Part shown: positions 1 through 64,000 of the stretch, piece after piece
Numbering within the stretch: the first letter of the stretch is position 1
Layout of the letters: the number at the start of each line of letters is the position of its first letter
DNA from: Oscillospiraceae bacterium
GTDB lineage: Bacteria > Bacillota > Clostridia > Oscillospirales > Acutalibacteraceae
Assembly: GCA_015066345.1 (NCBI GenBank)
Contig: SVOQ01000006.1
Location: forward strand, 41,035-105,034
DNA: 64,000 bases
Direction: 5' to 3'
Made by a program: the position numbers and the translations under genes
Notes under the pieces: generated by a model
Told to the model about the DNA's origin: nothing
Databases searched by the model: none
What the model saw: only the letters and a program-made list of their open reading frames with translations

Positions 1-54
1 TTTAGAACAGCACAAGTAGTTTAACACACCATTAACGGTATGTCAAGTATTTTT

Positions 55-765
55 TTAGTCTTCGTTAGAAACAGTACCTGTAAGCTTAGCAGCGTTAACA
101 CGGATACCGGGGCCCATTGTAGTAGCAACTACGCATGAACGGATGTAAGTACCCTTTGTTGCAGCGGGTTTTGCTTTGATAACAGCATCAAGAAGAGCGT
201 TAGCATTTTCAGTGAGCTTGTCGCCACCGAAAGAAGCTTTACCGATGGGGCAGTGGATGATGTTTGTTTTATCAAGACGATACTCGATTTTACCTGCTTT
301 AGCTTCTTCAACAGCCTTAGCAGCATCAGGTGTAACAGTACCTGCCTTGGGAGAGGGCATAAGACCTCTGGGACCAAGAACTTTACCTAAACGACCAACG
401 AGACCCATCATGTCGGGTGTTGCAATACATACGTCGAAGTCCATGAAGCCACCCTGGATTTTTTCAACAAGATCCATATCGCCAACGATATCTGCACCTG
501 CTGCTTCTGCAGCTTTGGCAGCATCGCCCTTTGCGAAAACAGCTACGCGAACTTTTTTACCTGTACCGTTGGGGAGAACAACCGCACCTCTAACCTGCTG
601 GTCAGCGTGACGGGAGTCAACACCAAGACGGATATGCATTTCAACAGTTTCATCAAATTTTGCACTTGCAGTTTTTGTTGCAAGTTCGAGAGCTTCTTTA
701 ACTTCGTAGAATTTTGTTTTGTCTACGAGTTTTGCACTCTCAACATACTTTTTACCATGTTTCAT
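55..765 (-). CDS. rplA: 50S ribosomal protein L1
   Basis: Ribosomal protein L1 of the large-subunit L1 stalk, which in many bacteria also represses its own operon by binding the mRNA. The 236-residue protein has the family's usual length and the typical opening MKHGKKY and central [15 protein letters not shown] motif. A GGGAGG site precedes the ATG. It is the last visible gene of rpmG-secE-nusG-rplK-rplA, 56 nt after rplK. The 54 bases downstream to the window edge show no clear terminator, so rplJ/rplL may follow outside. Confidence 0.98.
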
Positions 766-821
766 AATTCTTTTCCTCCCAATAGAGTGGTTAAATCGGA
801 TTTACCTCCCACCCGGGAGCA

Positions 822-1247
822 TTAATCTACAACAGTAACGCCCATGCTACGAGCTGTACCTGCTACCATTGAGATAGCAGCTTCAATTGAAGCAGCGTTA
901 AGATCGGGCATTTTCTGTTCTGCGATTTTTCTTACTTGCTCTCCGGTAATTGTTGCAACCTTTGTTTTATTCGGAACACCCGAACCGCTTTCAATACCGC
1001 AAGCCTTCTTGATAAGAACAGCAGCAGGCGGAGTCTTTGTAATAAAAGAGAAAGAACGGTCAGCGTAAACAGTGATAACAACGGGAATAATGAGACCCAT
1101 ATCATTTTTGGTACGCTCATTGAATTCCTTTGTGAATGCCATGATGTTTACACCGTGTTGACCTAAAGCAGGACCAACAGGGGGAGCCGGGGTTGCTTTA
1201 CCGGCGGGAATTTGCAGTTTAATAAGACCTACAACCTTTTGAGCCAT
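822..1247 (-). CDS. rplK: 50S ribosomal protein L11
   Basis: Ribosomal protein L11, part of the GTPase-associated centre of the 50S subunit and needed for RelA-type stringent signalling. The ORF track starts 27 codons too early. The protein begins at [17 protein letters not shown], where GGAGGTGC precedes the ATG with proper spacing, giving the standard 141 residues. The proline-rich stretch near residue 20 ([13 protein letters not shown]) is diagnostic. The extra upstream codons overlap the structured leader element (1267-1310), which is another reason to reject the longer start. Confidence 0.97.
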
Positions 1248-1266
1248 GTTTTGCACCTCCAAAATT

Positions 1267-1310
1267 CGTGGTATGGCGGAATAAGAAGCTCGTCTTACTC
1301 CTCCCACACG
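1267..1310 (-). promoter_or_regulatory. Probable L1-binding mRNA leader of rplK
   Basis: On the minus strand the RNA folds into an outer helix CGTG/CACG, an asymmetric internal loop containing UGGGA and GCCAUAC, and a 9-bp inner helix GGAGTAAGA/TCTTATTCC capped by CGAGCT. This is the general shape, with GTGGGAG-like and CATACCAC-like sides, that L1 recognises in rRNA and in its own mRNA leaders. It sits about 20 nt before the rplK ribosome site, so L1 binding could repress translation of rplK-rplA. The assignment comes from remembered consensus and was not tested with a covariance model. Confidence 0.6.
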
Positions 1311-1373
1311 CGACGCATTGCATCGCATATAACAGCGAATATACCGCTGATTACCAAATTTAATTCGCGATTA

Positions 1374-1967
1374 TCAGTCAATCGCCTTTTTTACCTGATT
1401 AAGGGGAAGCTCAATGGGAGCTTCTTTACCCATAAATGAAACGATAACTCTTACAACACCGTTATCTGTGTCGATAGTTTCAACAACACCTGAGTTGCCT
1501 TCCATAAGACCCTCGGTAATTGTAACGAAATCGCCAACACTGTAAGAAACCTCTGTAACAGTTTTAGCAGAGCCTTCTTCGTCGCCTGCTTCTTCGATAC
1601 CTAACTTACGAACCTCGTCAGCAGTAAGCGGAACGGGTTTGCCGTCGGGACCTACGAAACCGGTAACACCGCGTGTGTAACGGATTGCGTGCCATGTTTC
1701 ATCGGGCACCTTGAGGACATTTTCTTCGCCCTCTTTGTCGCTGTATTCAACTGCAAGTTTAACAACAACATAACCGGGGAATATTTTTCTCTCTACTTCG
1801 ACTGTTTTATCCTCGCGGACCTCAACAACCTTTTCAACGGGAATACATACTCCGAAGATTTTGTCGTGCATCTTACGGTTTTCAACGATTTTTTCGATAT
1901 TCTCCGCAACCTTGTTCTCGTAACCGGAATAGGTGTGGATAATATACCATCTTGCTTCTACAGCCAT
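1374..1967 (-). CDS. nusG: Transcription termination/antitermination protein NusG
   Basis: NusG binds RNA polymerase and modulates pausing, Rho action and transcription-translation coupling. The 197-residue protein has an N-terminal NGN domain (WYIIHTYSGYENKVAENI) and a C-terminal KOW domain (VGDFVTITEGLMEGNSGVVE, roughly residues 145-195). The start follows CGGAGG. It lies 36 nt after secE in the conserved secE-nusG-rplK-rplA order. A 126-nt gap separates its stop from the rplK start and holds the probable L1 element. Confidence 0.98.
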   Translation of the reverse strand: MAVEARWYIIHTYSGYENKVAENIEKIVENRKMHDKIFGVCIPVEKVVEVREDKTVEVERKIFPGYVVVKLAVEYSDKEGEENVLKVPDETWHAIRYTRGVTGFVGPDGKPVPLTADEVRKLGIEEAGDEEGSAKTVTEVSYSVGDFVTITEGLMEGNSGVVETIDTDNGVVRVIVSFMGKEAPIELPLNQVKKAID

Positions 1968-2003
1968 TGTGTACCTCCGAAAATACTGATGTCAGGAATC
2001 AGT

Positions 2004-2363
2004 TCAAGCGGCGGTTGTTGACTCTGATTCGGCAACTGTTGATTCAACAGTTGTTTCTCTGTTAGCGGCAGCATCATTGATAGCTGTAACACCGCTTGAT
2101 AAAGCAAAGTCAATAATCCAAATGCCTGCACCGATTACAAGGATCGCAGCAAGTACGATACCGGTGCTCTTAAGAACCATCTGGCGTGAAGGCCAAACAA
2201 TCTTCTTTGTTTCACCGCGAAGGTCTTTGAAGAACTTAGCAATACCTTTGAAGATATTCTTGGGTGAGAACTTAGAAGGCTTTTTGTCCTTCTTTTCTTT
2301 CTTGTCGGACTTAGCAGTCTCCGAGGTAGCTTTGGCTACTTTCTTGTTTTTATCGTCAGCCAT
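2004..2363 (-). CDS. secE: Protein translocase subunit SecE
   Basis: SecE, the small clamp subunit of the SecYEG channel. The C-terminal half has the signature KDLRGETKKIVWPSRQ amphipathic helix followed by one membrane span (STGIVLAAILVIGAGIWIID). The first 45 residues are a lysine-rich, low-complexity extension that makes it 119 residues, longer than the 60-70 typical of Firmicutes. The ATG is preceded by AAGGAGG. It lies between rpmG (12 nt upstream) and nusG (36 nt downstream), its standard place. Confidence 0.96.
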   Translation of the reverse strand: MADDKNKKVAKATSETAKSDKKEKKDKKPSKFSPKNIFKGIAKFFKDLRGETKKIVWPSRQMVLKSTGIVLAAILVIGAGIWIIDFALSSGVTAINDAAANRETTVESTVAESESTTAA

Positions 2364-2375
2364 GTTGTTACCTCC

Positions 2376-2525
2376 TTACTTTGTTTCTCTGTGGAGAGTG
2401 TGTTTCTTGCAGAATCTGCAATACTTCTTCATCTCCAACCTGTCGGGGTTGTTTTTCTTTTCCTTCATAGTGTTGTAATTACGTTGCTTACATTCTGTGC
2501 AGGAAAGTGTAATTTTAACTCTCAC
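2376..2525 (-). CDS. rpmG: 50S ribosomal protein L33 (GTG start)
   Basis: Ribosomal protein L33 of the zinc-binding type. The 49-residue product begins [16 protein letters not shown] and keeps the four cysteines of the zinc ribbon (CTEC and CRFC). The ORF track extends it upstream, but GGAGG lies 8 nt before a GTG codon that begins exactly at the conserved N-terminus, so GTG is the likely start. It is the first gene of the secE-nusG-rplKA unit, about 140 nt after the promoter's predicted start site. Confidence 0.95.
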
Positions 2526-2650
2526 TAACGGCACCTCCAATTTTTGATTAGCCTCCCTCTCAAACGGTGAACGGAGCCTATCCCCTTTCATCCGAGGAGT
2601 TGTACTTTAATTGATTACTGACTGTGAGAAAATCAGGGCACAAAAAAAGA

Positions 2651-2701
2651 ACCCTCTCCGAGAGGTGGCACAATTATAGCACGGGGGTTCGGGGTTGTCA
2701 A
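2651..2701 (-). promoter_or_regulatory. Consensus sigma-A promoter with 5'-terminal hairpin (rpmG operon)
   Basis: The minus strand carries TTGACA, 17 nt, then TATAAT, a perfect match to both boxes, with an extended-10 TGC. The predicted start falls near 2666. The RNA would begin almost directly with a small hairpin (CCTCT/AGAGG, loop CGG) followed by a T-rich stretch. The promoter drives rpmG-secE-nusG-rplKA. The hairpin looks like a short terminator or a 5' stability element, and its role is unknown. Confidence 0.85.
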
Positions 2702-2706
2702 TACCT

Positions 2707-2775
2707 TTTTTAAAAAATGCAAAATGCAAAATTATAGGGGCTAACGCCGATTATAATGCGTAATGCGTAATTATC
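2707..2775. repeat. Short repeat fragment related to the composite repeat family
   Basis: The stretch contains a doubled TGCAAAATGCAAAATT, then GGGGCTAACGCCGATTATAA, then a doubled AATGCGTAATGCGTAATT. The same TGCAAAAT/TGCGTAAT edges and the GGGGC..GCCGATTATA core flank or begin the larger copies at 14.2 and 51.4 kb. It appears to be an end-only remnant of that family, fused here to the hairpin array that follows. Confidence 0.6.
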
Positions 2776-2789
2776 AGAATTGTGTTAGC

Positions 2790-3098
2790 TATTATAATCA
2801 CATTTTGCGTCAGCAAAATATATCGCATCCAAGGGATATATCGCGTGTCAACATATCGCACCGAAGGTATATCGCTTCACGAAGTGAATATTATAATCGG
2901 CTTTGCCCTTACGGTGAAGTTTTTTATTACACAAAAAGTGAAGTTGTGCTAAAGCACAGTGAAGTTTTTATCTGTCTATAAAAGTGAAGTTAAGTTTGCC
3001 TCAAAATCACTTGCGAAGCAAACTTCACTGCTCTGCAACTTCACTACGAAGTAACTTCACTTGCCATCAGGCAAACTTAGTTGGCACAAGTGCCATTC
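2790..3098. repeat. Linker-hairpin array with ATATCGC and GTGAAGTT linkers
   Basis: Non-coding stretch made of two blocks. In the first, ATATCGC recurs four times, separated by small palindromes such as ATCC-aa-GGGAT, ACC-gaa-GGT and TTCAC-gaa-GTGAA. In the second, GTGAAGTT recurs four times with hairpins between (GTGC-taaa-GCAC, TTTTTAT-ctgtc-TATAAAA), and then the linker reappears inverted as AACTTCAC three times. The ORF at 2763-2981 in the track is an accident of this repeat. No gene is visible between the rpmG promoter and the hprK promoter. Confidence 0.7.
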
Positions 3099-3128
3099 CT
3101 CATTCCTAATTAATTTTTCATTCATATA

Positions 3129-3157
3129 TTGCATTAACAAATATTGGGTGATATAAT
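3129..3157 (+). promoter_or_regulatory. Promoter of the hprK-glcK-murB-whiA unit
   Basis: TTGCAT, 17 nt, TATAAT on the plus strand. The predicted start is near 3164, about 30 nt before the hprK start codon. The tightly packed genes downstream suggest that it serves at least hprK to mrp. Confidence 0.75.
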
Positions 3158-3194
3158 AATGTATAAATACAATAATATGTAAGGAGGCGTTTTT

Positions 3195-4157
3195 TTGGCA
3201 GGAAAATACTCAGTAGCATTAAGCAAAGTTATCAAGGCTCATTCCCTTGAAACAATATATATGCCTGACAAACCCGAAAGCGAATTGGTAATCCGTTCCC
3301 AGGACGTTAACCGTCCCGGTCTTATGTTTGCAGGTTACGAAAAATACTTTGACCCGTTGCGTGTTGAATTCGTAGGTCTTGCTGAGATGAGCTATCTCAC
3401 TGAGCTGGACGAAAATACCCAGCGCGAAAGGGTTGAACTGTTCTTCAGTCTTAAACCGCCCGTTGTAATTATTACCCGTAATATTGACATATTACCCGTA
3501 ATGCTCGAAATGGCTGAGAAATACGAAGTACCCCTTCTCAGGACTGCCGAGCCCACATCGGAAATTATGGCAACCCTTATATCCTATCTCAATACCGAAC
3601 TTGCGGAGCGTATAACACGTCACGGTGTTATGGTTGAGGTTTACGGTGAAGGTATACTTATTTTAGGTGACAGTGGTGTCGGTAAGAGTGAAACCGCCGT
3701 TGAGCTTATTAAAAGAGGTCATCGTCTTATTGCCGATGATGCAGTTGAAATCCGTAAGGTTTCATCCAGAACTCTCGTTGGTGCTGCACCCGATAATATC
3801 CGTCACTTTATTGAGTTACGCGGTATCGGTATAGTTAACGCCCGAAACATTTTCGGTATCGGTTCAGTTAAACTTACCGAAAAAATCAATATGGTAATTC
3901 AACTTGAGCAATGGGACAGCTCAAAAGCATACGACAGGTTGGGTCTTGAGGACGAATATTTCAATATTCTCGGTATCAAAGTTCCCGCTACGGTTGTACC
4001 CGTAAAACCCGGTCGAAATCTTGCCATTATCATTGAGATTGCGGCAATGAACAACCGTCAGAAACGTATGGGTTACAATGCGGCACGTGAGCTTATGCAA
4101 CAGTTGGGTATGGGCGAGGTATATCCCGACCCTAAAGAATTGGAAGTATGGCACTAA
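3195..4157 (+). CDS. hprK: HPr kinase/phosphorylase (TTG start)
   Basis: Bifunctional enzyme that phosphorylates or dephosphorylates Ser46 of the PTS carrier HPr, the central switch of carbon catabolite repression in low-GC Gram-positives. The 320-residue protein has the N-terminal HPrK domain and, from about residue 150, the kinase core with P-loop GDSGVGKSE and HRLIADDAV, then the signature region ELRGIGIVNARNIFG. Translation starts at TTG, 7 nt after AAGGAGG, since no ATG fits the conserved N-terminus. It heads a run of same-strand genes. Confidence 0.97.
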   Translation: MAGKYSVALSKVIKAHSLETIYMPDKPESELVIRSQDVNRPGLMFAGYEKYFDPLRVEFVGLAEMSYLTELDENTQRERVELFFSLKPPVVIITRNIDILPVMLEMAEKYEVPLLRTAEPTSEIMATLISYLNTELAERITRHGVMVEVYGEGILILGDSGVGKSETAVELIKRGHRLIADDAVEIRKVSSRTLVGAAPDNIRHFIELRGIGIVNARNIFGIGSVKLTEKINMVIQLEQWDSSKAYDRLGLEDEYFNILGIKVPATVVPVKPGRNLAIIIEIAAMNNRQKRMGYNAARELMQQLGMGEVYPDPKELEVWH

Positions 4158-4201
4158 GCCTTAATTAATGTTTAAAACTTTATCACAAGGAGACTATATT
4201 T

Positions 4202-5149
4202 ATGTACAGAATAGGTGTTGACCTTGGCGGAACAAATATCGCCGTAGGTGTTATTGACGAAAACTACAAAATTATCGGCAGGGGCAAAGTTAAAACCCGT
4301 GCTCCCCGTCCTGCAGAAGCAATTTTTGATTCAATCAAAGAAGCGGTTGATATGGCGGTTGTAAACGCAGGTATAAATTATGATGAAATCGTTTCAGTAG
4401 GTATCGGTACACCCGGCTCAGTTAATAAGGATACAGGTGCTATTGAATTTTCAAATAACCTTAAATTCCACAACGTACCCGCAAAGGATATGCTTGAAGA
4501 AAGACTTAAAAAACCCGTTTACCTTGAAAACGATGCTAACGCAGCTGCATTGGGTGAAGCGGTAGCAGGTTGCGGTAACGGTGTTAAAAACTTTGTAGCC
4601 GTAACACTCGGTACAGGTGTAGGTAGCGGTATTATTATTGACGGTAAGATTTATCGCGGCAGTAACTTCTGCGGTGGTGAAATGGGTCATATGGTAATCA
4701 ATGTTGACGGTATCCCCTGTAACTGTGGCAGAAAGGGATGTTGGGAAAAATACGCATCTGCAACCGCACTTGTTTCACAGGCAGTTGAAGCAATGCAGGG
4801 TAACAAAGCAAGTCTTTTATGGCAGACCTGCGACGGTGACCTTAATAAAGTTGAAGGTAAAACAATTTTCGAAGCTCTTGATATGGGTGACGAAACCGCA
4901 AAAGCAGTTGTTGACAGATACCTTTATTATGTTGCTGTCGGTCTTGCTAATGTTATTAACGCACTTCAGCCCGAGGCAGTTTGTATCGGTGGCGGTATCA
5001 GCGGTCAGGGTGAAAAGATACTTAAACCTATTCGTGATATGGTTAAAGCGGAACGTTATAGCGTTTATGCCGAAAAACAGGCTAACATTCTTCCTGCCGC
5101 ACTTGGTAATGACGCGGGTATTATCGGTGCCGCATTACTTGACGAATAA
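4202..5149 (+). CDS. glcK: ROK family glucokinase
   Basis: Cytoplasmic ATP-dependent sugar kinase of the ROK family, most likely glucokinase, feeding glycolysis. It shows the phosphate motif DLGGTNIAVGVID at the N-terminus, the catalytic ENDANAAALGE region near residue 115, and the zinc-binding ROK signature CNCGRKGCWEKYAS near residue 180. Its 315 residues match the family. AAGGA precedes the ATG. It follows hprK by 44 nt and its TAA overlaps the murB ATG by one base. Substrate specificity (glucose rather than another hexose) is inferred. Confidence 0.9.
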   Translation: MYRIGVDLGGTNIAVGVIDENYKIIGRGKVKTRAPRPAEAIFDSIKEAVDMAVVNAGINYDEIVSVGIGTPGSVNKDTGAIEFSNNLKFHNVPAKDMLEERLKKPVYLENDANAAALGEAVAGCGNGVKNFVAVTLGTGVGSGIIIDGKIYRGSNFCGGEMGHMVINVDGIPCNCGRKGCWEKYASATALVSQAVEAMQGNKASLLWQTCDGDLNKVEGKTIFEALDMGDETAKAVVDRYLYYVAVGLANVINALQPEAVCIGGGISGQGEKILKPIRDMVKAERYSVYAEKQANILPAALGNDAGIIGAALLDE

Positions 5150-6069
5150 TGGTGAATATGAATAATACTTTTCAAGAATTATACAACTATGCCGAAAGTA
5201 TAAATTGCGACGCGGCTTTGGGCGAACAGATGAGTTTACACACCTCCTTTAAAACGGGTGGTCCATGTGGTATCAGACTTTCCCCAAAAGATACCGAGCA
5301 AATTATCCTTATAATTAACAAGGCAAAGGAACTTAATATCCCCTTTGTTATTTTAGGTAACGGTACCAATGTTTTAGTCCCCGACGAGGGAATCAAAAAA
5401 GCCGTTATTATAATCGGTGACAAAATGTCTTCAATTGAACTTGAAGATGAAAACACCATCAGTTTTTCTGCGGGTGTAAACCTGGTTTCTCTTTGCCGAT
5501 TTGCTCTCGAAAACAACCTTAGCGGTCTTGAGTTTGCATTCGGTATTCCCGGCACTTTAGGCGGCGCAATATATATGAACGCCGGTGCTTACGGCGGTGA
5601 GATGAAAGATGTTTTAACCCAGATTACTCACCTTACCCCCGATATGAAAAATGAAACCATCTCAGCAAAGGATGCGGACCTTTCATACCGTCACTCGGTG
5701 TATAAAAATAACTCTTGTATTATTTTAGGCGGTAAAGTTAAACTCACCCCCGACACCCGCGAAAATATAAAGGCTCGTATGGATGACTTCCTTGGCAGAA
5801 GAAAGGATAAACAACCCCTTGAATACCCCAGTGCAGGAAGCACATTCAAACGTCCCGAGGGATATTTTGCAGGCGCTCTTATTGAGCAATGTAATCTTAA
5901 AGGTAAATCCGTGGGCGGTGCTCAGGTCAGCGAAAAACACGCAGGTTTCGTAATAAATAAAGGCGGTGCTACATCCACCGATATATTAAACCTTATTGAT
6001 TTTATTGGCGAAACCGTAAAGAATGAAACCGGAGTCACCCTTGAACCCGAAGTTATTGTTTTGAGGTAA
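5149..6069 (+). CDS. murB: UDP-N-acetylenolpyruvoylglucosamine reductase
   Basis: FAD- and NADPH-dependent reductase that makes UDP-N-acetylmuramic acid for peptidoglycan. It has the FAD-binding motif VILGNGTNVLV (residues about 62-72), the AFGIPGTLGGAIYMNAGAYG loop and the C-terminal YPSAGSTFKRP, which holds the catalytic serine. The ATG overlaps the glcK stop as TAATG, suggesting coupled translation. An in-frame ATG three codons later is an alternative start. The 306 residues fit a MurB. It is followed by whiA after 3 nt, a familiar neighbourhood. Confidence 0.96.
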   Translation: MVNMNNTFQELYNYAESINCDAALGEQMSLHTSFKTGGPCGIRLSPKDTEQIILIINKAKELNIPFVILGNGTNVLVPDEGIKKAVIIIGDKMSSIELEDENTISFSAGVNLVSLCRFALENNLSGLEFAFGIPGTLGGAIYMNAGAYGGEMKDVLTQITHLTPDMKNETISAKDADLSYRHSVYKNNSCIILGGKVKLTPDTRENIKARMDDFLGRRKDKQPLEYPSAGSTFKRPEGYFAGALIEQCNLKGKSVGGAQVSEKHAGFVINKGGATSTDILNLIDFIGETVKNETGVTLEPEVIVLR

Positions 6070-6072
6070 AAT

Positions 6073-6978
6073 ATGTCTTTTTCGTCAGATGTTAAAAACG
6101 AACTAACACAATCAATATCCTCCGCCTGTTGCTACAAGGCGGAGGCTTTCGGTATGCTTATTTTCGGAAGAGCCTTTTCAATTACGGAAATCTCCCTTAT
6201 GACGGAGTTAAAAGAAATCGCCGAAAGATACTGTGCCTGTATACGTGATTTAACGGAGGTAACCCCTACCCTTACTTGCACAAGTGCAGGTAAATACAAG
6301 GTCAGTATCCCCGATAAAAGCGACCGTTTAAAAATACTCGATTATTTCGGTTATACGGGCAAGGAACTGGCTTTAAGAGTAAATCTTGCAAACCTTGAGC
6401 AAACTAATGATGACTGTTGTTCAAGAGCTTTTCTCAGAGGTGCTTTTTTAGTTTGCGGAAGTGTAACCGACCCCCAGAAAGATTATCACATTGAGTTCAA
6501 TGTGCAAAAGTCAAAACTCTGTGATGACCTTATGCAGATAATTACCGATATCGGTCTTAAAGCAAAAAAGATAATCCGCAACAACGGTTATGTTTTATAT
6601 AGTAAGGATGCGGAATCCGTTGAGGATTTCATAGGTACTATGGGTGCTAATAACGCCTTTTTATCCGTAATGCATACCCGTGCTATAAAGGACTTAAAAA
6701 ACCAGATTAACCGTCGCTCCAATTTCGAATCCGCCAATATGAGCCGTTCAATTGAAGCGGGACTTAAACAGGTTGCACTTATTGAAGAAGTTCTTAAGAA
6801 AATATCACTTAATGATATGACCGAGGATCTTTCAAAGCTTTGCTCCTTAAGACTTGAAAATCCCGATATATCTTTGGATGAATTGGGTAAGCTTATGACT
6901 CCTGAGCTTTCACGTTCCGCCGTCAGCAGACGTTTTAAAAAATTAGAAAAGATTGCCGAGGAACTGAAAGCAAAATGA
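6073..6978 (+). CDS. whiA: DNA-binding protein WhiA
   Basis: WhiA-family regulator conserved in Gram-positives, required for sporulation in Streptomyces and involved in division and chromosome segregation in Bacillus. The 301-residue protein opens with MSFSSDVKNELTQ, has a LAGLIDADG-like core including SRAFLRGAFLVCGSVTDP, and ends in a helix-turn-helix (DISLDELGKLMTPELSRSAV). It is 3 nt from murB and overlaps the pseudouridine synthase by 4 bp (ATGA), so the set is probably one transcript. Confidence 0.96.
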   Translation: MSFSSDVKNELTQSISSACCYKAEAFGMLIFGRAFSITEISLMTELKEIAERYCACIRDLTEVTPTLTCTSAGKYKVSIPDKSDRLKILDYFGYTGKELALRVNLANLEQTNDDCCSRAFLRGAFLVCGSVTDPQKDYHIEFNVQKSKLCDDLMQIITDIGLKAKKIIRNNGYVLYSKDAESVEDFIGTMGANNAFLSVMHTRAIKDLKNQINRRSNFESANMSRSIEAGLKQVALIEEVLKKISLNDMTEDLSKLCSLRLENPDISLDELGKLMTPELSRSAVSRRFKKLEKIAEELKAK

Positions 6979-7940
6979 GAGAATTTACAATAAATAAAAA
7001 TGATTCGGGTCAGAGACTTGATAAGTATCTTACTAAGTCATTTCCCCTACTGCCCCAATCCCTGATGTATAAGTACATACGCAGTAAGCGTATAAAAGTT
7101 AATTCCAAACGTTCCGAGATTTCATACAGGTTAAATGAAGGAGACGTTGTAACACTTTATATTAACGACGAATTTTTCGAGCCTGTTAAACCCCGCTATG
7201 ACTTTTTAAATGCGGGTAAGAATTTAAAAATAGTTTATGAGGATGAAAACATCATTCTTATAGACAAACCTGCGGGTCTTTTGTCCCACCCGGATGAGGG
7301 TAATTATACGGACACGGCAATAACCCGCGTAAAACGTTATTTATATGAAAAGGGTGAATACAACCCCGATAGCGAAACTTCATTTGCACCGGCTCTTGTT
7401 AATCGAATTGACAGAAATACCTGCGGTATTATAATCGGTGCTAAAAACTCCGAGGCTTTACGTATTCTTAACGAAAAACTCAAAAACCGTGAACTACACA
7501 AATTATATTTATGTGTAGTAATAGGCAAACTAAAAAGAGAAAGCGGTATTATTGAGGGATATCTGCAAAAGAACGAAAAGCAAAATCGGGTTTACGTCAG
7601 CGATAAATCAGGTGACAATACCAAGCACATATCCACAAAATATAAAGTTTTAGGGTATAAAGATGGTCTGTCATTAGTTGAAGTTGAACTTCTCACAGGG
7701 CGTACCCACCAGATAAGAGCCCATTTTTCACATCTTGGAAATCCCCTTTTAGGTGACGGAAAATACGGCACTAACGCACAGAATAAAGAGTTCGGCTCTT
7801 ACAAAAAGCAATTCCTTTACTCATATAAACTTGCTTTCGATTTCAATAGTGATGCAGGTATTTTAGAGTACCTTAATCACAAAGAGTTTGAAGTAGAGGA
7901 TGTATGGTTTAAAAAAGCCTTTTACGAAGGAACAATATAA
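6975..7940 (+). CDS. RluA-family pseudouridine synthase
   Basis: Converts specific uridines in rRNA or tRNA to pseudouridine. An N-terminal S4 RNA-binding domain (residues about 10-75) is followed by the catalytic domain with NRIDRNTCG, the local form of the HRLDKDTSG motif whose aspartate is the nucleophile, and LLTGRTHQIRAHFSHLG. The 321-residue layout matches RluC/RluD-type enzymes, but the target site cannot be assigned. It begins inside the end of whiA (ATGA overlap). Confidence 0.92.
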   Translation: MREFTINKNDSGQRLDKYLTKSFPLLPQSLMYKYIRSKRIKVNSKRSEISYRLNEGDVVTLYINDEFFEPVKPRYDFLNAGKNLKIVYEDENIILIDKPAGLLSHPDEGNYTDTAITRVKRYLYEKGEYNPDSETSFAPALVNRIDRNTCGIIIGAKNSEALRILNEKLKNRELHKLYLCVVIGKLKRESGIIEGYLQKNEKQNRVYVSDKSGDNTKHISTKYKVLGYKDGLSLVEVELLTGRTHQIRAHFSHLGNPLLGDGKYGTNAQNKEFGSYKKQFLYSYKLAFDFNSDAGILEYLNHKEFEVEDVWFKKAFYEGTI

Positions 7941-7958
7941 AATCAGGAGATGAATAAA

Positions 7959-8783
7959 ATGAGTGAATGTACTCACAATTGCAGTACCTGTTCACAGAAC
8001 TGCTCTTCAAGAAAAGAACCCGAAAGCTTAATTGAAAAACCCCATGAGCTTTCAAATATTAAAAAAGTAATCGGTGTTGTCAGCGGTAAAGGTGGCGTAG
8101 GTAAATCCTTAGTTACTACACTTCTCGCCGTTTCAATGCAGAGAAAGGGCTATAAAACCGCTATTCTTGACGCGGATATTACAGGCGCCTCAATCCCCAA
8201 GGCTTTCGGCATTAAAGAGAAAGCGATGGGAACAGAAACCGGTATTATCCCATGCAGAACAAAAACCGGCATTGAAATTATGTCCGTAAACCTTCTTCTC
8301 GAAAACGACACCGACCCCGTTGTATGGCGCGGTCCCGTTATTGCAGGTGCAGTAAAGCAGTTCTGGACCGACGTTATATGGAATGACGTTGACTTTATGT
8401 TTGTTGATATGCCCCCCGGAACAGGTGACGTACCGCTTACTGTATTCCAGAGCCTTCCCGTTGACGGCATTGTTATTGTTGCCTCACCTCAGGAGCTTGT
8501 AGGTATGATTGTTGAAAAGGCAGTTAAAATGGCTGAGCTTATGAACATCCCCGTTATTGCTCTTGCGGAGAATATGGCTTACTTCCTCTGCCCCGATTGT
8601 GGCAAGAAGCATAGCATCTTCGGTGAAAGCCATATTAAAGAAATTGCAAAATCATATAATGTTGATACCGTGGCTCAGATTCCCATTAATAACAAACTTG
8701 CAGCAGCAGTTGACGCAGGTGCAATTGAGCTTTTCGAAGGCGATTGGTTGGACTCAGTTGCAGAAAAAATCGAAAAACTTTAA
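7959..8783 (+). CDS. Mrp/NBP35-family Fe-S cluster carrier ATPase
   Basis: ParA-like P-loop ATPase that binds and transfers iron-sulfur clusters, plausibly serving the Fe-S-rich hydrogenases of this cell. The N-terminus has C-x3-C-x2-C-x3-C (residues 4-15), then the deviant Walker A GKGGVGKS, a DADITGASIP motif, and the CPDC pair near residue 205 expected for cluster bridging. I chose the second ATG because AGGAGATG sits 9 nt before it, whereas the track's start directly abuts the site. It ends the unit before a terminator. Confidence 0.9.
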   Translation: MSECTHNCSTCSQNCSSRKEPESLIEKPHELSNIKKVIGVVSGKGGVGKSLVTTLLAVSMQRKGYKTAILDADITGASIPKAFGIKEKAMGTETGIIPCRTKTGIEIMSVNLLLENDTDPVVWRGPVIAGAVKQFWTDVIWNDVDFMFVDMPPGTGDVPLTVFQSLPVDGIVIVASPQELVGMIVEKAVKMAELMNIPVIALAENMAYFLCPDCGKKHSIFGESHIKEIAKSYNVDTVAQIPINNKLAAAVDAGAIELFEGDWLDSVAEKIEKL

Positions 8784-8794
8784 TAACTGAAAAG

Positions 8795-8824
8795 GACTGC
8801 CGATTTTCTCGACAGTCTTTTTTG
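8795..8824 (+). terminator. Intrinsic terminator after the mrp gene
   Basis: GACTGCCGA and TCGACAGTC form a 9-bp stem with one C-A mismatch around a TTTTC loop, followed by six T. The HAD gene starts right after the T-run, so it may be partly read through. Confidence 0.8.
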
Positions 8825-8834
8825 AAAGGTAATT

Positions 8835-9515
8835 ATGAAAAAGAAAATTATACTCATTGACCTTGATAACACCCTTATTGATTTTAACGAGTGCGCCCGT
8901 CATTCCGTTATTGATGCATTCGCTGAATTGGGCTTTACATATACCCCCAAGGTATTTGAAACCTTCATTGAGGAAAACGTTAAAATATGGAAACGTCTTG
9001 AAAAAGGTGAAATTGCCAAGGCCCAATTACGAGCCGACAGATGGAACATAATTCTCGGAAGGCTCGGCATTGACTATGACGGCACAATTCTTGAAGAAAT
9101 GTTTGAAAACGGTGTGGCACGCTACGCCTGCCCCGTTGAGGGTGCCTATGAGTTACTCGACTATCTTCAGGGTAAATATACGCTCTGCATAGTTTCAAAC
9201 GGATTCAGATTTGTTCAGGAAAGCCGACTTAAAATCGGTGATTTTGAAAAGTATTTTGATGGTATTTTTGTATCTGAGGATATAGGTATACCTAAACCCG
9301 CCAAGGAGTTTTTCGACTATTGCTTTGAAAGGCTCGGTAATCCCCCTAAGGGTGACACCTTACTTATAGGCGACAGTCTTTCGGCTGATATTATCGGGGG
9401 CATAAATTACGGCATCGACACAATATGGTTCAATAAAAACGGTGACCCTTTACCCGAGGACATCGAGCCCACGTACATAGTGAACAAGTTGGAAGAAATA
9501 AAAAGCATATTATAA
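8835..9515 (+). CDS. yjjG: YjjG-like HAD-superfamily nucleotidase
   Basis: HAD phosphatase of the YjjG type, which dephosphorylates (non-canonical) pyrimidine nucleotides. It shows motif I DLDNTLID (nucleophile and acid/base aspartates), motif II SNG, the conserved lysine in PKPAKEFFDY, and motif IV IGDSLSADIIGGINYGIDT, whose wording is typical of this subfamily. AAAGG precedes the ATG. At 226 residues it is full length. The exact substrate is inferred from family similarity. Confidence 0.85.
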   Translation: MKKKIILIDLDNTLIDFNECARHSVIDAFAELGFTYTPKVFETFIEENVKIWKRLEKGEIAKAQLRADRWNIILGRLGIDYDGTILEEMFENGVARYACPVEGAYELLDYLQGKYTLCIVSNGFRFVQESRLKIGDFEKYFDGIFVSEDIGIPKPAKEFFDYCFERLGNPPKGDTLLIGDSLSADIIGGINYGIDTIWFNKNGDPLPEDIEPTYIVNKLEEIKSIL

Positions 9516-9552
9516 AAAAGTCTCTTAAAGTCAGTGAACTTTAAGAGACTTT
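9516..9552. terminator. Bidirectional terminator between convergent genes
   Basis: A perfect 13-bp stem (AGTCTCTTAAAGT / ACTTTAAGAGACT) around CAGTGA has A-rich sequence on its left and T-rich on its right. It can serve both the HAD gene (plus) and the DUF898 gene (minus). Confidence 0.9.
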
Positions 9553-9562
9553 TCATTTAGCT

Positions 9563-11887
9563 TTATGTTAAATTGCAGGTATCTATTTTATACTCGCCAT
9601 CAGTACCATCGTACACAATTTCAAACTCATACGGGTTACCATAATATTCAGGCGATGGTGCTCCACCATTACATATAACCCTGTATCTACCGGGTCCCAC
9701 TTCCTCCATAGACATAGTATTAATGTCCATATCGTAGAAGCCCATACCATAATTAGGCACATAATAAATTGTGCCATCAGCTTTAAACCAATCACCTGCA
9801 TACGTAGTATTTCCCGGTACATCTGACGAATACGTTTGTGTAAATGTATCATCAATATAATTATATGTAAAATCTGATGATAACGCTTTTCGTAAATCCT
9901 CCCATGTATTAACACACGGAACCGAACCGCACTCCACAATCTGCATACCATCAAAAACTGCCAACTCATAAGGGTTAGAGCAATCAATCATACCTTTACT
10001 TTCGAAATAATGATACAAAAACGATGTCGCATAATTCCAATTATTAACAAGCTCAAATGCCCTGCTTCTTGTAAGGTCGGGGTATTGGGGTGCTATGGCA
10101 ATTTCCAAAATAACGGTTGAACCCTTTTCGAGTAAATCTCCATCAGAGTATGAACTTGAAATTACCGTACCCTCTGTATAATCCGAGGTTTCGGTATATG
10201 TAATCTCACAAATCAAGCCAACTGATTCAATCAGACTTACCGCATCTGATTCAGGGAAGCCTGTAACGTAAGGAACGTATACGTCGGTATTCTCGGTAAC
10301 CTCTTCGGGAGTTGAACCATCGTAATAATCATAATCATCGTAGTCATCTACGTAATCCTCATAGGGTGTGGGGTCAACGTAATCAACCGTATGACCTCCA
10401 AAACTACCTAAAAGAGGAACTGAAACGCCGAAAATTGCAAGAAGTGCAAATGCACCGACACCTAAAACACCTACAAGTGCTATTACACCAAGAATTGCAC
10501 CAACTACAACACCTGCTCCACCCTTTTTGGGTTCAACGCCCGATGCCTTCCACATAGCAATGGTATCAAGCATTTTTTCATATTCAAAGGTTGTATCCTC
10601 GTTGGGATAATTGCCCTGACTTACGGCAACCTTAAACCAATATGCCGCCTCTCTCAATGCATCAACACAACGCTCATCATCGGCATTTTTAAATTCGTAA
10701 GCAAGTGCCTCATAATATTCCTTAAGTATGCGACTTGCCTCATAATTCCCCGCTTTTGCCGAACCCTTAACAAGGTCAATATATTCCTGCTCACTGTACT
10801 CTTTAACGTAGTAAGCATAATAGAGCATTGCCTGATGATATCCGCCGTAAGCGGATGTTCTGAGCAATTCAATAGCTTCCTCATCATCATTGCCGCGGGA
10901 ATTAATAAGCTCACAGGCATATATATACGAAGCATAGATATTGCCGTTTTGTGCCATTATCTTGATTTCGTCAGGGCTTTCGTCGCCCTTGACACCGCTT
11001 CGTAATTTATCAAGCTCCGTATTATTGGCGGCAAGACCGTAAGCGGCTACGTTTTCAAGAGCAAATTTTTCCTGCTCTCTGCTGAATTTTTTGTACTCTT
11101 CCGTTCTGTACAATGCATCCGTATTTACGCCGACCCATCTGAGGTATTTAACGTAAACGAACAAATCAAATATACCGAAGGTTACAACACTAAGCAATGC
11201 CCAAAGAAGCATTTTGCCGAAGAGTCTGCCACCTAAACCGTTGAATGCCAAGGGACTTCCACCGATTACGGTGTTTGAAAGCTTCCACCTTTCAAGCATC
11301 ACCATGGCAAAGGGCATACCTATACCAAAGGTCACAAGCGAAAGCACAATGAAAAGCACGTGGTAGCCGAACCAACCACCTGCACCGCCTGTAAACTTAC
11401 TTGCAGTTTCATCGGGGTCATCTGCATAAACCGTGTGGCTTGTCATCCACTTCTGAATGCTTAAGCCGAACCATATACCATATATACCGAATGTGATTAT
11501 AGTAAGAATTACACCTAAAATATATTTACCGAAAAGCTTACCGCCGGTACCTGTAAACTTAAGCCTTCTGCCGTTTATTACCGTGTGGTTAACCCTCCAG
11601 CGCTCCATCATACACATAGCCCAAGGAACGGCTATACCCAAAGAGAAAACCGATATCAGACAATATAAAATCTGATGACCTATGTAACCGAAGTATCCAC
11701 CGTCAAAATATGACCTTTGGTCGCCTAAAACTCCGTCATCGCCAACGGGCGAAAGGTCATCATTGCCGTTTTTGCGAGATGCAAGTACCGCTATAAGTGC
11801 CACAAGACCGCCCACAATAAGAATAGCAATCAATGCAAATATAATAATACCCAAAACGCTAAAGCCAACGTTAGTAGCAACCTGCAT
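9563..11887 (-). CDS. DUF898/YjgN-like membrane protein with repeat, PASTA and novel C-terminal domains
   Basis: A 774-residue membrane protein of unknown function. In order: one N-terminal span, then a DUF898 (YjgN-like) part in which a W(R/K)xxxTVIxG-type motif after paired spans occurs twice, marking an internal duplication. Next comes a helical stretch of Sel1/TPR-like repeats (about 285-440), another span, a Tyr/Asp-rich linker and one PASTA-like domain (VPYVTGFPESDAVSLIESVG). A C-terminal extracellular domain of about 150 residues follows. ATG is preferred to the track's GTG because AGGAG lies 8 nt before it. PASTA domains usually bind peptidoglycan, so a cell-wall-sensing role is conceivable but unproven. 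Confidence 0.75.
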   Translation of the reverse strand: MQVATNVGFSVLGIIIFALIAILIVGGLVALIAVLASRKNGNDDLSPVGDDGVLGDQRSYFDGGYFGYIGHQILYCLISVFSLGIAVPWAMCMMERWRVNHTVINGRRLKFTGTGGKLFGKYILGVILTIITFGIYGIWFGLSIQKWMTSHTVYADDPDETASKFTGGAGGWFGYHVLFIVLSLVTFGIGMPFAMVMLERWKLSNTVIGGSPLAFNGLGGRLFGKMLLWALLSVVTFGIFDLFVYVKYLRWVGVNTDALYRTEEYKKFSREQEKFALENVAAYGLAANNTELDKLRSGVKGDESPDEIKIMAQNGNIYASYIYACELINSRGNDDEEAIELLRTSAYGGYHQAMLYYAYYVKEYSEQEYIDLVKGSAKAGNYEASRILKEYYEALAYEFKNADDERCVDALREAAYWFKVAVSQGNYPNEDTTFEYEKMLDTIAMWKASGVEPKKGGAGVVVGAILGVIALVGVLGVGAFALLAIFGVSVPLLGSFGGHTVDYVDPTPYEDYVDDYDDYDYYDGSTPEEVTENTDVYVPYVTGFPESDAVSLIESVGLICEITYTETSDYTEGTVISSSYSDGDLLEKGSTVILEIAIAPQYPDLTRSRAFELVNNWNYATSFLYHYFESKGMIDCSNPYELAVFDGMQIVECGSVPCVNTWEDLRKALSSDFTYNYIDDTFTQTYSSDVPGNTTYAGDWFKADGTIYYVPNYGMGFYDMDINTMSMEEVGPGRYRVICNGGAPSPEYYGNPYEFEIVYDGTDGEYKIDTCNLT

Positions 11888-11918
11888 AAAAGTCACTCCT
11901 CATCCATATTTTAAGTTC

Positions 11919-11947
11919 AAATTACCATATCATTTTTTATGTGTCAA
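11919..11947 (-). promoter_or_regulatory. Promoter of the DUF898 gene
   Basis: TTGACA, 17 nt, TAATTT on the minus strand, about 32 nt before the start codon. The -10 box is weaker than others in the window. Confidence 0.6.
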
Positions 11948-11960
11948 TACGAAAAAAGAA

Positions 11961-12440
11961 TTATAAATCACAAATATCGTCATATTTAACTTTTATAAGC
12001 TTATTAATATCCGAAACGGCAATTTCCACCTGAAGCCCGATTTTACCCGCACTGAAATATATCCTGTCACCATTTTGGGCGGATATATCAACGGTAGTAG
12101 GAAACAGCTTCTTCATTCCTATGGGTGAGCAACCCCCATGTATATATCCCGTAAGGGGTAAAAGTTCTTTTGATTTAATCATTTCAATACTTTTTTCGCC
12201 CACTGCCTTTGCCGCTTTTTTCAGATTAAGTTCTTTGCAAACGGGCACAAGAAATACGTAGTATTGCTTTGATTTACCGACGGTTACAAGGGTTTTGAAC
12301 ACCTTTTTAGGGTCTTCACCCAGAGTATTCGCCACGTCTTCCCCTGCTATTACACCACTTTCGGTATAGTCGTGGACTATATATTCAATTTTCTTTTGGT
12401 CAAGAATACGCATTGCGTTTGTTTTTTCTTGTTTTGCCAT
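11961..12440 (-). CDS. ybaK: Cys-tRNA(Pro) deacylase YbaK
   Basis: Trans-editing enzyme that hydrolyses mischarged Cys-tRNA(Pro). The 159-residue protein has the YbaK fold signatures KVFKTLVTVG, with the lysine that is key to catalysis, then VFLVPVCKELNLKKAAKAVG and GYIHGGCSPIGMKK. The ATG chosen lies one base after the upstream gene's stop. The track's longer GTG start would overlap that gene. It is third in an apparent trmO-fliB-like-ybaK operon. Confidence 0.93.
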   Translation of the reverse strand: MAKQEKTNAMRILDQKKIEYIVHDYTESGVIAGEDVANTLGEDPKKVFKTLVTVGKSKQYYVFLVPVCKELNLKKAAKAVGEKSIEMIKSKELLPLTGYIHGGCSPIGMKKLFPTTVDISAQNGDRIYFSAGKIGLQVEIAVSDINKLIKVKYDDICDL

Positions 12441-12441
12441 A

Positions 12442-13431
12442 TCAATCACCGTAAATCAGATAATCTGTATTTTCTTCACTATACTCAATTTGCTTGGACC
12501 AGTTTTTAAGATTTTCAATTCGGTCATTCAAGGTCAAATCCCCTTTTTCAAAAAAGGTTTTCATATCACAAAGGTAAATAAATCTTACACTTTCAACCGA
12601 AAAACAAACCCGTTCTTTCACACTTTCATCAAATACCGCCTTGATAAAATGACGGTAAATAATATAGGCAAGAATTTTTGAATAAAGCATATCACTATTA
12701 GTGGATTTTTTGAAATCATCTTCAATTTTTAAAATATCCTGAAGATTATCACCAAGTCCGTCTATAAAAACCGTCCATTGTTCATCAATGGGTTCGGTTT
12801 CTTTATATGCTTCAACAAGGTTATTAAAATTTTTGATTTTAATTTGTTCATTGCAAAAATTTCCGGTAAGCGAAAGACTCTTTACAAGTTTTTCCTCAAA
12901 ATCAGTTTCGGTACTGAATAAAATATCAAAAAGTCTTTCACGGAATGCACTAAGGAAAATATATGTATCCGACTCAATCACATCGTCCTCGTTATCAAGA
13001 ACAATTTCTTCACCGTCGTTTTCTTCAATCAATGAAAAAGGCTTTTCGTCATGAAGCAGAGTACGGCACACCTCCTCACAGGAAAGACCTAAACCGCACT
13101 CCGTAACACCGGGAAACCACTCGTAAAAACGAGGATGATTTTTACATATATCACAAATTGCATCCTCACCGCAATTAATAATAATTCTACAAAGATTACT
13201 GTCATTTAAAAATGGGCAACGGTCATTTTCGGAAAGTTCAAAACACCTGCTACCGTCCTCGGAAACTGTTATTTTACTGCGTATTTCGTCACCCAAAGCA
13301 CCCTGAAGTTTGTTATATTTATCAAATGAAACTTCATCAATATCAATTTCCCAACCGATACAACAATTGTCGGTGCATTTTGACGCAATACATTTGAAAT
13401 TATCATAAAATGAGGGTTTAATATATATCAA
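12442..13431 (-). CDS. FliB-like cysteine-rich protein (putative protein lysine N-methylase)
   Basis: The 329-residue protein opens with CIASKCTDNCCIGWEIDID and continues with CPFL..CRI and CDICKNHPRF, then LSCEEVCRTLL, a cysteine pattern that matches the FliB (flagellin lysine-N-methylase) family and probably binds an Fe-S cluster. Distant YkgJ-type clusters are related. No flagellar gene is visible here, so the substrate may be something else. Its start overlaps the trmO stop by 4 bp and its stop touches the ybaK start, so the three genes are probably translated together. Confidence 0.8.
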   Translation of the reverse strand: MIYIKPSFYDNFKCIASKCTDNCCIGWEIDIDEVSFDKYNKLQGALGDEIRSKITVSEDGSRCFELSENDRCPFLNDSNLCRIIINCGEDAICDICKNHPRFYEWFPGVTECGLGLSCEEVCRTLLHDEKPFSLIEENDGEEIVLDNEDDVIESDTYIFLSAFRERLFDILFSTETDFEEKLVKSLSLTGNFCNEQIKIKNFNNLVEAYKETEPIDEQWTVFIDGLGDNLQDILKIEDDFKKSTNSDMLYSKILAYIIYRHFIKAVFDESVKERVCFSVESVRFIYLCDMKTFFEKGDLTLNDRIENLKNWSKQIEYSEENTDYLIYGD

Positions 13432-14114
13432 TTCTTATCACCCGTTATCTCAATAACATAAATCTTTTGATTTTCAACACGGAATTTCACCTGAAACTCA
13501 TAGAAACTAAGCCCATAAATACGATTTTCGTCATCCTGATATGACGGTCGCGGGTCTAAGGATAAAATCTCGTAAAGATTTTTAATCTGCTCATCCGACA
13601 AAATGCCTTTTGCATTTTCGCTGAATTCCACCTGAATAAAATCATCTTTATGCTCGTCGGAAAAGCCCCCAACCGCCTCAGGTATACTATCCACATAAGG
13701 AAGATAAGGTTTAATATCGTAAATGGGTGTGTTGTCCGAAAGGTCCGCACCCGATACTATAAGAGTAATACCATTACCGCTTTTTTTCACACTCTCGAGT
13801 TTAACACAGGAAATCCCCAAACCGTTAGGACGAAACGGTGAACGGGTCGCAAAAACCCCCACCCTTTTGTTACCCCCAAGCCTCGGGGGTCTTACGGTAG
13901 GTGACCATTGACCGTTATTTTTTGAAAAGCCCCACACAAGCCAAAGGTGTGAGTATTGGTCAATACCACGGATTATATTTTCATCCGTAAACCCATCGCA
14001 AAACTCAATCTCGGATTTAACCGATGGTGCAAGTCCGCTTTGACGGGGTACGCCGAATTTTTCTTTATATGCATTTTTGATATATGCCACAGGCTTAATT
14101 GTAATTTCGTCCAC
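13428..14114 (-). CDS. trmO: tRNA (N6-threonylcarbamoyladenosine37-N6)-methyltransferase TrmO
   Basis: SAM-dependent enzyme that methylates t6A37 in tRNA-Thr. The 228-residue protein shows the hallmark beta-barrel motifs PRQSGLAP, YSHLWLVWGF and GVFATRSPFRPNGLG, then DIKPYLPYVD. Translation seems to start at GTG, with only a weak GGCGGTGA site before it. It heads the trmO-fliB-like-ybaK unit. It shares a tRNA theme with ybaK. Confidence 0.93.
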   Translation of the reverse strand: MDEITIKPVAYIKNAYKEKFGVPRQSGLAPSVKSEIEFCDGFTDENIIRGIDQYSHLWLVWGFSKNNGQWSPTVRPPRLGGNKRVGVFATRSPFRPNGLGISCVKLESVKKSGNGITLIVSGADLSDNTPIYDIKPYLPYVDSIPEAVGGFSDEHKDDFIQVEFSENAKGILSDEQIKNLYEILSLDPRPSYQDDENRIYGLSFYEFQVKFRVENQKIYVIEITGDKN

Positions 14115-14133
14115 ACTATCACCGCCAACCTAA

Positions 14134-14162
14134 AGTTTAACATAAAGGGAATATATAGTCAA
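14134..14162 (-). promoter_or_regulatory. Promoter of the trmO operon
   Basis: TTGACT, 17 nt, TAAACT on the minus strand, about 20 nt before the GTG start. The -35 box lies at the very edge of the composite repeat copy. Confidence 0.55.
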
Positions 14163-14196
14163 ATTCGTAATTCATAATTCGTAATGCGTAATTAAA

Positions 14197-14383
14197 GGGG
14201 CACTTCGTGCCGATTGTAGATAAAGTTGTTGTAACGCGAAGCCTTATCATCCCTGTTCGGCTCTGCCGAATAGGGAGGGGGACCGCGTAGCGGTGGTGGG
14301 TAGTTCTCTTGCGGTTTTTCTTAGTTTGATAGAAGCAATATCTTCGCATTACAACTACCTTATCTATAATTCGGCTTTGCCCC
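14197..14383 (+). mobile_element. Composite hairpin repeat, copy A, with terminal inverted repeats
   Basis: A 187-bp non-coding element. The left end (14197-14241, GGGGCACTTCGTGCCGATTG onward to GCGAAG) recurs inverted as the right end (14342-14383, CTTCGCATTACAAC to TTTGCCCC) with a few changes, giving 42-45 bp terminal inverted repeats. Between them are two hairpins, CCCTGTTCGGC/GCCGAATAGGG and ACCGC-gta-GCGGT, and the conserved GGTGGGTAGTTCTCTTGCGG. It is flanked by degenerate AATTCGTAAT and TGCATTTT strings. No ORF is plausible, so it looks like a MITE-like element. Confidence 0.75.
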
Positions 14384-14421
14384 GATAATTTTGCATTTTG
14401 AATTCTGCATTTTGCATTTTA

Positions 14422-14449
14422 AAAAGCTCCGCATTTCTGCGGAGCTTTT
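14422..14449 (-). terminator. Terminator of the hydA operon
   Basis: Perfect 12-bp stem (AAAAGCTCCGCA/TGCGGAGCTTTT) with a four-base loop, directly after the hydA stop on the minus strand and ending in T. Confidence 0.9.
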
Positions 14450-14453
14450 AATC

Positions 14454-16205
14454 TTAGTATTTTGTTCTCTCAGTATAGCCTGTGTGAAGGATGTGATGAG
14501 CCTTGTGGCTTCCGGGTTCACCGAAGAATTCATCATAAACTGCCTTAACATCGGGGTTCTTATGAGATTTTCTTAAGGGAAGATTTTCGTCGTCTTTGTA
14601 AAGACCTTTAGCACGTTCTGCTCTTACGTCAACAAAGTTTGAAACAGATGCGGGAACGATGGGCTGACCGCCGCCGTTTACGCAACCACCGGGACAAGCC
14701 ATGATTTCGATAAAATCATATTTCTTTTCGCCGGATTTAACCATTTCAAGAACTTTCTTAGCATTTGCAAGACCTGAAGCAACTGCAACTTTAACTTCTG
14801 TACCGTTAAGGTTGTATGTAGCCTCTTTAACGCCTTCAACACCACGAACTGCGTTGAATGTTGCGAAATCTTCAAGTTCGTTACCTGTAACAACTTCGTA
14901 AGCGGTACGAAGAGCAGCTTCCATAACACCGCCTGTTGCACCGAAGATAGTACCTGCACCTGAAGCAAGACCGAAGGGAGCGTCAAACTCTGCATCGGGA
15001 ATCATTCTGAAGTTGATACCTGCTTTTTTAATCATTCTTGCAAGTTCTCTTACTGTGATAGAAGCATCAATATCAGGGAGTCCTGCAACTGCAGAATGGT
15101 CTGTTCTTTCTGCCTCAAACTTCTTAGCAGTACAGGGCATAACAGATACAACGAAAATATCTTTGGGGTCAAGACCCATTTTCTCAGCATAGTATGTTTT
15201 TGCTACTGAGCCGAACATACCCTGAGGAGATTTACAAGATGAAAGATTGGGGATAAATTCGGGATAGTAATGTTCGCAGAATTTAATCCAACCGGGTGAG
15301 CAGGAAGTGATAAGGGGAAGATTTTCGCCCTTGTTAAGTCTGCCGAGGAATTCGGTAGCTTCTTCCATAATTGTAAGGTCAGCAGCGAAGTTTGTATCAA
15401 ACACACCGTCGAAACCGAGCATTTTGAGAGCTGCAACCATTTTGCCTGTAACGATTGTACCCATTTCGTAGCCGAATTCTTCACCTAAGCCAACACGTAC
15501 TGCGGGAGCAGTCTGAACAACAACGTGTTTTGTGGGGTCGTTAAGAGCATCAAATACTTTCTGAGTATCATCTCTTTCGGAAAGAGCACCTGTGGGACAA
15601 GCAGTGATACACTGACCACAGCTTACACAAGCAACGTCACCGAGTTTATACTCGAAAGCTGAACCGATATGTGTATCGAAACCACGGTCGTTAGCACCGA
15701 TAACTGCAACAGACTGAACCTTGTCACAAACTGCTACGCAACGACGGCAGAGGATACATTTTTCGTTATCACGGTACATATGAGTAGCACTTGCGTCGAT
15801 GTCGTACTTAACAACGTCACCTGCATATGCGTTTTCGTCCTCAATACCGTAATCTTTACAGAGTTTCTGTAACTCACAGCTACCGCTTCTTACACAAGAA
15901 AGACATTCTTTCTTATGAGTTGAAAGGATAAGCTCAAGAGTTGTTTTTCTTGCCTGGATAACCTTGGGAGTATTTGTGAAGATTTCCATACCCTCGTTAA
16001 CGGGGAATACACAAGCAGCAACAAGGCTTCTTGCACCTTTAACTTCAACAACACAAATACGGCAGGCACCGATAGCATTGATTTCTTTAAGATAGCAAAG
16101 AGTAGGAATTTCAATACCTACCATACGAGCGGCTTCAAGAATTGTGGAACCGGCAGGAACCTGATAATCAAAGCCGTTAATTTTAATATTTACTGCATTT
16201 TCCAT
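14454..16205 (-). CDS. hydA: Trimeric [FeFe]-hydrogenase catalytic subunit HydA
   Basis: Catalytic subunit of an NADH/ferredoxin-linked (probably electron-bifurcating, group A3) hydrogenase producing H2. Order of domains in 583 residues: [2Fe-2S] ferredoxin (C37, C48, C51, C65), the His-Cys [4Fe-4S] site (H97, C101, C104, C110), two [4Fe-4S] clusters (about 150-204), then the H-cluster domain with TSCSPGW (302 region), MPCTAKKFE (C358) and IMACPGGCVNGGGQP (C504, C508). It ends in the small-subunit-like tail. The L1 motif has Ser303 where TSCCP has its second Cys. It follows hydB by 13 nt with a good ribosome site. Confidence 0.95.
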   Translation of the reverse strand: MENAVNIKINGFDYQVPAGSTILEAARMVGIEIPTLCYLKEINAIGACRICVVEVKGARSLVAACVFPVNEGMEIFTNTPKVIQARKTTLELILSTHKKECLSCVRSGSCELQKLCKDYGIEDENAYAGDVVKYDIDASATHMYRDNEKCILCRRCVAVCDKVQSVAVIGANDRGFDTHIGSAFEYKLGDVACVSCGQCITACPTGALSERDDTQKVFDALNDPTKHVVVQTAPAVRVGLGEEFGYEMGTIVTGKMVAALKMLGFDGVFDTNFAADLTIMEEATEFLGRLNKGENLPLITSCSPGWIKFCEHYYPEFIPNLSSCKSPQGMFGSVAKTYYAEKMGLDPKDIFVVSVMPCTAKKFEAERTDHSAVAGLPDIDASITVRELARMIKKAGINFRMIPDAEFDAPFGLASGAGTIFGATGGVMEAALRTAYEVVTGNELEDFATFNAVRGVEGVKEATYNLNGTEVKVAVASGLANAKKVLEMVKSGEKKYDFIEIMACPGGCVNGGGQPIVPASVSNFVDVRAERAKGLYKDDENLPLRKSHKNPDVKAVYDEFFGEPGSHKAHHILHTGYTERTKY

Positions 16206-16218
16206 CGTTAGTTCCTCC

Positions 16219-18024
16219 TTATTTAATTACCGCTTTAAACTTACAGTTACCAACACAAACGCCACACTTAACGCATTTGTCAGTGTCGATTGAGAAGGAT
16301 GCAAGCTTATGACCGGGTGCAATATACTCAGTTCTTGTAATAGCATCAACGGGACAATTTCTTGCACAAACGCCGCAACCGATACATTTATCTTTATCGA
16401 TGGAGTATGTAACAAGGTCTTTACATACACCTGCGGGACATTTTTTGTCAACAACGTGTGCAATATATTCGTCACGGAAACGCTGATATGTAGAAAGAAC
16501 GGGGTTGGGAGCAGTCTGACCGAGACCGCAGAGAGAGTTTTCTTTGATGTAGTTACAAAGATATTCCATTCTCTCAAGGTCTTCCATTGTACCTTTACCG
16601 CTTGTGATTTTTTCAAGGATTTCAAGAAGTCTTCTTGTACCTACACGGCAGGGAGTACATTTACCGCAAGACTCGTCAACAGTAAATTTAAGGAAGAATT
16701 TAGCAATATCAACCATACAGTCGTCTTCGTCCATAACGATAAGACCACCCGAACCCATCATTGCACCTTTGGCAACGAGGTTATCATAGTCGATTTTGAT
16801 ATCAAGAAGGTCTGCAGGAAGGCATCCGCCTGAGGGACCGCCTGTCTGAGCAGCCTTGAATTTTTTACCGTTGGGAATACCGCCACCGATATCCTCAATG
16901 ATTTCACGGAGTGTAGTACCCATGGGAACTTCAACAAGACCTGTGTTGTTGATTTTACCACCGAGAGCAAATACCTTTGTACCCTTGGAAGTTTCAGTAC
17001 CCATTGTGTTGAAGAATTCAGCACCTTTAAGGATAATCTGAGGAATGTTAGCGAATGTTTCAACGTTGTTTTCGGTAGTGGGTTTGCCGAAAAGACCTTT
17101 AACTGCCGGATAGGGAGGACGGGGTCTGGGCTCACCACGGTTACCTTCGATAGATGTCATAAGAGCAGTTTCTTCACCGCAAACGAAAGCACCTGCACCA
17201 AGACGGACGAATAAATCAAAGTCAAAACCTGAACCGAAAATATTTTTACCGAGAAGACCGTATTCACGAGCATCGTCAATAGCCTTCTGTAAACGCTGAA
17301 CAGCGATGGGATACTCAGCACGAACGTAAACGTAACCTTCAGTAGCACCTGTTGCGTAACCGCAGATTGTCATTGCTTCAACAAGACAGTGGGGGTCACC
17401 TTCGAGAACTGAACGGTCCATGAATGCACCGGGGTCACCTTCGTCGGCGTTACATACAACGTATTTCTGGTCTGCTTTATTAGCAGCAGTAAAGCTCCAT
17501 TTACGACCTGTGGGGAATCCGCCGCCGCCACGACCGCGAAGACCTGAATCAATAACAGTCTTAATAACATCTTCGGGTGTCATTTCTGTGAGAGCTTTTG
17601 CGAGAGCTGCGTAACCGTCGTAAGCGATATATTCCTCGATATTTTCGGGGTCAATAACACCGCAGTTACGAAGAGCAACTCTGTGCTGTTTTTTGTAGAA
17701 GTTTGTTTCGCTAAGGGGTTTAACGTTTTCTGCTTCAACAGTTTCTTTGTAAAGAAGTCTCTTAACGATACGACCCTTAAGAAGATGTTCTTCAACGATT
17801 TCGGGGATATCGTCAACTTTAACCTCACTGTAGAAACAACCTTCGGGATAAACGATCATAATCGGACCTAAAGCACAAAGTCCGAAACAACCGGTTCTTA
17901 CAACTTTAATTTCCTCTTCAAGGCCTTTTTCTTTAATGTTAGCTTCAAGTGCCTCGATGAGTTCTCCGCTGTGGCTGGAGGTACATCCGGTACCGCCGCA
18001 GACAAGTACATGAGAACGATACAT
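16219..18024 (-). CDS. hydB: Trimeric hydrogenase NADH-binding flavoprotein HydB (NuoF-like)
   Basis: NuoF-like flavin subunit that exchanges electrons between NAD(H), FMN and Fe-S clusters and is the likely bifurcation centre. Its 601 residues comprise an N-terminal thioredoxin-like [2Fe-2S] domain (CGGTGCTSS), the FMN/NADH core with GRGGGGFPTG and NADEGDPGAFMDR, the NuoF cluster SCGKCTPCRVG, and two C-terminal [4Fe-4S] motifs (CIGCGVCARNCP, CVKCGVCVGNC). The track's start is 15 codons too early. AAGGAGG precedes the ATG used here, just beyond the neighbouring gene's stop. Confidence 0.96.
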   Translation of the reverse strand: MYRSHVLVCGGTGCTSSHSGELIEALEANIKEKGLEEEIKVVRTGCFGLCALGPIMIVYPEGCFYSEVKVDDIPEIVEEHLLKGRIVKRLLYKETVEAENVKPLSETNFYKKQHRVALRNCGVIDPENIEEYIAYDGYAALAKALTEMTPEDVIKTVIDSGLRGRGGGGFPTGRKWSFTAANKADQKYVVCNADEGDPGAFMDRSVLEGDPHCLVEAMTICGYATGATEGYVYVRAEYPIAVQRLQKAIDDAREYGLLGKNIFGSGFDFDLFVRLGAGAFVCGEETALMTSIEGNRGEPRPRPPYPAVKGLFGKPTTENNVETFANIPQIILKGAEFFNTMGTETSKGTKVFALGGKINNTGLVEVPMGTTLREIIEDIGGGIPNGKKFKAAQTGGPSGGCLPADLLDIKIDYDNLVAKGAMMGSGGLIVMDEDDCMVDIAKFFLKFTVDESCGKCTPCRVGTRRLLEILEKITSGKGTMEDLERMEYLCNYIKENSLCGLGQTAPNPVLSTYQRFRDEYIAHVVDKKCPAGVCKDLVTYSIDKDKCIGCGVCARNCPVDAITRTEYIAPGHKLASFSIDTDKCVKCGVCVGNCKFKAVIK

Positions 18025-18037
18025 TATTTTTTCCTCC

Positions 18038-18412
18038 TTATTCTGTAACAGCGCCAACTGTATATTCAACTACGGGGTTACCGTTAACGAGGTGTTCGTT
18101 AACAACTTTAGCTACCTTTTCGGCAGTCATTTTAACGTAAGTAACCTTTTCTTTACCGGGTTCAAAAACCTCAACGATGGGCTCGTACTGGCACATACCG
18201 ATACAACCGGTCTGTGTAACACTTACGTGCTTAACTTCTCTCTTAGCGATTTCGTCAGTAAGAGCTTTAAGTACGGGACGTGCACCTGCTGCAATACCGC
18301 AAGTTGCCATACCTACAACAACTCTTGTACCGTCGTTACCGTCAGCGTCACGAGCAGCAATCTGAGCCTGAGCTTTTTGTTTTATAGCAAGTAACTCTTC
18401 TAATGATTTCAT
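18038..18412 (-). CDS. Thioredoxin-like [2Fe-2S] ferredoxin of the hydrogenase operon
   Basis: A 124-residue thioredoxin-fold [2Fe-2S] protein with the cysteine set MATCGIAAGA and QTGCIGMCQYEP, resembling the N-terminal domain of HydB and the C-terminal domain of NuoE. It probably passes electrons within or to the HydABC complex. It lies between the ATPase gene (17 nt) and hydB, a common place in clostridial hydrogenase operons. Equivalent small subunits are sometimes called HydD, but I am not sure enough to use that name. Confidence 0.85.
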   Translation of the reverse strand: MKSLEELLAIKQKAQAQIAARDADGNDGTRVVVGMATCGIAAGARPVLKALTDEIAKREVKHVSVTQTGCIGMCQYEPIVEVFEPGKEKVTYVKMTAEKVAKVVNEHLVNGNPVVEYTVGAVTE

Positions 18413-18429
18413 TTTATTTCGTCCTTTCG

Positions 18430-18975
18430 TTAATTCTTGAATAACTGTTGCGTTTGTTCACTGATATAGCCTTCGACCCAACTCATAACCGATGGCTCCG
18501 AAAGAGGAACACCGTCGAGAACGGTCTTTATATCAGCTGATGAGAACTTAAATTCTGCATCATCAACAACACGGGTGTAGATGAAATCCTTATCCTCATT
18601 CATACAAACAATAGTTGCTATTGTTGATGACATATCGCCCAAAGGGGTAAAATCAATACTGTCGGTTTTAAAACGGGCTTCAACCCTTGTACCGACACCC
18701 GGTTGGGATTTTATTGAAAAACTCCCGCCCGTTTGCTCCGCCGCCATTTTAAAAAGCGGAATACCCATACCGACTTTACGTGTGGTACGTGTTGTAAAAA
18801 ACGGGTCCTGAACATTTCTGACCTGTTCTTCGGTCATACCTTTACCATTGTCGTAAATACCGATAAGAAGTGTTTTCTCGGCGGTGTTTTCTTCAACAAC
18901 AATTTCGGTAAGTGAAGCCCCTGCCACAATTGAGTTCTGGGCAATATCGAGAATATTAAGTGATAATTCACGCAT
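18430..18975 (-). CDS. Histidine-kinase-type ATPase domain protein of the hydrogenase operon
   Basis: A stand-alone GHKL ATPase domain of 181 residues, with N-box NILDIAQNSI, G1 box DNGKGM and G2 box GMGIPLFKM. There is no dimerisation/His-phosphorylation domain and no sensor domain. Such proteins often sit between hydC and the ferredoxin gene in clostridial hydrogenase operons, but their role is not established. A regulatory or assembly function is plausible. It is 5 nt after hydC, so co-expression is near certain. Confidence 0.85.
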   Translation of the reverse strand: MRELSLNILDIAQNSIVAGASLTEIVVEENTAEKTLLIGIYDNGKGMTEEQVRNVQDPFFTTRTTRKVGMGIPLFKMAAEQTGGSFSIKSQPGVGTRVEARFKTDSIDFTPLGDMSSTIATIVCMNEDKDFIYTRVVDDAEFKFSSADIKTVLDGVPLSEPSVMSWVEGYISEQTQQLFKN

Positions 18976-18980
18976 AAGGC

Positions 18981-19478
18981 TTAGTTCATATATTTAGCAA
19001 GAATACCGGGAACATCGTCTGCGGTAATTTTACCGTAAACCTCACCGTTGATTGTGAAAACGGGAGCAAGACCGCAAGCACCGATACAACGGCATTCTTC
19101 GAGAGAGAATTTACCGTCGGGTGTGCATTCACCGGGTTCAATACCGAGTATTTCACTGATTTTTTCTGTAAGCTGCTGTGAACCTTTTACGTAGCAAGCT
19201 GTACCGAGACAAACAGAGATATCGTATTCGCCCTTGGGTGAAAGTGAGAACTGTGCGTAGAAAGTGGCAACGCCGTAAACCTTCTCAAGAGGGATATCCA
19301 TACCCTCCGCAATCATTACCTGCACTTCACGAGGAAGGTAACCGTAAATACCCTGTGCCTCCTGCATTACGTGCATAAGCTGACTTTTGTCATCCTTGCA
19401 CTCTGCAATTACTGCGTCAAGTTGTGCTTTCTGCTCAGGCGTACCTTTGAAAGGTATTGTGCTGATTTTCTTGACCAT
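18981..19478 (-). CDS. hydC: Trimeric hydrogenase subunit HydC (NuoE-like)
   Basis: NuoE-like [2Fe-2S] subunit (165 residues) of the HydABC complex. The N-terminal helical part contains GYLPREVQVMIAEGM and VYGVATFYAQFSLSPKG. The thioredoxin-like part carries the four cluster cysteines in VCLGTACYVKG and EECRCIGACGLAP. It is the first gene of the hydrogenase operon, with GGAGGAAATC before ATG, and it faces the divergent sensory locus across a 298-bp AT-rich region. Confidence 0.95.
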   Translation of the reverse strand: MVKKISTIPFKGTPEQKAQLDAVIAECKDDKSQLMHVMQEAQGIYGYLPREVQVMIAEGMDIPLEKVYGVATFYAQFSLSPKGEYDISVCLGTACYVKGSQQLTEKISEILGIEPGECTPDGKFSLEECRCIGACGLAPVFTINGEVYGKITADDVPGILAKYMN

Positions 19479-19574
19479 TCAGATTTCCTCCATTCAAAAA
19501 TATGTTTTACACCTCGTTTTTTTAATTAAAACAAAGTGCTGTATATATTAGTTTAACATAACACATATATCGAA

Positions 19575-19604
19575 ATTATAACACAATAAATGTACGATTG
19601 TCTA
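19575..19604 (-). promoter_or_regulatory. Promoter of the hydCBA operon
   Basis: TAGACA, 18 nt, TATAAT on the minus strand, about 96 nt before hydC. The intergenic region also holds the divergent promoter at 19708. I saw no convincing Rex operator between them. Confidence 0.6.
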
Positions 19605-19707
19605 TACTAAAATTCGACTTTTTAGGTGTTTTTGATATTTTTTTAACATTTTGACCTATTGCACAAATCTTAAAAAGATTTTTCTATGCATATTTAACTT
19701 AAAACTT

Positions 19708-19737
19708 TTGAAAATTACACTTCAGTTATGCTACAAT
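19708..19737 (+). promoter_or_regulatory. Promoter of the sensory hydrogenase locus
   Basis: TTGAAA, 18 nt, TACAAT with an extended-10 TGC on the plus strand. The first gene begins about 35 nt after the predicted start. Confidence 0.6.
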
Positions 19738-19776
19738 ATAATAGTATAAATAACTCTATCACGGAGGATGTTGTTA

Positions 19777-20127
19777 ATGAAAATAAGTGAAATAAAATCG
19801 ATTCTTAAAGCCGACCTTATCTGCGGTGAGGAATTCCTTGAAAATGAGGTTTTCACTGCCTGCGGAAGTGATATGATGAGCGACGTTCTCGCTTATGTAA
19901 AAGAACAAGCCGTTCTTTTATCGGGTCTTGTTAATCCTCAGGTTGTAAGAACCGCCGAAATGATGGATATGAACTGCATCGTTTTTGTCCGCGGAAAGCA
20001 ACCTGACGCAGATATTATTGACCTTGCCAAAGAACGTGAAATCGTTCTTCTTCGTACTGATTATGAAATGTTCACCTCTTGTGGCCTTTTGTATAAAAAC
20101 GGTCTCAAAGGAGGTTGCGGAGTATAA
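19777..20127 (+). CDS. DRTGG-domain protein (first copy)
   Basis: A 116-residue DRTGG-like protein. DRTGG domains occur next to CBS domains and in phosphotransacetylases and are thought to bind a small ligand. Features are KISEIKSILKADLICGE, GSDMMSDVLAYVKE and the closing FTSCGLLYKNGLKG. The second ATG is used because GGAGG is 9 nt before it. Its TAA overlaps the next ATG (TAATG). Together with the similar 110-residue protein at 21908 it brackets the hydrogenase homologue, which suggests a ligand-sensing role in this locus. Confidence 0.8.
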   Translation: MKISEIKSILKADLICGEEFLENEVFTACGSDMMSDVLAYVKEQAVLLSGLVNPQVVRTAEMMDMNCIVFVRGKQPDADIIDLAKEREIVLLRTDYEMFTSCGLLYKNGLKGGCGV

Positions 20128-20549
20128 TGGAACCTTTGACTTTGCACTATAACGTAAGCGGAACGGATTTTACCTGTGCCGGTGAAGCCTCGGGTAAAAT
20201 CAAAAAAGCCCTTAAGGAATTAGGCTTTCCTACAAGTATTATCCGCAACGTGGCAATTGCCGTTTACGAAGGCGAAATAAATCTGGTAATACACGGTGGT
20301 GGCGGTGTTATTGATGCCGAAATTACACCCGAATGTATTTCCGTTGTTTTGGCTGACCAAGGCCCCGGTATTCCCGACATTTCACTGGCAATGCAGGAGG
20401 GTTACTCAACCGCACCCGACAATGTACGTCAGCTGGGCTTTGGTGCCGGTATGGGTCTTCCCAACATCAAAAAATATACCGACGAAATGATTATTGAATC
20501 AGAGGTCGGAAAAGGAACTACAATTAGGCTTAAAGTTTTCGTAAAATAA
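20127..20549 (+). CDS. RsbW-like anti-sigma-type ATPase
   Basis: A 140-residue GHKL ATPase of the RsbW/SpoIIAB type. It has an N-box (AVYEGEINLVIHG), G1 DQGPGIPD and G2 GAGMGLPNIKKY. RsbW-like proteins act as serine kinases or anti-sigma factors, but no sigma factor or antagonist is visible here. The ATG overlaps the stop of the DRTGG gene. The track's TTG start is rejected. It lies directly upstream of the sensory-type hydrogenase, so it may relay that protein's state. Confidence 0.85.
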   Translation: MEPLTLHYNVSGTDFTCAGEASGKIKKALKELGFPTSIIRNVAIAVYEGEINLVIHGGGGVIDAEITPECISVVLADQGPGIPDISLAMQEGYSTAPDNVRQLGFGAGMGLPNIKKYTDEMIIESEVGKGTTIRLKVFVK

Positions 20550-20567
20550 AGCCTGAAAGGAGCATTT

Positions 20568-21902
20568 ATGGATAAATATTTCCATTCGGTGCGACTTGAT
20601 AAAGATAAATGCCGTGGTTGTACTAACTGTATTAAACGTTGCCCCACTCAGGCAATACGTGTACGTAACGGCAAAGCACGTATTATAAAAGAACGTTGTA
20701 TCGATTGTGGCGAGTGCATTCGCGTTTGCCCCCACCACGCAAAATACGCAAGTCGCGACTCATTAGAGCAACTTGAAAATTACAAGTATAAAATTGCCCT
20801 TCCTGCACCCGCATTATATGGGCAATTCAATAACCTTGATGATGTCAATATAATACTTAATGCCCTACCCTCTCTGGGCTTTGACGCAGTTTTTGAGGTT
20901 TCAAAAGCGGCGGAGTTAGTCTCCGAAGCAACACGAATATATCTTGAAACCCGAAGATACGTAAAACCCGCTATTTCATCCGCTTGTCCTGCGGTAGTAA
21001 GACTTATAAGGGTATGTTTCCCCGAACTTATTGACAACATAATTCTCGTTAACGCCCCCGTAGAAGAAGCGGGACGTCTTGCAAGAAACAAAGCCGTTGC
21101 CAAAACAGGCTTAAAACCCGAAGAAATCGGCGTTTTCTTCATATCCCCCTGCCCTGCTAAAATAACATCCTTCAAGCAACCCATGGGCACCGATAAATCA
21201 AATGTTGACGGGGCTATTGCCATAAATGACATTTACCCCCATCTTCTTAAAGCCATGGAGAAAATGAATGAACACGATGAAATGATGGCACTTCACGATT
21301 CGGGTGTTATCGGTATCGGTTGGGCTACAAGCGGCGGCGAGGCATCGGGCACACTTAAAGACAATGCCCTTGCGGCGGACGGTATCGAAAACTGTATGAA
21401 AATACTTGAAGAAGTTGAACGAGGAAATCTTGACAGTGTTGATTTTATCGAGCTTAACGCTTGTCAGGGCGGTTGCGTAGGCGGTAGTTTAACTGCCGAA
21501 AACCCCTTTATAGCTAAGTCAAGGCTTATGAAATTAAGAAAATACAATCCCGTTTCCTGTAACCACCTCTTATCCGAAGACATCCCTGAAGAAATGTTAT
21601 GGTCGTCCCCCATTGAGCCCTGTGACGATGTTATGAAACTTGCGGACAATGTACAGGAAGCAATGGAACGGATGGCAAGAATGAAGGAACTTTTAAAGAC
21701 TTTCCCCGGTCTTGATTGCGGTACCTGTGGTGCTCCCGGATGCAGAGCCCTCGCCGAGGACGTTGTACGCGGTTTCACTACCGAGCACGACTGTGTTTTC
21801 AGAGCAAAAGAGGAACTCCAGGATATTGACAGCCTTGAGGATACCGAAAAACTTGAACTCATTATTCCTGCTCCGTTCAGAGAAAATCTCAAAGAGGATT
21901 AA
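20568..21902 (+). CDS. Sensory-type [FeFe]-hydrogenase homologue (HydS-like)
   Basis: A 444-residue monomeric hydrogenase relative. Two N-terminal [4Fe-4S] motifs (C15-C25, C44-C54) precede an H-cluster domain with SSACPAVVRL (C140), SPCPAKITS (C195) and NACQGGCVGG (C299, C303). A C-terminal [4Fe-4S] motif, DCGTCGAPGC, follows. The four H-cluster cysteines remain, but the proton-relay Cys is Ala139 and the Met/Glu of MPCxxKxxE are Ser, changes known from putative sensory hydrogenases such as that of Thermotoga. No PAS domain is present. It is flanked by ATPase, DRTGG and PHP genes, fitting H2 or redox sensing rather than turnover. Confidence 0.85.
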   Translation: MDKYFHSVRLDKDKCRGCTNCIKRCPTQAIRVRNGKARIIKERCIDCGECIRVCPHHAKYASRDSLEQLENYKYKIALPAPALYGQFNNLDDVNIILNALPSLGFDAVFEVSKAAELVSEATRIYLETRRYVKPAISSACPAVVRLIRVCFPELIDNIILVNAPVEEAGRLARNKAVAKTGLKPEEIGVFFISPCPAKITSFKQPMGTDKSNVDGAIAINDIYPHLLKAMEKMNEHDEMMALHDSGVIGIGWATSGGEASGTLKDNALAADGIENCMKILEEVERGNLDSVDFIELNACQGGCVGGSLTAENPFIAKSRLMKLRKYNPVSCNHLLSEDIPEEMLWSSPIEPCDDVMKLADNVQEAMERMARMKELLKTFPGLDCGTCGAPGCRALAEDVVRGFTTEHDCVFRAKEELQDIDSLEDTEKLELIIPAPFRENLKED

Positions 21903-21907
21903 TTTAT

Positions 21908-22240
21908 ATGACAGTAAATGAATTACAAAAAGAACTTCAACTTACATATTTATGCGGAAAAGAAGTAGCCGAAGAAAAAGAAATTGACGGATGCTATTGC
22001 GGTGACTTGCTCAGTTGGGTTATGTCACGCGCTCAGTCAGGCAATATATGGCTGACTGTTATGGGTAATGTGAATTCCATAGGTGTTGCAGTCCTTGCGG
22101 ATATATCCTGTATCATTTTAACGGAAAATGCGGCATTGGACGAGGATGCTAAAAAACGGGCAATTGAGAATGATGTGGTTATTCTCACCTCCCCCAAAAA
22201 CGCTTACGAGCTTTCCGCCGAAATTTCAAAACTCATATGA
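21908..22240 (+). CDS. DRTGG-domain protein (second copy)
   Basis: A 110-residue protein with the same plan as the first DRTGG protein: an N-terminal TVNELQKELQLTYLCG, the middle GCYCGDLLSWVMSRAQ and a beta-rich end (VAVLADISCIILTENA). It follows the HydS-like gene by 5 nt and overlaps the PHP gene by 4 bp (ATGA). Sequence divergence from the 116-residue copy suggests an old duplication with separate roles, perhaps one sensing and one transmitting. Confidence 0.75.
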   Translation: MTVNELQKELQLTYLCGKEVAEEKEIDGCYCGDLLSWVMSRAQSGNIWLTVMGNVNSIGVAVLADISCIILTENAALDEDAKKRAIENDVVILTSPKNAYELSAEISKLI

Positions 22241-22944
22241 AAGTTCAATACGATTTTCACATTCATTCCTGCCTCAGTCCCTGTGGCGACAATGATATGA
22301 CTCCGCAAAATATAGTCAATATGTCAAAAATAATGGGCTATGATGTTATAGCCCTTACGGACCACAACACCTCGCGTAATTGCCCCGCGGTAATGAAAGC
22401 CGGTAAGGAAGCGGGGCTTACGGTTATTGCGGGTATGGAATTATGCACATCCGAGGAAGTACACATTATCTGCCTTTTCCCTGACTTAGAAAAGGCTATG
22501 GCTTTTTCCGATTATGTGTATACCACCCTGCCCCCCGTTAAAAACAAGCCCTCTATTTTCGGTGATCAGTTAATCTGCGACGAAAATGATGAGGTTATCG
22601 GCACTGAAGAAAAACTACTGATTACCGCAAGTAGTATAAGTTGTATGAAGGTAGTTGAAACCGTTAAAAAATACGGCGGTATATGTTACCCCGCCCATAT
22701 TGACCGTTCTTCTTTCAGTATTCTTTCAAACCTTGGCACTATTAATGAAAGTTTTGGCTTTACGTGTGCCGAAATATTTGATATGACTAAAGAAAAAGAA
22801 CTTAAAGAAAAACACACCTATCTTAACAATCTTACAATTATCTCAGACTCGGATGCCCATTATCTTGAAAAAATGCGTATACCCGAATATTTTATTGAAA
22901 TTCCCGAATTATCAATAGATAGCATATTTAATTATTTGCGATAA
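22237..22944 (+). CDS. PHP-domain metal-dependent phosphoesterase
   Basis: A PHP-superfamily protein of 235 residues with metal-binding motifs HIHSCLSPCGDN, ALTDHNTS and GMELCTSEEVHIICLF. Further on are PAHIDRSSFS and SDSDAH, together a complete set of PHP ligands, so it is probably an active phosphoesterase on a nucleotide or other phosphate. Its stop lies 16 nt before the transporter start. PHP genes in the sensory hydrogenase neighbourhood suggest that it processes a signalling molecule, but no substrate is evident. Confidence 0.85.
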   Translation: MKVQYDFHIHSCLSPCGDNDMTPQNIVNMSKIMGYDVIALTDHNTSRNCPAVMKAGKEAGLTVIAGMELCTSEEVHIICLFPDLEKAMAFSDYVYTTLPPVKNKPSIFGDQLICDENDEVIGTEEKLLITASSISCMKVVETVKKYGGICYPAHIDRSSFSILSNLGTINESFGFTCAEIFDMTKEKELKEKHTYLNNLTIISDSDAHYLEKMRIPEYFIEIPELSIDSIFNYLR

Positions 22945-22960
22945 TAAAGGAGTGAGAAAC

Positions 22961-24451
22961 TTGGCACTACCAACCCAGACTACTGAAATCAGGCGTTATG
23001 TAGGCAAAAAAGAGACCCTTGCATACGTTCTCAATGACGTAGCGTCGAGCCTTAACATTAACGACTACAAAGAGCGTTATATTTACGACGTTGTAAAAAT
23101 TGACTTTAATCTTCTTGCCATTCAGAACGTAGTCGCCACCGCCTGGGACTCAGTAAACGATACCTTTATAGGTGTTCTTGTTGACAAAACCCGTACCCGT
23201 TGGGGTAAATTCAGACCCTACGCACTTTTAGGTGAAATCCCCCTTACTGTTTTGGGAATGTGGTATTGGCTAATACCCTTCCTTTTCCCCGATACCCCCG
23301 GTGATTATCTTCCCAAATGGATATTCTACTTTGCAATGAGTATCATAACCGAAACGGCAGGTACGTTTACCTCCGTTGCAAAAACAGGCTATCTTTCAAC
23401 CATAACCCCCGAACCACTTGAACGTTCAAGGCTTATTGCTACGGCAAACGTGGCATCCCATCTTGTTGAGGACTTACCAAAGCAATTATTCGGAATCATA
23501 TACGACCTTGTGACAAATAAGGTTATTAACATACATCTGCCGAAATTATTTGCTTCCTTTGGTCTTGTATGCTCCGGAGTTTCCGCAATATTTGCTTTGT
23601 ACTTCGTGCTAAACTCCCGCGAAAGAGTTTCACAGTCAATAAAGCAACCCTCTGTCAAGCATTGCTTCAAGGCAATCCTCCACAACAAGCCTATGTTCAC
23701 CTATCTTCTATCCTCGTTCCTGTCGGGCTTCAGTATAGGTCAAAGCCGTACAAACTTCTATATAGACGTTATAGGCTCAATCACCTGGAAAACTATTGTA
23801 GGTATCCCCGCATTCCCCGTTAAATTCATCAGTTACAGTTTCGTTGAGCCCTTACGTAAAAGATTTTCCACAAAAGCCCTGTGGATTCTTGAGGATGCCT
23901 GGACGGATATGCTATGGCTTACGGTCTTCGGCATAGGCTCTATTAAGGGCAATTTCCAGAAAAAGGGCGTTATCCTGCCATTGATGGGAATTGAGGAAAT
24001 TTTCGAAATGTGTGTTTACGGCTTAAGACGAGTTATCCCTGCCGAAATCAAGAACGAAGCCCTTGACTACAGTGAATGGAAATACGGCTACCGTTCAGAG
24101 GCTATGACGGGTGTTTCGATGGACCTTATATCAAAACTCCAACAAGCCATTATGAGTGGTGTAAATAACGTGGTTATGGGTAAAATCGGTTACATACAGG
24201 GTAAAGAAATCGGTACCCAGACCGACAAAACCAAATGGTGGATTTTCGCACTCGGTACGGGCATCCCCATTATCACCTCAAGCCTCGGCATTATTCCCAA
24301 GCTCTTCTATCCCCTTTCTGCAGAAAAAAGAACTAAGATGTACGAAGAACTTAGCGAACGAAGACTTCAGATGTCCGAATTTATGAAAACCGCTTCCGCT
24401 GAAGAAATTGCAATTAAAGCAGATAACCAGCTTAACGGTATATTTGATTAA
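22961..24451 (+). CDS. GPH/MFS-type membrane transporter (TTG start)
   Basis: A 496-residue multi-span protein like glycoside-pentoside-hexuronide:cation symporters. It has DSVNDTFIGVLVDKTRTRWGKFRP, the typical first cytoplasmic loop of the family, and about ten further hydrophobic segments. The TTG start lies 8 nt after AAAGGAG. The track's GTG is too close to that site. It follows the PHP gene by 16 nt and ends at a strong terminator. The substrate is unknown, and its position after the sensory locus may be accidental. Confidence 0.8.
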   Translation: MALPTQTTEIRRYVGKKETLAYVLNDVASSLNINDYKERYIYDVVKIDFNLLAIQNVVATAWDSVNDTFIGVLVDKTRTRWGKFRPYALLGEIPLTVLGMWYWLIPFLFPDTPGDYLPKWIFYFAMSIITETAGTFTSVAKTGYLSTITPEPLERSRLIATANVASHLVEDLPKQLFGIIYDLVTNKVINIHLPKLFASFGLVCSGVSAIFALYFVLNSRERVSQSIKQPSVKHCFKAILHNKPMFTYLLSSFLSGFSIGQSRTNFYIDVIGSITWKTIVGIPAFPVKFISYSFVEPLRKRFSTKALWILEDAWTDMLWLTVFGIGSIKGNFQKKGVILPLMGIEEIFEMCVYGLRRVIPAEIKNEALDYSEWKYGYRSEAMTGVSMDLISKLQQAIMSGVNNVVMGKIGYIQGKEIGTQTDKTKWWIFALGTGIPIITSSLGIIPKLFYPLSAEKRTKMYEELSERRLQMSEFMKTASAEEIAIKADNQLNGIFD

Positions 24452-24460
24452 TAAAAAAGA

Positions 24461-24491
24461 CCTCCTATGGTTAACCATAGGAGGATTTTTT
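24461..24491. terminator. Bidirectional terminator between convergent genes
   Basis: The palindrome CCTCCTATGGTTAACCATAGGAGG is flanked by A-rich sequence on the left and T-rich on the right, so it can end both the transporter and the M28 peptidase transcripts. Confidence 0.9.
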
Positions 24492-24514
24492 TGCCACAAA
24501 GGGCTTTTTATACT

Positions 24515-25732
24515 TTATTGCTTAGCTCCGTCATCAAACTTTTCAAGAACTTTAACACTTGCTGCGTAGCATTTTTCAAGGCAATCCTTGTTAAGGGCAT
24601 CGGGTGTGTCAAGTCTTGTATGATAGAAATCGGGAAGAGCGTGGCTGAGAGCTGTAACACCTGTTGCTTTGAGACCTGCCTGAGCAAATGCTGCTGAGTC
24701 AGTTGCACCACCGAGAGGAGGAACCATACCTTTTTTACAAGGAATGTTCAATTCCTCACAAGCTTCAATAAATAAGTCGGAAACATCTTTGTCAACTTTA
24801 ACAGTACCATTAAGGTCACGATAGTTAACCATAAGCTCTTCTGATTGGGTAATTGTATCGTATGAATAAATAAATGTGGGAACATCGTTCATTTCGTCTT
24901 TATGAGCTTCACACCAAGCCTTGGCACCACGAAGACCGGCTTCTTCACTGCCCGAGAAAATTACGCCGATTTCTGTGTTTTTAAGTTCGATGTTTTCTTC
25001 CTGAAGCATTTTAAGGATACCCATACCGATATAACAACCTGAAAGGTTATCATTAGCGCCATCAACAACTCTTTTTTTGTTCCACATAAAGTAAAGACCG
25101 AACCAGAAGGGTGCAAAAGCAAGTGTACCAAGACCAAACTTTGTTGCAAGAGAGCCTTCAAGAACACCCGCTACGCTTAAGATAGCAATAGCAAGAAGAT
25201 AGAAAGCACCGATGAAGCAAAGTATCATATGAATGTCAAAGCCAAGATATGTAAACTTGTATTTGAAGGGCCATTCCCAACAAGCATCAACGTGACCAAC
25301 AAAGATAATTCTTCTTTTCACTTCGCCTGAGGGCTTTTTGAATCCTGTTGCGTTGTGACCGATTTGTTCCTTGAAGAACTTATCAACAATTTTCTTGTAA
25401 AGGCCAAACTGCAAGAAGCAAAGAGTGAGACCCAGTGCAATAAATACAATTGATAAAGCAGGAATAAAGAAATATGAAATAAGTGCTAAGAAGCAACAGG
25501 TGATTGTGAAATAAATCCAACCGAAGAATGAACCGGGGTTTTCTTTAAATTCTTCAACATAGGCTCTGTCGCAACCTAATTCTTTCATTTTTTCCACTGC
25601 GTATTCGCAAGCCTGATGCTCACCCTTTGAACCGGGATCTCTTTTTTCAAAAGTGTTGCAGATATATGTGATTTCATCAATCATATATTGAGCAGCCTTG
25701 CCTTTTAAATCAATAATTTTACTTAAATCCAT
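24515..25732 (-). CDS. M28-family zinc peptidase with membrane insertion
   Basis: Probable zinc aminopeptidase/carboxypeptidase of family M28 (405 residues). Metal-site motifs are FVGHVDACWEW, DGANDNLSG, FSGSEEAGL, YSYD and the final FYHTRLDTPD. Two blocks of membrane spans (about 70-110 and 165-215) interrupt the fold, so it is membrane-anchored. GGAGAGG precedes the ATG. It lies 42 nt after the FN3 gene in the same direction with no terminator between, so it may be cotranscribed. Which side of the membrane the active site faces is uncertain. Confidence 0.88.
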   Translation of the reverse strand: MDLSKIIDLKGKAAQYMIDEITYICNTFEKRDPGSKGEHQACEYAVEKMKELGCDRAYVEEFKENPGSFFGWIYFTITCCFLALISYFFIPALSIVFIALGLTLCFLQFGLYKKIVDKFFKEQIGHNATGFKKPSGEVKRRIIFVGHVDACWEWPFKYKFTYLGFDIHMILCFIGAFYLLAIAILSVAGVLEGSLATKFGLGTLAFAPFWFGLYFMWNKKRVVDGANDNLSGCYIGMGILKMLQEENIELKNTEIGVIFSGSEEAGLRGAKAWCEAHKDEMNDVPTFIYSYDTITQSEELMVNYRDLNGTVKVDKDVSDLFIEACEELNIPCKKGMVPPLGGATDSAAFAQAGLKATGVTALSHALPDFYHTRLDTPDALNKDCLEKCYAASVKVLEKFDDGAKQ

Positions 25733-25774
25733 TTCTACCTCTCCTTTTTACACACCAAAACTGTTTTTTATTGT

Positions 25775-28700
25775 TTAATACTTATGTGCGCAAGACATAT
25801 TCGGCTCATACCAACTTAAATAATTGCCGTATTTTGCACGTACGGTGTAGGTGTACTTAACACCCATTTCAACTTTCTTATCGGTATAGCTTAATGTTTT
25901 TGCGTTAACCGAACCAAGTTGTACCCAAGGTCCGTTACCCTCTTTTCTGAAAACGGAGTAACTTGTACAACCCTTTACGGCAGCCCATTTAAATGTTATA
26001 CCGCTACGTGTACTTTTTACGGATAACATATCGGGCGTATCAAGATAAACTGTTTTCCAACCGGTTGTGTAATATCCTGATGTAGTTTTTGAACCGTAGG
26101 CTTTAATAGTATATGTATATGTGGTTTTGTTATTAACCTTTTTATCAATATAGCCGGGCTTTGAAACTGTTGCAATCTTAGTCCAGGATTTAGCGTTACC
26201 CGCTTTTCTGTAAACGTAGTAACTACTTGCTCCCGAAACTGCATCCCAGGTAAGTGTTACGTTACCCGTTCTGTTTGCTACATTCAGTTTAGGTGCCGTA
26301 ATATATTTAACCGATACACCCTTACTGTTGAATGTAGAGAGGGACGTGCCGTAATAAGCCCTTATGGTGTAGGTGTAAGTAGCCTTATTCTTTACATCCG
26401 TATCCTTGTAGGAGGTTGTAGTAACGTTACCTAAATAAGTCCACGAAGAATCCTTGTTAACCTTACGGTATACTCTGTAACCCGTAGCACCGGGGACTTT
26501 ATTCCAAGTTACTGAAATATAGCCGTAACCGTTATTGGCAGATTTAAGAACAGGTGTTGTTAATCTTCTTTCCGCCCAACCTGCGGGTTTATAAGAAGAA
26601 TATATTCCATCAGAATTTGCCTTTATAGTATATCTGTATGTAGTACCTGCCTTAGCGGTTTTATCAAGGTAGGATGTACCTGTGGAAGTAGCAAGATATG
26701 ACCAACTATCGGTGCTTTTGGCTTTCCTGTAAATTCTGTAACTGTCAGCAACAGGATTCTCAGCCCACTTAAGTTGTATACCTTTGGAAACGTTTGATGT
26801 TTCGAGCTGAGGAGCGGCAATATAAATTATACTCTTAGCAATATATACGCTGATTCCGTTTTCACTTTGGGCACGTACTGCGTAATACATACGTTTACCG
26901 TTCTGAGGTTTAGTATCGGTGTATTTAAGGATATCCGAACCTACTGTTTCAACATAAGTCCAACCCTTATCACCCTCAGCCTTGCGGTAAATCCTGTAGC
27001 CCTCGGCTCCCCTGATGCTCTTCCAGGAGAATGCAACACCCGTATAAGTACGGCTTAAAGTATTTATAACAGGAGCATCAAGATATGTATTTTTTACTGA
27101 TACGGAGTCTGAGCTGAGCTTCTCACCGTCGTGAGTACGAACCGTATAAATAAATGTTTCCCCACAATCCACGTCCGTATCTGTAAAACTGAGAGTTTCT
27201 GCAGAAACTTTTTTTATTAATCTGGGTGTAGCACCCTCGATTACAGAAGTTCTGTATACATAATAAGTTTTTGCACCATCCACCTGTGACCAACTGATTT
27301 TAACACAATCGGTACTGTTACTTACCGTAACAGTTTCAGGAGGAGCAATATAAGTAAATCCAACTGCATTATCGGTATTAAGAATACCGCGGCTTTCACC
27401 TATAACCGCTGCAACCGCATAATAATATGTTCTTGCACTCTTTACATTTTTGTCAATATATTCGCTTTCTGTTACCTCGTTAACCTGAACCCAACCGCTG
27501 CCGTCATTTCTGTAAACGTCATAGGCATCCGCTTCACTTACGGGAACCCACGAAACCCTGATACCATCCTCATAAAGCTCGGGGTTTGCAGAGCCCATAG
27601 CACCAATTCTTATAAGTGGCGATGAAGTATCACTCACAAGGCTTTCACCACGTGAACTTATTGCCTTTACGGTGTATGTGTAAGATTCATTCCAGATTAC
27701 ATCTGTATCAATAAATTCAAGGGGCTCATTTGCATTAATCTCGGTGAGAGTTTCATAATCACCGTTATTATTAACACGCATTAAAACGTATCTTAACGCA
27801 CCTTTTGAGCTTTCCCAAGTAATTTTTATACCGTCAATTATATTTTCGGCTTTTATATTTTTAGGAGAGGCAATAAAGTAAATTGGGTCTGACTCAACCT
27901 TAGCACCCTCCGATGTGGATACTACGGGGCAAACTGCGTAGAAATATTCAGTACCGCTTACTAAGCCTGTATCACTGAAGGATGTGGCGTCTGCACTTAC
28001 AGACCCTACCTTTGTCCATGAACTTTCCGATGCGTTCCTGCGATAAATATTATACCCCGTAACACCACTGACAGGAGACCAATGTACTTTAACTCCCGCC
28101 TTTTCAAGAGTAAGAGCGGTAACCTCGGTATGAGCAACACGTGATACAGTATATCCTGTGGTACTGTATGCACTGTCACCAAAGTTTGTACAAGCCTTTA
28201 CGGAATAAACATAAACCTTACCCGCAGTTACATCCTGATCAAGGTATGATGTAGAGGATGTATATATATGCTCAACCAACTGGGACTGTGTACTCTTATC
28301 TCTACGGTAAATTATGTAGCTTGTTGCTAAAGGATGTGAAGTCCAGGAAATTCTGATACCCTTTAACTCATTGGTAGCACTCATTAATGTGGGTGCCGCA
28401 ATGTACGTTACGGATTCACCCTGAATTTCATTGGGTGTTGAATACATATCAGTAGCCGAAACAATATCGTACTCATAAGTTTCACCGTCCGTTACGGTTG
28501 TATCCTTATAATAAGTACCTGAGTTAACATTACGTTTTGCTATCTGTGTCCACTCTGTTTCACCCGAAGCACGGCGATAAATAAGGTAGAAATCCGCACC
28601 CTGAGTGGCATTCCACTTAATTTCAACACCGCCCACTGCATTGTTAACTTCTGAAATAACGGGTTTTTCAATATATTTACACGAAACGCCTATGGCATCG

Positions 28701-29479
28701 TACAAACTTACGCCGTAATTATTAAATGCTTTAACAGTGTAGGTGTAGGTTGTACCGCTGACAAGACCTGTATCAACAAACTCTGTCTCAGAAGCTCCGA
28801 TTTCAGCGATATTTTCCCAACCCGTTGTGGGTGTGGAACGCATAATCTGATAACCGACAGCACCCTCAACACCATTCCAAGAAACCCTGATACCGTCAAT
28901 ATCGGGCTTAGCACCTTTAAGAGAAGGCTTTGCAAGGGTGGAAATACCGTTGTACTCCGCTATAGTCTGAAGACCGTCCGCAGGGGTAATATTTTTATCC
29001 GTTTCGGTTGTGGAATAATATTCTTTACAATAAAACTTTATATCGGTTGAAGGACGGCTCTCGTCAATTACTTTAAACTGTAATTTAAAAAAGCCTTTTG
29101 CCGAAGTAGTTGATACGGCGATGTCATTCATATATGCAATAACATACATATTGGGGTTATTTTCGCTTACACCGTATGCATAAGTTCCCTTGAAATTATT
29201 AACCGTACCCTCTTCGGTAGATGTACTCTCAACGGGACCGCAATTTACGGGCTCAAGAACAGTACTGTCGAAATCCACATTAAGAATAATACCGCCGATA
29301 TTCTGTTGTTCTTTAGTGATGCTTATAGTATAAGTAAGCAAATCACCGTCTATATTTTCACCTTTTACGGAAAATATTGTTTTTACGTTATATGCGGCAA
29401 GTGTGGGTGTGGCAGTCACGGTAAAAACCGACAAACACATTACCAGACATAAAATTAAAGAAATTGATTTTTTTAACAT
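25775..29479 (-). CDS. Secreted cohesin-like/FN3 repeat protein, 12 FN3 domains
   Basis: A 1234-residue extracellular protein. After a signal peptide (SLILCLVMCLSVFTVTATPTLA) comes a cohesin-like beta domain (about 30-165, with IGGIILNVDFDSTVLEP). Twelve FN3 domains of 85-95 residues follow, each with a W..V.GA..Y.VYRK and TYTYTVKA pattern. No dockerin, LPXTG, SLH or other anchor is visible. It ends CAHKY. The role is probably adhesion, scaffold binding or surface structure. It is the third of three tandem paralogues. A 22-bp hairpin without a T-run lies before it. Confidence 0.85.
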   Translation of the reverse strand: MLKKSISLILCLVMCLSVFTVTATPTLAAYNVKTIFSVKGENIDGDLLTYTISITKEQQNIGGIILNVDFDSTVLEPVNCGPVESTSTEEGTVNNFKGTYAYGVSENNPNMYVIAYMNDIAVSTTSAKGFFKLQFKVIDESRPSTDIKFYCKEYYSTTETDKNITPADGLQTIAEYNGISTLAKPSLKGAKPDIDGIRVSWNGVEGAVGYQIMRSTPTTGWENIAEIGASETEFVDTGLVSGTTYTYTVKAFNNYGVSLYDAIGVSCKYIEKPVISEVNNAVGGVEIKWNATQGADFYLIYRRASGETEWTQIAKRNVNSGTYYKDTTVTDGETYEYDIVSATDMYSTPNEIQGESVTYIAAPTLMSATNELKGIRISWTSHPLATSYIIYRRDKSTQSQLVEHIYTSSTSYLDQDVTAGKVYVYSVKACTNFGDSAYSTTGYTVSRVAHTEVTALTLEKAGVKVHWSPVSGVTGYNIYRRNASESSWTKVGSVSADATSFSDTGLVSGTEYFYAVCPVVSTSEGAKVESDPIYFIASPKNIKAENIIDGIKITWESSKGALRYVLMRVNNNGDYETLTEINANEPLEFIDTDVIWNESYTYTVKAISSRGESLVSDTSSPLIRIGAMGSANPELYEDGIRVSWVPVSEADAYDVYRNDGSGWVQVNEVTESEYIDKNVKSARTYYYAVAAVIGESRGILNTDNAVGFTYIAPPETVTVSNSTDCVKISWSQVDGAKTYYVYRTSVIEGATPRLIKKVSAETLSFTDTDVDCGETFIYTVRTHDGEKLSSDSVSVKNTYLDAPVINTLSRTYTGVAFSWKSIRGAEGYRIYRKAEGDKGWTYVETVGSDILKYTDTKPQNGKRMYYAVRAQSENGISVYIAKSIIYIAAPQLETSNVSKGIQLKWAENPVADSYRIYRKAKSTDSWSYLATSTGTSYLDKTAKAGTTYRYTIKANSDGIYSSYKPAGWAERRLTTPVLKSANNGYGYISVTWNKVPGATGYRVYRKVNKDSSWTYLGNVTTTSYKDTDVKNKATYTYTIRAYYGTSLSTFNSKGVSVKYITAPKLNVANRTGNVTLTWDAVSGASSYYVYRKAGNAKSWTKIATVSKPGYIDKKVNNKTTYTYTIKAYGSKTTSGYYTTGWKTVYLDTPDMLSVKSTRSGITFKWAAVKGCTSYSVFRKEGNGPWVQLGSVNAKTLSYTDKKVEMGVKYTYTVRAKYGNYLSWYEPNMSCAHKY

Positions 29480-29548
29480 AAATCCTCCTGAAAATCAGAT
29501 TTATATTCAAAATTAAAGAAAATAAAATCCTTTGTTTTTAATAACTAT

Positions 29549-29570
29549 CCCTCGCACATACGTGCGAGGG
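29549..29570 (-). other. Intergenic hairpin between FN3 genes, no U-tract
   Basis: CCCTCGCAC/GTGCGAGGG makes a strong 9-bp stem with a 4-nt loop just after the stop of the 29579 gene. No T-run follows on the minus strand, so it is more likely a 3' end stabiliser or a weak pause than a full terminator. Confidence 0.5.
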
Positions 29571-29578
29571 TAGGTTTC

Positions 29579-32500
29579 TTAATACTTGTCTTTACAGGCA
29601 ATACCCTTGGTATTGTAATAACTTGTGGATGTACCGTAGTATGCTTTTACGGTGTACTTGTAGGTAACGCCCTTCTTAGCAGTTTTATCAAGGTAGCTTA
29701 CCTTTGACGCACCCTTAACTGTTGCAATTTTTGACCAACCACCGGTTGTTTTACGGTAAACAAAGTATCCCGTTGCACCCTTGGACTGAGTCCATGTAAA
29801 TGTAATACCGGCTTTAGCACTTGTTGCTTTTTTAAGTGTGGGGGTTGTAAGTCTTCTTACTGCAAAACCACTTGTGTTATATGCTGAGAAGTAAGAACCG
29901 TAGTATGCCTTTACAGTGTATCTGTAAGTTACACCTGCACTTGCTTTTTTATCAGTAAATGAAAGTGTATTTGCACCCTTTACTGTTGCAACTCTGGTCC
30001 AACCACCGGTTGTCTTACGGTATACAAGGTAACCTGTTGCACCTGCGGATTTAGTCCATTTAACTGTCACACCGCTATTTGAGTTTGTTGCGGAAACTTT
30101 TGGTGTTGCAAGGAAGTAAGTCTTAAGACCGGTTGTATTATATCCGCTGTTACCGGCTGCGTTATTCGCTTTTACCGTGTAAAGATAATATGTGCCCGAT
30201 GTTGCCTTTTTATCAACAAAGCTTGTTCCTGTTGTATTACCGAGATTTGTCCAACCGCCCCATTTTTTAGTCTTTGCATTATATGTTTTACGATAAACAA
30301 TATACTTTGATGCACCTGTTGAAGCACCCCAGGTAACCTTAACACCACTTGCGGTATTTGCTACCTTCAAAAGCTTAGGTGTTGTGGGTTTTGCAAGACA
30401 AACGATACTGAGACCATCCTCGTCAAATCCGCTTTCGTATGCACCGTCAACTGCTCTGACTGTGTATGTATATTCAACACCTGCAGATGCAGTTTTATCA
30501 ATAAAGCTTGTGCCCTCAACGTCATTTAATACAATCCAACCTGTGTTGCTTGTTTTACGTAATACTCTGTATGCAGTCGCACCGTCAACTGTACTCCATT
30601 TAAGTTGAACACCACCGCTTACATTAGCAATATCTTCGATATCGGGAGTATCAAGGAATTTATATGTAGTGCCGTTTTCTGCGTAACCTGACATACCGCC
30701 ATCCTTCATAATGGCATTAACTGTGTAGGTGTAAGTTTCGTCACTGAAAACGTCCGCATCAATATAACTATTCTTTGTAACATTATTTGCTACTACTGTC
30801 CACTTCTTGCCACCGACTTCTTTACGAAGAACCTGGTAAGCACCCGCGTCATCAATGGGTGTCCAAGTGATACAGATACCAACGATATTGTTGTAAACTT
30901 CGGTAATCTTAGGACAACTAAGTCTCATTATTGAGGCTATCTGATAGTAAGCACTATTAATATCGCTTGAAATTGCATAAACTCTGTAAGTATATTCACT
31001 CTCGGCAACAACATCGGTATCAATGTAGGTAAGAGTATTTGTAAGTCTTGCGATTTCAACGAATTCGCCGTCAACCATCTTTTCGATAACGTAACCCTCG
31101 GCACCATTTACTGCGTTAACTGTAATCTGGATACCGTTGTTTGCGTTTTTAGCAATACTTGTGGGTGCCGCAATGATTTTTGCATTTGCAGGTGAACAAA
31201 TCATATCCGACACGTTGTTACCCTTATATGCTTTAACCATATAGAAGTAAACTACGCCACTTGCCATTTCTTTATCAACGTATTTTGTAGTATTAACTTT
31301 TGCGAGTTTTGTCCAGTCAAGGTCGTCTGCGGTCTTTCTGTAAACCTCGTAGGAATCTGCAGTTGAAAGAACTTCCCAGTTGATTTCTGCACCGTCTGTA
31401 ACAGAAGTTGCTGTTATCCAGGTAACGTTACCGAAGTACATACCTTCAACGCCGTCTGTATTGTAAGTGCTTTCGCTACCACCTGCAACTGCACTTACTG
31501 TGTATTTATAACTAACGCCTTCTACACAAGTTGTATCAGCGTAACTAAGCTCTGAGGTTGAACCGACGAGTGTCCAATTTGTACTACCAACTGTTGTACG
31601 ATAAACATTGTAGCTTTCGGCACCGCTTACCGCACCCCATTTAACTTCAATTGCGTTTTTAATAGCCGCAACTGATTTCACAACGGGAGCTTTTACGTAT
31701 GTAATGGAAACGGGAGGCTCGGATGAAGCACCGCTACCTGAAGCATTAAGAGCAGAAACTGTGTAAGTATATTTAACACCACTTAATACATTTTTGTCTG
31801 TGTAGCTTAATGCAGTTGTTTCGAAACGGTCTAAAATTGTTTCGTCACCGGTTTTACGTACAATTTCATATTTGGTTGCACCCTTAACTGCACCCCAACT
31901 TAATGAAACACCTGTATCGGTGTTTTTAATCTCTGTAACACCGGGTGTACCGAGTCTTGTAACAGAGCCGATTTCCTTTTTAGAACTGCTCATATCACCC
32001 GCTACGGCTTGAATGGTGTATGAATACTCAGTATCAATTACAACATCTTCGTCGATAAATGAATAATCTTCATCTGTAACAATTTCAGTTAATACTGAAT
32101 ATGCACCGTTTGCAGTTTTCTTTTCGATAATGTATTTTTCTGCACCGACTGTTTCAAAGTAAATTTCAATACCGTCGGGAGTGTTTGAGATTTCAGCATA
32201 AGGAATTGCAACGTATTTTACTGTTGCAACGTCGCAGGACATATCCGCAGAATAAATACCTTTAATTGCTTTAACTTTGTAGTTATAGTCAACACAACTT
32301 GCAATAGAATCATCACTATATTCACAAGCTGTTACTGTGGCAACTAACTGCCAGTTTGAAGATACTGCCAGCTTTCTGTAAACCTCGTATTTCTCCGCAC
32401 CGTTAAGAGCACTCCAAGTGATTTTAGCACCTGTTTCAGTTGCAACTGCGTTAATGCTCTCGATATTACCGAAGTTCATACCTGCAAGACCTGCGTTATC

Positions 32501-33253
32501 GTAAGCCGTTGCACCATAAGCGTTAATAGCCGCTACGGTGTAGTAATATACAGTACCTTTGGTAATTGCAGTATCAAAATATTCGTTTGTTGTATGGTTA
32601 CCGTTTAAAAGAGTCCATGCGGAAGCACCTGCTTCTTTACGGTAAAGTTTATAGTTTTCTGCACCCTGTGTGTCAGTCCATACAACTTTGAGTCCGTCAC
32701 CAACTGAGTTAACCTCAGTAACCCGGGGCATTGAAAGAGAATGGAATGTGTGTGAGTAGATATCCTGAACAGCGTTACCTTTCTTGATATCGTTATCAGC
32801 ATTGCCGTCGTCAGTTACCAATTCAACGCATTTGAATGTAACTGTTTCCATTGCACGTTCTTCTGAAGTTGCCTCGAGCACAATCTGCATAAATGCTTTT
32901 TCGGAGTCAGTAGCACTAACACCGTTTGCATCCATAAAGCCGATTGAGTAAACGCCGGTTTCCTCGTATTTGTAACCATTTACGAACATACCGCCGTTGT
33001 ACGCTCCGCCGGTCTCGTCCTCAACAACTTTAAGGTCCTCACCGTCAAAGTGTACTTCAACAATCGCACCCGTTACTTTTGTAACGCCGGGTTTAAGACT
33101 AACTGTAAAAGTAATTTTGTTATCTTTGAATTCGCCGTTTGTAACGGTCAGTAATTCGGTAGCATTGCCCGCTGCCATAACCTGCCCCGCAGTAGCGGTA
33201 AACATTGTTATAAACATCAGTACGCAAAGCACCATAGAGAGAAATCTTTTCAA
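29579..33253 (-). CDS. Secreted cohesin-like/FN3 repeat protein, 12 FN3 domains, KDKY tail
   Basis: A 1224-residue paralogue of the neighbouring protein. It has a signal peptide (MVLCVLMFITMFTATAGQVMA), a cohesin-like domain (about 30-165, containing TGAIVEVHFDGEDLKVV) and twelve FN3 domains. The last three FN3 repeats are close to one another (VYRKTTGGW; YRYTVKAYYGS), suggesting recent amplification. The C-terminus GIACKDKY recurs in the 54440 protein and in the remnant at 60076. It starts 39 nt after the stop of the 33293 gene, so the two form an operon. No cell-wall anchor is visible. Confidence 0.85.
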   Translation of the reverse strand: MKRFLSMVLCVLMFITMFTATAGQVMAAGNATELLTVTNGEFKDNKITFTVSLKPGVTKVTGAIVEVHFDGEDLKVVEDETGGAYNGGMFVNGYKYEETGVYSIGFMDANGVSATDSEKAFMQIVLEATSEERAMETVTFKCVELVTDDGNADNDIKKGNAVQDIYSHTFHSLSMPRVTEVNSVGDGLKVVWTDTQGAENYKLYRKEAGASAWTLLNGNHTTNEYFDTAITKGTVYYYTVAAINAYGATAYDNAGLAGMNFGNIESINAVATETGAKITWSALNGAEKYEVYRKLAVSSNWQLVATVTACEYSDDSIASCVDYNYKVKAIKGIYSADMSCDVATVKYVAIPYAEISNTPDGIEIYFETVGAEKYIIEKKTANGAYSVLTEIVTDEDYSFIDEDVVIDTEYSYTIQAVAGDMSSSKKEIGSVTRLGTPGVTEIKNTDTGVSLSWGAVKGATKYEIVRKTGDETILDRFETTALSYTDKNVLSGVKYTYTVSALNASGSGASSEPPVSITYVKAPVVKSVAAIKNAIEVKWGAVSGAESYNVYRTTVGSTNWTLVGSTSELSYADTTCVEGVSYKYTVSAVAGGSESTYNTDGVEGMYFGNVTWITATSVTDGAEINWEVLSTADSYEVYRKTADDLDWTKLAKVNTTKYVDKEMASGVVYFYMVKAYKGNNVSDMICSPANAKIIAAPTSIAKNANNGIQITVNAVNGAEGYVIEKMVDGEFVEIARLTNTLTYIDTDVVAESEYTYRVYAISSDINSAYYQIASIMRLSCPKITEVYNNIVGICITWTPIDDAGAYQVLRKEVGGKKWTVVANNVTKNSYIDADVFSDETYTYTVNAIMKDGGMSGYAENGTTYKFLDTPDIEDIANVSGGVQLKWSTVDGATAYRVLRKTSNTGWIVLNDVEGTSFIDKTASAGVEYTYTVRAVDGAYESGFDEDGLSIVCLAKPTTPKLLKVANTASGVKVTWGASTGASKYIVYRKTYNAKTKKWGGWTNLGNTTGTSFVDKKATSGTYYLYTVKANNAAGNSGYNTTGLKTYFLATPKVSATNSNSGVTVKWTKSAGATGYLVYRKTTGGWTRVATVKGANTLSFTDKKASAGVTYRYTVKAYYGSYFSAYNTSGFAVRRLTTPTLKKATSAKAGITFTWTQSKGATGYFVYRKTTGGWSKIATVKGASKVSYLDKTAKKGVTYKYTVKAYYGTSTSYYNTKGIACKDKY

Positions 33254-33292
33254 TTTAAAGCCTCCTGACTTTCATTATATAAAGAGCTTGAA

Positions 33293-35212
33293 TTATTTTA
33301 CCCTTTTAATTGACGTGCCTGCAGAATTGTAAGCACTGAGATTACTGCCGTCCACGGCTCTTACTGTGTACTTATAGGTTTTACCGTTTACAACGTTTTT
33401 GTCGGTATAGCTTGTTGTCTTTACCGTACCGAGAAGCTTCCAGCTTGTTTCACCGGGTCCTTTACGGTAAACCCTGTAGCCTGTGGAAGCACCTGCGGTT
33501 GCACTCCACTTGATATTGATACCCGAAGAGGTGTTAGAAATTTTTGAGATTTTGGGCATTACAAGATATTCAAGTGTAAGGCCTGTTGAATCGTAACCGC
33601 TTGCAACCTTACCGTTAAAAGCCTTTACCGTATAAATGTACTTCGTACCGCTCTTGGCTGTTTTATCCACATAAGAAGTAGTCTTTACGTCGGCAAGAGC
33701 AGTCCAGCTCTTTGCAGTTGCGGCTTTTCTGTAAACTCTGTAGGTTGTTGCACCCTTAACTGCAGCCCATTTCAAAGTTGCACCGCTTGTGCCGTTGGCA
33801 AGGCTTGTAAGCTTGGGAGTTGCAACATAGTTGATAGTCTTGGCAACGTAATTACTGCTGCCCTTTGATGAGTAGGCTCTTACTGTGTAGTCGAGCTTCT
33901 TACCGGATGTAGCACCCGCATCAATGTAGCTTAATTTATCAGCTGTCACTGTCTTAAGTGCCGTCCAAGCACTTGTGCCGTTATTTCTGCGATAAATTCT
34001 GTAAGTCTCGGCACCGTCGATTTCATTCCAGCTGATTTTCGCACCGCCCTTGGCAGATGCAATTTTAACCGTGGGTGCATCGTAGTGGTAAATAGCACTT
34101 GCACTACTGTTTGCACTGAAAACCTTGCCGATATATGCACGTACGATGTATTCGTACTTAACGTCGTTTGCTACGTTTGTATCAACGTAACTCTTAGCGG
34201 TTGTATTGCTTACTAATGTCATCCAAGCTGTTTTTGTACCGTCGGCGTTAGTAACACGTTTATAAACACGGTAACCACTTGCACCGCTTACTGCGGACCA
34301 ACTGATTTTAACACCGTCACCTGAGTTAGCGGTTGAAACCTTTGAAACGGGAGCTACATACAAACCTGTTACGGTGTTGTAGGTTTTAAAGCTTCTGCCG
34401 TCATTCTTGAAAGCTCTTACGGCGTATGTCTCTTTAACACCGTGTCTTGCGGTTGTATCAATATAGCTTGTGGCATCTGCAGAAACCTTGCTGTTGAGAT
34501 TTGTCCAACCGCCCTTATCATTCTTTTTGTAAACTCTGTAAGAATCAGCACCCTCGGTTGCCTTCCATTTAATCTGCATACCCTTTGCAGCAGGTGTAAC
34601 ACCTGTGATAATTGTCTTTTCGAAGGTATCCGTGCTTACGGTTTTGAAATGTTTGGGAGTTTCAGTGTTATGTGCAAGATTCATTTCTTCATCCGCACCG
34701 TTGAATTCTACGCAATAGAATTTAACCGAAGTAATAGGTCTCTCGGAATCAATAACTTTGAAATCAACAGAGAACAAACCTTTACGGACTGAACTTCTGT
34801 ATCCGTCAAGACTGGTGTAACCGACAGAAACAACGTTGGTTTTGTAATGGACCTTACCGCCACCGTACAAACCGCCGATGCTTACTGTTGTATCACCGTA
34901 TTCGTCAACATTTACGAACGCACCGCCGTTTGCACAACCGGGATATTCATAAGTGTTACCGTCTGCTTCGTAAGTAAAAGTTTCGGGAAGGATGGGTTCA
35001 AGAACCGCTTCATCATATTCAATCCAGACAATTGCTCCGTTGATATGAATTTTGGGTTCAAGATAGACATTGTAAGTGACCTTACCGTCAACAACATCCG
35101 TCGCCTTTACACTAAATGCATTCCATGTACTGTTATCTGCAGCCACTGAGCAAACAGAAAATACTGAAAACATCATCACAATACATAATGCAAGTGAAAT
35201 AAATTTTTTCAT
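33293..35212 (-). CDS. Secreted cohesin-like/FN3 repeat protein, 5 FN3 domains
   Basis: A 639-residue protein with a signal peptide (SLALCIVMMFSVFSVCSVAA). Its N-terminal domain of about 175 residues is cohesin-like, with HINGAIVWIEYDEAVLEP. Five FN3 domains carrying the same W..GA..YRVY(R/K) pattern as its two neighbours follow. It ends GTSIKRVK rather than in the KDKY tail. It is the promoter-proximal gene of the FN3 cluster, with a sigma-A promoter about 75 nt upstream and a small TTGGGT/ACCCAA inverted repeat in the 5' leader. Confidence 0.85.
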   Translation of the reverse strand: MKKFISLALCIVMMFSVFSVCSVAADNSTWNAFSVKATDVVDGKVTYNVYLEPKIHINGAIVWIEYDEAVLEPILPETFTYEADGNTYEYPGCANGGAFVNVDEYGDTTVSIGGLYGGGKVHYKTNVVSVGYTSLDGYRSSVRKGLFSVDFKVIDSERPITSVKFYCVEFNGADEEMNLAHNTETPKHFKTVSTDTFEKTIITGVTPAAKGMQIKWKATEGADSYRVYKKNDKGGWTNLNSKVSADATSYIDTTARHGVKETYAVRAFKNDGRSFKTYNTVTGLYVAPVSKVSTANSGDGVKISWSAVSGASGYRVYKRVTNADGTKTAWMTLVSNTTAKSYVDTNVANDVKYEYIVRAYIGKVFSANSSASAIYHYDAPTVKIASAKGGAKISWNEIDGAETYRIYRRNNGTSAWTALKTVTADKLSYIDAGATSGKKLDYTVRAYSSKGSSNYVAKTINYVATPKLTSLANGTSGATLKWAAVKGATTYRVYRKAATAKSWTALADVKTTSYVDKTAKSGTKYIYTVKAFNGKVASGYDSTGLTLEYLVMPKISKISNTSSGINIKWSATAGASTGYRVYRKGPGETSWKLLGTVKTTSYTDKNVVNGKTYKYTVRAVDGSNLSAYNSAGTSIKRVK

Positions 35213-35257
35213 AAAATCTTCCTTTCAGATTCACTTTGGGAATACAACTCATTTTTG

Positions 35258-35276
35258 GGTATAGTTCACCCAAGGA
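35258..35276 (-). promoter_or_regulatory. Inverted repeat in the FN3 operon leader
   Basis: TTGGGT-atagttc-ACCCAA lies just after the predicted transcription start. It could be an operator or a 5' hairpin. A related TGGGTA..TACCCA pair occurs in the leader of the secreted phosphatase gene (54306-54332). Confidence 0.35.
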
Positions 35277-35287
35277 TGTACACTATA

Positions 35288-35317
35288 AATATAACATAAA
35301 AAGCCGTTTCCTGTCAA
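35288..35317 (-). promoter_or_regulatory. Promoter of the FN3 gene cluster, embedded in a terminator
   Basis: TTGACA, 18 nt, TATATT on the minus strand. The -35 box lies in the loop of the upstream terminator hairpin and the spacer is formed by its right arm. Confidence 0.7.
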
Positions 35318-35330
35318 CGGAAACGGCTTA
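35299..35330 (-). terminator. Terminator of the 35414 gene
   Basis: AAGCCGTTTCC/GGAAACGGCTT, an 11-bp stem with a seven-base loop, ends in T on the minus strand. It overlaps the next promoter. Confidence 0.75.
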
Positions 35331-35413
35331 AAAGTAAATGTAAAAGTAACCAAAAAAATCCAAGGATTTTTATACACTAAAAATAAAAATTATAAACAAA
35401 CTTTAAATAAATT

Positions 35414-35884
35414 TTAAACAACCAATCTGTGGCGTACGCTGAAGAGAATATCTTCATCCTCGCGCTTGATTTCACGGGCGGAAACACCAACCGCGCTACG
35501 TGCCGTACCACCGGAAAGAGATATACGTACCCTCAGTGAATCGAGAGCCCTGTTCACACCCCTGCCGTCACCGAAAACAATGCAGTCAATGTTCTTGTAA
35601 CGCAGATCATTTTTCTCAATAAAGGCGGATATTTCGGAGGGGATTTCACCTAAAACTTCGTCACAGGCGAATATAATTTTATCATACTCAGCTATATCAA
35701 TATCGTAACCGCTGTAACGGTAATTTTTACGGGAACGGGCAATTTCGAAGTAACGGCTTAAATGGTTTTTACTACCGTTGCAACTTAAGGAAAGAGCCTT
35801 TGTATCACGCTTTCTCAAAGCACTTTCGTTACAGAGGGCATTTATGGTATCATCATCGGAACAGTACACAAATAAAGTCTTCAA
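35414..35884 (-). CDS. Hypothetical flavodoxin-fold-like protein (TTG start)
   Basis: I do not recognise this 156-residue protein with confidence. The pattern YDKIIFACDEVLGEIPSEISAFIEKNDL followed by NIDCIVFGDGRG resembles the second half of a flavodoxin-like alpha/beta fold, but the N-terminal phosphate loop typical of flavodoxins is not obvious (VYCSDDDTINA instead). The C-terminus is strongly basic and serine/arginine-rich. GAGGTG lies 5 nt before the TTG. It is monocistronic, with its own terminator. Confidence 0.5.
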   Translation of the reverse strand: MKTLFVYCSDDDTINALCNESALRKRDTKALSLSCNGSKNHLSRYFEIARSRKNYRYSGYDIDIAEYDKIIFACDEVLGEIPSEISAFIEKNDLRYKNIDCIVFGDGRGVNRALDSLRVRISLSGGTARSAVGVSAREIKREDEDILFSVRHRLVV

Positions 35885-36091
35885 AACAACACCTCACACA
35901 TCAAAAAATTAACAACATATTGTTAAAAACACATATTTCCACAACTACATATAGTATAGCATATATATGACAAAATGTCACGTTTTTCGACGAGAAAATC
36001 AAATATCTGCGTCTTGCACAAATACAACCCCTATACTTTGTATATATTTGCGAAAACATACATAACTATCCCCAATATATGGCAAAAACTA

Positions 36092-36120
36092 TTGCAAGAA
36101 CTATGCTTTTATGCTACTAT
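36092..36120 (+). promoter_or_regulatory. Promoter of the 36162 phosphoesterase gene
   Basis: TTGCAA, 17 nt, TACTAT with extended-10 TGC, about 40 nt before the start codon. The rest of the 277-bp gap to 35885 is AT-rich and I see nothing else in it. Confidence 0.6.
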
Positions 36121-36161
36121 AAACCTTACTATACACACTTTTAATAAAGAAGGTATTTTTA

Positions 36162-37337
36162 ATGAAACCCGTACGCACTTTTATACAGCAAAACGGCATC
36201 CGTGCCACCATTAAAATCCAAAAACCCATCCATAAAATCACCAAGGGTAAAATAGCAAAATCCTCGTTTATTTCCGCTATTAATATGCCTTTTGTAGGAA
36301 CGGATGTCAAGATTATAAAAGAAAACGAAACCTCGACTTTTATTGCTAAATTCAACCCCGACGGTACATACAGTAATGAGGATTTCAAGATCCTTACTTT
36401 CACCGACCTTCATATGGACGATGACTTCGATTTAAATAACAAAACACTTCAGCTTGTGGTTGATAATATTGTTACGGAAAAACCCGACCTTGTTATATTC
36501 ACAGGTGACTGTATCTGCGGTAAATATCAACAGATTGATGCTATTCAATTCGGTCAGATGATGGAGAATTTAGGTGTTTACTGGGCTTACGCTTTCGGTA
36601 ACCACGAAGCACGTGCAGAAAAAGAATTCTTTAAATACCTTATTTTCAAAAGCCTTTCCGATTTTCCCCACTGTCTTTCAAAATTCGGTAAACCGGAGCT
36701 TTTCGGTTACGGTAACTTCATAATCAATATTATGGACTCCGAAAAGGACCTTCGCCAGAGCCTTGTGCTTTTCGACTCAGGCAGGGATTTCTGCGAACCC
36801 CATATTACAAATGACAATGTCCCCTTTACTAAGGAGGACGGTTACGACTATATAAAACCCTCACAGATTCAGTGGTACAAGGATGAAATCACCGCTTTAA
36901 AAAAGGAATACGGCAAAGCAACATCAATGCTTTATATGCATATCCCGATTCCTGAGTACAATGATGTTTTCAACATGGAAAAAGAGGCGGACGGCTCATA
37001 CACACCCACGGGAAAAGCGGAGATTCTCTACGGTGTGCAGTATGAAAATGTAGGTTCTTCAAAATACAACAGCCACCTCTTTGATGCTATGAAGGAAATG
37101 GGCGCTCAGGCAATTTTTGCAGGTCACGACCACGTTAACGACTGGGCGGCAAAATACGAGGGTATATGGCTTGTATATACTCAGAGTGGCGGTTACAATT
37201 GCTACGGTATGGGCGCTTACAACAATACATTCTTCTGGGAAGAAAAAGACTGGCTTCAGGGCTCAACCCTCACCACCATAAAACCCGACGGCACTATAAC
37301 CCTTGAACAGAAGAAAAACTCGAGATTTTTAAAATAA
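36162..37337 (+). CDS. Calcineurin-like metallophosphoesterase
   Basis: A 391-residue cytoplasmic metallophosphoesterase, with no signal peptide. The dimetal site appears as FTDLHMDD, FTGDCICGK, GNHEARAE, YMHIPIPE and FAGHDHVND, a complete set. It resembles the purple-acid-phosphatase-like, Dcr2-type branch. Another member of this branch lies at 45769 in this window. The first 70 residues are a separate beta-rich cap. AGAAGG precedes the ATG. The substrate is unknown. Confidence 0.85.
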   Translation: MKPVRTFIQQNGIRATIKIQKPIHKITKGKIAKSSFISAINMPFVGTDVKIIKENETSTFIAKFNPDGTYSNEDFKILTFTDLHMDDDFDLNNKTLQLVVDNIVTEKPDLVIFTGDCICGKYQQIDAIQFGQMMENLGVYWAYAFGNHEARAEKEFFKYLIFKSLSDFPHCLSKFGKPELFGYGNFIINIMDSEKDLRQSLVLFDSGRDFCEPHITNDNVPFTKEDGYDYIKPSQIQWYKDEITALKKEYGKATSMLYMHIPIPEYNDVFNMEKEADGSYTPTGKAEILYGVQYENVGSSKYNSHLFDAMKEMGAQAIFAGHDHVNDWAAKYEGIWLVYTQSGGYNCYGMGAYNNTFFWEEKDWLQGSTLTTIKPDGTITLEQKKNSRFLK

Positions 37338-37420
37338 GCTTTGAATTCACAAATTATTAACCGTTTGTTTCAAATTGTTCACAACTAATTAATATGGAAT
37401 TTATTTTTTAGGTTTATAGT

Positions 37421-37468
37421 GTAATCAACGGAACGGAAATCATCCACACATCCGTTTCTGTTGATTAC
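37421..37468. repeat. Imperfect inverted repeat of 17-18 bp arms
   Basis: GTAATCAACGGAACGGA and TCCGTTTCTGTTGATTAC face each other across 13 bases, with one mismatch and one extra base. There is no T-run, so it is not a standard terminator. It lies between the phosphoesterase gene and the promoter of the TIM-barrel gene. Confidence 0.6.
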
Positions 37469-37508
37469 ATTTCATTCCTATCTCCTTATTTCCATATTTA
37501 CCCCTAAG

Positions 37509-37541
37509 AAAAAAGCGCCTGTGTTAAACGGGTGCTTTTTT
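37509..37541 (+). terminator. Terminator after the 36162 gene
   Basis: AAAAAAGCGCC and GGTGCTTTTTT pair with one G-T wobble and end in a T-run. It lies 170 nt beyond the stop codon. Confidence 0.65.
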
Positions 37542-37543
37542 CA

Positions 37544-37571
37544 TTGACAAAAATCTTTAAAGTGCTACTAT
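37544..37571 (+). promoter_or_regulatory. Promoter of the 37603 gene
   Basis: TTGACA, 16 nt, TACTAT with extended-10 TGC, beginning right after the preceding terminator. Confidence 0.65.
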
Positions 37572-37602
37572 ATTAATATATTTTCATTTGGGGAGAATTT
37601 TT

Positions 37603-38472
37603 ATGATTTTATCTCAGACAACATCCTGTGCCTCAAAATTCGGTGAAGAAAAATCAATTGAAATCATTGCAAATGCGGGTTTTGATGCTATTGACTACAA
37701 TATGGAAAGTCTTAAGGACGATAAGGGTATTTTATTTTCCGATAATTACAAGGATTACGTTTTAAACCTCCTTGAAGTTGCTAAGAAAAATAACGTTTGT
37801 TTTAATCAGGGTCACGCCGTAGGTTATATCCCCCACGAGGACCACGATACCGTACTTAAACTGCTTATCGAAAAGAATGTGAGAGCTATTGAAATCGCGG
37901 GGCTTCTCGGTATCAGAACACTCGTTATCCATCCCGTGGCATTCGGTCAGTATGTTGGCAGAGAGGAATACCTTTTCCATAAAAATATGGAATATTTCAA
38001 GGGTCTTTTACCCTATGCCGAAAACTATGGTGTTAAACTTGCCTGTGAAAATATGTGGTGCGGTGATAAACGAAAGGGTGTTACAATCGGCAGCGTATGC
38101 GGTAACCCCTTTGAACACGCAAAGTATATTGATGAAATTAACAGTGAGTTTTTGGTTGCCTGTCTTGATGTGGGTCATTGCAGTCTTGCGGGACGCGAAG
38201 CGCAGGACTGTATACGGGTTTTAGGTGACAGATTACAGGCTCTTCACATTCACGACAACGATTACCTGGACGATATGCACACCCTACCGGGACTCAGCGA
38301 AATGAATTGGGACGAAATAACAAAAGCCCTCGCCGATATTAATTATAAAGGTGACTTTACCTTTGAAACCGACCATTTCTTTGACTCCCTCAACACAATC
38401 GAAGAAACCGAAACAGGTATGAAATTAGCCGCTTTAATAGGCAGAAAGCTCATTTCGAAAATTGAAAATTAA
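37603..38472 (+). CDS. Sugar phosphate isomerase/epimerase (AP endonuclease 2-like TIM barrel)
   Basis: A 289-residue TIM-barrel protein of the xylose-isomerase-like family. It shows the usual FNQGHAVG, LVIHPVAFG, ACENMW and LDVGHCSLAG stretches, and its metal ligands are spread over LHIHDND and FETDHF. Such enzymes interconvert sugars, keto-sugars or inositols. The specific substrate cannot be told. GGGGAG precedes the ATG used. The track's start five codons upstream lacks a site. It is followed by a terminator and appears monocistronic. Confidence 0.85.
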   Translation: MILSQTTSCASKFGEEKSIEIIANAGFDAIDYNMESLKDDKGILFSDNYKDYVLNLLEVAKKNNVCFNQGHAVGYIPHEDHDTVLKLLIEKNVRAIEIAGLLGIRTLVIHPVAFGQYVGREEYLFHKNMEYFKGLLPYAENYGVKLACENMWCGDKRKGVTIGSVCGNPFEHAKYIDEINSEFLVACLDVGHCSLAGREAQDCIRVLGDRLQALHIHDNDYLDDMHTLPGLSEMNWDEITKALADINYKGDFTFETDHFFDSLNTIEETETGMKLAALIGRKLISKIEN

Positions 38473-38490
38473 ATTCCTTTGTTATAACAG

Positions 38491-38515
38491 AACCCGTTGC
38501 ATAGCAATGGGTTTT
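38491..38515 (+). terminator. Terminator after the 37603 gene
   Basis: AACCCGTTGC/GCAATGGGTT, 10 bp with one G-T wobble, loop ATA, then TTTTG. Confidence 0.65.
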
Positions 38516-38622
38516 GCCGTTTATGTAGAAAAAACAACCGAATACCCCAAAGCCCTTGAAAAAGAAAAGCAAAACCCATAAACTATAATCACAAAGGGTA
38601 CCTGAAAGAAAGGTGGCGTAAA

Positions 38623-39057
38623 ATGAATTTCAAATTTTTCATTGATAAGCATCGTGAGGAGGAAGTGATAGTTTACGCTCACGAAAAAAATCAAATCGTT
38701 TATGAAATAGAAAGAATTGTACAACAAAGCAACCACGATTTGTTTGGTTATACAGAAACCGAGGCTAAAAAGCTGAACCTGCTTGACGTTAATTGCTTTA
38801 TAACCGAAAGCAACAAAACGTACGCTATTACAAACGAAAAGCTACAGGTTAAAATGCGATTATACGAGGTTGAAGGCATACTTAATGATAGCTTTATAAA
38901 AATCAATCAATCCTGCATTGCTAACATACGGCAGATAGAAAAGATAGAAGCAACCTTCTCGGGTTCACTTTCGGTTGTTTTCAAAAACGGCTACACAGAC
39001 TATATTTCAAGAAGGAATTTAAAAGCTGTAAAAGAAAGGTTGGGTGTTAAATTATGA
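38623..39057 (+). CDS. LytTR-family DNA-binding regulator
   Basis: A 144-residue transcription regulator. The C-terminal two thirds form a LytTR domain, with CFITESNKTYAITNEKLQVKMRLYEVE, then FIKINQSCIANIRQIEKI and GYTDYISRRNLKAVKERLG. There is no receiver domain, so it is a stand-alone LytTR. The site AAAGGTGG precedes the ATG. A promoter-like TTGAAA-17-TAAACT lies at 38556. It overlaps the DUF3021 gene by 4 bp, the well-known LytTR/DUF3021 pair whose membrane partner probably controls the regulator. Confidence 0.9.
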   Translation: MNFKFFIDKHREEEVIVYAHEKNQIVYEIERIVQQSNHDLFGYTETEAKKLNLLDVNCFITESNKTYAITNEKLQVKMRLYEVEGILNDSFIKINQSCIANIRQIEKIEATFSGSLSVVFKNGYTDYISRRNLKAVKERLGVKL

Positions 39058-39479
39058 ATAAATACTTAAAGTCATTTTTATTGAGAGGTCTTATTTTTGG
39101 AGGCTTCGGTCCTATAATTCTTGGGATAATTTATTTCTGCATCTCGATATTCCATCACGAAATAATCTTCGGCGGAACCGAGATTTTATTAGGAATAATC
39201 TCCGTTTACATTATGGCATTTGTCCACGCAGGTGCAAGTATTTTCAATCAGATAGAAGAATGGGGCTTGAATAAATCAATAGCTTTTCACTTCGGCACAC
39301 TTTATCTTGCCTATTCCCTGTGCTACCTTATAAACAGTTGGATTCCCTTTGACATCAAAGTATTCGGCATATTCACCGCAATATTTATCGGAGTTTACTT
39401 TGTAATATGGACCATAGTTTACCTCTGTGTAAGAAATGCAAGTAAAAAGCTTAATGCAAAGCTAAAGGCTAATATATAA
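39054..39479 (+). CDS. DUF3021 membrane protein
   Basis: A 141-residue protein with four hydrophobic spans (about 10-30, 42-62, 75-95, 103-125) and a lysine-rich C-terminus, as in DUF3021 proteins. Its ATG overlaps the stop of the LytTR gene (ATGA). In this arrangement the membrane protein is thought to hold the regulator inactive, as in LytTR regulatory systems of streptococci, but the signal is unknown here. A strong terminator follows. Confidence 0.85.
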   Translation: MNKYLKSFLLRGLIFGGFGPIILGIIYFCISIFHHEIIFGGTEILLGIISVYIMAFVHAGASIFNQIEEWGLNKSIAFHFGTLYLAYSLCYLINSWIPFDIKVFGIFTAIFIGVYFVIWTIVYLCVRNASKKLNAKLKANI

Positions 39480-39484
39480 ACGAA

Positions 39485-39527
39485 ACCTCCGTACAGACCG
39501 CAATCTGTACGGAGGTAATTTTTTATT
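39485..39527. terminator. Bidirectional terminator between convergent genes
   Basis: ACCTCCGTACAGA/TCTGTACGGAGGT, a perfect 13-bp stem with a six-base loop, followed on the plus strand by a T-run. It can also end the esterase operon from the other side. Confidence 0.85.
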
Positions 39528-39581
39528 TTAAAAATCATATTCTGCGGCAATTTTTTCAAAATCTTTCAGAAATTGACTCAT
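39528..39581 (-). CDS. Possible 17-residue microprotein after the esterase gene
   Basis: An ATG with AGGTGATTAAT before it begins MSQFLKDFEKIAAEYDF, ending just ahead of the shared terminator. It is too short for the ORF track. It sits 16 nt after the esterase stop and its composition (amphipathic, charged) could be a real microprotein or the left-over start of a lost gene. There is no homologue I can name. Confidence 0.3.
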   Translation of the reverse strand: MSQFLKDFEKIAAEYDF

Positions 39582-39597
39582 ATTAATCACCTGTTAT

Positions 39598-40407
39598 TCA
39601 GAAATACTTTTCAGCATAATCCTCAATTATTTCCCTTGATTTTATTTTAGCTTCCGGGTCCTTATCAAGAGCGTGACCTGAATTTTCAAAAAGCAGAGCA
39701 TCGTGCTTAACGTCGTTTTCTTCAAGTAAGTCCAAGAATTTTTCAATATGCCACATAGGAATAAGATCGTCGGACTTTCCGTAAAAAACCGCAGTAGGTA
39801 TACACTCTTTACTGACATAATTTATAGGCGAAATCCTCGCAAGAGCATTCTGCACCTCGGCATTGGACAAATTATCCTTGGTAACGTGGAAACCGCTGCA
39901 CTTTGAAATGATACTGTATTTCCATTCCTCAAATTCACCCGAAATTCCCATAAGAAAATCAGGCTCACCAAATATTACGGGAGGACAGTAAACACAAGCC
40001 GCCACAGGTTTTATTGGTGATTCATCACACCTTATGTAGGCATAAAGAAGAGAAAGATGTCCCCCTGCAGAACCACCCGACAACATCACTTTTTTGATAT
40101 CGAATCCATATTCGGAGCATTTAATTTTTATGGTTTTAAGTGCCGATGTTATATCGTCAAGTTCATTAAAAACACTTAAATCTTCCGAAACAAATCGGTA
40201 GTTCATTGTGACACATATACACCCTCTGTCTGAAAAATACTTCGCATCGGGGTGGTGTATAGTTTTGTCACCATCGTGCCATCCGCCACCATGAATAAAG
40301 AGTATAACTCCCTCACTGTATTTCACGTTTTCGGGAATAAAAATATCAATCCTGTGTCTTTCGTGATTGCCGTACACAACTTCATTTAAAATAATAGTTT
40401 TATCCAT
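39598..40407 (-). CDS. Alpha/beta hydrolase (BD-FAE/HSL-like esterase)
   Basis: A 269-residue cytoplasmic esterase. The oxyanion motif HGGGW, the nucleophile in LSGGSAGGH, the acid near IPTAVFYGKSDDLIP and the catalytic histidine in ENSGHALD make a complete triad of the hormone-sensitive-lipase/BD-FAE type, commonly carbohydrate or acyl-ester hydrolases. The ATG has GAGG 7 nt upstream. The track's TTG overlaps the upstream stop. It is 2 nt after the GH99-like gene, so the two probably act on the same glycan. Confidence 0.88.
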   Translation of the reverse strand: MDKTIILNEVVYGNHERHRIDIFIPENVKYSEGVILFIHGGGWHDGDKTIHHPDAKYFSDRGCICVTMNYRFVSEDLSVFNELDDITSALKTIKIKCSEYGFDIKKVMLSGGSAGGHLSLLYAYIRCDESPIKPVAACVYCPPVIFGEPDFLMGISGEFEEWKYSIISKCSGFHVTKDNLSNAEVQNALARISPINYVSKECIPTAVFYGKSDDLIPMWHIEKFLDLLEENDVKHDALLFENSGHALDKDPEAKIKSREIIEDYAEKYF

Positions 40408-40409
40408 AA

Positions 40410-41540
40410 TCAATCCTCAGAAAAAACTTCTTTTATGGCTTCAAGATAGCCGTAGCCATACAGGTCGTCGGGCTCAAGATAACTGGTTTCCGTCCACTCA
40501 TTCCAACTGTTCACGGTTATAAACGGAGCTTTCATTATTTTGTTTTCCGTTGATTTATCTGCAAAAGCCTTTATTTTTTCACAAGCTGTTCTGAAATTCT
40601 CGGGTGTGTTATCTACAACCACACCGGGAACGAATTCATTAAATCTCACGTTATTATCCCAGCCGACGGAAATATTGGGGTAGAAAGGAATATTAAGGTT
40701 TTCACATTCACCTTCAATTGCATTTATGTAATTGTCAGTAACCTCGGTAAATTCACCGTCAAGATCCGTTGAGCACCCCCAGTTATAGCTTGTAACCGAC
40801 GAAGCACCCAAATAATCATACATCTGCGAAGACTTAACACCCTTTTGTGAATCATCATCACGAAGCCAGTTAAACACACGGTCACGCCAATGTATAAACT
40901 GAAGATGCAAACCCTTGAATCCCGCCTCAACGGTTTTTCGGTTAAATTCTTCAATTGCTTTTTTACATTCATCGCTTGTACCAAAGGAACGGATAAAATT
41001 GTCAATATCAAAAATCATATAAACGGGACAACCGTCTATACAGTAATAATTTTCTTTAAGAAAATATTTTTCAATGGTTCTGTCGCATATTTCCGAAAAA
41101 ATCTTCGGAGTAACCACACCACTCCATATAACCGTTTCAAGGTCATTATCAGAATTCCTCTTATCCCACAAATGATTTGCGTTATGGTTTGCCCACATAA
41201 GGCAGAATTTCATATCCGTGTTATTTTTGGCTTTCAAAAAACCGTCATTAAGGCAGTTTTCAAGGAATGGACGGTTATCATACCAGTACCAGTCGTAAAT
41301 AAATACATTTACACCGTGGGAAACGGCACACTCAATCTGCTTTTCCATAACGGTGCAATCCGCCTCATTCTCGTAACCCCACAAGGGTACACGTGGCCAA
41401 CGACAACCCTTATAACCCTTATCGGTCATAGCCTTAACCGTCTGCCACTCACCTATTCCGTCCGGCCAGAAAATACGTGTACGAGGCTCATCCCCTGTAT
41501 AGGACGGCCATACAAAAGCGGCAATATCATATTTTTTCAT
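40410..41540 (-). CDS. GH99-like (WbsX-type) glycan-active protein
   Basis: A 376-residue protein with the N-terminal pattern YDIAAFVWPSYTGD and EWQTVKAM, and NVFIYDWYWYDNRPFLE and KFCLMWANHNANHLW further in. These recall the WbsX/GH99-like family found in polysaccharide loci. The TIM barrel's conserved acids near the C-terminus (SWNEWTE) are present. No signal peptide. The track's start is 13 codons too early; GAGGTG precedes the ATG at 41540. It is paired with the esterase downstream. Confidence 0.85.
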   Translation of the reverse strand: MKKYDIAAFVWPSYTGDEPRTRIFWPDGIGEWQTVKAMTDKGYKGCRWPRVPLWGYENEADCTVMEKQIECAVSHGVNVFIYDWYWYDNRPFLENCLNDGFLKAKNNTDMKFCLMWANHNANHLWDKRNSDNDLETVIWSGVVTPKIFSEICDRTIEKYFLKENYYCIDGCPVYMIFDIDNFIRSFGTSDECKKAIEEFNRKTVEAGFKGLHLQFIHWRDRVFNWLRDDDSQKGVKSSQMYDYLGASSVTSYNWGCSTDLDGEFTEVTDNYINAIEGECENLNIPFYPNISVGWDNNVRFNEFVPGVVVDNTPENFRTACEKIKAFADKSTENKIMKAPFITVNSWNEWTETSYLEPDDLYGYGYLEAIKEVFSED

Positions 41541-41606
41541 AATACACACCTCGCAGATTTTGGTGAGATAAATGTTCAAACGGAGCTTTTTGTTTTGTTG
41601 TTAAAT

Positions 41607-42044
41607 CTATGCTCTTACCGGTTCGCCGTATTCTCGTTTCATTGCTTCCATTGAAACTACCCACTGTTTGCCGAATTTACATACATCAACACCGTTAACA
41701 AGCTTGCCGTATGCAATTGCCTTGCGGAGTGTACTTTCGTTCAAATTCCAAAGGAATGTTGCATCGCTGAAAGCCATAAGTCCGTCAAAGGGTGTTTTAA
41801 TTTCTTCGCCATTTGCCCAAAGCTCATCGCAAGAGATGTCAATATCATCATTCCATATAATGCCGTAACCGCCTTGGTCAACTATTACCGAACTGAAAAG
41901 TTCAGGTGAATCCTTAAGGGATAAAAAGAAACTGTACTTTTCAAAAAGCGGTGCAACATCATAAATCTTTGTTACACCCTCGCAAAACTGTACGCTGAGC
42001 TTGTAATCAGGCAGAGCATTTACATTTTTAACCTTATGAAACAT
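41607..42044 (-). CDS. DUF2442-family protein with C-terminal helix-turn-helix-like segment
   Basis: A 145-residue protein. Residues 1-85 match DUF2442 (VKNVNALPDYKLSVQFCEGVTKIYDV). The remaining helical end (DATFLWNLNESTLRKAIAYGK) resembles the HTH-like segment of antitoxin-type proteins. It is 12 nt after the DUF4160 gene and translated from AAGGAGG. DUF4160-DUF2442 pairs are widespread and thought by analogy to behave like a toxin-antitoxin unit. The promoter upstream of DUF4160 has a palindrome that this protein could bind. Confidence 0.7.
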   Translation of the reverse strand: MFHKVKNVNALPDYKLSVQFCEGVTKIYDVAPLFEKYSFFLSLKDSPELFSSVIVDQGGYGIIWNDDIDISCDELWANGEEIKTPFDGLMAFSDATFLWNLNESTLRKAIAYGKLVNGVDVCKFGKQWVVSMEAMKREYGEPVRA

Positions 42045-42056
42045 ACAAAAACCTCC

Positions 42057-42311
42057 TTACTCAAGAGGAGAAAGAGTGATAAACTCCTGTGTTTCCCAAA
42101 TCTTTAAAAGCTCATCCTTGTGCATAGCACTCCATTCGAGAACCATTTCAAGTGCTTTCTTGGGAAGTTCTCCTTCTAAAACAGTACCGTCGTTAATACA
42201 AATTGCAGCCATGTGGTCACCGTAAATTGCGTGGAAGTGCGGTGGATTATGTTCTGACTGCTGAAAATACATACGGATAACAATTCCGTAAAATCTTGAT
42301 AATACAGGCAT
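42057..42311 (-). CDS. DUF4160 protein, probable partner of DUF2442
   Basis: An 84-residue DUF4160 protein with the hallmark GIVIRMYFQQSEHNPPHFHA and the end motif WSAMHKDELLKIWE. AAAGGAGA precedes the ATG. It is the first gene of a two-gene unit with a strong promoter whose spacer is an inverted repeat. Toxin activity has not been shown for this family to my knowledge, so the pairing is suggestive only. Confidence 0.8.
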   Translation of the reverse strand: MPVLSRFYGIVIRMYFQQSEHNPPHFHAIYGDHMAAICINDGTVLEGELPKKALEMVLEWSAMHKDELLKIWETQEFITLSPLE

Positions 42312-42335
42312 CGGATAATCTCTCCTTTCACTTGT

Positions 42336-42364
42336 ATTGTATCACTGTATCGTGATATTGTCAA
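42336..42364 (-). promoter_or_regulatory. Promoter with embedded operator, DUF4160-DUF2442 unit
   Basis: TTGACA, 17 nt, TACAAT on the minus strand. The inverted repeat TATCAC-nnnnnn-GTGATA (42340-42357) fills the spacer and touches the -10, exactly where a repressor would block polymerase. Autoregulation by the HTH-bearing partner is the likely reading. Confidence 0.75.
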
Positions 42365-42439
42365 TAAATATTATAGCATCAAACAAACGATTTATACATT
42401 TTCCAGCTGTATTTTCATCATATCACAGAAAAATACTGC

Positions 42440-42660
42440 TTTCAATAAAAGCGATATATTTGTGTGGTGAAATATTTTGGTGAAATATTTTTCTTGCGAA
42501 AAATATGAAATATAGTGATATTCCGCCTATGGCGCAGTGATATATTTTACAATGCAAAATGTGATATTTCTGCCTATGGCAGAGGTGATATTCTATTCGC
42601 AAGCAACTCGGCTTTAGCCGAATATCACTACAAAGCAATATCACTTTCGAAGAAAATAAA
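42440..42660. repeat. Linker-hairpin array with GTGATATT linkers
   Basis: Non-coding. GTGATAT occurs four times at spacings of about 22-25 nt, each followed by a small palindrome (GCC-tat-GGC, TTTTAC..GCAAAA-like, CTGCC-tat-GGCAG, CGGCT-tt-AGCCG), and then AATATCAC twice inverted. It uses the same plan as the array at 2.8-3.1 kb with different linker letters. It fills the gap between the DUF4160 promoter and the tRNA terminator, and no gene is visible. Confidence 0.7.
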
Positions 42661-42683
42661 ACTCGCATAAGCGAATAGAACTG

Positions 42684-42714
42684 AAAAAGACTTCACAAAA
42701 GTGAAGTCTTTTTT
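42684..42714 (-). terminator. Terminator of the tRNA-Ala gene
   Basis: AAAAAGACTTCAC/GTGAAGTCTTTTT, a perfect 13-bp stem with AAAA loop, directly after the CCA end on the minus strand. Confidence 0.85.
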
Positions 42715-42715
42715 C

Positions 42716-42791
<76 letters not shown>

Positions 42792-42794
42792 ATG

Positions 42795-42872
42795 TTTGTG
42801 CTATGCAATGAAGTACTGCGTAATGAAGTTGCCTTCGGCAAACGATGTGCTCACGCAATGAAGTTTCTTTCG
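42795..42872. repeat. Short linker-hairpin array in the tRNA leader
   Basis: Between the tRNA promoter and the mature 5' end, AATGAAGT occurs three times, separated by palindromes such as GCC-ttc-GGC. It follows the scheme of the arrays at 2.8 and 42.5 kb. The transcript would carry about 90 nt of this before RNase P cuts it. Confidence 0.6.
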
Positions 42873-42887
42873 GCACACTACTGTAGA

Positions 42888-42916
42888 AGTATAGCATTTA
42901 AATGTTATTTCGTCAA
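42888..42916 (-). promoter_or_regulatory. Promoter of tRNA-Ala
   Basis: TTGACG, 17 nt, TATACT with extended-10 TGC on the minus strand, about 90 nt before the mature tRNA. Confidence 0.7.
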
Positions 42917-42993
42917 GGGAAACTTGCTTTTTTGTCCAAAAAAACTATTAACTTTTTGTTTATATTATTGTATGAATTTTGTTAATATAATGT

Positions 42994-43022
42994 TTACAAA
43001 ATTATAATAATTGTGATATAAT
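42994..43022 (+). promoter_or_regulatory. Promoter of the 43065 gene
   Basis: TTACAA, 17 nt, TATAAT, about 36 nt before the start codon. Confidence 0.65.
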
Positions 43023-43064
43023 TAAATGTGTTTAGACTAAATCTTTTTTGAAAGGATTGTTTTT

Positions 43065-44936
43065 ATGAAAAAGACCAAGAAATTGTTGGCATTGCTTCTT
43101 GCCGTTGTAATGCTTTCAAGCACTCTTTGTGCAAGTGTTAACGCTATTGACTGGGGCGGTCATACACCCTACGTTCCCGTAGATGATGATGTACTTCCCA
43201 CAATTATCGTTCCCGGCTTGTTCCAGAGTGAAACAATATATTACGAAGACGGCAAGGTTGCTCTCGATGCTAACGGTGACCCCTACAAAATGCCCTTCTT
43301 TATGGACACTACCGCTGAAATCGTAGGTGCGGCTGTTACAGAAGCTCTCGTTCCCATTGCCGAACTCCTTATTAATCAGGAAGATAAAGACGCTATGGCA
43401 GCAAACGCTGTTGCCGATGTTCTTTGCGAAACCCTTATGGGCAAGCAGAAACTCGACGAAACAGGTCACTTTGTTAACGACATCCGTGCTACCGCGTACA
43501 ACGATTCTTTCGCTGACCTCTCCGATTATGATAAGAACACAGTTCTTGAGCACTTCCCCATGGAATACTACATCGAGCACGCAGGTGCCGATAAACTCTA
43601 TGTTTTCTCATACGCATCACTTGATAATATGATTGACATAGCTAACAGACTTTATGACTACATCCAGTTTGTTAAAGAAGATTCCGGCTACGACAAAGTT
43701 AATATTGTTCCCATTAGCCAGGGTGGTTCTGTTGCAGATGCTCTTTTAGAAATCTACAACGAAAAAGACCGTTCACTTGCTGAAGATATCAACAAAATGG
43801 TATTTGCAGTTCCCGCAATCAACGGTTCAACTCTTGTTGGTGAAATCCTTGAATTCGGTCTTATTGACGAGGACAATGAGCTTTACTGCGAAATGCTCCC
43901 CGCTCTTCTCGGCGAAGATAATATGTTAAGCTATGTTGTTAACATCGTTTTACGTATTATGCCCAATGCGGATTTACACACAATTCTTGATGTTGTATTC
44001 GACACATTCATAAGCGAGTACGCAGGTTACTCAACCGCTCTTTGGGGTCTTTGCCCCACAGAAAACTACCCCGGTGCCCGTGAGAAATATCTTATGGCTG
44101 AGGGTATGGAACAAATCAGAGAACAGACTGACTGGTTCTATCAGGCACAGCTTAACGCATACGACAACATCCTTAAGGCTCAGGCAGACGGTGTTCAGGT
44201 TTACGACATCGTAGACTACAACAAACCCCTCGTTCACATCGTTGACTCCTGGAATATGCCCGCAGACGGTATCATTCAGGTTGATTCAACTTCAATGGGT
44301 GCTTACGCCGCAGGTAACAACGTTAAACTTCCTGCAGATTATGTTCCTACACATTCTAACTGTACAGACCCCGAAAACCACAACCACAAAGATCCCAACA
44401 ATCTTATTGACCCCTGTACAGGTCTTCTTCCCGAAACAACTTTCTATTTTGTAAATCAGTCACACGAAAGCTCAGCTTCCAATGACGTATTTATGAAACT
44501 CGCTTCTGCAATTCTTATGGACTCTAACTTCACAAGTGTTCATTCCTATCCCGATGTATTCCCTCAGTTCAACACAGGCAGAAATACAAAGGGTATTGCT
44601 AAAGATGCTGAAGAATACAGAGATTTTGACACAAGCATCCTTAACGCCGAAGACAAACTCGAACTTGAAGAAGCTATTATTCAGGTTGAAATGATGCTCA
44701 ACAATACAGTTGTTGACACAAGAGAAGTTGAAGCTGCTAAGGTTAGATTCTACGATATTAAAGACAGAGTTGACTGGGTAGCAGAAAACAACGGTGATTA
44801 CAATGCACCCGTTCCCGAAAAAGAGAATACAGCATACCTTGATTTCAGTTATCTTCTCAAAGATATTCTCTCAATCCTCAGTGACATTCTCTTCAAATAC
44901 TTCGGCGGTGCCGGTTTCAGCGAAATCTTAAAATAA
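43065..44936 (+). CDS. Secreted alpha/beta hydrolase (lipase-like)
   Basis: A 623-residue secreted protein. The signal peptide (LLALLLAVVMLSSTLCASVNA) precedes a hydrolase fold with TIIVPGLFQSETIYY at the oxyanion strand, the likely nucleophile in VPISQGGSVADAL (S-x-G-G instead of the full GxSxG), a candidate acid in HIVDSWNMPADGII and histidine in VNQSHESS. The C-terminus is an amphipathic hydrophobic tail (YLLKDILSILSDILFKYFGG) like those of two other secreted proteins here. The substrate is unknown. GAAAGGA is the ribosome site. Confidence 0.75.
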   Translation: MKKTKKLLALLLAVVMLSSTLCASVNAIDWGGHTPYVPVDDDVLPTIIVPGLFQSETIYYEDGKVALDANGDPYKMPFFMDTTAEIVGAAVTEALVPIAELLINQEDKDAMAANAVADVLCETLMGKQKLDETGHFVNDIRATAYNDSFADLSDYDKNTVLEHFPMEYYIEHAGADKLYVFSYASLDNMIDIANRLYDYIQFVKEDSGYDKVNIVPISQGGSVADALLEIYNEKDRSLAEDINKMVFAVPAINGSTLVGEILEFGLIDEDNELYCEMLPALLGEDNMLSYVVNIVLRIMPNADLHTILDVVFDTFISEYAGYSTALWGLCPTENYPGAREKYLMAEGMEQIREQTDWFYQAQLNAYDNILKAQADGVQVYDIVDYNKPLVHIVDSWNMPADGIIQVDSTSMGAYAAGNNVKLPADYVPTHSNCTDPENHNHKDPNNLIDPCTGLLPETTFYFVNQSHESSASNDVFMKLASAILMDSNFTSVHSYPDVFPQFNTGRNTKGIAKDAEEYRDFDTSILNAEDKLELEEAIIQVEMMLNNTVVDTREVEAAKVRFYDIKDRVDWVAENNGDYNAPVPEKENTAYLDFSYLLKDILSILSDILFKYFGGAGFSEILK

Positions 44937-44948
44937 AATAAACATAAA

Positions 44949-44984
44949 GAAATCGGAGTTCGTTATGAACTCCGATTTTTATTT
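44949..44984. terminator. Bidirectional terminator between convergent genes
   Basis: AAATCGGAGTTC/GAACTCCGATTT, a 12-bp perfect stem with a five-base loop and T/A runs on both sides. Confidence 0.88.
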
Positions 44985-44990
44985 TTGTTT

Positions 44991-45758
44991 TTATTTTTCA
45001 GTAAGTATCATATTTACAAGACCGGGATTATCCGTAATAATACCGTCAACCCCTGCTTTAAGAAGTTTCTTTACTCTTTTTTCGTCGTTTATTGTCCAAG
45101 GGTTAACCTGTAAACCTGCGTTATGGGCTCTTTTAACGTAACCCTTTGTAACGTACATATAGAAAGGATGTAAAGCATCTGCGCCGATTTCTTTAGCAAA
45201 ACCTACGGGGTGAGTTGATATCTTAAATCCCATTGTACTGTTGGGACTGTAAAGAATACCTGTTTTACAGTTCTTATCAACTTTTTTACAAACTACAAGT
45301 AATGCAGGGTCAAAACTTGAAATAAGAAGTTTATCAAATAAACCGTGGTTCTTTACTGCGTCAATTGTCTTTTCCGCAAGTTCAGTACCCGCTTCACCAA
45401 AATGCTCACTTTTAAGTTCTATATCAAGAACTTTCATATCGTCGCCCATTGATTTACTGATTTCAAGGAATTCATCAAGCGTGGGTATTTGAACACCCTC
45501 AAACTCCTCACCTTTGTATTTACCGAAATCAAAAGCACGAAGTTGCTCCAAGGTCATATCCTTAATAGCACCATTACCTGTTGATGTTTCATCAATGGTA
45601 AAGTTGTGACAAACAACGGGTATACCATCCTTAGTAAGGTGAATATCAGTTTCAAAACCATCACAACCGATTTCAATCGATTTTTTAAATGCTACTATTG
45701 TGTTCTGGGGTGCTACCATATTAGCACCTCTGTGAGATATTACATTACACTTAGCCAT
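44991..45758 (-). CDS. Glycerophosphodiester phosphodiesterase
   Basis: A 255-residue cytoplasmic GDPD that hydrolyses glycerophosphodiesters to glycerol-3-phosphate plus alcohol. The catalytic set is present: ISHRGANMVAPQNT, GCDGFETDIHLTKDGIPVVCHN and, at the end, NAGLQVNPWTINDE with GVDGIITDNPG. The ATG has GAGGTG 6 nt upstream; the track's earlier GTG is rejected. It is 10 nt after the phosphoesterase gene and probably belongs to an mgtE-phosphoesterase-GDPD operon. Confidence 0.93.
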   Translation of the reverse strand: MAKCNVISHRGANMVAPQNTIVAFKKSIEIGCDGFETDIHLTKDGIPVVCHNFTIDETSTGNGAIKDMTLEQLRAFDFGKYKGEEFEGVQIPTLDEFLEISKSMGDDMKVLDIELKSEHFGEAGTELAEKTIDAVKNHGLFDKLLISSFDPALLVVCKKVDKNCKTGILYSPNSTMGFKISTHPVGFAKEIGADALHPFYMYVTKGYVKRAHNAGLQVNPWTINDEKRVKKLLKAGVDGIITDNPGLVNMILTEK

Positions 45759-45768
45759 AAAAAGCACC

Positions 45769-46896
45769 TCATTTTTTTAATAATAAGCCAAAAGTAACTC
45801 CTGCACCAATTGCTAAAAGTCCACCTGCAGTACCTGCGATAAGTGCGATTTTCTTTTTAACCATATCGTCCGCATCCCAGATATAACAAAGGTCATTCCA
45901 CAGGGATTTACCGACTATATCGTTATATGTCAGGGTAAAGGTTTCGTAGTCTCCCGTTGCCTCGTCAATGTCAAACACTCTGACACCACGGCAGAAGTTA
46001 CCGTAACAACGGAACGAAGCACAAGGTGTCTGAACAAAGTTAATGCCGTCAACTACACCTGTAAAACAATTACCGTGGTCGTGACCGAATACAACCGCCT
46101 TAATATCGCCACATTCCTTCATAGCTTCCATCTGCCCTGTTTTTTTGCTAACGGCAGATACGTATTCCCCAAGATGACCTTGGCACTCAGGTTTGAGTTT
46201 GAAAAACTTATTATCGGGACCTCTTACCGCATCTTTATCGGCGGGGTCGCATTCCTCAATAAGTTCAAGAGTTTCAAGCATAGGAATATGTTGAAACATA
46301 AGTGAAGGTACGGGCTCACCGCCATTTTCGGCTTTGAGTTTTGCACTCGTGTTTTTGTACCACTCCACTGCCTCAGGCTTAACGTATTCAAAGCATTCAT
46401 CCTTCTCTTTGTCGTGCCACGCAGTGTCAAGCATCCATATATTAAACTTTATCTTTTCCCCATCCTCAGAATAAATAGGGATATTATATGTGTCACAGTC
46501 GCCACTGTCTGTACCATCAAGACCAACATTGCAACTGTACTGTCTATAAAAGTCCGCCTGTTCTTCCTTTGTCATACGGTTACGGTCATCGTGATTACCG
46601 TAAATCATGGCAAAGGGTATTTTTCTTTCCTCAATTGGTGAAATGAGCTTATCAATGGCAACACCCATAGCTTTCATTTCACTGGGTTTGTCTTTCACAA
46701 AAAGCGGTGTCCACAACTCGCAGTCATCAAGGTGGTTACCTAAAATATTATCACCCGTAAGTACAATCAGGTCGGGTTTCAAATCATCATACGCCTTATT
46801 GAGCATACGCATCATAGTATGGCGTACATGTTGCAAATCCTGAGCATCACTTACCTGCAATATTCTGAATTTACCGTTTTTAAATTTTAATTGCAT
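45769..46896 (-). CDS. Calcineurin-like metallophosphoesterase with C-terminal membrane anchor
   Basis: A 375-residue phosphoesterase. Metal-site motifs are LQVSDAQDLQ, LTGDNILGNH, YGNHDDRNR, FQHIPM and FGHDHGNC, followed by TPCASFRCYGNF. After KKK a single span (IALIAGTAGGLLAIGAGVTFGLLL) would anchor it with the enzyme in the cytoplasm. It belongs to the same Dcr2-like branch as the 36162 protein, which lacks the tail. It begins 5 nt after the mgtE stop. Confidence 0.88.
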   Translation of the reverse strand: MQLKFKNGKFRILQVSDAQDLQHVRHTMMRMLNKAYDDLKPDLIVLTGDNILGNHLDDCELWTPLFVKDKPSEMKAMGVAIDKLISPIEERKIPFAMIYGNHDDRNRMTKEEQADFYRQYSCNVGLDGTDSGDCDTYNIPIYSEDGEKIKFNIWMLDTAWHDKEKDECFEYVKPEAVEWYKNTSAKLKAENGGEPVPSLMFQHIPMLETLELIEECDPADKDAVRGPDNKFFKLKPECQGHLGEYVSAVSKKTGQMEAMKECGDIKAVVFGHDHGNCFTGVVDGINFVQTPCASFRCYGNFCRGVRVFDIDEATGDYETFTLTYNDIVGKSLWNDLCYIWDADDMVKKKIALIAGTAGGLLAIGAGVTFGLLLKK

Positions 46897-46901
46897 TTAT
46901 A

Positions 46902-48260
46902 TCACCCCAATGCAGGAATCATTGACTTTGCAACACCGAAATACACTAAAAGTGAAACGGCGTCAACTATTGTCGTAATAAAGGGACTTGCCATAACTGC
47001 AGGGTCGAGCTTCAGTATTTTTGCCAATATGGGCAATACACAACCAATAATTTTCGCACATATAACCGTAGCACAAAGTGTCAAAGCAACTACAAGTGCA
47101 ACCGTAATATCGACTCCGTCAGTTTTGAGAAGCATCTGGTCAATTAATATCATCTTCACAAAACACGCTACGGCAAGGGAAACACCGCAAAGAAGTGAAA
47201 CGCGGATTTCCTTCCACATAACACGTAAAACGTCTTTAACCTCAACTTCACCTAAGGAAAGACCACGTATTACCGTAACTGATGCCTGACTGCCGGAGTT
47301 ACCGCCCGTACCCATAAGCATGGGGATGTAAGCCGTAAGAATAACTACTTTAGAAAGGGCATCTTCAAAAGATGAAATAATAATACCCGTAAATGTTGCG
47401 GAAAGCATAAGTAATAATAACCAAGGTATACGCACCTTCCACAAATCCCATACGGAAGTTTTAAGGTAGGGCTTATCCGTGGGGGCAATAGCCGCCATTT
47501 TCTGGAAGTCCTCTTCTGCCTCTTCCTGGATAACGTCAATAGCGTCGTCAACCGTAACAATACCTACAATGCACTGTTCTTTGTCGAGAACGGGAATTGT
47601 AAGAACGTCATATTTATTAAATAACTGAGCAACCTCTTCTTTGTCGGTTGAGGTTGTAACAGTTATGGGGTTATCATCCATTACATCCGTAACAAGCTCG
47701 TCATCATCACAAGTAAGTAAGTCCATTGCGCTTATAGTACCTAATAACTTGTGCTTTTCTATAACATAACAGGTGTTAACCGTAACAGAGTCTTCACCCT
47801 TGGATTTAATTTTCTTAAGTGCATCACCTATGGTCATTGTGGGAAAAAGGCTGATGTACTCAAGGGTCATAATACTACCCGCACTATCCTCGGGATAATT
47901 GAGAATAGTATTGATAACCTGTCTTTTATCCCCTGCCGCAGAAAGCATACGCTCAACTACGTTTGCGGGCATTTCTTCAATAATGTCTACGGTATCGTCA
48001 ATAAACATATCATCCATAATGTTTTTTAACTCACTATCCGTAAACGCCTCTACAAGGACTTGTTCCTTTTCAGGCTCAAGGTATGTGAAAACCATTGATG
48101 CACTCTCTTTAGGAATAAGCCTGAAAAGTAAAACCAACTGTTTTTCTTCAAACTCGGGAAGCAAGTTTGCTATGTCAACAGGGTTCATTGTGTCAAAAAT
48201 GCTTTTGATAGCTTTATATTGCTTTTCGTTTAAAAGTCTTTCAAAAACTTCTCTTGTCAT
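46902..48260 (-). CDS. mgtE: Magnesium transporter MgtE
   Basis: Mg2+ channel of 452 residues. The N-terminal helical domain (about 1-125), two CBS domains (about 135-255, with PEDSAGSIM and ITVTTSTDKEEVAQLF) and a C-terminal channel part with five spans are all present. The pore segment reads MGTGGNSGSQASVTVIRGL. The CBS domains sense cytoplasmic Mg2+. The ATG follows AGGAGG. The leader of about 320 nt suggests RNA-level control. It heads an operon with the phosphoesterase and GDPD genes. Confidence 0.96.
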   Translation of the reverse strand: MTREVFERLLNEKQYKAIKSIFDTMNPVDIANLLPEFEEKQLVLLFRLIPKESASMVFTYLEPEKEQVLVEAFTDSELKNIMDDMFIDDTVDIIEEMPANVVERMLSAAGDKRQVINTILNYPEDSAGSIMTLEYISLFPTMTIGDALKKIKSKGEDSVTVNTCYVIEKHKLLGTISAMDLLTCDDDELVTDVMDDNPITVTTSTDKEEVAQLFNKYDVLTIPVLDKEQCIVGIVTVDDAIDVIQEEAEEDFQKMAAIAPTDKPYLKTSVWDLWKVRIPWLLLLMLSATFTGIIISSFEDALSKVVILTAYIPMLMGTGGNSGSQASVTVIRGLSLGEVEVKDVLRVMWKEIRVSLLCGVSLAVACFVKMILIDQMLLKTDGVDITVALVVALTLCATVICAKIIGCVLPILAKILKLDPAVMASPFITTIVDAVSLLVYFGVAKSMIPALG

Positions 48261-48579
48261 TATCCGTTCCTCCTTTGCTTTTGCGATGTAACCGGGTAAT
48301 CATCGCTTTTACTCAGAATCAGGTAACGGGGGAATGCAAATAAAAAAACCGAACCAAGGCATTTCACCTTTGATTCAGCGACACAAATATTGCATTCATT
48401 ATTAAATGAACGCACAAAATTAATTATTGAAAATCCGTGCAACAGTACCGTTGCAACGGAACATCAGTGTCGCCGTTTTTATAAAAGATGCCACTTCGCC
48501 CATGTCCGCTACTGCCTGAATCCATCGTACTGTCACACTCCTTATTATTAATATAATATTAGCCTTTACTCAAAGCCCA
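48261..48579 (-). ncRNA. Structured mgtE leader RNA with intrinsic terminator, riboswitch candidate
   Basis: Promoter-to-start leader of about 320 nt. It contains an outer helix (48442-48448 with 48527-48533, 7 bp), a hairpin CCGT-tgca-ACGG, a 9-bp hairpin GCGTTCATT/AATGAATGC, a long-range 7-bp helix (48378-48384 with 48467-48473) next to the terminator stem, and an 8-bp helix enclosing the terminator (48332-48339 with 48390-48397) that competes with the hairpin at 48392-48413. Position before a Mg2+ transporter suggests Mg2+ control, but the M-box sequence landmarks (such as GTTAGGTGAGGCT) are absent. Confidence 0.6.
48342..48376 (-). terminator. Attenuator terminator in the mgtE leader
   Basis: GAATCAAAGG / CCTTGGTTC pairs with a G-T wobble and one bulge, loop TGAAATG, then GG and seven T. 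It lies about 80 nt before the mgtE start, inside the leader, so it must be conditional. Confidence 0.7.
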
Positions 48580-48585
48580 CATTTT

Positions 48586-48614
48586 AATATACCCTAACAA
48601 AGCACCTTTGTCAA
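48586..48614 (-). promoter_or_regulatory. Promoter of the mgtE operon
   Basis: TTGACA, 17 nt, TATATT on the minus strand. It places the start near 48579 and so defines the long leader. Confidence 0.75.
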
Positions 48615-48635
48615 GAATTTAATGTCTTAAAAAAC

Positions 48636-48668
48636 AAAATAAAAAAGGGAGTCGAAAGACTCCCTTTA
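48636..48668 (-). terminator. Terminator of the 48681 gene
   Basis: AAAGGGAGTC/GACTCCCTTT around GAAA with a T-run on the minus strand, just ahead of the mgtE promoter. Confidence 0.85.
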
Positions 48669-48680
48669 AGTTAAATTAAA

Positions 48681-49244
48681 TTAGCCGATAAGTGAAGTGA
48701 TAAGAGCCATAAGCCATTCCCAGAAAGCAAGAAGACCGTTGTACTGAGAAGTTCTTCTATGGCCACAGACTTTACATACGTTATCAGCCTGTGTAGCATC
48801 AGAACCAAGTGTTGTATGTCCGCCTTTTTCAGCCTGACCGTCGCAATCTGCACAATCACGCCAGTGGTCTGTACCGCTGTATTTGTAATCGCCGATAGGA
48901 TTGTGGTCTACAACAACAAGAGCTTCGTTTGAGTAAGCGTAACCGCCTACTGCGTTAGCTGCGAAGTATCTGATGTATGCGCCATCGTCATATTTGTCAA
49001 GAGCTTCACCGTCGTAAGGAATCCAGTCGCCACCTACAACTTTAATTTCCCAACCTTCAGCAAAAACATTACCTGAAACTTCGGGAGCTTCAACCTTAGA
49101 CTCAACTGTTGCACCGGGACAAATTCTTACCTTTGCAGGAATTTCGGTATCAATTGTAGGAACTGCTGCTGCAGTTGCAAAACAAGCAAATACGCCAAAC
49201 ATAAGACATACGCTTAAAATTACGGATAAAACTTTCTTAGTCAT
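48681..49244 (-). CDS. Small secreted protein with zinc-ribbon-like cysteines
   Basis: A 187-residue secreted protein of unknown function. A signal peptide (VILSVCLMFGVFACFATAAA) precedes a beta-rich middle (WEIKVVGGDWIPYDG...YIRYFAANAVGGYAY) and a cysteine motif HWRDCADCDGQAEKGGHTT..CKVCGH, a treble found in many clostridial surface proteins. A hydrophobic tail (FWEWLMALITSLIG) ends the protein. The second ATG is chosen since AAAGGA is properly spaced to it. It is monocistronic. The tail resembles those at 43065 and 52759. Confidence 0.65.
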   Translation of the reverse strand: MTKKVLSVILSVCLMFGVFACFATAAAVPTIDTEIPAKVRICPGATVESKVEAPEVSGNVFAEGWEIKVVGGDWIPYDGEALDKYDDGAYIRYFAANAVGGYAYSNEALVVVDHNPIGDYKYSGTDHWRDCADCDGQAEKGGHTTLGSDATQADNVCKVCGHRRTSQYNGLLAFWEWLMALITSLIG

Positions 49245-49336
49245 ATCTAAAAGCATCCTTTCAATACTACATTTTTTTCTATTTTAACATCTATACACAA
49301 AAAATGCAAGTGTTTTGAAAAGTTTTTATAATAATA

Positions 49337-49491
49337 GTGAGTAAATCGACAAAGACGCGTACAATTAATACTATTTTAATAATTTAAGGCTTTAGTGTGC
49401 GTGAATTTGGTGATTTAGGAACCCCGAAGCGTACAAAGGTACGCGAGTTGGGGTGAGTAAATCGACAAAGGCGCGTACAATTAAGCCTTAA
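49337..49491. repeat. Direct-repeat-flanked hairpin element overlapping a stop codon
   Basis: A 32-bp sequence (GTGAGTAAATCGACAAAGRC onward to ACAATTAA) occurs at 49337-49368 and again at 49453-49484 with one mismatch. Between and around lies a long imperfect hairpin, TTAAGGCTT at 49384 facing AAGCCTTAA at 49483, with an inner stem CCCC-gaa-GCGTAC/GTACGC..GGGG. Its right end covers the TAA of the 49488 gene. It is a small MITE-like or terminator-like element without a T-run. Confidence 0.6.
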
Positions 49492-50459
49492 ATCCACCAA
49501 GCGGCTGTAAGCCCTTCTTTTATTATGCATTTTTTAAGGAGGTCAACGGCTTTCTCAAGACCTTCATTCTGACTCATAAGGGAGTCCTCGTGTTCGATAG
49601 AAACGGCGTAATCATAACCAACCATACGAAGGTTACTGATAACGTCACGCCAGTAGGATTCGCCATTACCGAAACCAACGGAACGGAATATCCATGAACG
49701 GTTAATTTCATCCGCATAACTCTTTGTATCAAGAACACCGTTAACGCCTGTGTTAAGGGCATCAATCTTAGTATCTTTTGCGTGGAAGTGGAAAATTGCA
49801 CCCTCTTTACCCAAAGCACGGATAACTGCAATTGGGTCCATACCCTGCCATATAAGGTGGGAAAGGTCAAGGTTAGCACCGATCTCCTTACCAACTGCGG
49901 CACGAAGTTTAAGAAGGCTTTCGGTGTTATAAACACAGAAACCGGGATGAAGTTCAAGGGCAATTTTATCAACACCGTGAGCGGTACTGAATTTAACAAA
50001 CTCTTTCCAATAAGGAATAAGAACTTCGTTCCACTGATAATCAAGAATTTCACCGAAATCGTTTGGCCAAGGGCAGGTTACCCAGTTGGGATATTTTGAA
50101 TTCTCGCAGTCACCGGGGCAACCTGAGAAAGTATTAATCTGATGAACGCCCAATTTTTCTGCAAGAAGAACTGCTTTACGCATATCTTCATCGTAACTTT
50201 TTGCAATTTCCTTGTTAGGATGCACGGGGTTACCGTGGCAACTCAGAGCACTTATTTCAACGTTATATTTTTTAAGAAGTGCCTTGAAATCCTCAAGAGC
50301 CTTTTCATCATTAAGTAATACATCCGGGTCTGCGTGATCCTTGCCGGGGAAACCGCCACAACCGATTTCAACCATTTCAAGACCCAAGGATGAAAAGTAT
50401 TTCAATGCTTCCTCAAGGGAAACTGTACCAAGCAAATTAGTTAATACACCAAGTTTCAT
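49488..50459 (-). CDS. Sugar phosphate isomerase/epimerase (TIM barrel)
   Basis: A 323-residue xylose-isomerase-like TIM barrel. Metal and substrate positions include MVEIGCGGFPG, SALSCHGNPVHP, INTFSGCPGD, ALELHPGF, NLDLSHLIWQG and HFHAKDT, and SIEHEDSLM near the end. The family includes inosose and keto-sugar enzymes. The exact reaction is unknown. It follows the other epimerase (50476) by 16 nt, so they form an operon. The stop codon lies in a repeat (49337-49491). The last residues, EGLTAAWWI, look like an extension. Confidence 0.88.
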   Translation of the reverse strand: MKLGVLTNLLGTVSLEEALKYFSSLGLEMVEIGCGGFPGKDHADPDVLLNDEKALEDFKALLKKYNVEISALSCHGNPVHPNKEIAKSYDEDMRKAVLLAEKLGVHQINTFSGCPGDCENSKYPNWVTCPWPNDFGEILDYQWNEVLIPYWKEFVKFSTAHGVDKIALELHPGFCVYNTESLLKLRAAVGKEIGANLDLSHLIWQGMDPIAVIRALGKEGAIFHFHAKDTKIDALNTGVNGVLDTKSYADEINRSWIFRSVGFGNGESYWRDVISNLRMVGYDYAVSIEHEDSLMSQNEGLEKAVDLLKKCIIKEGLTAAWWI

Positions 50460-50475
50460 CTTATTTTACCTCTGA

Positions 50476-51201
50476 TTAAAAATTTTCTTTGAGCCATTTA
50501 TAGCTTCTTGTAATGTCTTCAAGGCCTGTGGGTACGGGGTCATCATTTTCAAGAACAACCCAGTCGAGACCGATAGCTTTAACACCTTCAACTACCTTAG
50601 CAAGGTCATTTTCACCCTCACCCAAAGCGGTAGGTTTTCTGTTAACACCGTCTTTAATATGAATAAGAACGATTTTATCTTTATTTTCTTTAAGGTATTC
50701 TACATTGTCCACTCCTGCACAGAAGCTCCAATATGTATCAACCTCAAGTTTACAACCATCTTCGGAAATAATATCCATAGCATTTTTGCCGTCTTTAATA
50801 TCACTGAATTCTTCAGTATGGTTGTGATAGTATGTATCCATACCTATTTCACGTGCTTTAACACCGGCGGCACTTAAAACTGAACCGGTTTCAAATGCCT
50901 CCTCATAAGTATCATGAGGCGCACCGCCTACACCGAGATACTTTGCACCTAAAGCCTTACCGTAAGCAAGGGTTGAATCAAGTTTTTCGGAACGGAAATC
51001 GTCAAGACCCAAATGTGAGCCCACTACCTCAAGACCTAATTCTTCGCATCTTTTACGAAGAACATCTGCCTCAAGGTCAAAGTATCCTGCGAACTCAACG
51101 CCGTCAAAGCCGATTTCTTTAACTTTGCCGAGAACTTCGAGCATATCATCACCGTTCTCAATATGGTCACGAACGGAATATAACTGTACTGCAAATTTCA
51201 T
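50476..51201 (-). CDS. Sugar phosphate isomerase/epimerase (TIM barrel), short form
   Basis: A 241-residue TIM-barrel epimerase with AVQLYSVRDHIEN, GFDGVEFAGYFD, VGSHLGLDDF, TYYHNHTEEF, EVDTYWSFCAG and IHIKDG as the usual family stretches. It is shorter than its neighbour at 49488 and clearly a different subgroup (YcjR-like). AAGGAG precedes the ATG. The Gfo/Idh gene upstream is separated by a composite repeat copy. Such epimerase-dehydrogenase groups commonly degrade unusual sugars or inositols. Confidence 0.88.
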   Translation of the reverse strand: MKFAVQLYSVRDHIENGDDMLEVLGKVKEIGFDGVEFAGYFDLEADVLRKRCEELGLEVVGSHLGLDDFRSEKLDSTLAYGKALGAKYLGVGGAPHDTYEEAFETGSVLSAAGVKAREIGMDTYYHNHTEEFSDIKDGKNAMDIISEDGCKLEVDTYWSFCAGVDNVEYLKENKDKIVLIHIKDGVNRKPTALGEGENDLAKVVEGVKAIGLDWVVLENDDPVPTGLEDITRSYKWLKENF

Positions 51202-51288
51202 TTATTTTCTCCTTGTTATATAATTAAATGCCGTAATTATGGACTTTGAACCGATACACCAAACTGTATTTAAAACATTACTATTAAT

Positions 51289-51454
51289 CTACTGAAGAAT
51301 AACCGCAAGAGAACTACCCACCACCGCTGACGCGGTCCCCCTCCCTATTCCGGCAAAGCCGAAACAGGGATGATAGGCTATCGCTCTACAATTACTTAAT
51401 CTATAATCGGCTTGCCCCTTTAATTACGAATTATGAATTACGCATTAAGCATTA
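51289..51454 (-). repeat. Composite hairpin repeat, copy B
   Basis: In minus orientation it runs AATGCGTAATTCATAATTCG, GGGGCAAGCCGATTATAGAT, then ATCATCCCT, the hairpin TTTCGGC/GCCGGAA, AGGGAGGGGGACCGC-gtca-GCGGT, and GGTGGGTAGTTCTCTTGCGG. It has the same order as copy A, but hairpin letters differ and the right terminal inverted repeat is missing. It lies between the Gfo/Idh gene and the epimerase pair, and no ORF is plausible. Confidence 0.75.
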
Positions 51455-51472
51455 ATATTACCAGGGACAATT

Positions 51473-52564
51473 TTAGTCAAAGTAAACGGGTTTACCTGTT
51501 TTTGCTGACTCATATATCGCTTCAAGAATCCTTGTAACAACAAGTGCTTGTTCGGGAAGAACAACGGGGTCTGTATCAGTACGGATTGCGTTAATCCATC
51601 TTGATGCTTCAACCTCTGCGGGTGAACCGTCTCTTTGTCCCTCAAAGAATGCGGCACCGCCTGCTCTGAGGTTGGGTTTTTCGATACACTGACGCTGATT
51701 TTTAATGTAGTTAAGACGTGCTTCATCGTTGAGAGTATCTGCGCCACCCTTGTCACCGCAAATCATATAACAAGCTTCGTTAGGCTCGGCAATATTAAGT
51801 GCCCAGCTTGATTCAAGGTTAATAACCGCACCGTTTTTCATTTTAATGAAACCGAAAGCGGAATCTTCAACGGTGAATTTTTCAGGGTCCCACTGACCCC
51901 ATGCATTACCCTGCTCGGTCTGGTCGGCAAGTTTTCTGAATGTCTGACCAACCACCATTTCGGGTTCGTAGTTATTCATAACCCAAAGAGTCATATCAAG
52001 AGCGTGAGTACCGATATCAATAAGAGGACCGCCACCCTGCTCATATTCGTTAAGGAAAACGCCCCATGTAGGAACTGCACGACGACGGATAGCAAGAGCT
52101 TTACCATAGTAAATCTCTCCGAATTCACCGTTGTCTGCACATTGTTTTACATAAAGATTTTCGGGTGTCTGACGGTTCTGGTAACCGATGGAGAGTTTTT
52201 TACCGGTTCTCTTAGCGGCTTCGCACATAGCCTTAGCTTCCTCGTAAGTTTTAGCCATGGGCTTTTCGCACATTACGTGCTTACCTGCTTCAAGGGAATC
52301 AATTGTAATGAAACTATGTGAACGGTTGGGTGTACAAACGTGAACGATATCAATGCTTTCGTCCTTAAGAAGTTCTTTGTAATCTTCGTAGACCTTAGCA
52401 TCGGGAGTACCGAATTTCTCAGCAGCCTTCTGGGCACGTTCAACAACGATATCACAGAAAGCAACCATCTCAACATCCTGAACTTTTGAGAGTGCGGGCA
52501 TATGCTTACCGTTAGCGATACCGCCACAACCAATAATACCTATTTTTAAAACTTTATCATTCAT
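51473..52564 (-). CDS. Gfo/Idh/MocA-family oxidoreductase
   Basis: A 363-residue NAD(P)-dependent dehydrogenase. The Rossmann part has IGIIGCGGIANGKHMPAL and VHVCTPNRSH, with the family signature CEKPMAKTYEEA. The GGGPLIDIGTHALDMTLW block holds the catalytic and substrate residues. AGGAGG precedes the ATG at 52564. The track's start is 13 codons upstream. It probably works with the two epimerases downstream on a sugar or inositol. Confidence 0.93.
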   Translation of the reverse strand: MNDKVLKIGIIGCGGIANGKHMPALSKVQDVEMVAFCDIVVERAQKAAEKFGTPDAKVYEDYKELLKDESIDIVHVCTPNRSHSFITIDSLEAGKHVMCEKPMAKTYEEAKAMCEAAKRTGKKLSIGYQNRQTPENLYVKQCADNGEFGEIYYGKALAIRRRAVPTWGVFLNEYEQGGGPLIDIGTHALDMTLWVMNNYEPEMVVGQTFRKLADQTEQGNAWGQWDPEKFTVEDSAFGFIKMKNGAVINLESSWALNIAEPNEACYMICGDKGGADTLNDEARLNYIKNQRQCIEKPNLRAGGAAFFEGQRDGSPAEVEASRWINAIRTDTDPVVLPEQALVVTRILEAIYESAKTGKPVYFD

Positions 52565-52611
52565 AAAAATGAACCTCCTATTGCTCTGATTAAGCAAAAT
52601 CATACAATACT

Positions 52612-52639
52612 ATTATATTATATTTGGGTTTTATTTCAA
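52612..52639 (-). promoter_or_regulatory. Promoter of the Gfo/Idh gene
   Basis: TTGAAA, 16 nt, TATAAT on the minus strand, about 47 nt before the start codon. Confidence 0.6.
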
Positions 52640-52705
52640 TAGAAAAGCCCAATAAATAGAGGCTTCAAAAACAACAAAAATACCTTGATTTATTTAGGAA
52701 AATCA

Positions 52706-52740
52706 CACAAAAAACAGGGCGTACCCAATGGGTACGCCCT
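52706..52740 (-). terminator. Terminator of the secreted phosphatase gene
   Basis: AGGGCGTACCC/GGGTACGCCCT, an 11-bp perfect stem with a three-base loop, then GTTTTTTG on the minus strand. Confidence 0.88.
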
Positions 52741-52758
52741 AAAATAATTTAATTAAAA

Positions 52759-54279
52759 TCAACCAAACAAACTGCCTATTGCCTGAGGAAGGAGTTTGGT
52801 AAGGTATGTGATGAGAAGTCCGAAGATTTCAGTAAAGAAGTTAGCAACAGAACCGTCGATACTACCGAAGATATCTGTGGGAAGTTTTGTATCTTCAACA
52901 TCTTCGTCTTTAACGGTCTTCTTGATAGCGTATTCATCAACCATTGTTACTTCCTGAGTATCGTCGTTAACAACGTATGCTCTGTAAACAAGGTAGTTAC
53001 CATCAACTTCAATATTTGCGAAGCAACCGCCTGCATAGGGGTTTGTTTCAACTTCATTTTCGTCTTTTTCACTTCTTGTTGTGAAGTAAACGTCTGCACA
53101 GTCCATAATGGGGTCAATAGCACCGTCGTTTACACTGTATCTCTTAGTACCTGCTGTTGAGGGAAGAATGTAAACTGCACCCTCGGGATTTACTGCGAAA
53201 GTAACATCCTGACCGTTGTGTCTTTCTGTGATGTAAACAGTATCTTCGCAAACTGCGTCACCTGCAACCTGCTGAGTTCTGAAGTACATATGGTCGTGAC
53301 CTGAAAGAACCATGTCAACGCCTGTTTCGTCAACAATTTCGATAACGGTTTCTCTCATAGCAAGAGTATCGGGCTTGTTGATGTTTTTACCTGCAGAATA
53401 TACTGCTCTGTGGAGAAGAAGTACTTTCCAATGTGCGTCAGAAGATGTGATATCGTTATAAATCCAGTTTCTCTGAGCTTCGGTCATGGGATACATATCG
53501 TTTGAGTTAAGAACTGTGAAGTGAGTATCGCCGTAATCGAATGAATAGTATGTGCCGTTAACACCGTTACCTGCGCCGTCGCCACCGTCAAGGTTGAACA
53601 TTGTATCGAACCAACCAACGTTGAGTTTGTTGGTGATGTTACCTTCGTGGTTACCTGCAACAGGAGCAAGAGTAAGACTTGTGTTAGCATCTTCGAAAGC
53701 CTGACCGTACCAGTTCCATTCTTCGTCAGTACAATCGTTAACGAAGTCACCAAGGTTAACTACGAATTCAGCGTCGCCGTTAAGTTCCATAGCGGCATCC
53801 ATAACGAGAGCTGCCTGTTCGAAGTTTTCGAGGCTACTTGCCTGAACGTCAGCAATAGCAAGGAATGAGAAACTATCATCACCGTCGTCAGTAACGAAAG
53901 TACAAGTTTTGCTCCAGATATCTCTGTCATAGCTACCTACGCGATAGCAATATTCTGTACCGGCTTCAAGACCTGATGCAATAGCTTTATGGCAGTAGTA
54001 ACCTTCCCAAGCGGATACTGTACCTTCAAAAGTAATTGCATTTTCAAAGCCTGATGCTTTGTAATCGTCAGTGGGAACTACCTGAATAGCAGAATCGCAT
54101 TTCTTCTCGGTAAACCAAGTGAAACCACGCTGAGTTTTAGTATCACCGTTCATTGTACAGGTGATACGGATTGTTTCGAAACCTGTTGCGCCTTCTGCAG
54201 ATGCACTCACACCGATGCAACCGAAAAGCATCATAACTGCGAGCAATACTGCGAGAGCTCTTTTTGCTGTCATCTTCAT
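52759..54279 (-). CDS. Secreted purple-acid-phosphatase-like metallophosphoesterase
   Basis: A 506-residue secreted enzyme. A signal peptide (LAVLLAVMMLFGCIGVSASA) is followed by an FN3-like N-terminal domain typical of purple acid phosphatases (about 30-130) and the metallophosphoesterase domain with AIADVQ, NLGDFVND, AGNHEGN, LHRAVYS and LSGHDHMYFR. The C-terminus is a hydrophobic amphipathic tail (FFTEIFGLLITYLTKLLPQAIGSLFG). It probably releases phosphate from organic esters outside the cell. GGAGG lies 5 nt before the ATG. Confidence 0.9.
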   Translation of the reverse strand: MKMTAKRALAVLLAVMMLFGCIGVSASAEGATGFETIRITCTMNGDTKTQRGFTWFTEKKCDSAIQVVPTDDYKASGFENAITFEGTVSAWEGYYCHKAIASGLEAGTEYCYRVGSYDRDIWSKTCTFVTDDGDDSFSFLAIADVQASSLENFEQAALVMDAAMELNGDAEFVVNLGDFVNDCTDEEWNWYGQAFEDANTSLTLAPVAGNHEGNITNKLNVGWFDTMFNLDGGDGAGNGVNGTYYSFDYGDTHFTVLNSNDMYPMTEAQRNWIYNDITSSDAHWKVLLLHRAVYSAGKNINKPDTLAMRETVIEIVDETGVDMVLSGHDHMYFRTQQVAGDAVCEDTVYITERHNGQDVTFAVNPEGAVYILPSTAGTKRYSVNDGAIDPIMDCADVYFTTRSEKDENEVETNPYAGGCFANIEVDGNYLVYRAYVVNDDTQEVTMVDEYAIKKTVKDEDVEDTKLPTDIFGSIDGSVANFFTEIFGLLITYLTKLLPQAIGSLFG

Positions 54280-54305
54280 AACTACCTCCGTAATTATATG
54301 GATTT

Positions 54306-54332
54306 TGGGTATGAGTTTAGACTACTACCCAT
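54306..54332 (-). promoter_or_regulatory. Inverted repeat in the phosphatase leader
   Basis: TGGGTA and TACCCA face each other across 15 bases just after the predicted start. A related TTGGGT/ACCCAA pair is in the FN3 operon leader. Confidence 0.3.
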
Positions 54333-54346
54333 TTTTATTCCATTTC

Positions 54347-54375
54347 ATTATACACACAAAGTTTCAATATTTCAA
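54347..54375 (-). promoter_or_regulatory. Promoter of the secreted phosphatase gene
   Basis: TTGAAA, 17 nt, TATAAT on the minus strand. The leader is about 60 nt. Confidence 0.65.
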
Positions 54376-54385
54376 TACTATTTTT

Positions 54386-54425
54386 AAAAAAAGAAACTCC
54401 CACACCTAAAATTTGTGCAGGAGTC
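54386..54425 (-). terminator. Terminator of the 54440 gene
   Basis: GACTCC..CACA and TGTG..GGAGT form an interrupted stem, followed by TTCTTTTTTT on the minus strand. Confidence 0.7.
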
Positions 54426-54439
54426 ATAAAAATCAGTGA

Positions 54440-56296
54440 TTAATATTTATCTTTACAAGAAATTGTCGAGGAGTATGCACTTATACTCTTACCGTCAATT
54501 GCCTTGGCGGTGTAAGTATATGTCACGCCTTTTTTTGCGGTTTTATCCACGTAAGTTACGGTATTTCCGCCCTTGACAGTAGCAAGTCTTACCCAACCCG
54601 AGTTAGCGGTTTTGCGGTAAACGTAGTAGTTTTGAGCACCCTTAACCTCGCCCCATTTAACGGCAATACCCGTTTTACCGCTTACGGCACTTTTCATAAC
54701 AGGATCAGAAAGACGTTCGGTACATAAACCTTTCGTATCATATCCGCTATTACCCGAATTTACGGCACGGACCGTGTAACTGTAACGAGTACCGCTTTTA
54801 ACGGATGTATCAACATATTTAAGGCTTTTAGTGGTGACTATACAAGTCCAGTAATCCACACCGTCAACACGTCTGTAAACACGGTATGCAGTTGCACCCG
54901 ATACTTTAGCCCATTCAACCCGTATACCCGACGTGGTATTTTGAACTTTTGTAAGCCCAGGGGTTTGAACATATTTTATCTTAGATGTTTTTGCAGAGTC
55001 GTAAACGCTGTAATCACCCGCGGAATTAAATGCTCTTGCACTGTAATAATAGGTAGTGCTATTTTTAGCAGTTTTGTCAAGATAAGTTGTTGAGGTTGTG
55101 GTTTTAATTCTGACCCAGGTTTTATCACCCGAAGCCCTGCGATACACTGCGTATTTTGATGCACCGTCAATTTTATTCCACGAAACACTTACGCCACCGT
55201 GTGTATTCATAGTTGATGCTTTCGGGGTAACGGGTTTAAATTGAGAAACTTCCTTATATTCAAATATAAATGAACACTCTTTGCAAACCAATGTCTTTAT
55301 ACCGCTGTCAAAGGCGGTAGCAGGTTTGTAATCAACCCAATGTTTATTTTTGTGTTCACAAGTACCACGGTATGAAACAGAGAAGTCGATACCTCCGCCG
55401 TCCTTTTCCCCTACAAAACAACAAATTTCTTCACACGGAGTAAGGTATACGGGAACTTCAAAGTTCAACTTATTATTTTCATAGTCCACATCATCAAATG
55501 AGTAAGTGAACATATCATTACGGGTATATTCAAAATACGGGTCATTTTCACTTACGGATTTGAACACATACAAACCCTCAACAGTTGCTTTAAAAGTGAA
55601 CTGTGTACCGCTTGGAATGTTTTGGTATTTAACACCTATTCCAATACCCATATAGGGATATTCCGAACAATCGCAGGAAATTCTGAAATTTACATCCGAG
55701 CCGTCATAATCGTTTACGGAAAAGAATATTGTTTCACCTTTTTTAATATAAGTTTCGCCAAAAAACTCACAATCACTTTCATCATCAAAGCTTTCAAAAG
55801 AGTCGTCGGGTAACTGAATATCAGCATAGGGGTCAAAGCCATTAAACGAACTTAACTGATAATAATCGTCATGGTCGGCGGTAAAGTAAAAATACGAGCC
55901 ACTTTCAACAGCATAATCAACACCTATCCGTGCCTCAACAACCGACTTGATAACAAAATTTATTACTTCGTCATTCCCGTAAGAGCCAAGTTTACAGTTA
56001 ATCTCCTCCCCTTCTTCAAGGAAGATATAACCGCAGAATTCCATACTATTTCTTATATTATCAAATTCGCAGGATGTACCGTCACTATGCTCTACTTTTA
56101 AAAACGGGTCTTCATTATCATAAGAATTAATAGCATACCACCCTGTGTCCGGTGCTTTAAAGACAAAAACCGAATCCGCGTCAAAGGTATATTCACCCGT
56201 AGCATTAATATGGGTAACAGTCGCTATTACAGGAGTACAAAGAGCAATACAAATAAACAAAACAATCGCTAAAGACAAACTGATAAACTTTTTCAT
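54440..56296 (-). CDS. Secreted protein with three beta modules and three FN3 domains, KDKY tail
   Basis: A 618-residue secreted protein. A signal peptide (SLSLAIVLFICIALCTPVIA) is followed by three copies of a roughly 100-residue beta module like a pre-peptidase/carbohydrate-binding jelly roll (FTADHDDYYQLSSFNGFDPY and cognates). A zinc-ribbon-like segment (CEHKNKHWVDYKP..CKEC) comes next, then three FN3 domains matching the FN3 cluster at 25-35 kb. The end, ISCKDKY, equals that of the 29579 protein. No anchor motif. It is probably a surface binding protein. Confidence 0.8.
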   Translation of the reverse strand: MKKFISLSLAIVLFICIALCTPVIATVTHINATGEYTFDADSVFVFKAPDTGWYAINSYDNEDPFLKVEHSDGTSCEFDNIRNSMEFCGYIFLEEGEEINCKLGSYGNDEVINFVIKSVVEARIGVDYAVESGSYFYFTADHDDYYQLSSFNGFDPYADIQLPDDSFESFDDESDCEFFGETYIKKGETIFFSVNDYDGSDVNFRISCDCSEYPYMGIGIGVKYQNIPSGTQFTFKATVEGLYVFKSVSENDPYFEYTRNDMFTYSFDDVDYENNKLNFEVPVYLTPCEEICCFVGEKDGGGIDFSVSYRGTCEHKNKHWVDYKPATAFDSGIKTLVCKECSFIFEYKEVSQFKPVTPKASTMNTHGGVSVSWNKIDGASKYAVYRRASGDKTWVRIKTTTSTTYLDKTAKNSTTYYYSARAFNSAGDYSVYDSAKTSKIKYVQTPGLTKVQNTTSGIRVEWAKVSGATAYRVYRRVDGVDYWTCIVTTKSLKYVDTSVKSGTRYSYTVRAVNSGNSGYDTKGLCTERLSDPVMKSAVSGKTGIAVKWGEVKGAQNYYVYRKTANSGWVRLATVKGGNTVTYVDKTAKKGVTYTYTAKAIDGKSISAYSSTISCKDKY

Positions 56297-56329
56297 TGCA
56301 TCTTCACTCCTTTTAAATTCCTTTAGTTT

Positions 56330-56357
56330 ATTATAACATACCTTAACCTATTTTCAA
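56330..56357 (-). promoter_or_regulatory. Promoter of the 54440 gene
   Basis: TTGAAA, 16 nt, TATAAT on the minus strand, about 33 nt before the start codon. Confidence 0.65.
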
Positions 56358-56393
56358 TATACAAATAATTAATAATAATCTCGAAATTTACTA

Positions 56394-56434
56394 AAAAATA
56401 AATATCCGTCCCGAAAAACCGAGACGGATATTCT
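56394..56434 (-). terminator. Terminator of the mannosidase gene
   Basis: AATATCCGTC/GACGGATATT around a 12-base loop, then TTATTTTTTAG on the minus strand. Confidence 0.75.
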
Positions 56435-56439
56435 TAAAA

Positions 56440-59400
56440 TTATTTCATTTTAATTTTGTAACATTTGATTTCGAAGGGATTGATTTCAAAGTTAAGTGAA
56501 TCGCCCTCAGCAATATCAACTGCAACATCGTTTCTTTCAAGAAGATCGCACTCTGTTACGCTTTCAATTTCAGCAAAGAGTTTTGCAGAAACCTTTGTAC
56601 GGCTACCTGCTTTTTCAACGAAACGAACGATGTAAGCATCTTCGTCTTCGCATTTCTTAACTGCTTCAAGAGTAACGTTCTTGCCGTCAACACTGATGAA
56701 TGACTTAGCATCATCACCATTTGCAGTGCCGTTAATTTCAACTGCAACTGCGGGGTTGTTGATTTCAAGACCTCTAACGAGAGTTTCAGCATTCTTCCAA
56801 TTACCTGCGTGAGGATAAATTGAATATGTGAAGTAGTGGTCGCCACGGTCTGATTTGGGGTCGGGGTTCATGGGAGCTTTAAGGAGAGTGATAATCATTC
56901 TCTGCTTGTCAACCTCGTAACCGTATTTGCAATCGTTAAGGATTGATACACCGTAGTTATCCTCACTCATATCAATGAAGTTATGAGCGGAAACTTCAAA
57001 CTTAGCCTTATCATAAGGATTATGACGGTAGTTAGAACTCTCGATTGTTGCGTAAGCAATATCACGGGTGAATTTCTGAGCCTTAACATCAACGTCGAAA
57101 CCAACTTTAAGGAGTTTTTCCTGTTCGTTCCAGTTGATGAATGTATCGAAATCAATTCTGTCAAGCTCGTTGTAGATAATGATATTCTGCTTAACAAGTG
57201 ACTTGTTGATAACTTTTTCAAAAGATACAACTGTGAATACGTCACCTGTTGCAATACCTGTTACCTTACCGGGGTCTGTATCGAACTGACGGTCAACGTA
57301 AGAAGCAACGATATCCCATGCATCATATTTACCGGGAAGGTCTTCGTAAAGACGGAATACGTTACCTTTACCTGAAAGAACTTCGCGGTCATTCTTCTTG
57401 TCGTAGATTGAAATAAGCTCTGCACTGTCATCAAGTTCAACCTTGAAGTTTGCATTTTCGATAACATTACCTGTAAGAGCGGTAGCCTCGGAAACTGCAC
57501 CTTCTTTAGCATAGAATACTTTGTAACCAACTGCAGGAAGGTCTTTTGCAACGAAAACGAGTACCTTTGTACCGTCAAGCTTTGTATAGCTCTGAGTAGC
57601 AAGTTTGTTACCGTCTGCGTCGTAAATTTCAACATCCTTGTAGGGAAGTTCAACTTTCTGAGTTGCGTTAACACCGAGAGAGTTGAAAAGTGCAAAGGGT
57701 TTGCCGTATTTTTCGGTACCGTTTACATTACCCGCAATAACATTGAGGGCTTCGTCACGTACACTTTCACCGATTGCGATAATATCATCATAAATAGCGC
57801 AAAGGTCACCGAAAACTTCAGTGATATGTGAGCCGGGAAGTGAATCGTGGAACTGGTTAGTAAGAATAGCCTGCCAACCTTCGTTAAGTTTTTCAAGGGG
57901 ATATTCGTAACCGTACTGCATAGCAATACTTGCGAACATCTCTGCCTGACGGTAAAGGTTTTCAGAATATCTGTTAAGTTTCTTAAGAAGAGCCTTTGTA
58001 GTGTGAACACCGCGGTGCTCTTCAAGATAAAGCTCGTCTTTCCATGTAGGAATGTTAGTTTCTGTTGCGTTTGCTTTCATACGTGCAAGAGAATCTTCAA
58101 TCTTACTTGTCTGAGTTTTAGGAAGACCGGGGAAGTTCTTATAACGTTTTACGTATTCGAGCATTTCGGTGTCAACACCGCCGCCACCGTCACCCCAACC
58201 GTAACAGTACATAGATTCACCGATGGTTTCTTTATCAGTGTATTTCTTCCAGTTAACTTTAAGGGAGTCTGCTTCAACAGTACCGATAAAGTGTGTGGGA
58301 GGAACAATTGAGAATACCTTTGAGCCGTCGGGACCTTCCCACCAGAAGGTGTTATACTGCCAGGGGTTAGTGTCATTCCAGATACCCATCTTATGGGTTA
58401 CGAAATATTCAACACCCGCTTTTTTAAGAATCTGGGGCATTGCGTAGCCGTTACCGAATACGTCGGGAACCCAACAGGTCTTAGGTGTGATGCCGAAGGT
58501 CTTTTCAGCAAAACGAACACCGTGAAGAAGCTGACGAACGAAAGATTCACCTGAAACAAGGTTACAGTCGGGTTCAACCCACATTGCACCGATGTATTCC
58601 CATCTGCCCTCTTTAATACGTTCTTTAACCTGTTTGTAAAGAGAGGGATATCTCTTTTCCATTTCGATATATGTAGGAGCGGTACTCTGTGAGAAAACGA
58701 AGTCATCGTACTGTTCCATAAGACGGAGCATTGTAGCATGAGTTCTGCCCAATTTACGGATATACTCTTTGTAAGCCCACATAAATACAATATCAAGGTG
58801 GGAGTTACCTACGAGAGCGAGCATACCCTCGGATTTATAGGAATCGTTGTTGTAAACTTTATCCTTAAGAATTTTCTGAGCCTGACGAAGACCGGCTTTA
58901 AATTCTTCACCGTCAAGGTCAAAGTTAACATAAGTGAAAGCCTCTTTAAGAGTTGCTCTGATAAGCTCCTGAAGACCTGTATCGTGAACGGGCATAAAGA
59001 GAGCATTGAAAACAGCCTTGAAGTCCCAGTAAATCTCTTCGATTTCGGGGTCAACAACACCAACAAAAGAGCATGAAAGAGTTTTTACGGTTGACTCGTT
59101 TGAGTGCCATACATAGTAGGACTCAATATCAACATCGTAATGCTCGTCACCCTTAGCGCAGTCAGTAAGGAGAACGGAGTTTCTGAAGGGGTCAAGACCC
59201 TGATAGGGTTCACCGTTAAGTGTAAGGAGTGAGTCACCGCCGAAGTAAACGTTAAGAGTAACCTTTTTACCCTTGAATCTTTCGGGCATATCAAATGAAT
59301 TTTTGAAGAATGCACTCCAACCGTTGTTACCCCAACGGTCGCCAACATTAAGCTCCTTCCATTCGTCATAAAGGAACTCATAATCGTCAACACCTTTATA

Positions 59401-59610
59401 AATACATTCCTTCATTTTCCAAGCGGGAATGGATTCGATATCGGTGTAAATTCTTTTTTTAAGGTTTTTGATTTTAAGCGCCGCAACATCGTCAAAAGAG
59501 AAAATACCTCTCTGTTTACCTTTTGTGGCGTCACGCCAATCATCAACATGGGCATCCATAGCGTCAAGAGCCGCTACTGCATCCATATTTTTAATCTCTG
59601 CCAAAGCCAT
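56440..59610 (-). CDS. GH38 alpha-mannosidase
   Basis: A 1056-residue cytoplasmic glycosidase of family GH38, which trims alpha-mannosides. Zinc and catalytic motifs are present: GNSHLDIVFMWAYKEYIRK, GAMWVEPDCN and CWVPDVFGNG (the aspartate is the nucleophile). NQFHDSLPGS further on supplies another zinc ligand. A beta-sandwich N-terminal domain and a C-terminal mannosidase domain flank this core. The start is uncertain: AAAGGA is only 2 nt before the ATG but 8 nt before an in-frame TTG (59604). No signal peptide, so the substrate must be imported. Confidence 0.93.
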   Translation of the reverse strand: MALAEIKNMDAVAALDAMDAHVDDWRDATKGKQRGIFSFDDVAALKIKNLKKRIYTDIESIPAWKMKECIYKGVDDYEFLYDEWKELNVGDRWGNNGWSAFFKNSFDMPERFKGKKVTLNVYFGGDSLLTLNGEPYQGLDPFRNSVLLTDCAKGDEHYDVDIESYYVWHSNESTVKTLSCSFVGVVDPEIEEIYWDFKAVFNALFMPVHDTGLQELIRATLKEAFTYVNFDLDGEEFKAGLRQAQKILKDKVYNNDSYKSEGMLALVGNSHLDIVFMWAYKEYIRKLGRTHATMLRLMEQYDDFVFSQSTAPTYIEMEKRYPSLYKQVKERIKEGRWEYIGAMWVEPDCNLVSGESFVRQLLHGVRFAEKTFGITPKTCWVPDVFGNGYAMPQILKKAGVEYFVTHKMGIWNDTNPWQYNTFWWEGPDGSKVFSIVPPTHFIGTVEADSLKVNWKKYTDKETIGESMYCYGWGDGGGGVDTEMLEYVKRYKNFPGLPKTQTSKIEDSLARMKANATETNIPTWKDELYLEEHRGVHTTKALLKKLNRYSENLYRQAEMFASIAMQYGYEYPLEKLNEGWQAILTNQFHDSLPGSHITEVFGDLCAIYDDIIAIGESVRDEALNVIAGNVNGTEKYGKPFALFNSLGVNATQKVELPYKDVEIYDADGNKLATQSYTKLDGTKVLVFVAKDLPAVGYKVFYAKEGAVSEATALTGNVIENANFKVELDDSAELISIYDKKNDREVLSGKGNVFRLYEDLPGKYDAWDIVASYVDRQFDTDPGKVTGIATGDVFTVVSFEKVINKSLVKQNIIIYNELDRIDFDTFINWNEQEKLLKVGFDVDVKAQKFTRDIAYATIESSNYRHNPYDKAKFEVSAHNFIDMSEDNYGVSILNDCKYGYEVDKQRMIITLLKAPMNPDPKSDRGDHYFTYSIYPHAGNWKNAETLVRGLEINNPAVAVEINGTANGDDAKSFISVDGKNVTLEAVKKCEDEDAYIVRFVEKAGSRTKVSAKLFAEIESVTECDLLERNDVAVDIAEGDSLNFEINPFEIKCYKIKMK

Positions 59611-59656
59611 CGTCCTTTCTTAAACCGAAACATAATATCCGATTTTATTAAAGATT

Positions 59657-59685
59657 AGTATAGCATTATAAATTACAAGTTGCAA
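59657..59685 (-). promoter_or_regulatory. Promoter of the mannosidase gene
   Basis: TTGCAA, 17 nt, TATACT with extended-10 TGC on the minus strand, about 40 nt before the start. Confidence 0.65.
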
Positions 59686-59738
59686 GTATTAAATGGCAAA
59701 TTTTAGCGAGGAGTTAGGAGTGAGGAATGAGGAGTTAA

Positions 59739-59999
59739 GGGGCACTTCGTGCCGAATTATAGATAAAGTTTTTTAATGCGAAGCCTCGCCGTCCTGCCGC
59801 TTGCGGGAGGAAGGGGGACCACCGTCAGGTGGTGCAAGGTCCTATTCTCGTTTCACTTGCGAAATATATCGCACTGAAAGTATATCGCACCCGAGAGGCA
59901 TAAAATGGTGGTGGGTAGTTCACTCGCGGCTATTCTTCAATAAGATAGAACAATAGTAAGGTACGCTTCTATGCGTACCGCGAGAGATAAAGTGCAACC
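59739..59999 (+). repeat. Composite hairpin repeat, copy C, with nested ATATCGC array
   Basis: It begins like copy A (GGGGCACTTCGTGCCGAATT) and proceeds with the hairpin CCTGCCGC/GCGGGAGG, then ACCACC-gtca-GGTGGT. Where copies A, B and D have the second hairpin block it instead carries ATATCGC twice with ACT-gaa-AGT and CCC-gag-GG-like hairpins, then resumes with GGTGGTGGGTAGTTC. It ends with the 7-bp hairpin GGTACGC-ttct-GCGTACC shared with copy D. It lies between the mannosidase promoter and the FN3 remnant, and no ORF is plausible. Confidence 0.75.
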
Positions 60000-60042
60000 T
60001 TGAAAATTGTCGTTTAGAAAAGCCCACTTTCCTTACTTATCG

Positions 60043-60071
60043 AAAAAGCCCCGCATCTCTGCGGAACTTTT
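60043..60071 (-). terminator. Terminator after the FN3 remnant
   Basis: AAGTTCCGCA / TGCGGGGCTT pair around GAGA and end in TTTTT on the minus strand. It resembles the hydA terminator, and it still serves the truncated gene. Confidence 0.7.
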
Positions 60072-60075
60072 CTTC

Positions 60076-60180
60076 TTAATATTTATCTTTTATAGCAAGA
60101 CCTTTGGTGTTGTAGTAGCTGGTTGATGTGCCGTAATAGGCTCTTACCGTGTGGGTGTAGAAAATACCTTTTTGAGCAAC
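60076..60180 (-). pseudogene. 3' remnant of an FN3 repeat gene (KDKY end)
   Basis: The 34 residues ending AYYGTSTSYYNTKGLAIKDKY are nearly the C-terminus of the 29579 protein (AYYGTSTSYYNTKGIACKDKY). The frame is open upstream only to about 60333 and soon loses similarity, entering the sequence of the WG-repeat gene, which stops at 60215. It has no start codon or ribosome site of its own. It appears to be the tail of a lost FN3 gene joined to the WG-repeat gene by deletion or recombination, with its terminator retained. Confidence 0.8.
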
Positions 60181-60214
60181 TTTCTCAAAATGCCACCAAT
60201 TGATTTCTATCCGA

Positions 60215-62701
60215 TTATGATAGTTTATATAGTGACCATTCACCATCAGATTTTGCAAAGAATGCTCCGGAATAATGCACTTGGGAAACATCTTCGTATT
60301 TAGGCTCAATAATTGTTTCTCCTGATGAATCAATCAAGCCCCAAAGCTCCCCTTCTCGTACAGCAATATAACCGTTAACGCAGGTATTAATTATTTCTGT
60401 GTCCTTATCGTACATATAACCATAATCAAGCGTTTTTTCAGGAGAATATCTGAAGTCGGTTATCATTTTTCCCGACTGGTTCATAAAGCCCCACTTACCA
60501 TTTGATTCAACAGCAAGAATACCTTCGTTGAAGCCGATGCAATTATCATAATCATCAAAAATAAAATCTGTGATTAATTTAGCGTTGGACCTGTCGTAAA
60601 AAGCATACTTTTCTGTTTCCAACTCAGGTGTTGCGGCACTGCTATAACCATTTTTCGTTATCGTGTACCTGTTCATTTTTTGAACAGGTAAAAGTTCTTC
60701 CCAAACAACCTCACCTATCAATGTGTTTTTGATAGAATCTGTATCTTCAACAATTCCGAAACACATATCAAAAAAGATGAGCTCGTCATTATATATGTAT
60801 GGTATCGGGTCCATATCATAACCCCAGCCGCCTTGTTGATTTAAAGTGACTCTACCCTCTTTACTTACAACAAATTCCCCTCCAATTAATTCGTCATAAA
60901 AATATATCCTATATTCTCGGTCTGAGGGCATAGATTCAGAATAGTACATCTCACTAAATGTTGGTTCGTGCAAAATATTACCATTAATATCAATTACACC
61001 ATATTTACCGTTTTTACATATAATAGCACAATCATAATCTATCGAAGATTTTTCAGAATCAAAATACTTGATATCGTCAACATAAATGCCGTCCTTTATC
61101 AAAACAACTTCAACAGAGCGCACTGAATCAATACCGCCTTCAACTTTTTCTACTTTAAGTCCAAGATTGTTTTTCTCATCCCAGAGATTTGATTTACTGA
61201 TAGATTTTAAATTTGGAAAGGCTTTAACCGTAGCGTTTTGAAGAAGAAAAAGACGAGCTGAAAATAGTTCGGTATTTCTATCAATATTGGAAATAACCTC
61301 AGCAGATACTGCATCTTTCGGATTTTTTATAAGGTTTTTATATGCAGTGTTTGAAGCTATAAGCGTTTTGTAATAAAACATATTGAGCAAACGGTAGTCA
61401 TCAAGATGTTTTTCATCAGAATAGTTTTCCTTAATGATGGTTTCACCAAGATTGGTAAGCGCAAGAGTAATATCTTTTTTGAGTAAAAGAAGATACATTG
61501 CTTCAATCTCTTTTTCAACGTAATCAATCTGATTATTTTCACCATAGATGCGTTTATTTAACCATACACTTATATCTAACGATTTAGATGCTAAATCTAT
61601 ATAACCGGTGTTATCGCATGCATCTATAGCAAATTTAAGAATAACGGAGGCGATTTGGTCGCGGAATGTTTCGTTGACTGCAGTAATTGCAGCGTTGTCC
61701 TTATTAAGTTTATAAGACGCATCAGAGACGGCATCCTTTACATCACAGTCATCAGTTGCCCATTCTGCAAGTGTGGTGAGAATCTTTGTAGACTCTACAG
61801 AATTTTTTCTGTTTTGTGAATAGTTTGAATAAAATTGAATAACGCTTTCGTAGCCAACAAAAGCCCAAGAAGATAATTTAGCATCTTGTTGTAGTACACT
61901 TTTTGCTTCTGCGGCTCCATCAATGTAGTCAAGTACCACATTGCAGGCGTTCATTCCACTTTTATCAGAAGTGCTCAAAAAATCTTCAGGCATATTATTT
62001 GATTCTTCCAGGTTGTTGAAAATCTCAACACACTTAGCATCTAATTTTAATTTCTCGTCATAGCCGGCATTGTAACACAGAGGGTCAACACCAAGCGATG
62101 TACACATAGCTTGTACCTGAAGAGAATTGCCAAAAGATTTTCCGAGATTACCACTTAAAGCAAAAAGGACAGTATCCCAGAAAAGCCGAAGATTCTGGTC
62201 TTCAGTATCTCCAAAGCAGGAAATGTCAACGTAATTCTCCTGGCCTGTACGCTCAACAGCTTCCCATAGGGTTACAAGAGGCATGTTTACAACAAGACTA
62301 CCATTGTCTATTCCAAGGGTGGCACCAAGATATGTGAGCACAGGGTATGCATGTAGAAGAACTATTCCATTATCATTGGTTAGACAATTTATAGAATATT
62401 TTATAGTGCCTTCTGTTAAGGTTTTTTTGTTCAAGTCAACAGAAATATTTCTTGAACCGTGAGTAATTGTTAAAGTGTTATCATTAATATCATATTCAGA
62501 ACGGGTAAGTTGCACGATGTCGCATATATTCATATAACAAACATCATCATAAAAATATACCGTTCTGTTTCTGAAACCATCTGTGGAACTCTTTACCATT
62601 ACAGTCGTTTTATAAAGGATTGAATCAGAGGCTACAACAGTAACGGAGAAGATATTTAAAACAAACAAAAAGCACAAACAAAAACTTAATAATTTTTTCA
62701 T
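60215..62701 (-). CDS. Secreted protein with copper-amine-oxidase-like N-domain and WG repeats
   Basis: An 828-residue secreted protein. A signal peptide (LCFLFVLNIFSVTVVA) precedes a domain resembling the N-terminal stalk-binding domain of copper amine oxidase-like proteins (about 30-140), a long helical middle (about 150-500), and WG/KWG repeats in the last 300 (GKYGVIDINGNI, GKWGFMNQSGKMI, GELWGLIDSSGETII). The stop follows GEWSLYKLS, so the last repeat may be cut short. The gene overlaps the one upstream by 4 bp. Its codon use looks more AT-rich than the neighbours, perhaps foreign. Confidence 0.75.
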   Translation of the reverse strand: MKKLLSFCLCFLFVLNIFSVTVVASDSILYKTTVMVKSSTDGFRNRTVYFYDDVCYMNICDIVQLTRSEYDINDNTLTITHGSRNISVDLNKKTLTEGTIKYSINCLTNDNGIVLLHAYPVLTYLGATLGIDNGSLVVNMPLVTLWEAVERTGQENYVDISCFGDTEDQNLRLFWDTVLFALSGNLGKSFGNSLQVQAMCTSLGVDPLCYNAGYDEKLKLDAKCVEIFNNLEESNNMPEDFLSTSDKSGMNACNVVLDYIDGAAEAKSVLQQDAKLSSWAFVGYESVIQFYSNYSQNRKNSVESTKILTTLAEWATDDCDVKDAVSDASYKLNKDNAAITAVNETFRDQIASVILKFAIDACDNTGYIDLASKSLDISVWLNKRIYGENNQIDYVEKEIEAMYLLLLKKDITLALTNLGETIIKENYSDEKHLDDYRLLNMFYYKTLIASNTAYKNLIKNPKDAVSAEVISNIDRNTELFSARLFLLQNATVKAFPNLKSISKSNLWDEKNNLGLKVEKVEGGIDSVRSVEVVLIKDGIYVDDIKYFDSEKSSIDYDCAIICKNGKYGVIDINGNILHEPTFSEMYYSESMPSDREYRIYFYDELIGGEFVVSKEGRVTLNQQGGWGYDMDPIPYIYNDELIFFDMCFGIVEDTDSIKNTLIGEVVWEELLPVQKMNRYTITKNGYSSAATPELETEKYAFYDRSNAKLITDFIFDDYDNCIGFNEGILAVESNGKWGFMNQSGKMITDFRYSPEKTLDYGYMYDKDTEIINTCVNGYIAVREGELWGLIDSSGETIIEPKYEDVSQVHYSGAFFAKSDGEWSLYKLS

Positions 62702-63258
62702 TGCGCAACGGCCTCCTCATTAATTGCATTAGTCAGAATTTCACCATAGAGAGACGAAATTTCCGGGAAGATGGCAAGATATAATTGAGGTGTCAAAACC
62801 AACTTCCCCCCATCTTCATTTTCTGATATAGGACACGTTACTGTTGTAGATACTAAAGAATCTTCGGGAATATCCTCAATTAATGAAATAAGTTGGTCTT
62901 CATCAAATTCATTTAGAGCATTTTCATAAACAAGATGTGAAGATAATATAGTACCTATATTTGGTGCACTAACGCAAACTTCAGCTGTTTTTTCTTCACT
63001 ATTTACACTGAGGACGGTGACAGTAACTTTTTTTGCATATGCTTTCTCTAATTTATCTGAAACCTTGAGTTTTTCAGTGGTGTAGCAGTAATCGGTAACA
63101 TCTTCAAGTGATAAAGGTTTGCCTATAATATCTGATACATTTTTAGGTGCTGAGACAACAGAAAAAATAACCACTGAAAACACAATAGTTATAACTAATA
63201 AAGCAATAGACACAGCTGCAACAATTAATGGTATCAAGACTCTTTTCTTAAGTTTCAT
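62698..63258 (-). CDS. Membrane-anchored hypothetical protein upstream of the WG-repeat gene
   Basis: A 186-residue protein with a lysine-rich start (MKLKKRVLIP), one strong span (LIVAAVSIALLVITIVFSVVIF) and an extracellular beta-rich domain with an acidic C-terminus. I do not recognise the family. The 37 extra codons in the track are rejected because GGAAGGG lies 7 nt before the ATG used. It overlaps the WG-repeat gene by ATGA, so both are made together and may form a surface pair. Confidence 0.6.
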   Translation of the reverse strand: MKLKKRVLIPLIVAAVSIALLVITIVFSVVIFSVVSAPKNVSDIIGKPLSLEDVTDYCYTTEKLKVSDKLEKAYAKKVTVTVLSVNSEEKTAEVCVSAPNIGTILSSHLVYENALNEFDEDQLISLIEDIPEDSLVSTTVTCPISENEDGGKLVLTPQLYLAIFPEISSLYGEILTNAINEEAVAQ

Positions 63259-63299
63259 AAAATATGCCCTTCCCTTCAGATTGTAAATTTTGTAAGAAA

Positions 63300-63640
63300 A
63301 AAGGGGTAGTATTGTGTTTTGTACACTTTTTTGTTTTAAAAAACACAACCCTAACTCCCCTATTATCAAAAGTTATATTTCTTCCAAATTATTGTAAGAA
63401 AAAAAGAACCCGTTTTCAATTCGCAATTACACCAAAAAATCACTGTTTGTTTTGACGGAGAATGCGAAAGAACTCCACCGCACCTTATACGATATTATGT
63501 AAAAATTGAATATAGTCGGAGTATTTAAGAATTGAGCGCCACTGGGCGTGCTCAAATATAGATAGACTTTTTGTTTTTTACACTGAAATGAGGAAAAAAC
63601 GTGATATATGTTGAATTATCTTTACTAAAAAGCCAACCTA
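63300..63640. other. AT-rich intergenic region, no gene
   Basis: Between the 62698 gene's leader and repeat copy D. I see A/T-rich strings, a weak inverted repeat GTGTTTT..AAAACAC near 63310-63345 and an imperfect hairpin TTGAGC..GCTCAA near 63532-63556. No ORF with a ribosome site and no clear promoter. Confidence 0.5.
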
Positions 63641-63642
63641 AA

Positions 63643-64000
63643 ACGATGCACTTTATCTCCCGCGGTACGCATAAATGCGTGCCTTACTGTAGTTGCTTTT
63701 CCTACACAAGTTGACTTTTCAGAACCAACCCATCTTAGGGTTTAGATTTGCCTAAACCGCCAAGTTAACTGATAAACCTATGGACTGGGTTAACTTTGAC
63801 CTTTACGGTGGTTTGTTATTCTATCCAACCGAAGACTAACCGCAAGAGAACTACCCACCACCGCTACGCGGTCCCCCTCCCTATTTCATCAAAGATGAAA
63901 TAGGGATGATAGGACCTCCCACCACCTGACGGTGGTCCCCCCTCCTCCTTACGCAGGAGGGCGAGGCTTCGCGTTACAACTACTTTATCTTTAATCGGCG
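63643..64000 (-). repeat. Composite hairpin repeat, copy D, with two hairpin blocks
   Basis: In minus orientation: GCCGATTAAAGATAAAG, GCGAAGCCT, block 1 (CCTCCT-gcgta-AGGAGG, then ACCACC-gtca-GGTGGT), block 2 (TTTCATC/GATGAAA within CCCTA..TAGGG, then ACCGC-gta-GCGGT), and GGTGGGTAGTTCTCTTGCGG. About 150 bp further it has GGTTTAG/CTAAACC and AAGTTAAC/GTTAACTT stems and ends with a GGTACGC-type hairpin as in copy C. It runs off the window edge. No ORF is plausible. Confidence 0.75.

Follow-up and report, generated by a model that had tools for sequence, protein, structure and literature searches.

Control of mgtE, whose product ranks among the most widely distributed Mg2+ transporters, is to our knowledge little understood in Clostridia apart from the M-box. 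The mgtE locus examined here lies in a 64,000-nt stretch of DNA (the window) from an Oscillospiraceae bacterium, and it raises the question of how its long leader governs the gene. A first-pass annotation, made from the letters of the window, favored an unnamed riboswitch acting through a conditional terminator, and listed control by a leader peptide as an alternative. Our comparison of related loci strongly supports the alternative, and production of the transporter probably depends on how a tiny gene within the leader is translated.

A structured leader precedes mgtE

The product of the gene scores 468 bits against TIGR00400, for which the cut-off is 233. Of the elements that had been sketched for its roughly 320-nt leader, the promoter, the SD-led short ORF, the long-range helix, and the terminator are present (Table 1). 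The promoter has 11 of 12 consensus matches. Promoter-like matches by themselves occur at chance level (4 found versus 3.1 expected), and congeners carry the same promoter upstream of their leaders. The leader open reading frame (ORF) begins 12 nt downstream from AAGGAG. The terminator comprises a stem at about 48378–48349 and a U tract at 48348–48342, 81 nt 5′ of the mgtE ATG. As had also been proposed, a long-range helix lies next to this terminator. The helix, termed P1, pairs CGGCGACAC with GUGUCGCUG and is conserved. Overall, the leader folds more stably than its dinucleotide shuffles (z −2.76; 0 of 100 as good), and the genome holds a single copy of it. A small hairpin at 48560–48577, close to the predicted 5′ end of the transcript, is perhaps a 5′ stabilizer; two congeners (L002 and L003) have GGGUU..AACCC-like counterparts.

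Table 1. Features of the mgtE leader, in window coordinates
Feature	Position	Strand	Remarks
mgtE, Mg2+ transporter, 452 aa	46902..48260	−	TIGR00400, PF01769, PF03448, CBS
Sigma-70-type promoter TTGACA-17-TATATT	48586..48614	−	Also 5′ of the leader in congeners
Shine-Dalgarno (SD) AAGGAG of leader ORF	48538..48543	−	AAGGAGTGTGACAG conserved in most congeners
Leader-peptide ORF, 33 codons, MDSGSSGHGRSGIFYKNGDTDVPLQRYCCTDFQ	48424..48525	−	Family of ORFs, 83/124 mgtE loci
Conserved CGA Arg codon (codon 10)	48496..48498	−	CGA 65/65, frame-locked
P1 5′ strand (codons 17–20), putative antiterminator strand	48467..48475	−	Covariation and swap test
P3 hairpin within P1	48391..48414	−	Sequence not conserved
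P1 3′ strand	48376..48384	−	Final nucleotides are part of terminator stem base
Intrinsic terminator hairpin and U tract	48342..48378	−	
SD AGGAGG of mgtE	48269..48274	−	

A conserved leader ORF accompanies Mg2+ transporter genes

Congeners were collected by MgtE protein similarity and their upstream DNA was compared. The peptide start MDSGSSGHGRS and its SD are kept in 11 loci of the genus (L001–L011, where L001 is the window), and the peptides of seven others (L012–L018) differ by codon-sized insertions or substitutions. The comparison was then carried to 124 mgtE loci, made up of a family survey and a set of 80 loci whose records name Oscillospiraceae, Ruminococcaceae, Lachnospiraceae, or other Clostridia in their titles. 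The names in this set are rough because the genomes are mostly metagenome-assembled. An SD-preceded short ORF lies within 420 nt upstream of mgtE at 83 of the 124 loci. Dinucleotide shuffles predict 1.05 such ORFs; the reverse strand yielded 0 and a downstream control yielded 2. The counts are not independent events because some loci are closely related.

The consensus of the leader peptides is MDAGSSSGTxxGRS. Conservation is limited to roughly the first 12–14 residues, and the C-terminus and overall length vary freely. An acidic amino acid (Asp or Glu) occupies position 2 in 85 of 85 leaders, a count to be read with the fact that an acidic residue 2 is part of the search pattern. Synonymous choice is also biased: Ser5 is encoded by AGT in 59 of 65 leaders, as is the Ser following the conserved Arg in 36 of 38. 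The bias at Ser5 may reflect pairing with element B, described below. No Pfam or NCBIfam model matches the 33-residue peptide of the window, for which zinc-ribbon models gave the only, sub-threshold, matches.

When DNA was searched with a pattern for the ORF and the downstream gene was ignored, 34 of 35 inspected sites preceded mgtE or a Mg2+-translocating P-type ATPase gene. Genomes of the family accounted for 23 of 24 such sites; elsewhere in the order, each of the 11 inspected sites lay before an mgtE homolog. Both ATPases that were scanned are nearest to the Mg2+-translocating models TIGR01524 and PRK15122, with scores under the full-length cut-off because the sequences are partial. A strict form of the pattern applied across the class matched only the genome of the window, and the distribution was therefore assessed within the family and order. 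Together, the counts support the view that the short ORF codes for a conserved peptide and is linked to genes for Mg2+ transport. One genome (G128) carries two mgtE genes, L023 and L033, each preceded by its own leader ORF of this family.

The ORF and the M-box occur both together and apart. Each of the six ATPase leaders scanned has an M-box upstream of the ORF, and so do the mgtE leaders L034/L158 (the same locus), L050, L161, and L137. About a third of mgtE loci lack the ORF, and six such loci in the named set carry an M-box instead. In L137, a Clostridiales-1 RNA (RF01699; 2106–2263) sits between the M-box and the leader ORF upstream of mgtE, and because of this position may belong to the mgtE leader. 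A GA-cis RNA is close by (3923–4007).

A rare arginine codon is conserved within the ORF

The Arg of a (Gly/Pro/Asn)-Arg motif is encoded by CGA in 65 of 65 leaders of the mgtE-anchored set, a count independent of any pattern that contains CGA. By comparison, CGA accounts for 6.5% of Arg codons across the mgtE genes of this set and for 3.8% across ORFs of the window. The codon ranges in position from 9 to 14. Even so, among the 81 leaders that contain a CGA, the first one falls in the frame of the ORF in 68; both the range and the frame count take in ten leaders originally found with a CGA-containing pattern. Further along the ORF, CGA has no frame preference. Some leaders, with KPK or VPD, lack the codon, and a subgroup of the genus (L014–L017) has AGA instead, with the peptide MDAGGSCSHARNKIRYFGG or near it. 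In this subgroup P1 is also entirely different, and the helix masking the mgtE SD is at its strongest.

When a tRNA with a UCG anticodon is absent, CGA is decoded through inosine. Anticodons UCU, ACG, CCU, and CCG were seen among the Arg tRNAs of the genome, and tRNA-Arg(UCG) was not among the tRNAs read. CGA should therefore be decoded through inosine in this organism. In some genera the CGA can also join RNA pairing, so its conservation need not reflect decoding. A route through TrmD has been proposed for regulation by mgtL (PMC6335274). The equivalent m1G37 route is at odds with the CGA codon here, because the tRNA-Arg(ACG) of the genome has A37 as the base after its anticodon.

A conserved helix, P1, may compete with the base of the terminator

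In the genus of the window, codons 17–20 of the ORF pair with the base of the terminator to form P1. With the register set by hand, 134 of 144 cells in the alignment are standard pairs, and two-sided changes occur at seven of nine positions. Mean pairing energy is −15.9 kcal/mol for each leader's own strands versus −11.4 kcal/mol for swapped strands, and none of 20,000 permutations was as good. The helix starts 22–23 nt past the first base of CGA in L001–L013 and at a similar spacing from AGA in L014–L017, which, judged from the size of the ribosome footprint, would place it just outside the reach of a ribosome with either codon in its A site.

Formation of P1 strips about three terminator pairs beside the U tract in most congeners. 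What is left of the hairpin ranges from about −1 to −5 kcal/mol in the majority of leaders and reaches −8 to −9 in two; for the window leader, L002, and L003 the remainder amounts to −5 to −9 kcal/mol. In L006 and L016, P1 is missing from the minimum-energy fold. Because P1 costs the terminator only its bottom pairs, these models make a role as antiterminator plausible rather than proven. One congener, L004 (genome G018), keeps the leader peptide and has neither a recognizable terminator nor a P1 partner. Two other pairings were tried for the genus and rejected. An antiterminator formed by ORF codons 2–5 and the terminator arm gave p values mostly between 0.06 and 0.6, with two exceptions, and a helix masking the mgtE SD as the main step was non-significant against shuffles except in L015–L017.

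In other genera the ORF is predicted to pair with an anti-SD element

Terminator-like hairpins occur in only 7 of 61 non-redundant leaders from other genera. In these leaders, codons 3–14 pair with element B, located directly 5′ of the transporter SD, with a mean z of −2.5 versus shuffled B. No swap among 20,000 was as good for pairing of the ORF codons with B (A:B), and the same was true for pairing of B with the transporter SD (B:SD). Swaps matched for GC content and length point in the same direction. Kinship and common base composition can inflate such tests; the pairing partners nonetheless differ by lineage. A test at the wobble position of codon 4 was uninformative for A:B (27 of 61). 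At least half of the nucleotides of B are common to both pairings in 80% of leaders. This overlap and the swap tests support a model in which ORF codons and the transporter SD compete for one anti-SD element in mutually exclusive pairings.

A proposed mechanism of ribosome-mediated attenuation

We consider it reasonably likely that the leader is a ribosome-mediated attenuator of mgtE. In this model, RNA polymerase transcribes the leader with its conserved ORF, and freely running ribosomes would cover the 5′ strand of P1 or keep it unwound. With P1 blocked, the base of the terminator would complete beside the U tract and transcription would end before mgtE. A ribosome that is held on the conserved codons, with the rare CGA the likeliest site, or one that drops off early, would instead leave P1 free to pair with the terminator stem at its base, and the shortened terminator would allow transcription of mgtE. 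Outside the genus, the ORF would mostly act on translation, through pairing of its codons 4–14 with the element that masks the SD. Here codons 4–6, right behind a CGA-held ribosome, would be available to pair with B. The simplest reading for both arrangements is that free-running translation turns the transporter off, and that holding the ribosome, or losing it early, switches it on.

Low Mg2+ is the probable signal; it may render either CGA decoding or the early nascent chain unreliable. This proposal stems from the genes controlled, the tandem M-box, and the precedent of Salmonella mgtQ. A more specific form holds that the weak inosine-adenine wobble at CGA is the Mg2+-sensitive step, such that failure to decode it at low Mg2+ after MDxGxS..G selects antitermination or release of the SD. 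We regard this form as doubtful.

The sign of control could also be reversed, with Mg2+-replete ribosomes arresting at CGA to keep the gene off and the loss of arrest in low Mg2+ turning it on. The geometry in other genera is compatible with this arrangement, because the strand that frees the SD (codons 4–14) lies partly under a CGA-held ribosome. Several congeners also allow codons 2–5 to base-pair with the arm of the terminator. Against the reversed sign, the latter pairing is mostly non-significant, and the P1 strand of the genus lies right downstream of a CGA-held ribosome, which favors the on state. We consider the reversed sign unlikely.

It is decidedly unlikely that early drop-off at acidic residue 2 is by itself the sensor, with CGA serving only RNA pairing or spacing. 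In Salmonella, Asp2 of mgtQ destabilizes ribosomes and thereby frees the ribosome binding site of mgtB (PMC8092293), and the acidic residue 2 of the leader peptides would fit the same use, even though the search pattern required it. What drop-off does not readily explain is a frame-locked CGA, at an invariant synonymous site, anywhere from codon 9 to codon 14.

The riboswitch originally favored would consist of a P1/P2/P3 aptamer that directly detects Mg2+ or a different divalent ion and controls the terminator, with the ORF incidental. Two features recommend it: P1 closes a branched domain next to the terminator, as in many riboswitches, and the gene downstream encodes a metal transporter. 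An Rfam 15 search of 48240–48640 found no family at gathering score and gave only chance matches at a permissive threshold. Covariance-model searches at gathering score for the M-box (RF00380) found none in the leader and none elsewhere in the genome, while the same search was positive in 15 of 120 genomes of the family and in a Bacillus subtilis control. The reported absence of M-box landmarks is thus borne out. Comparison with relatives, which had been proposed as a further check, shows that the pairing of P1 is kept and that the sequences and loops of the P2 and P3 hairpins inside it drift among congeners. Moreover, the conserved stretch codes, with an SD and an in-frame CGA, its conservation follows codons, and the ORF is retained in other genera, which mostly lack the terminator. 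Given the coding conservation and the drifting hairpins, we set the aptamer aside as very improbable.

Finally, the conserved peptide start shared by many genera might suggest a small protein whose target is the transporter, with no cis switch, but this is also very improbable given that only about 12–14 residues are conserved while length and C-terminus are free, that the RNA of the ORF is matched to the remainder of the leader, and that nearly the same peptide precedes two unrelated transporters.

Relation to known regulatory leaders

In the leader-peptide attenuators of erm and cat genes and of amino-acid operons, a ribosome stalled on a leader ORF picks between alternative RNA pairings. 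The leader described here would use the same principle, and it has two features of that class, namely a conserved, SD-led short ORF and, ahead of the transporter gene, an intrinsic terminator or a structure that masks the SD. It differs in that there is no drug or run of codons for one amino acid as signal, but a single rare codon within a conserved peptide.

The mgtL, mgtP, and mgtQ leaders of Salmonella and its relatives likewise place a short ORF before or between Mg2+ transporter genes and form alternative RNA structures (PMC8092293; PMC6335274), and mgtQ shares the acidic residue at position 2. In those systems the efficiency of translation is inverse to transporter expression, as we propose for the window leader. 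In contrast, the present family has the peptide MDxGxS..GR with a conserved CGA rather than Pro codons, occurs in Clostridia mainly before mgtE, and ends in a terminator or anti-SD element rather than Rho. Pro codons of the mgtL type (positions 3, 5, and 7) are absent from the window peptide, which has no Pro in its first 22 residues.

The M-box also exerts cis control over mgtE and Mg2+ P-type ATPase genes, and in several genera it stands in tandem with the ORF, but the window leader has neither M-box sequence nor a conserved aptamer. A parallel in logic is the mycobacterial M-box with uORF2 (rv1805A), which combines a conserved small ORF, a Mg2+-controlled leader, and anti-SD/anti-anti-SD pairing (PMC12810186). 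That peptide is reported to be specific to mycobacteria and its M-box controls the uORF (PMC12810186), whereas most leaders of the present family lack an M-box. The mgtE motif SRC-65-1 is another structured RNA upstream of mgtE and a riboswitch candidate, but it is reported exclusively from Thioalkalivibrio, has the start codon at the base of a large P4 stem, and was not classed as a uORF (PMC11109978). The leader appears to work like leader-peptide attenuators and the Mg2+ leader ORFs of Salmonella, and is a member of none of the families tested.

Implications for Mg2+ sensing

A search of open-access papers found no description of this leader ORF or its peptide before mgtE, and the family of ORFs that precedes Mg2+ transporter genes in many related gut bacteria has apparently not been described before. 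If our reading is correct, a leader peptide common to two unrelated Mg2+ transporters would constitute a second, ribosome-based route of Mg2+ sensing in these gut bacteria. The conserved rare codon leads to a specific claim, namely that decoding of one codon reports cellular Mg2+. Should this hold, the codon–anticodon interaction would itself be the ion sensor.
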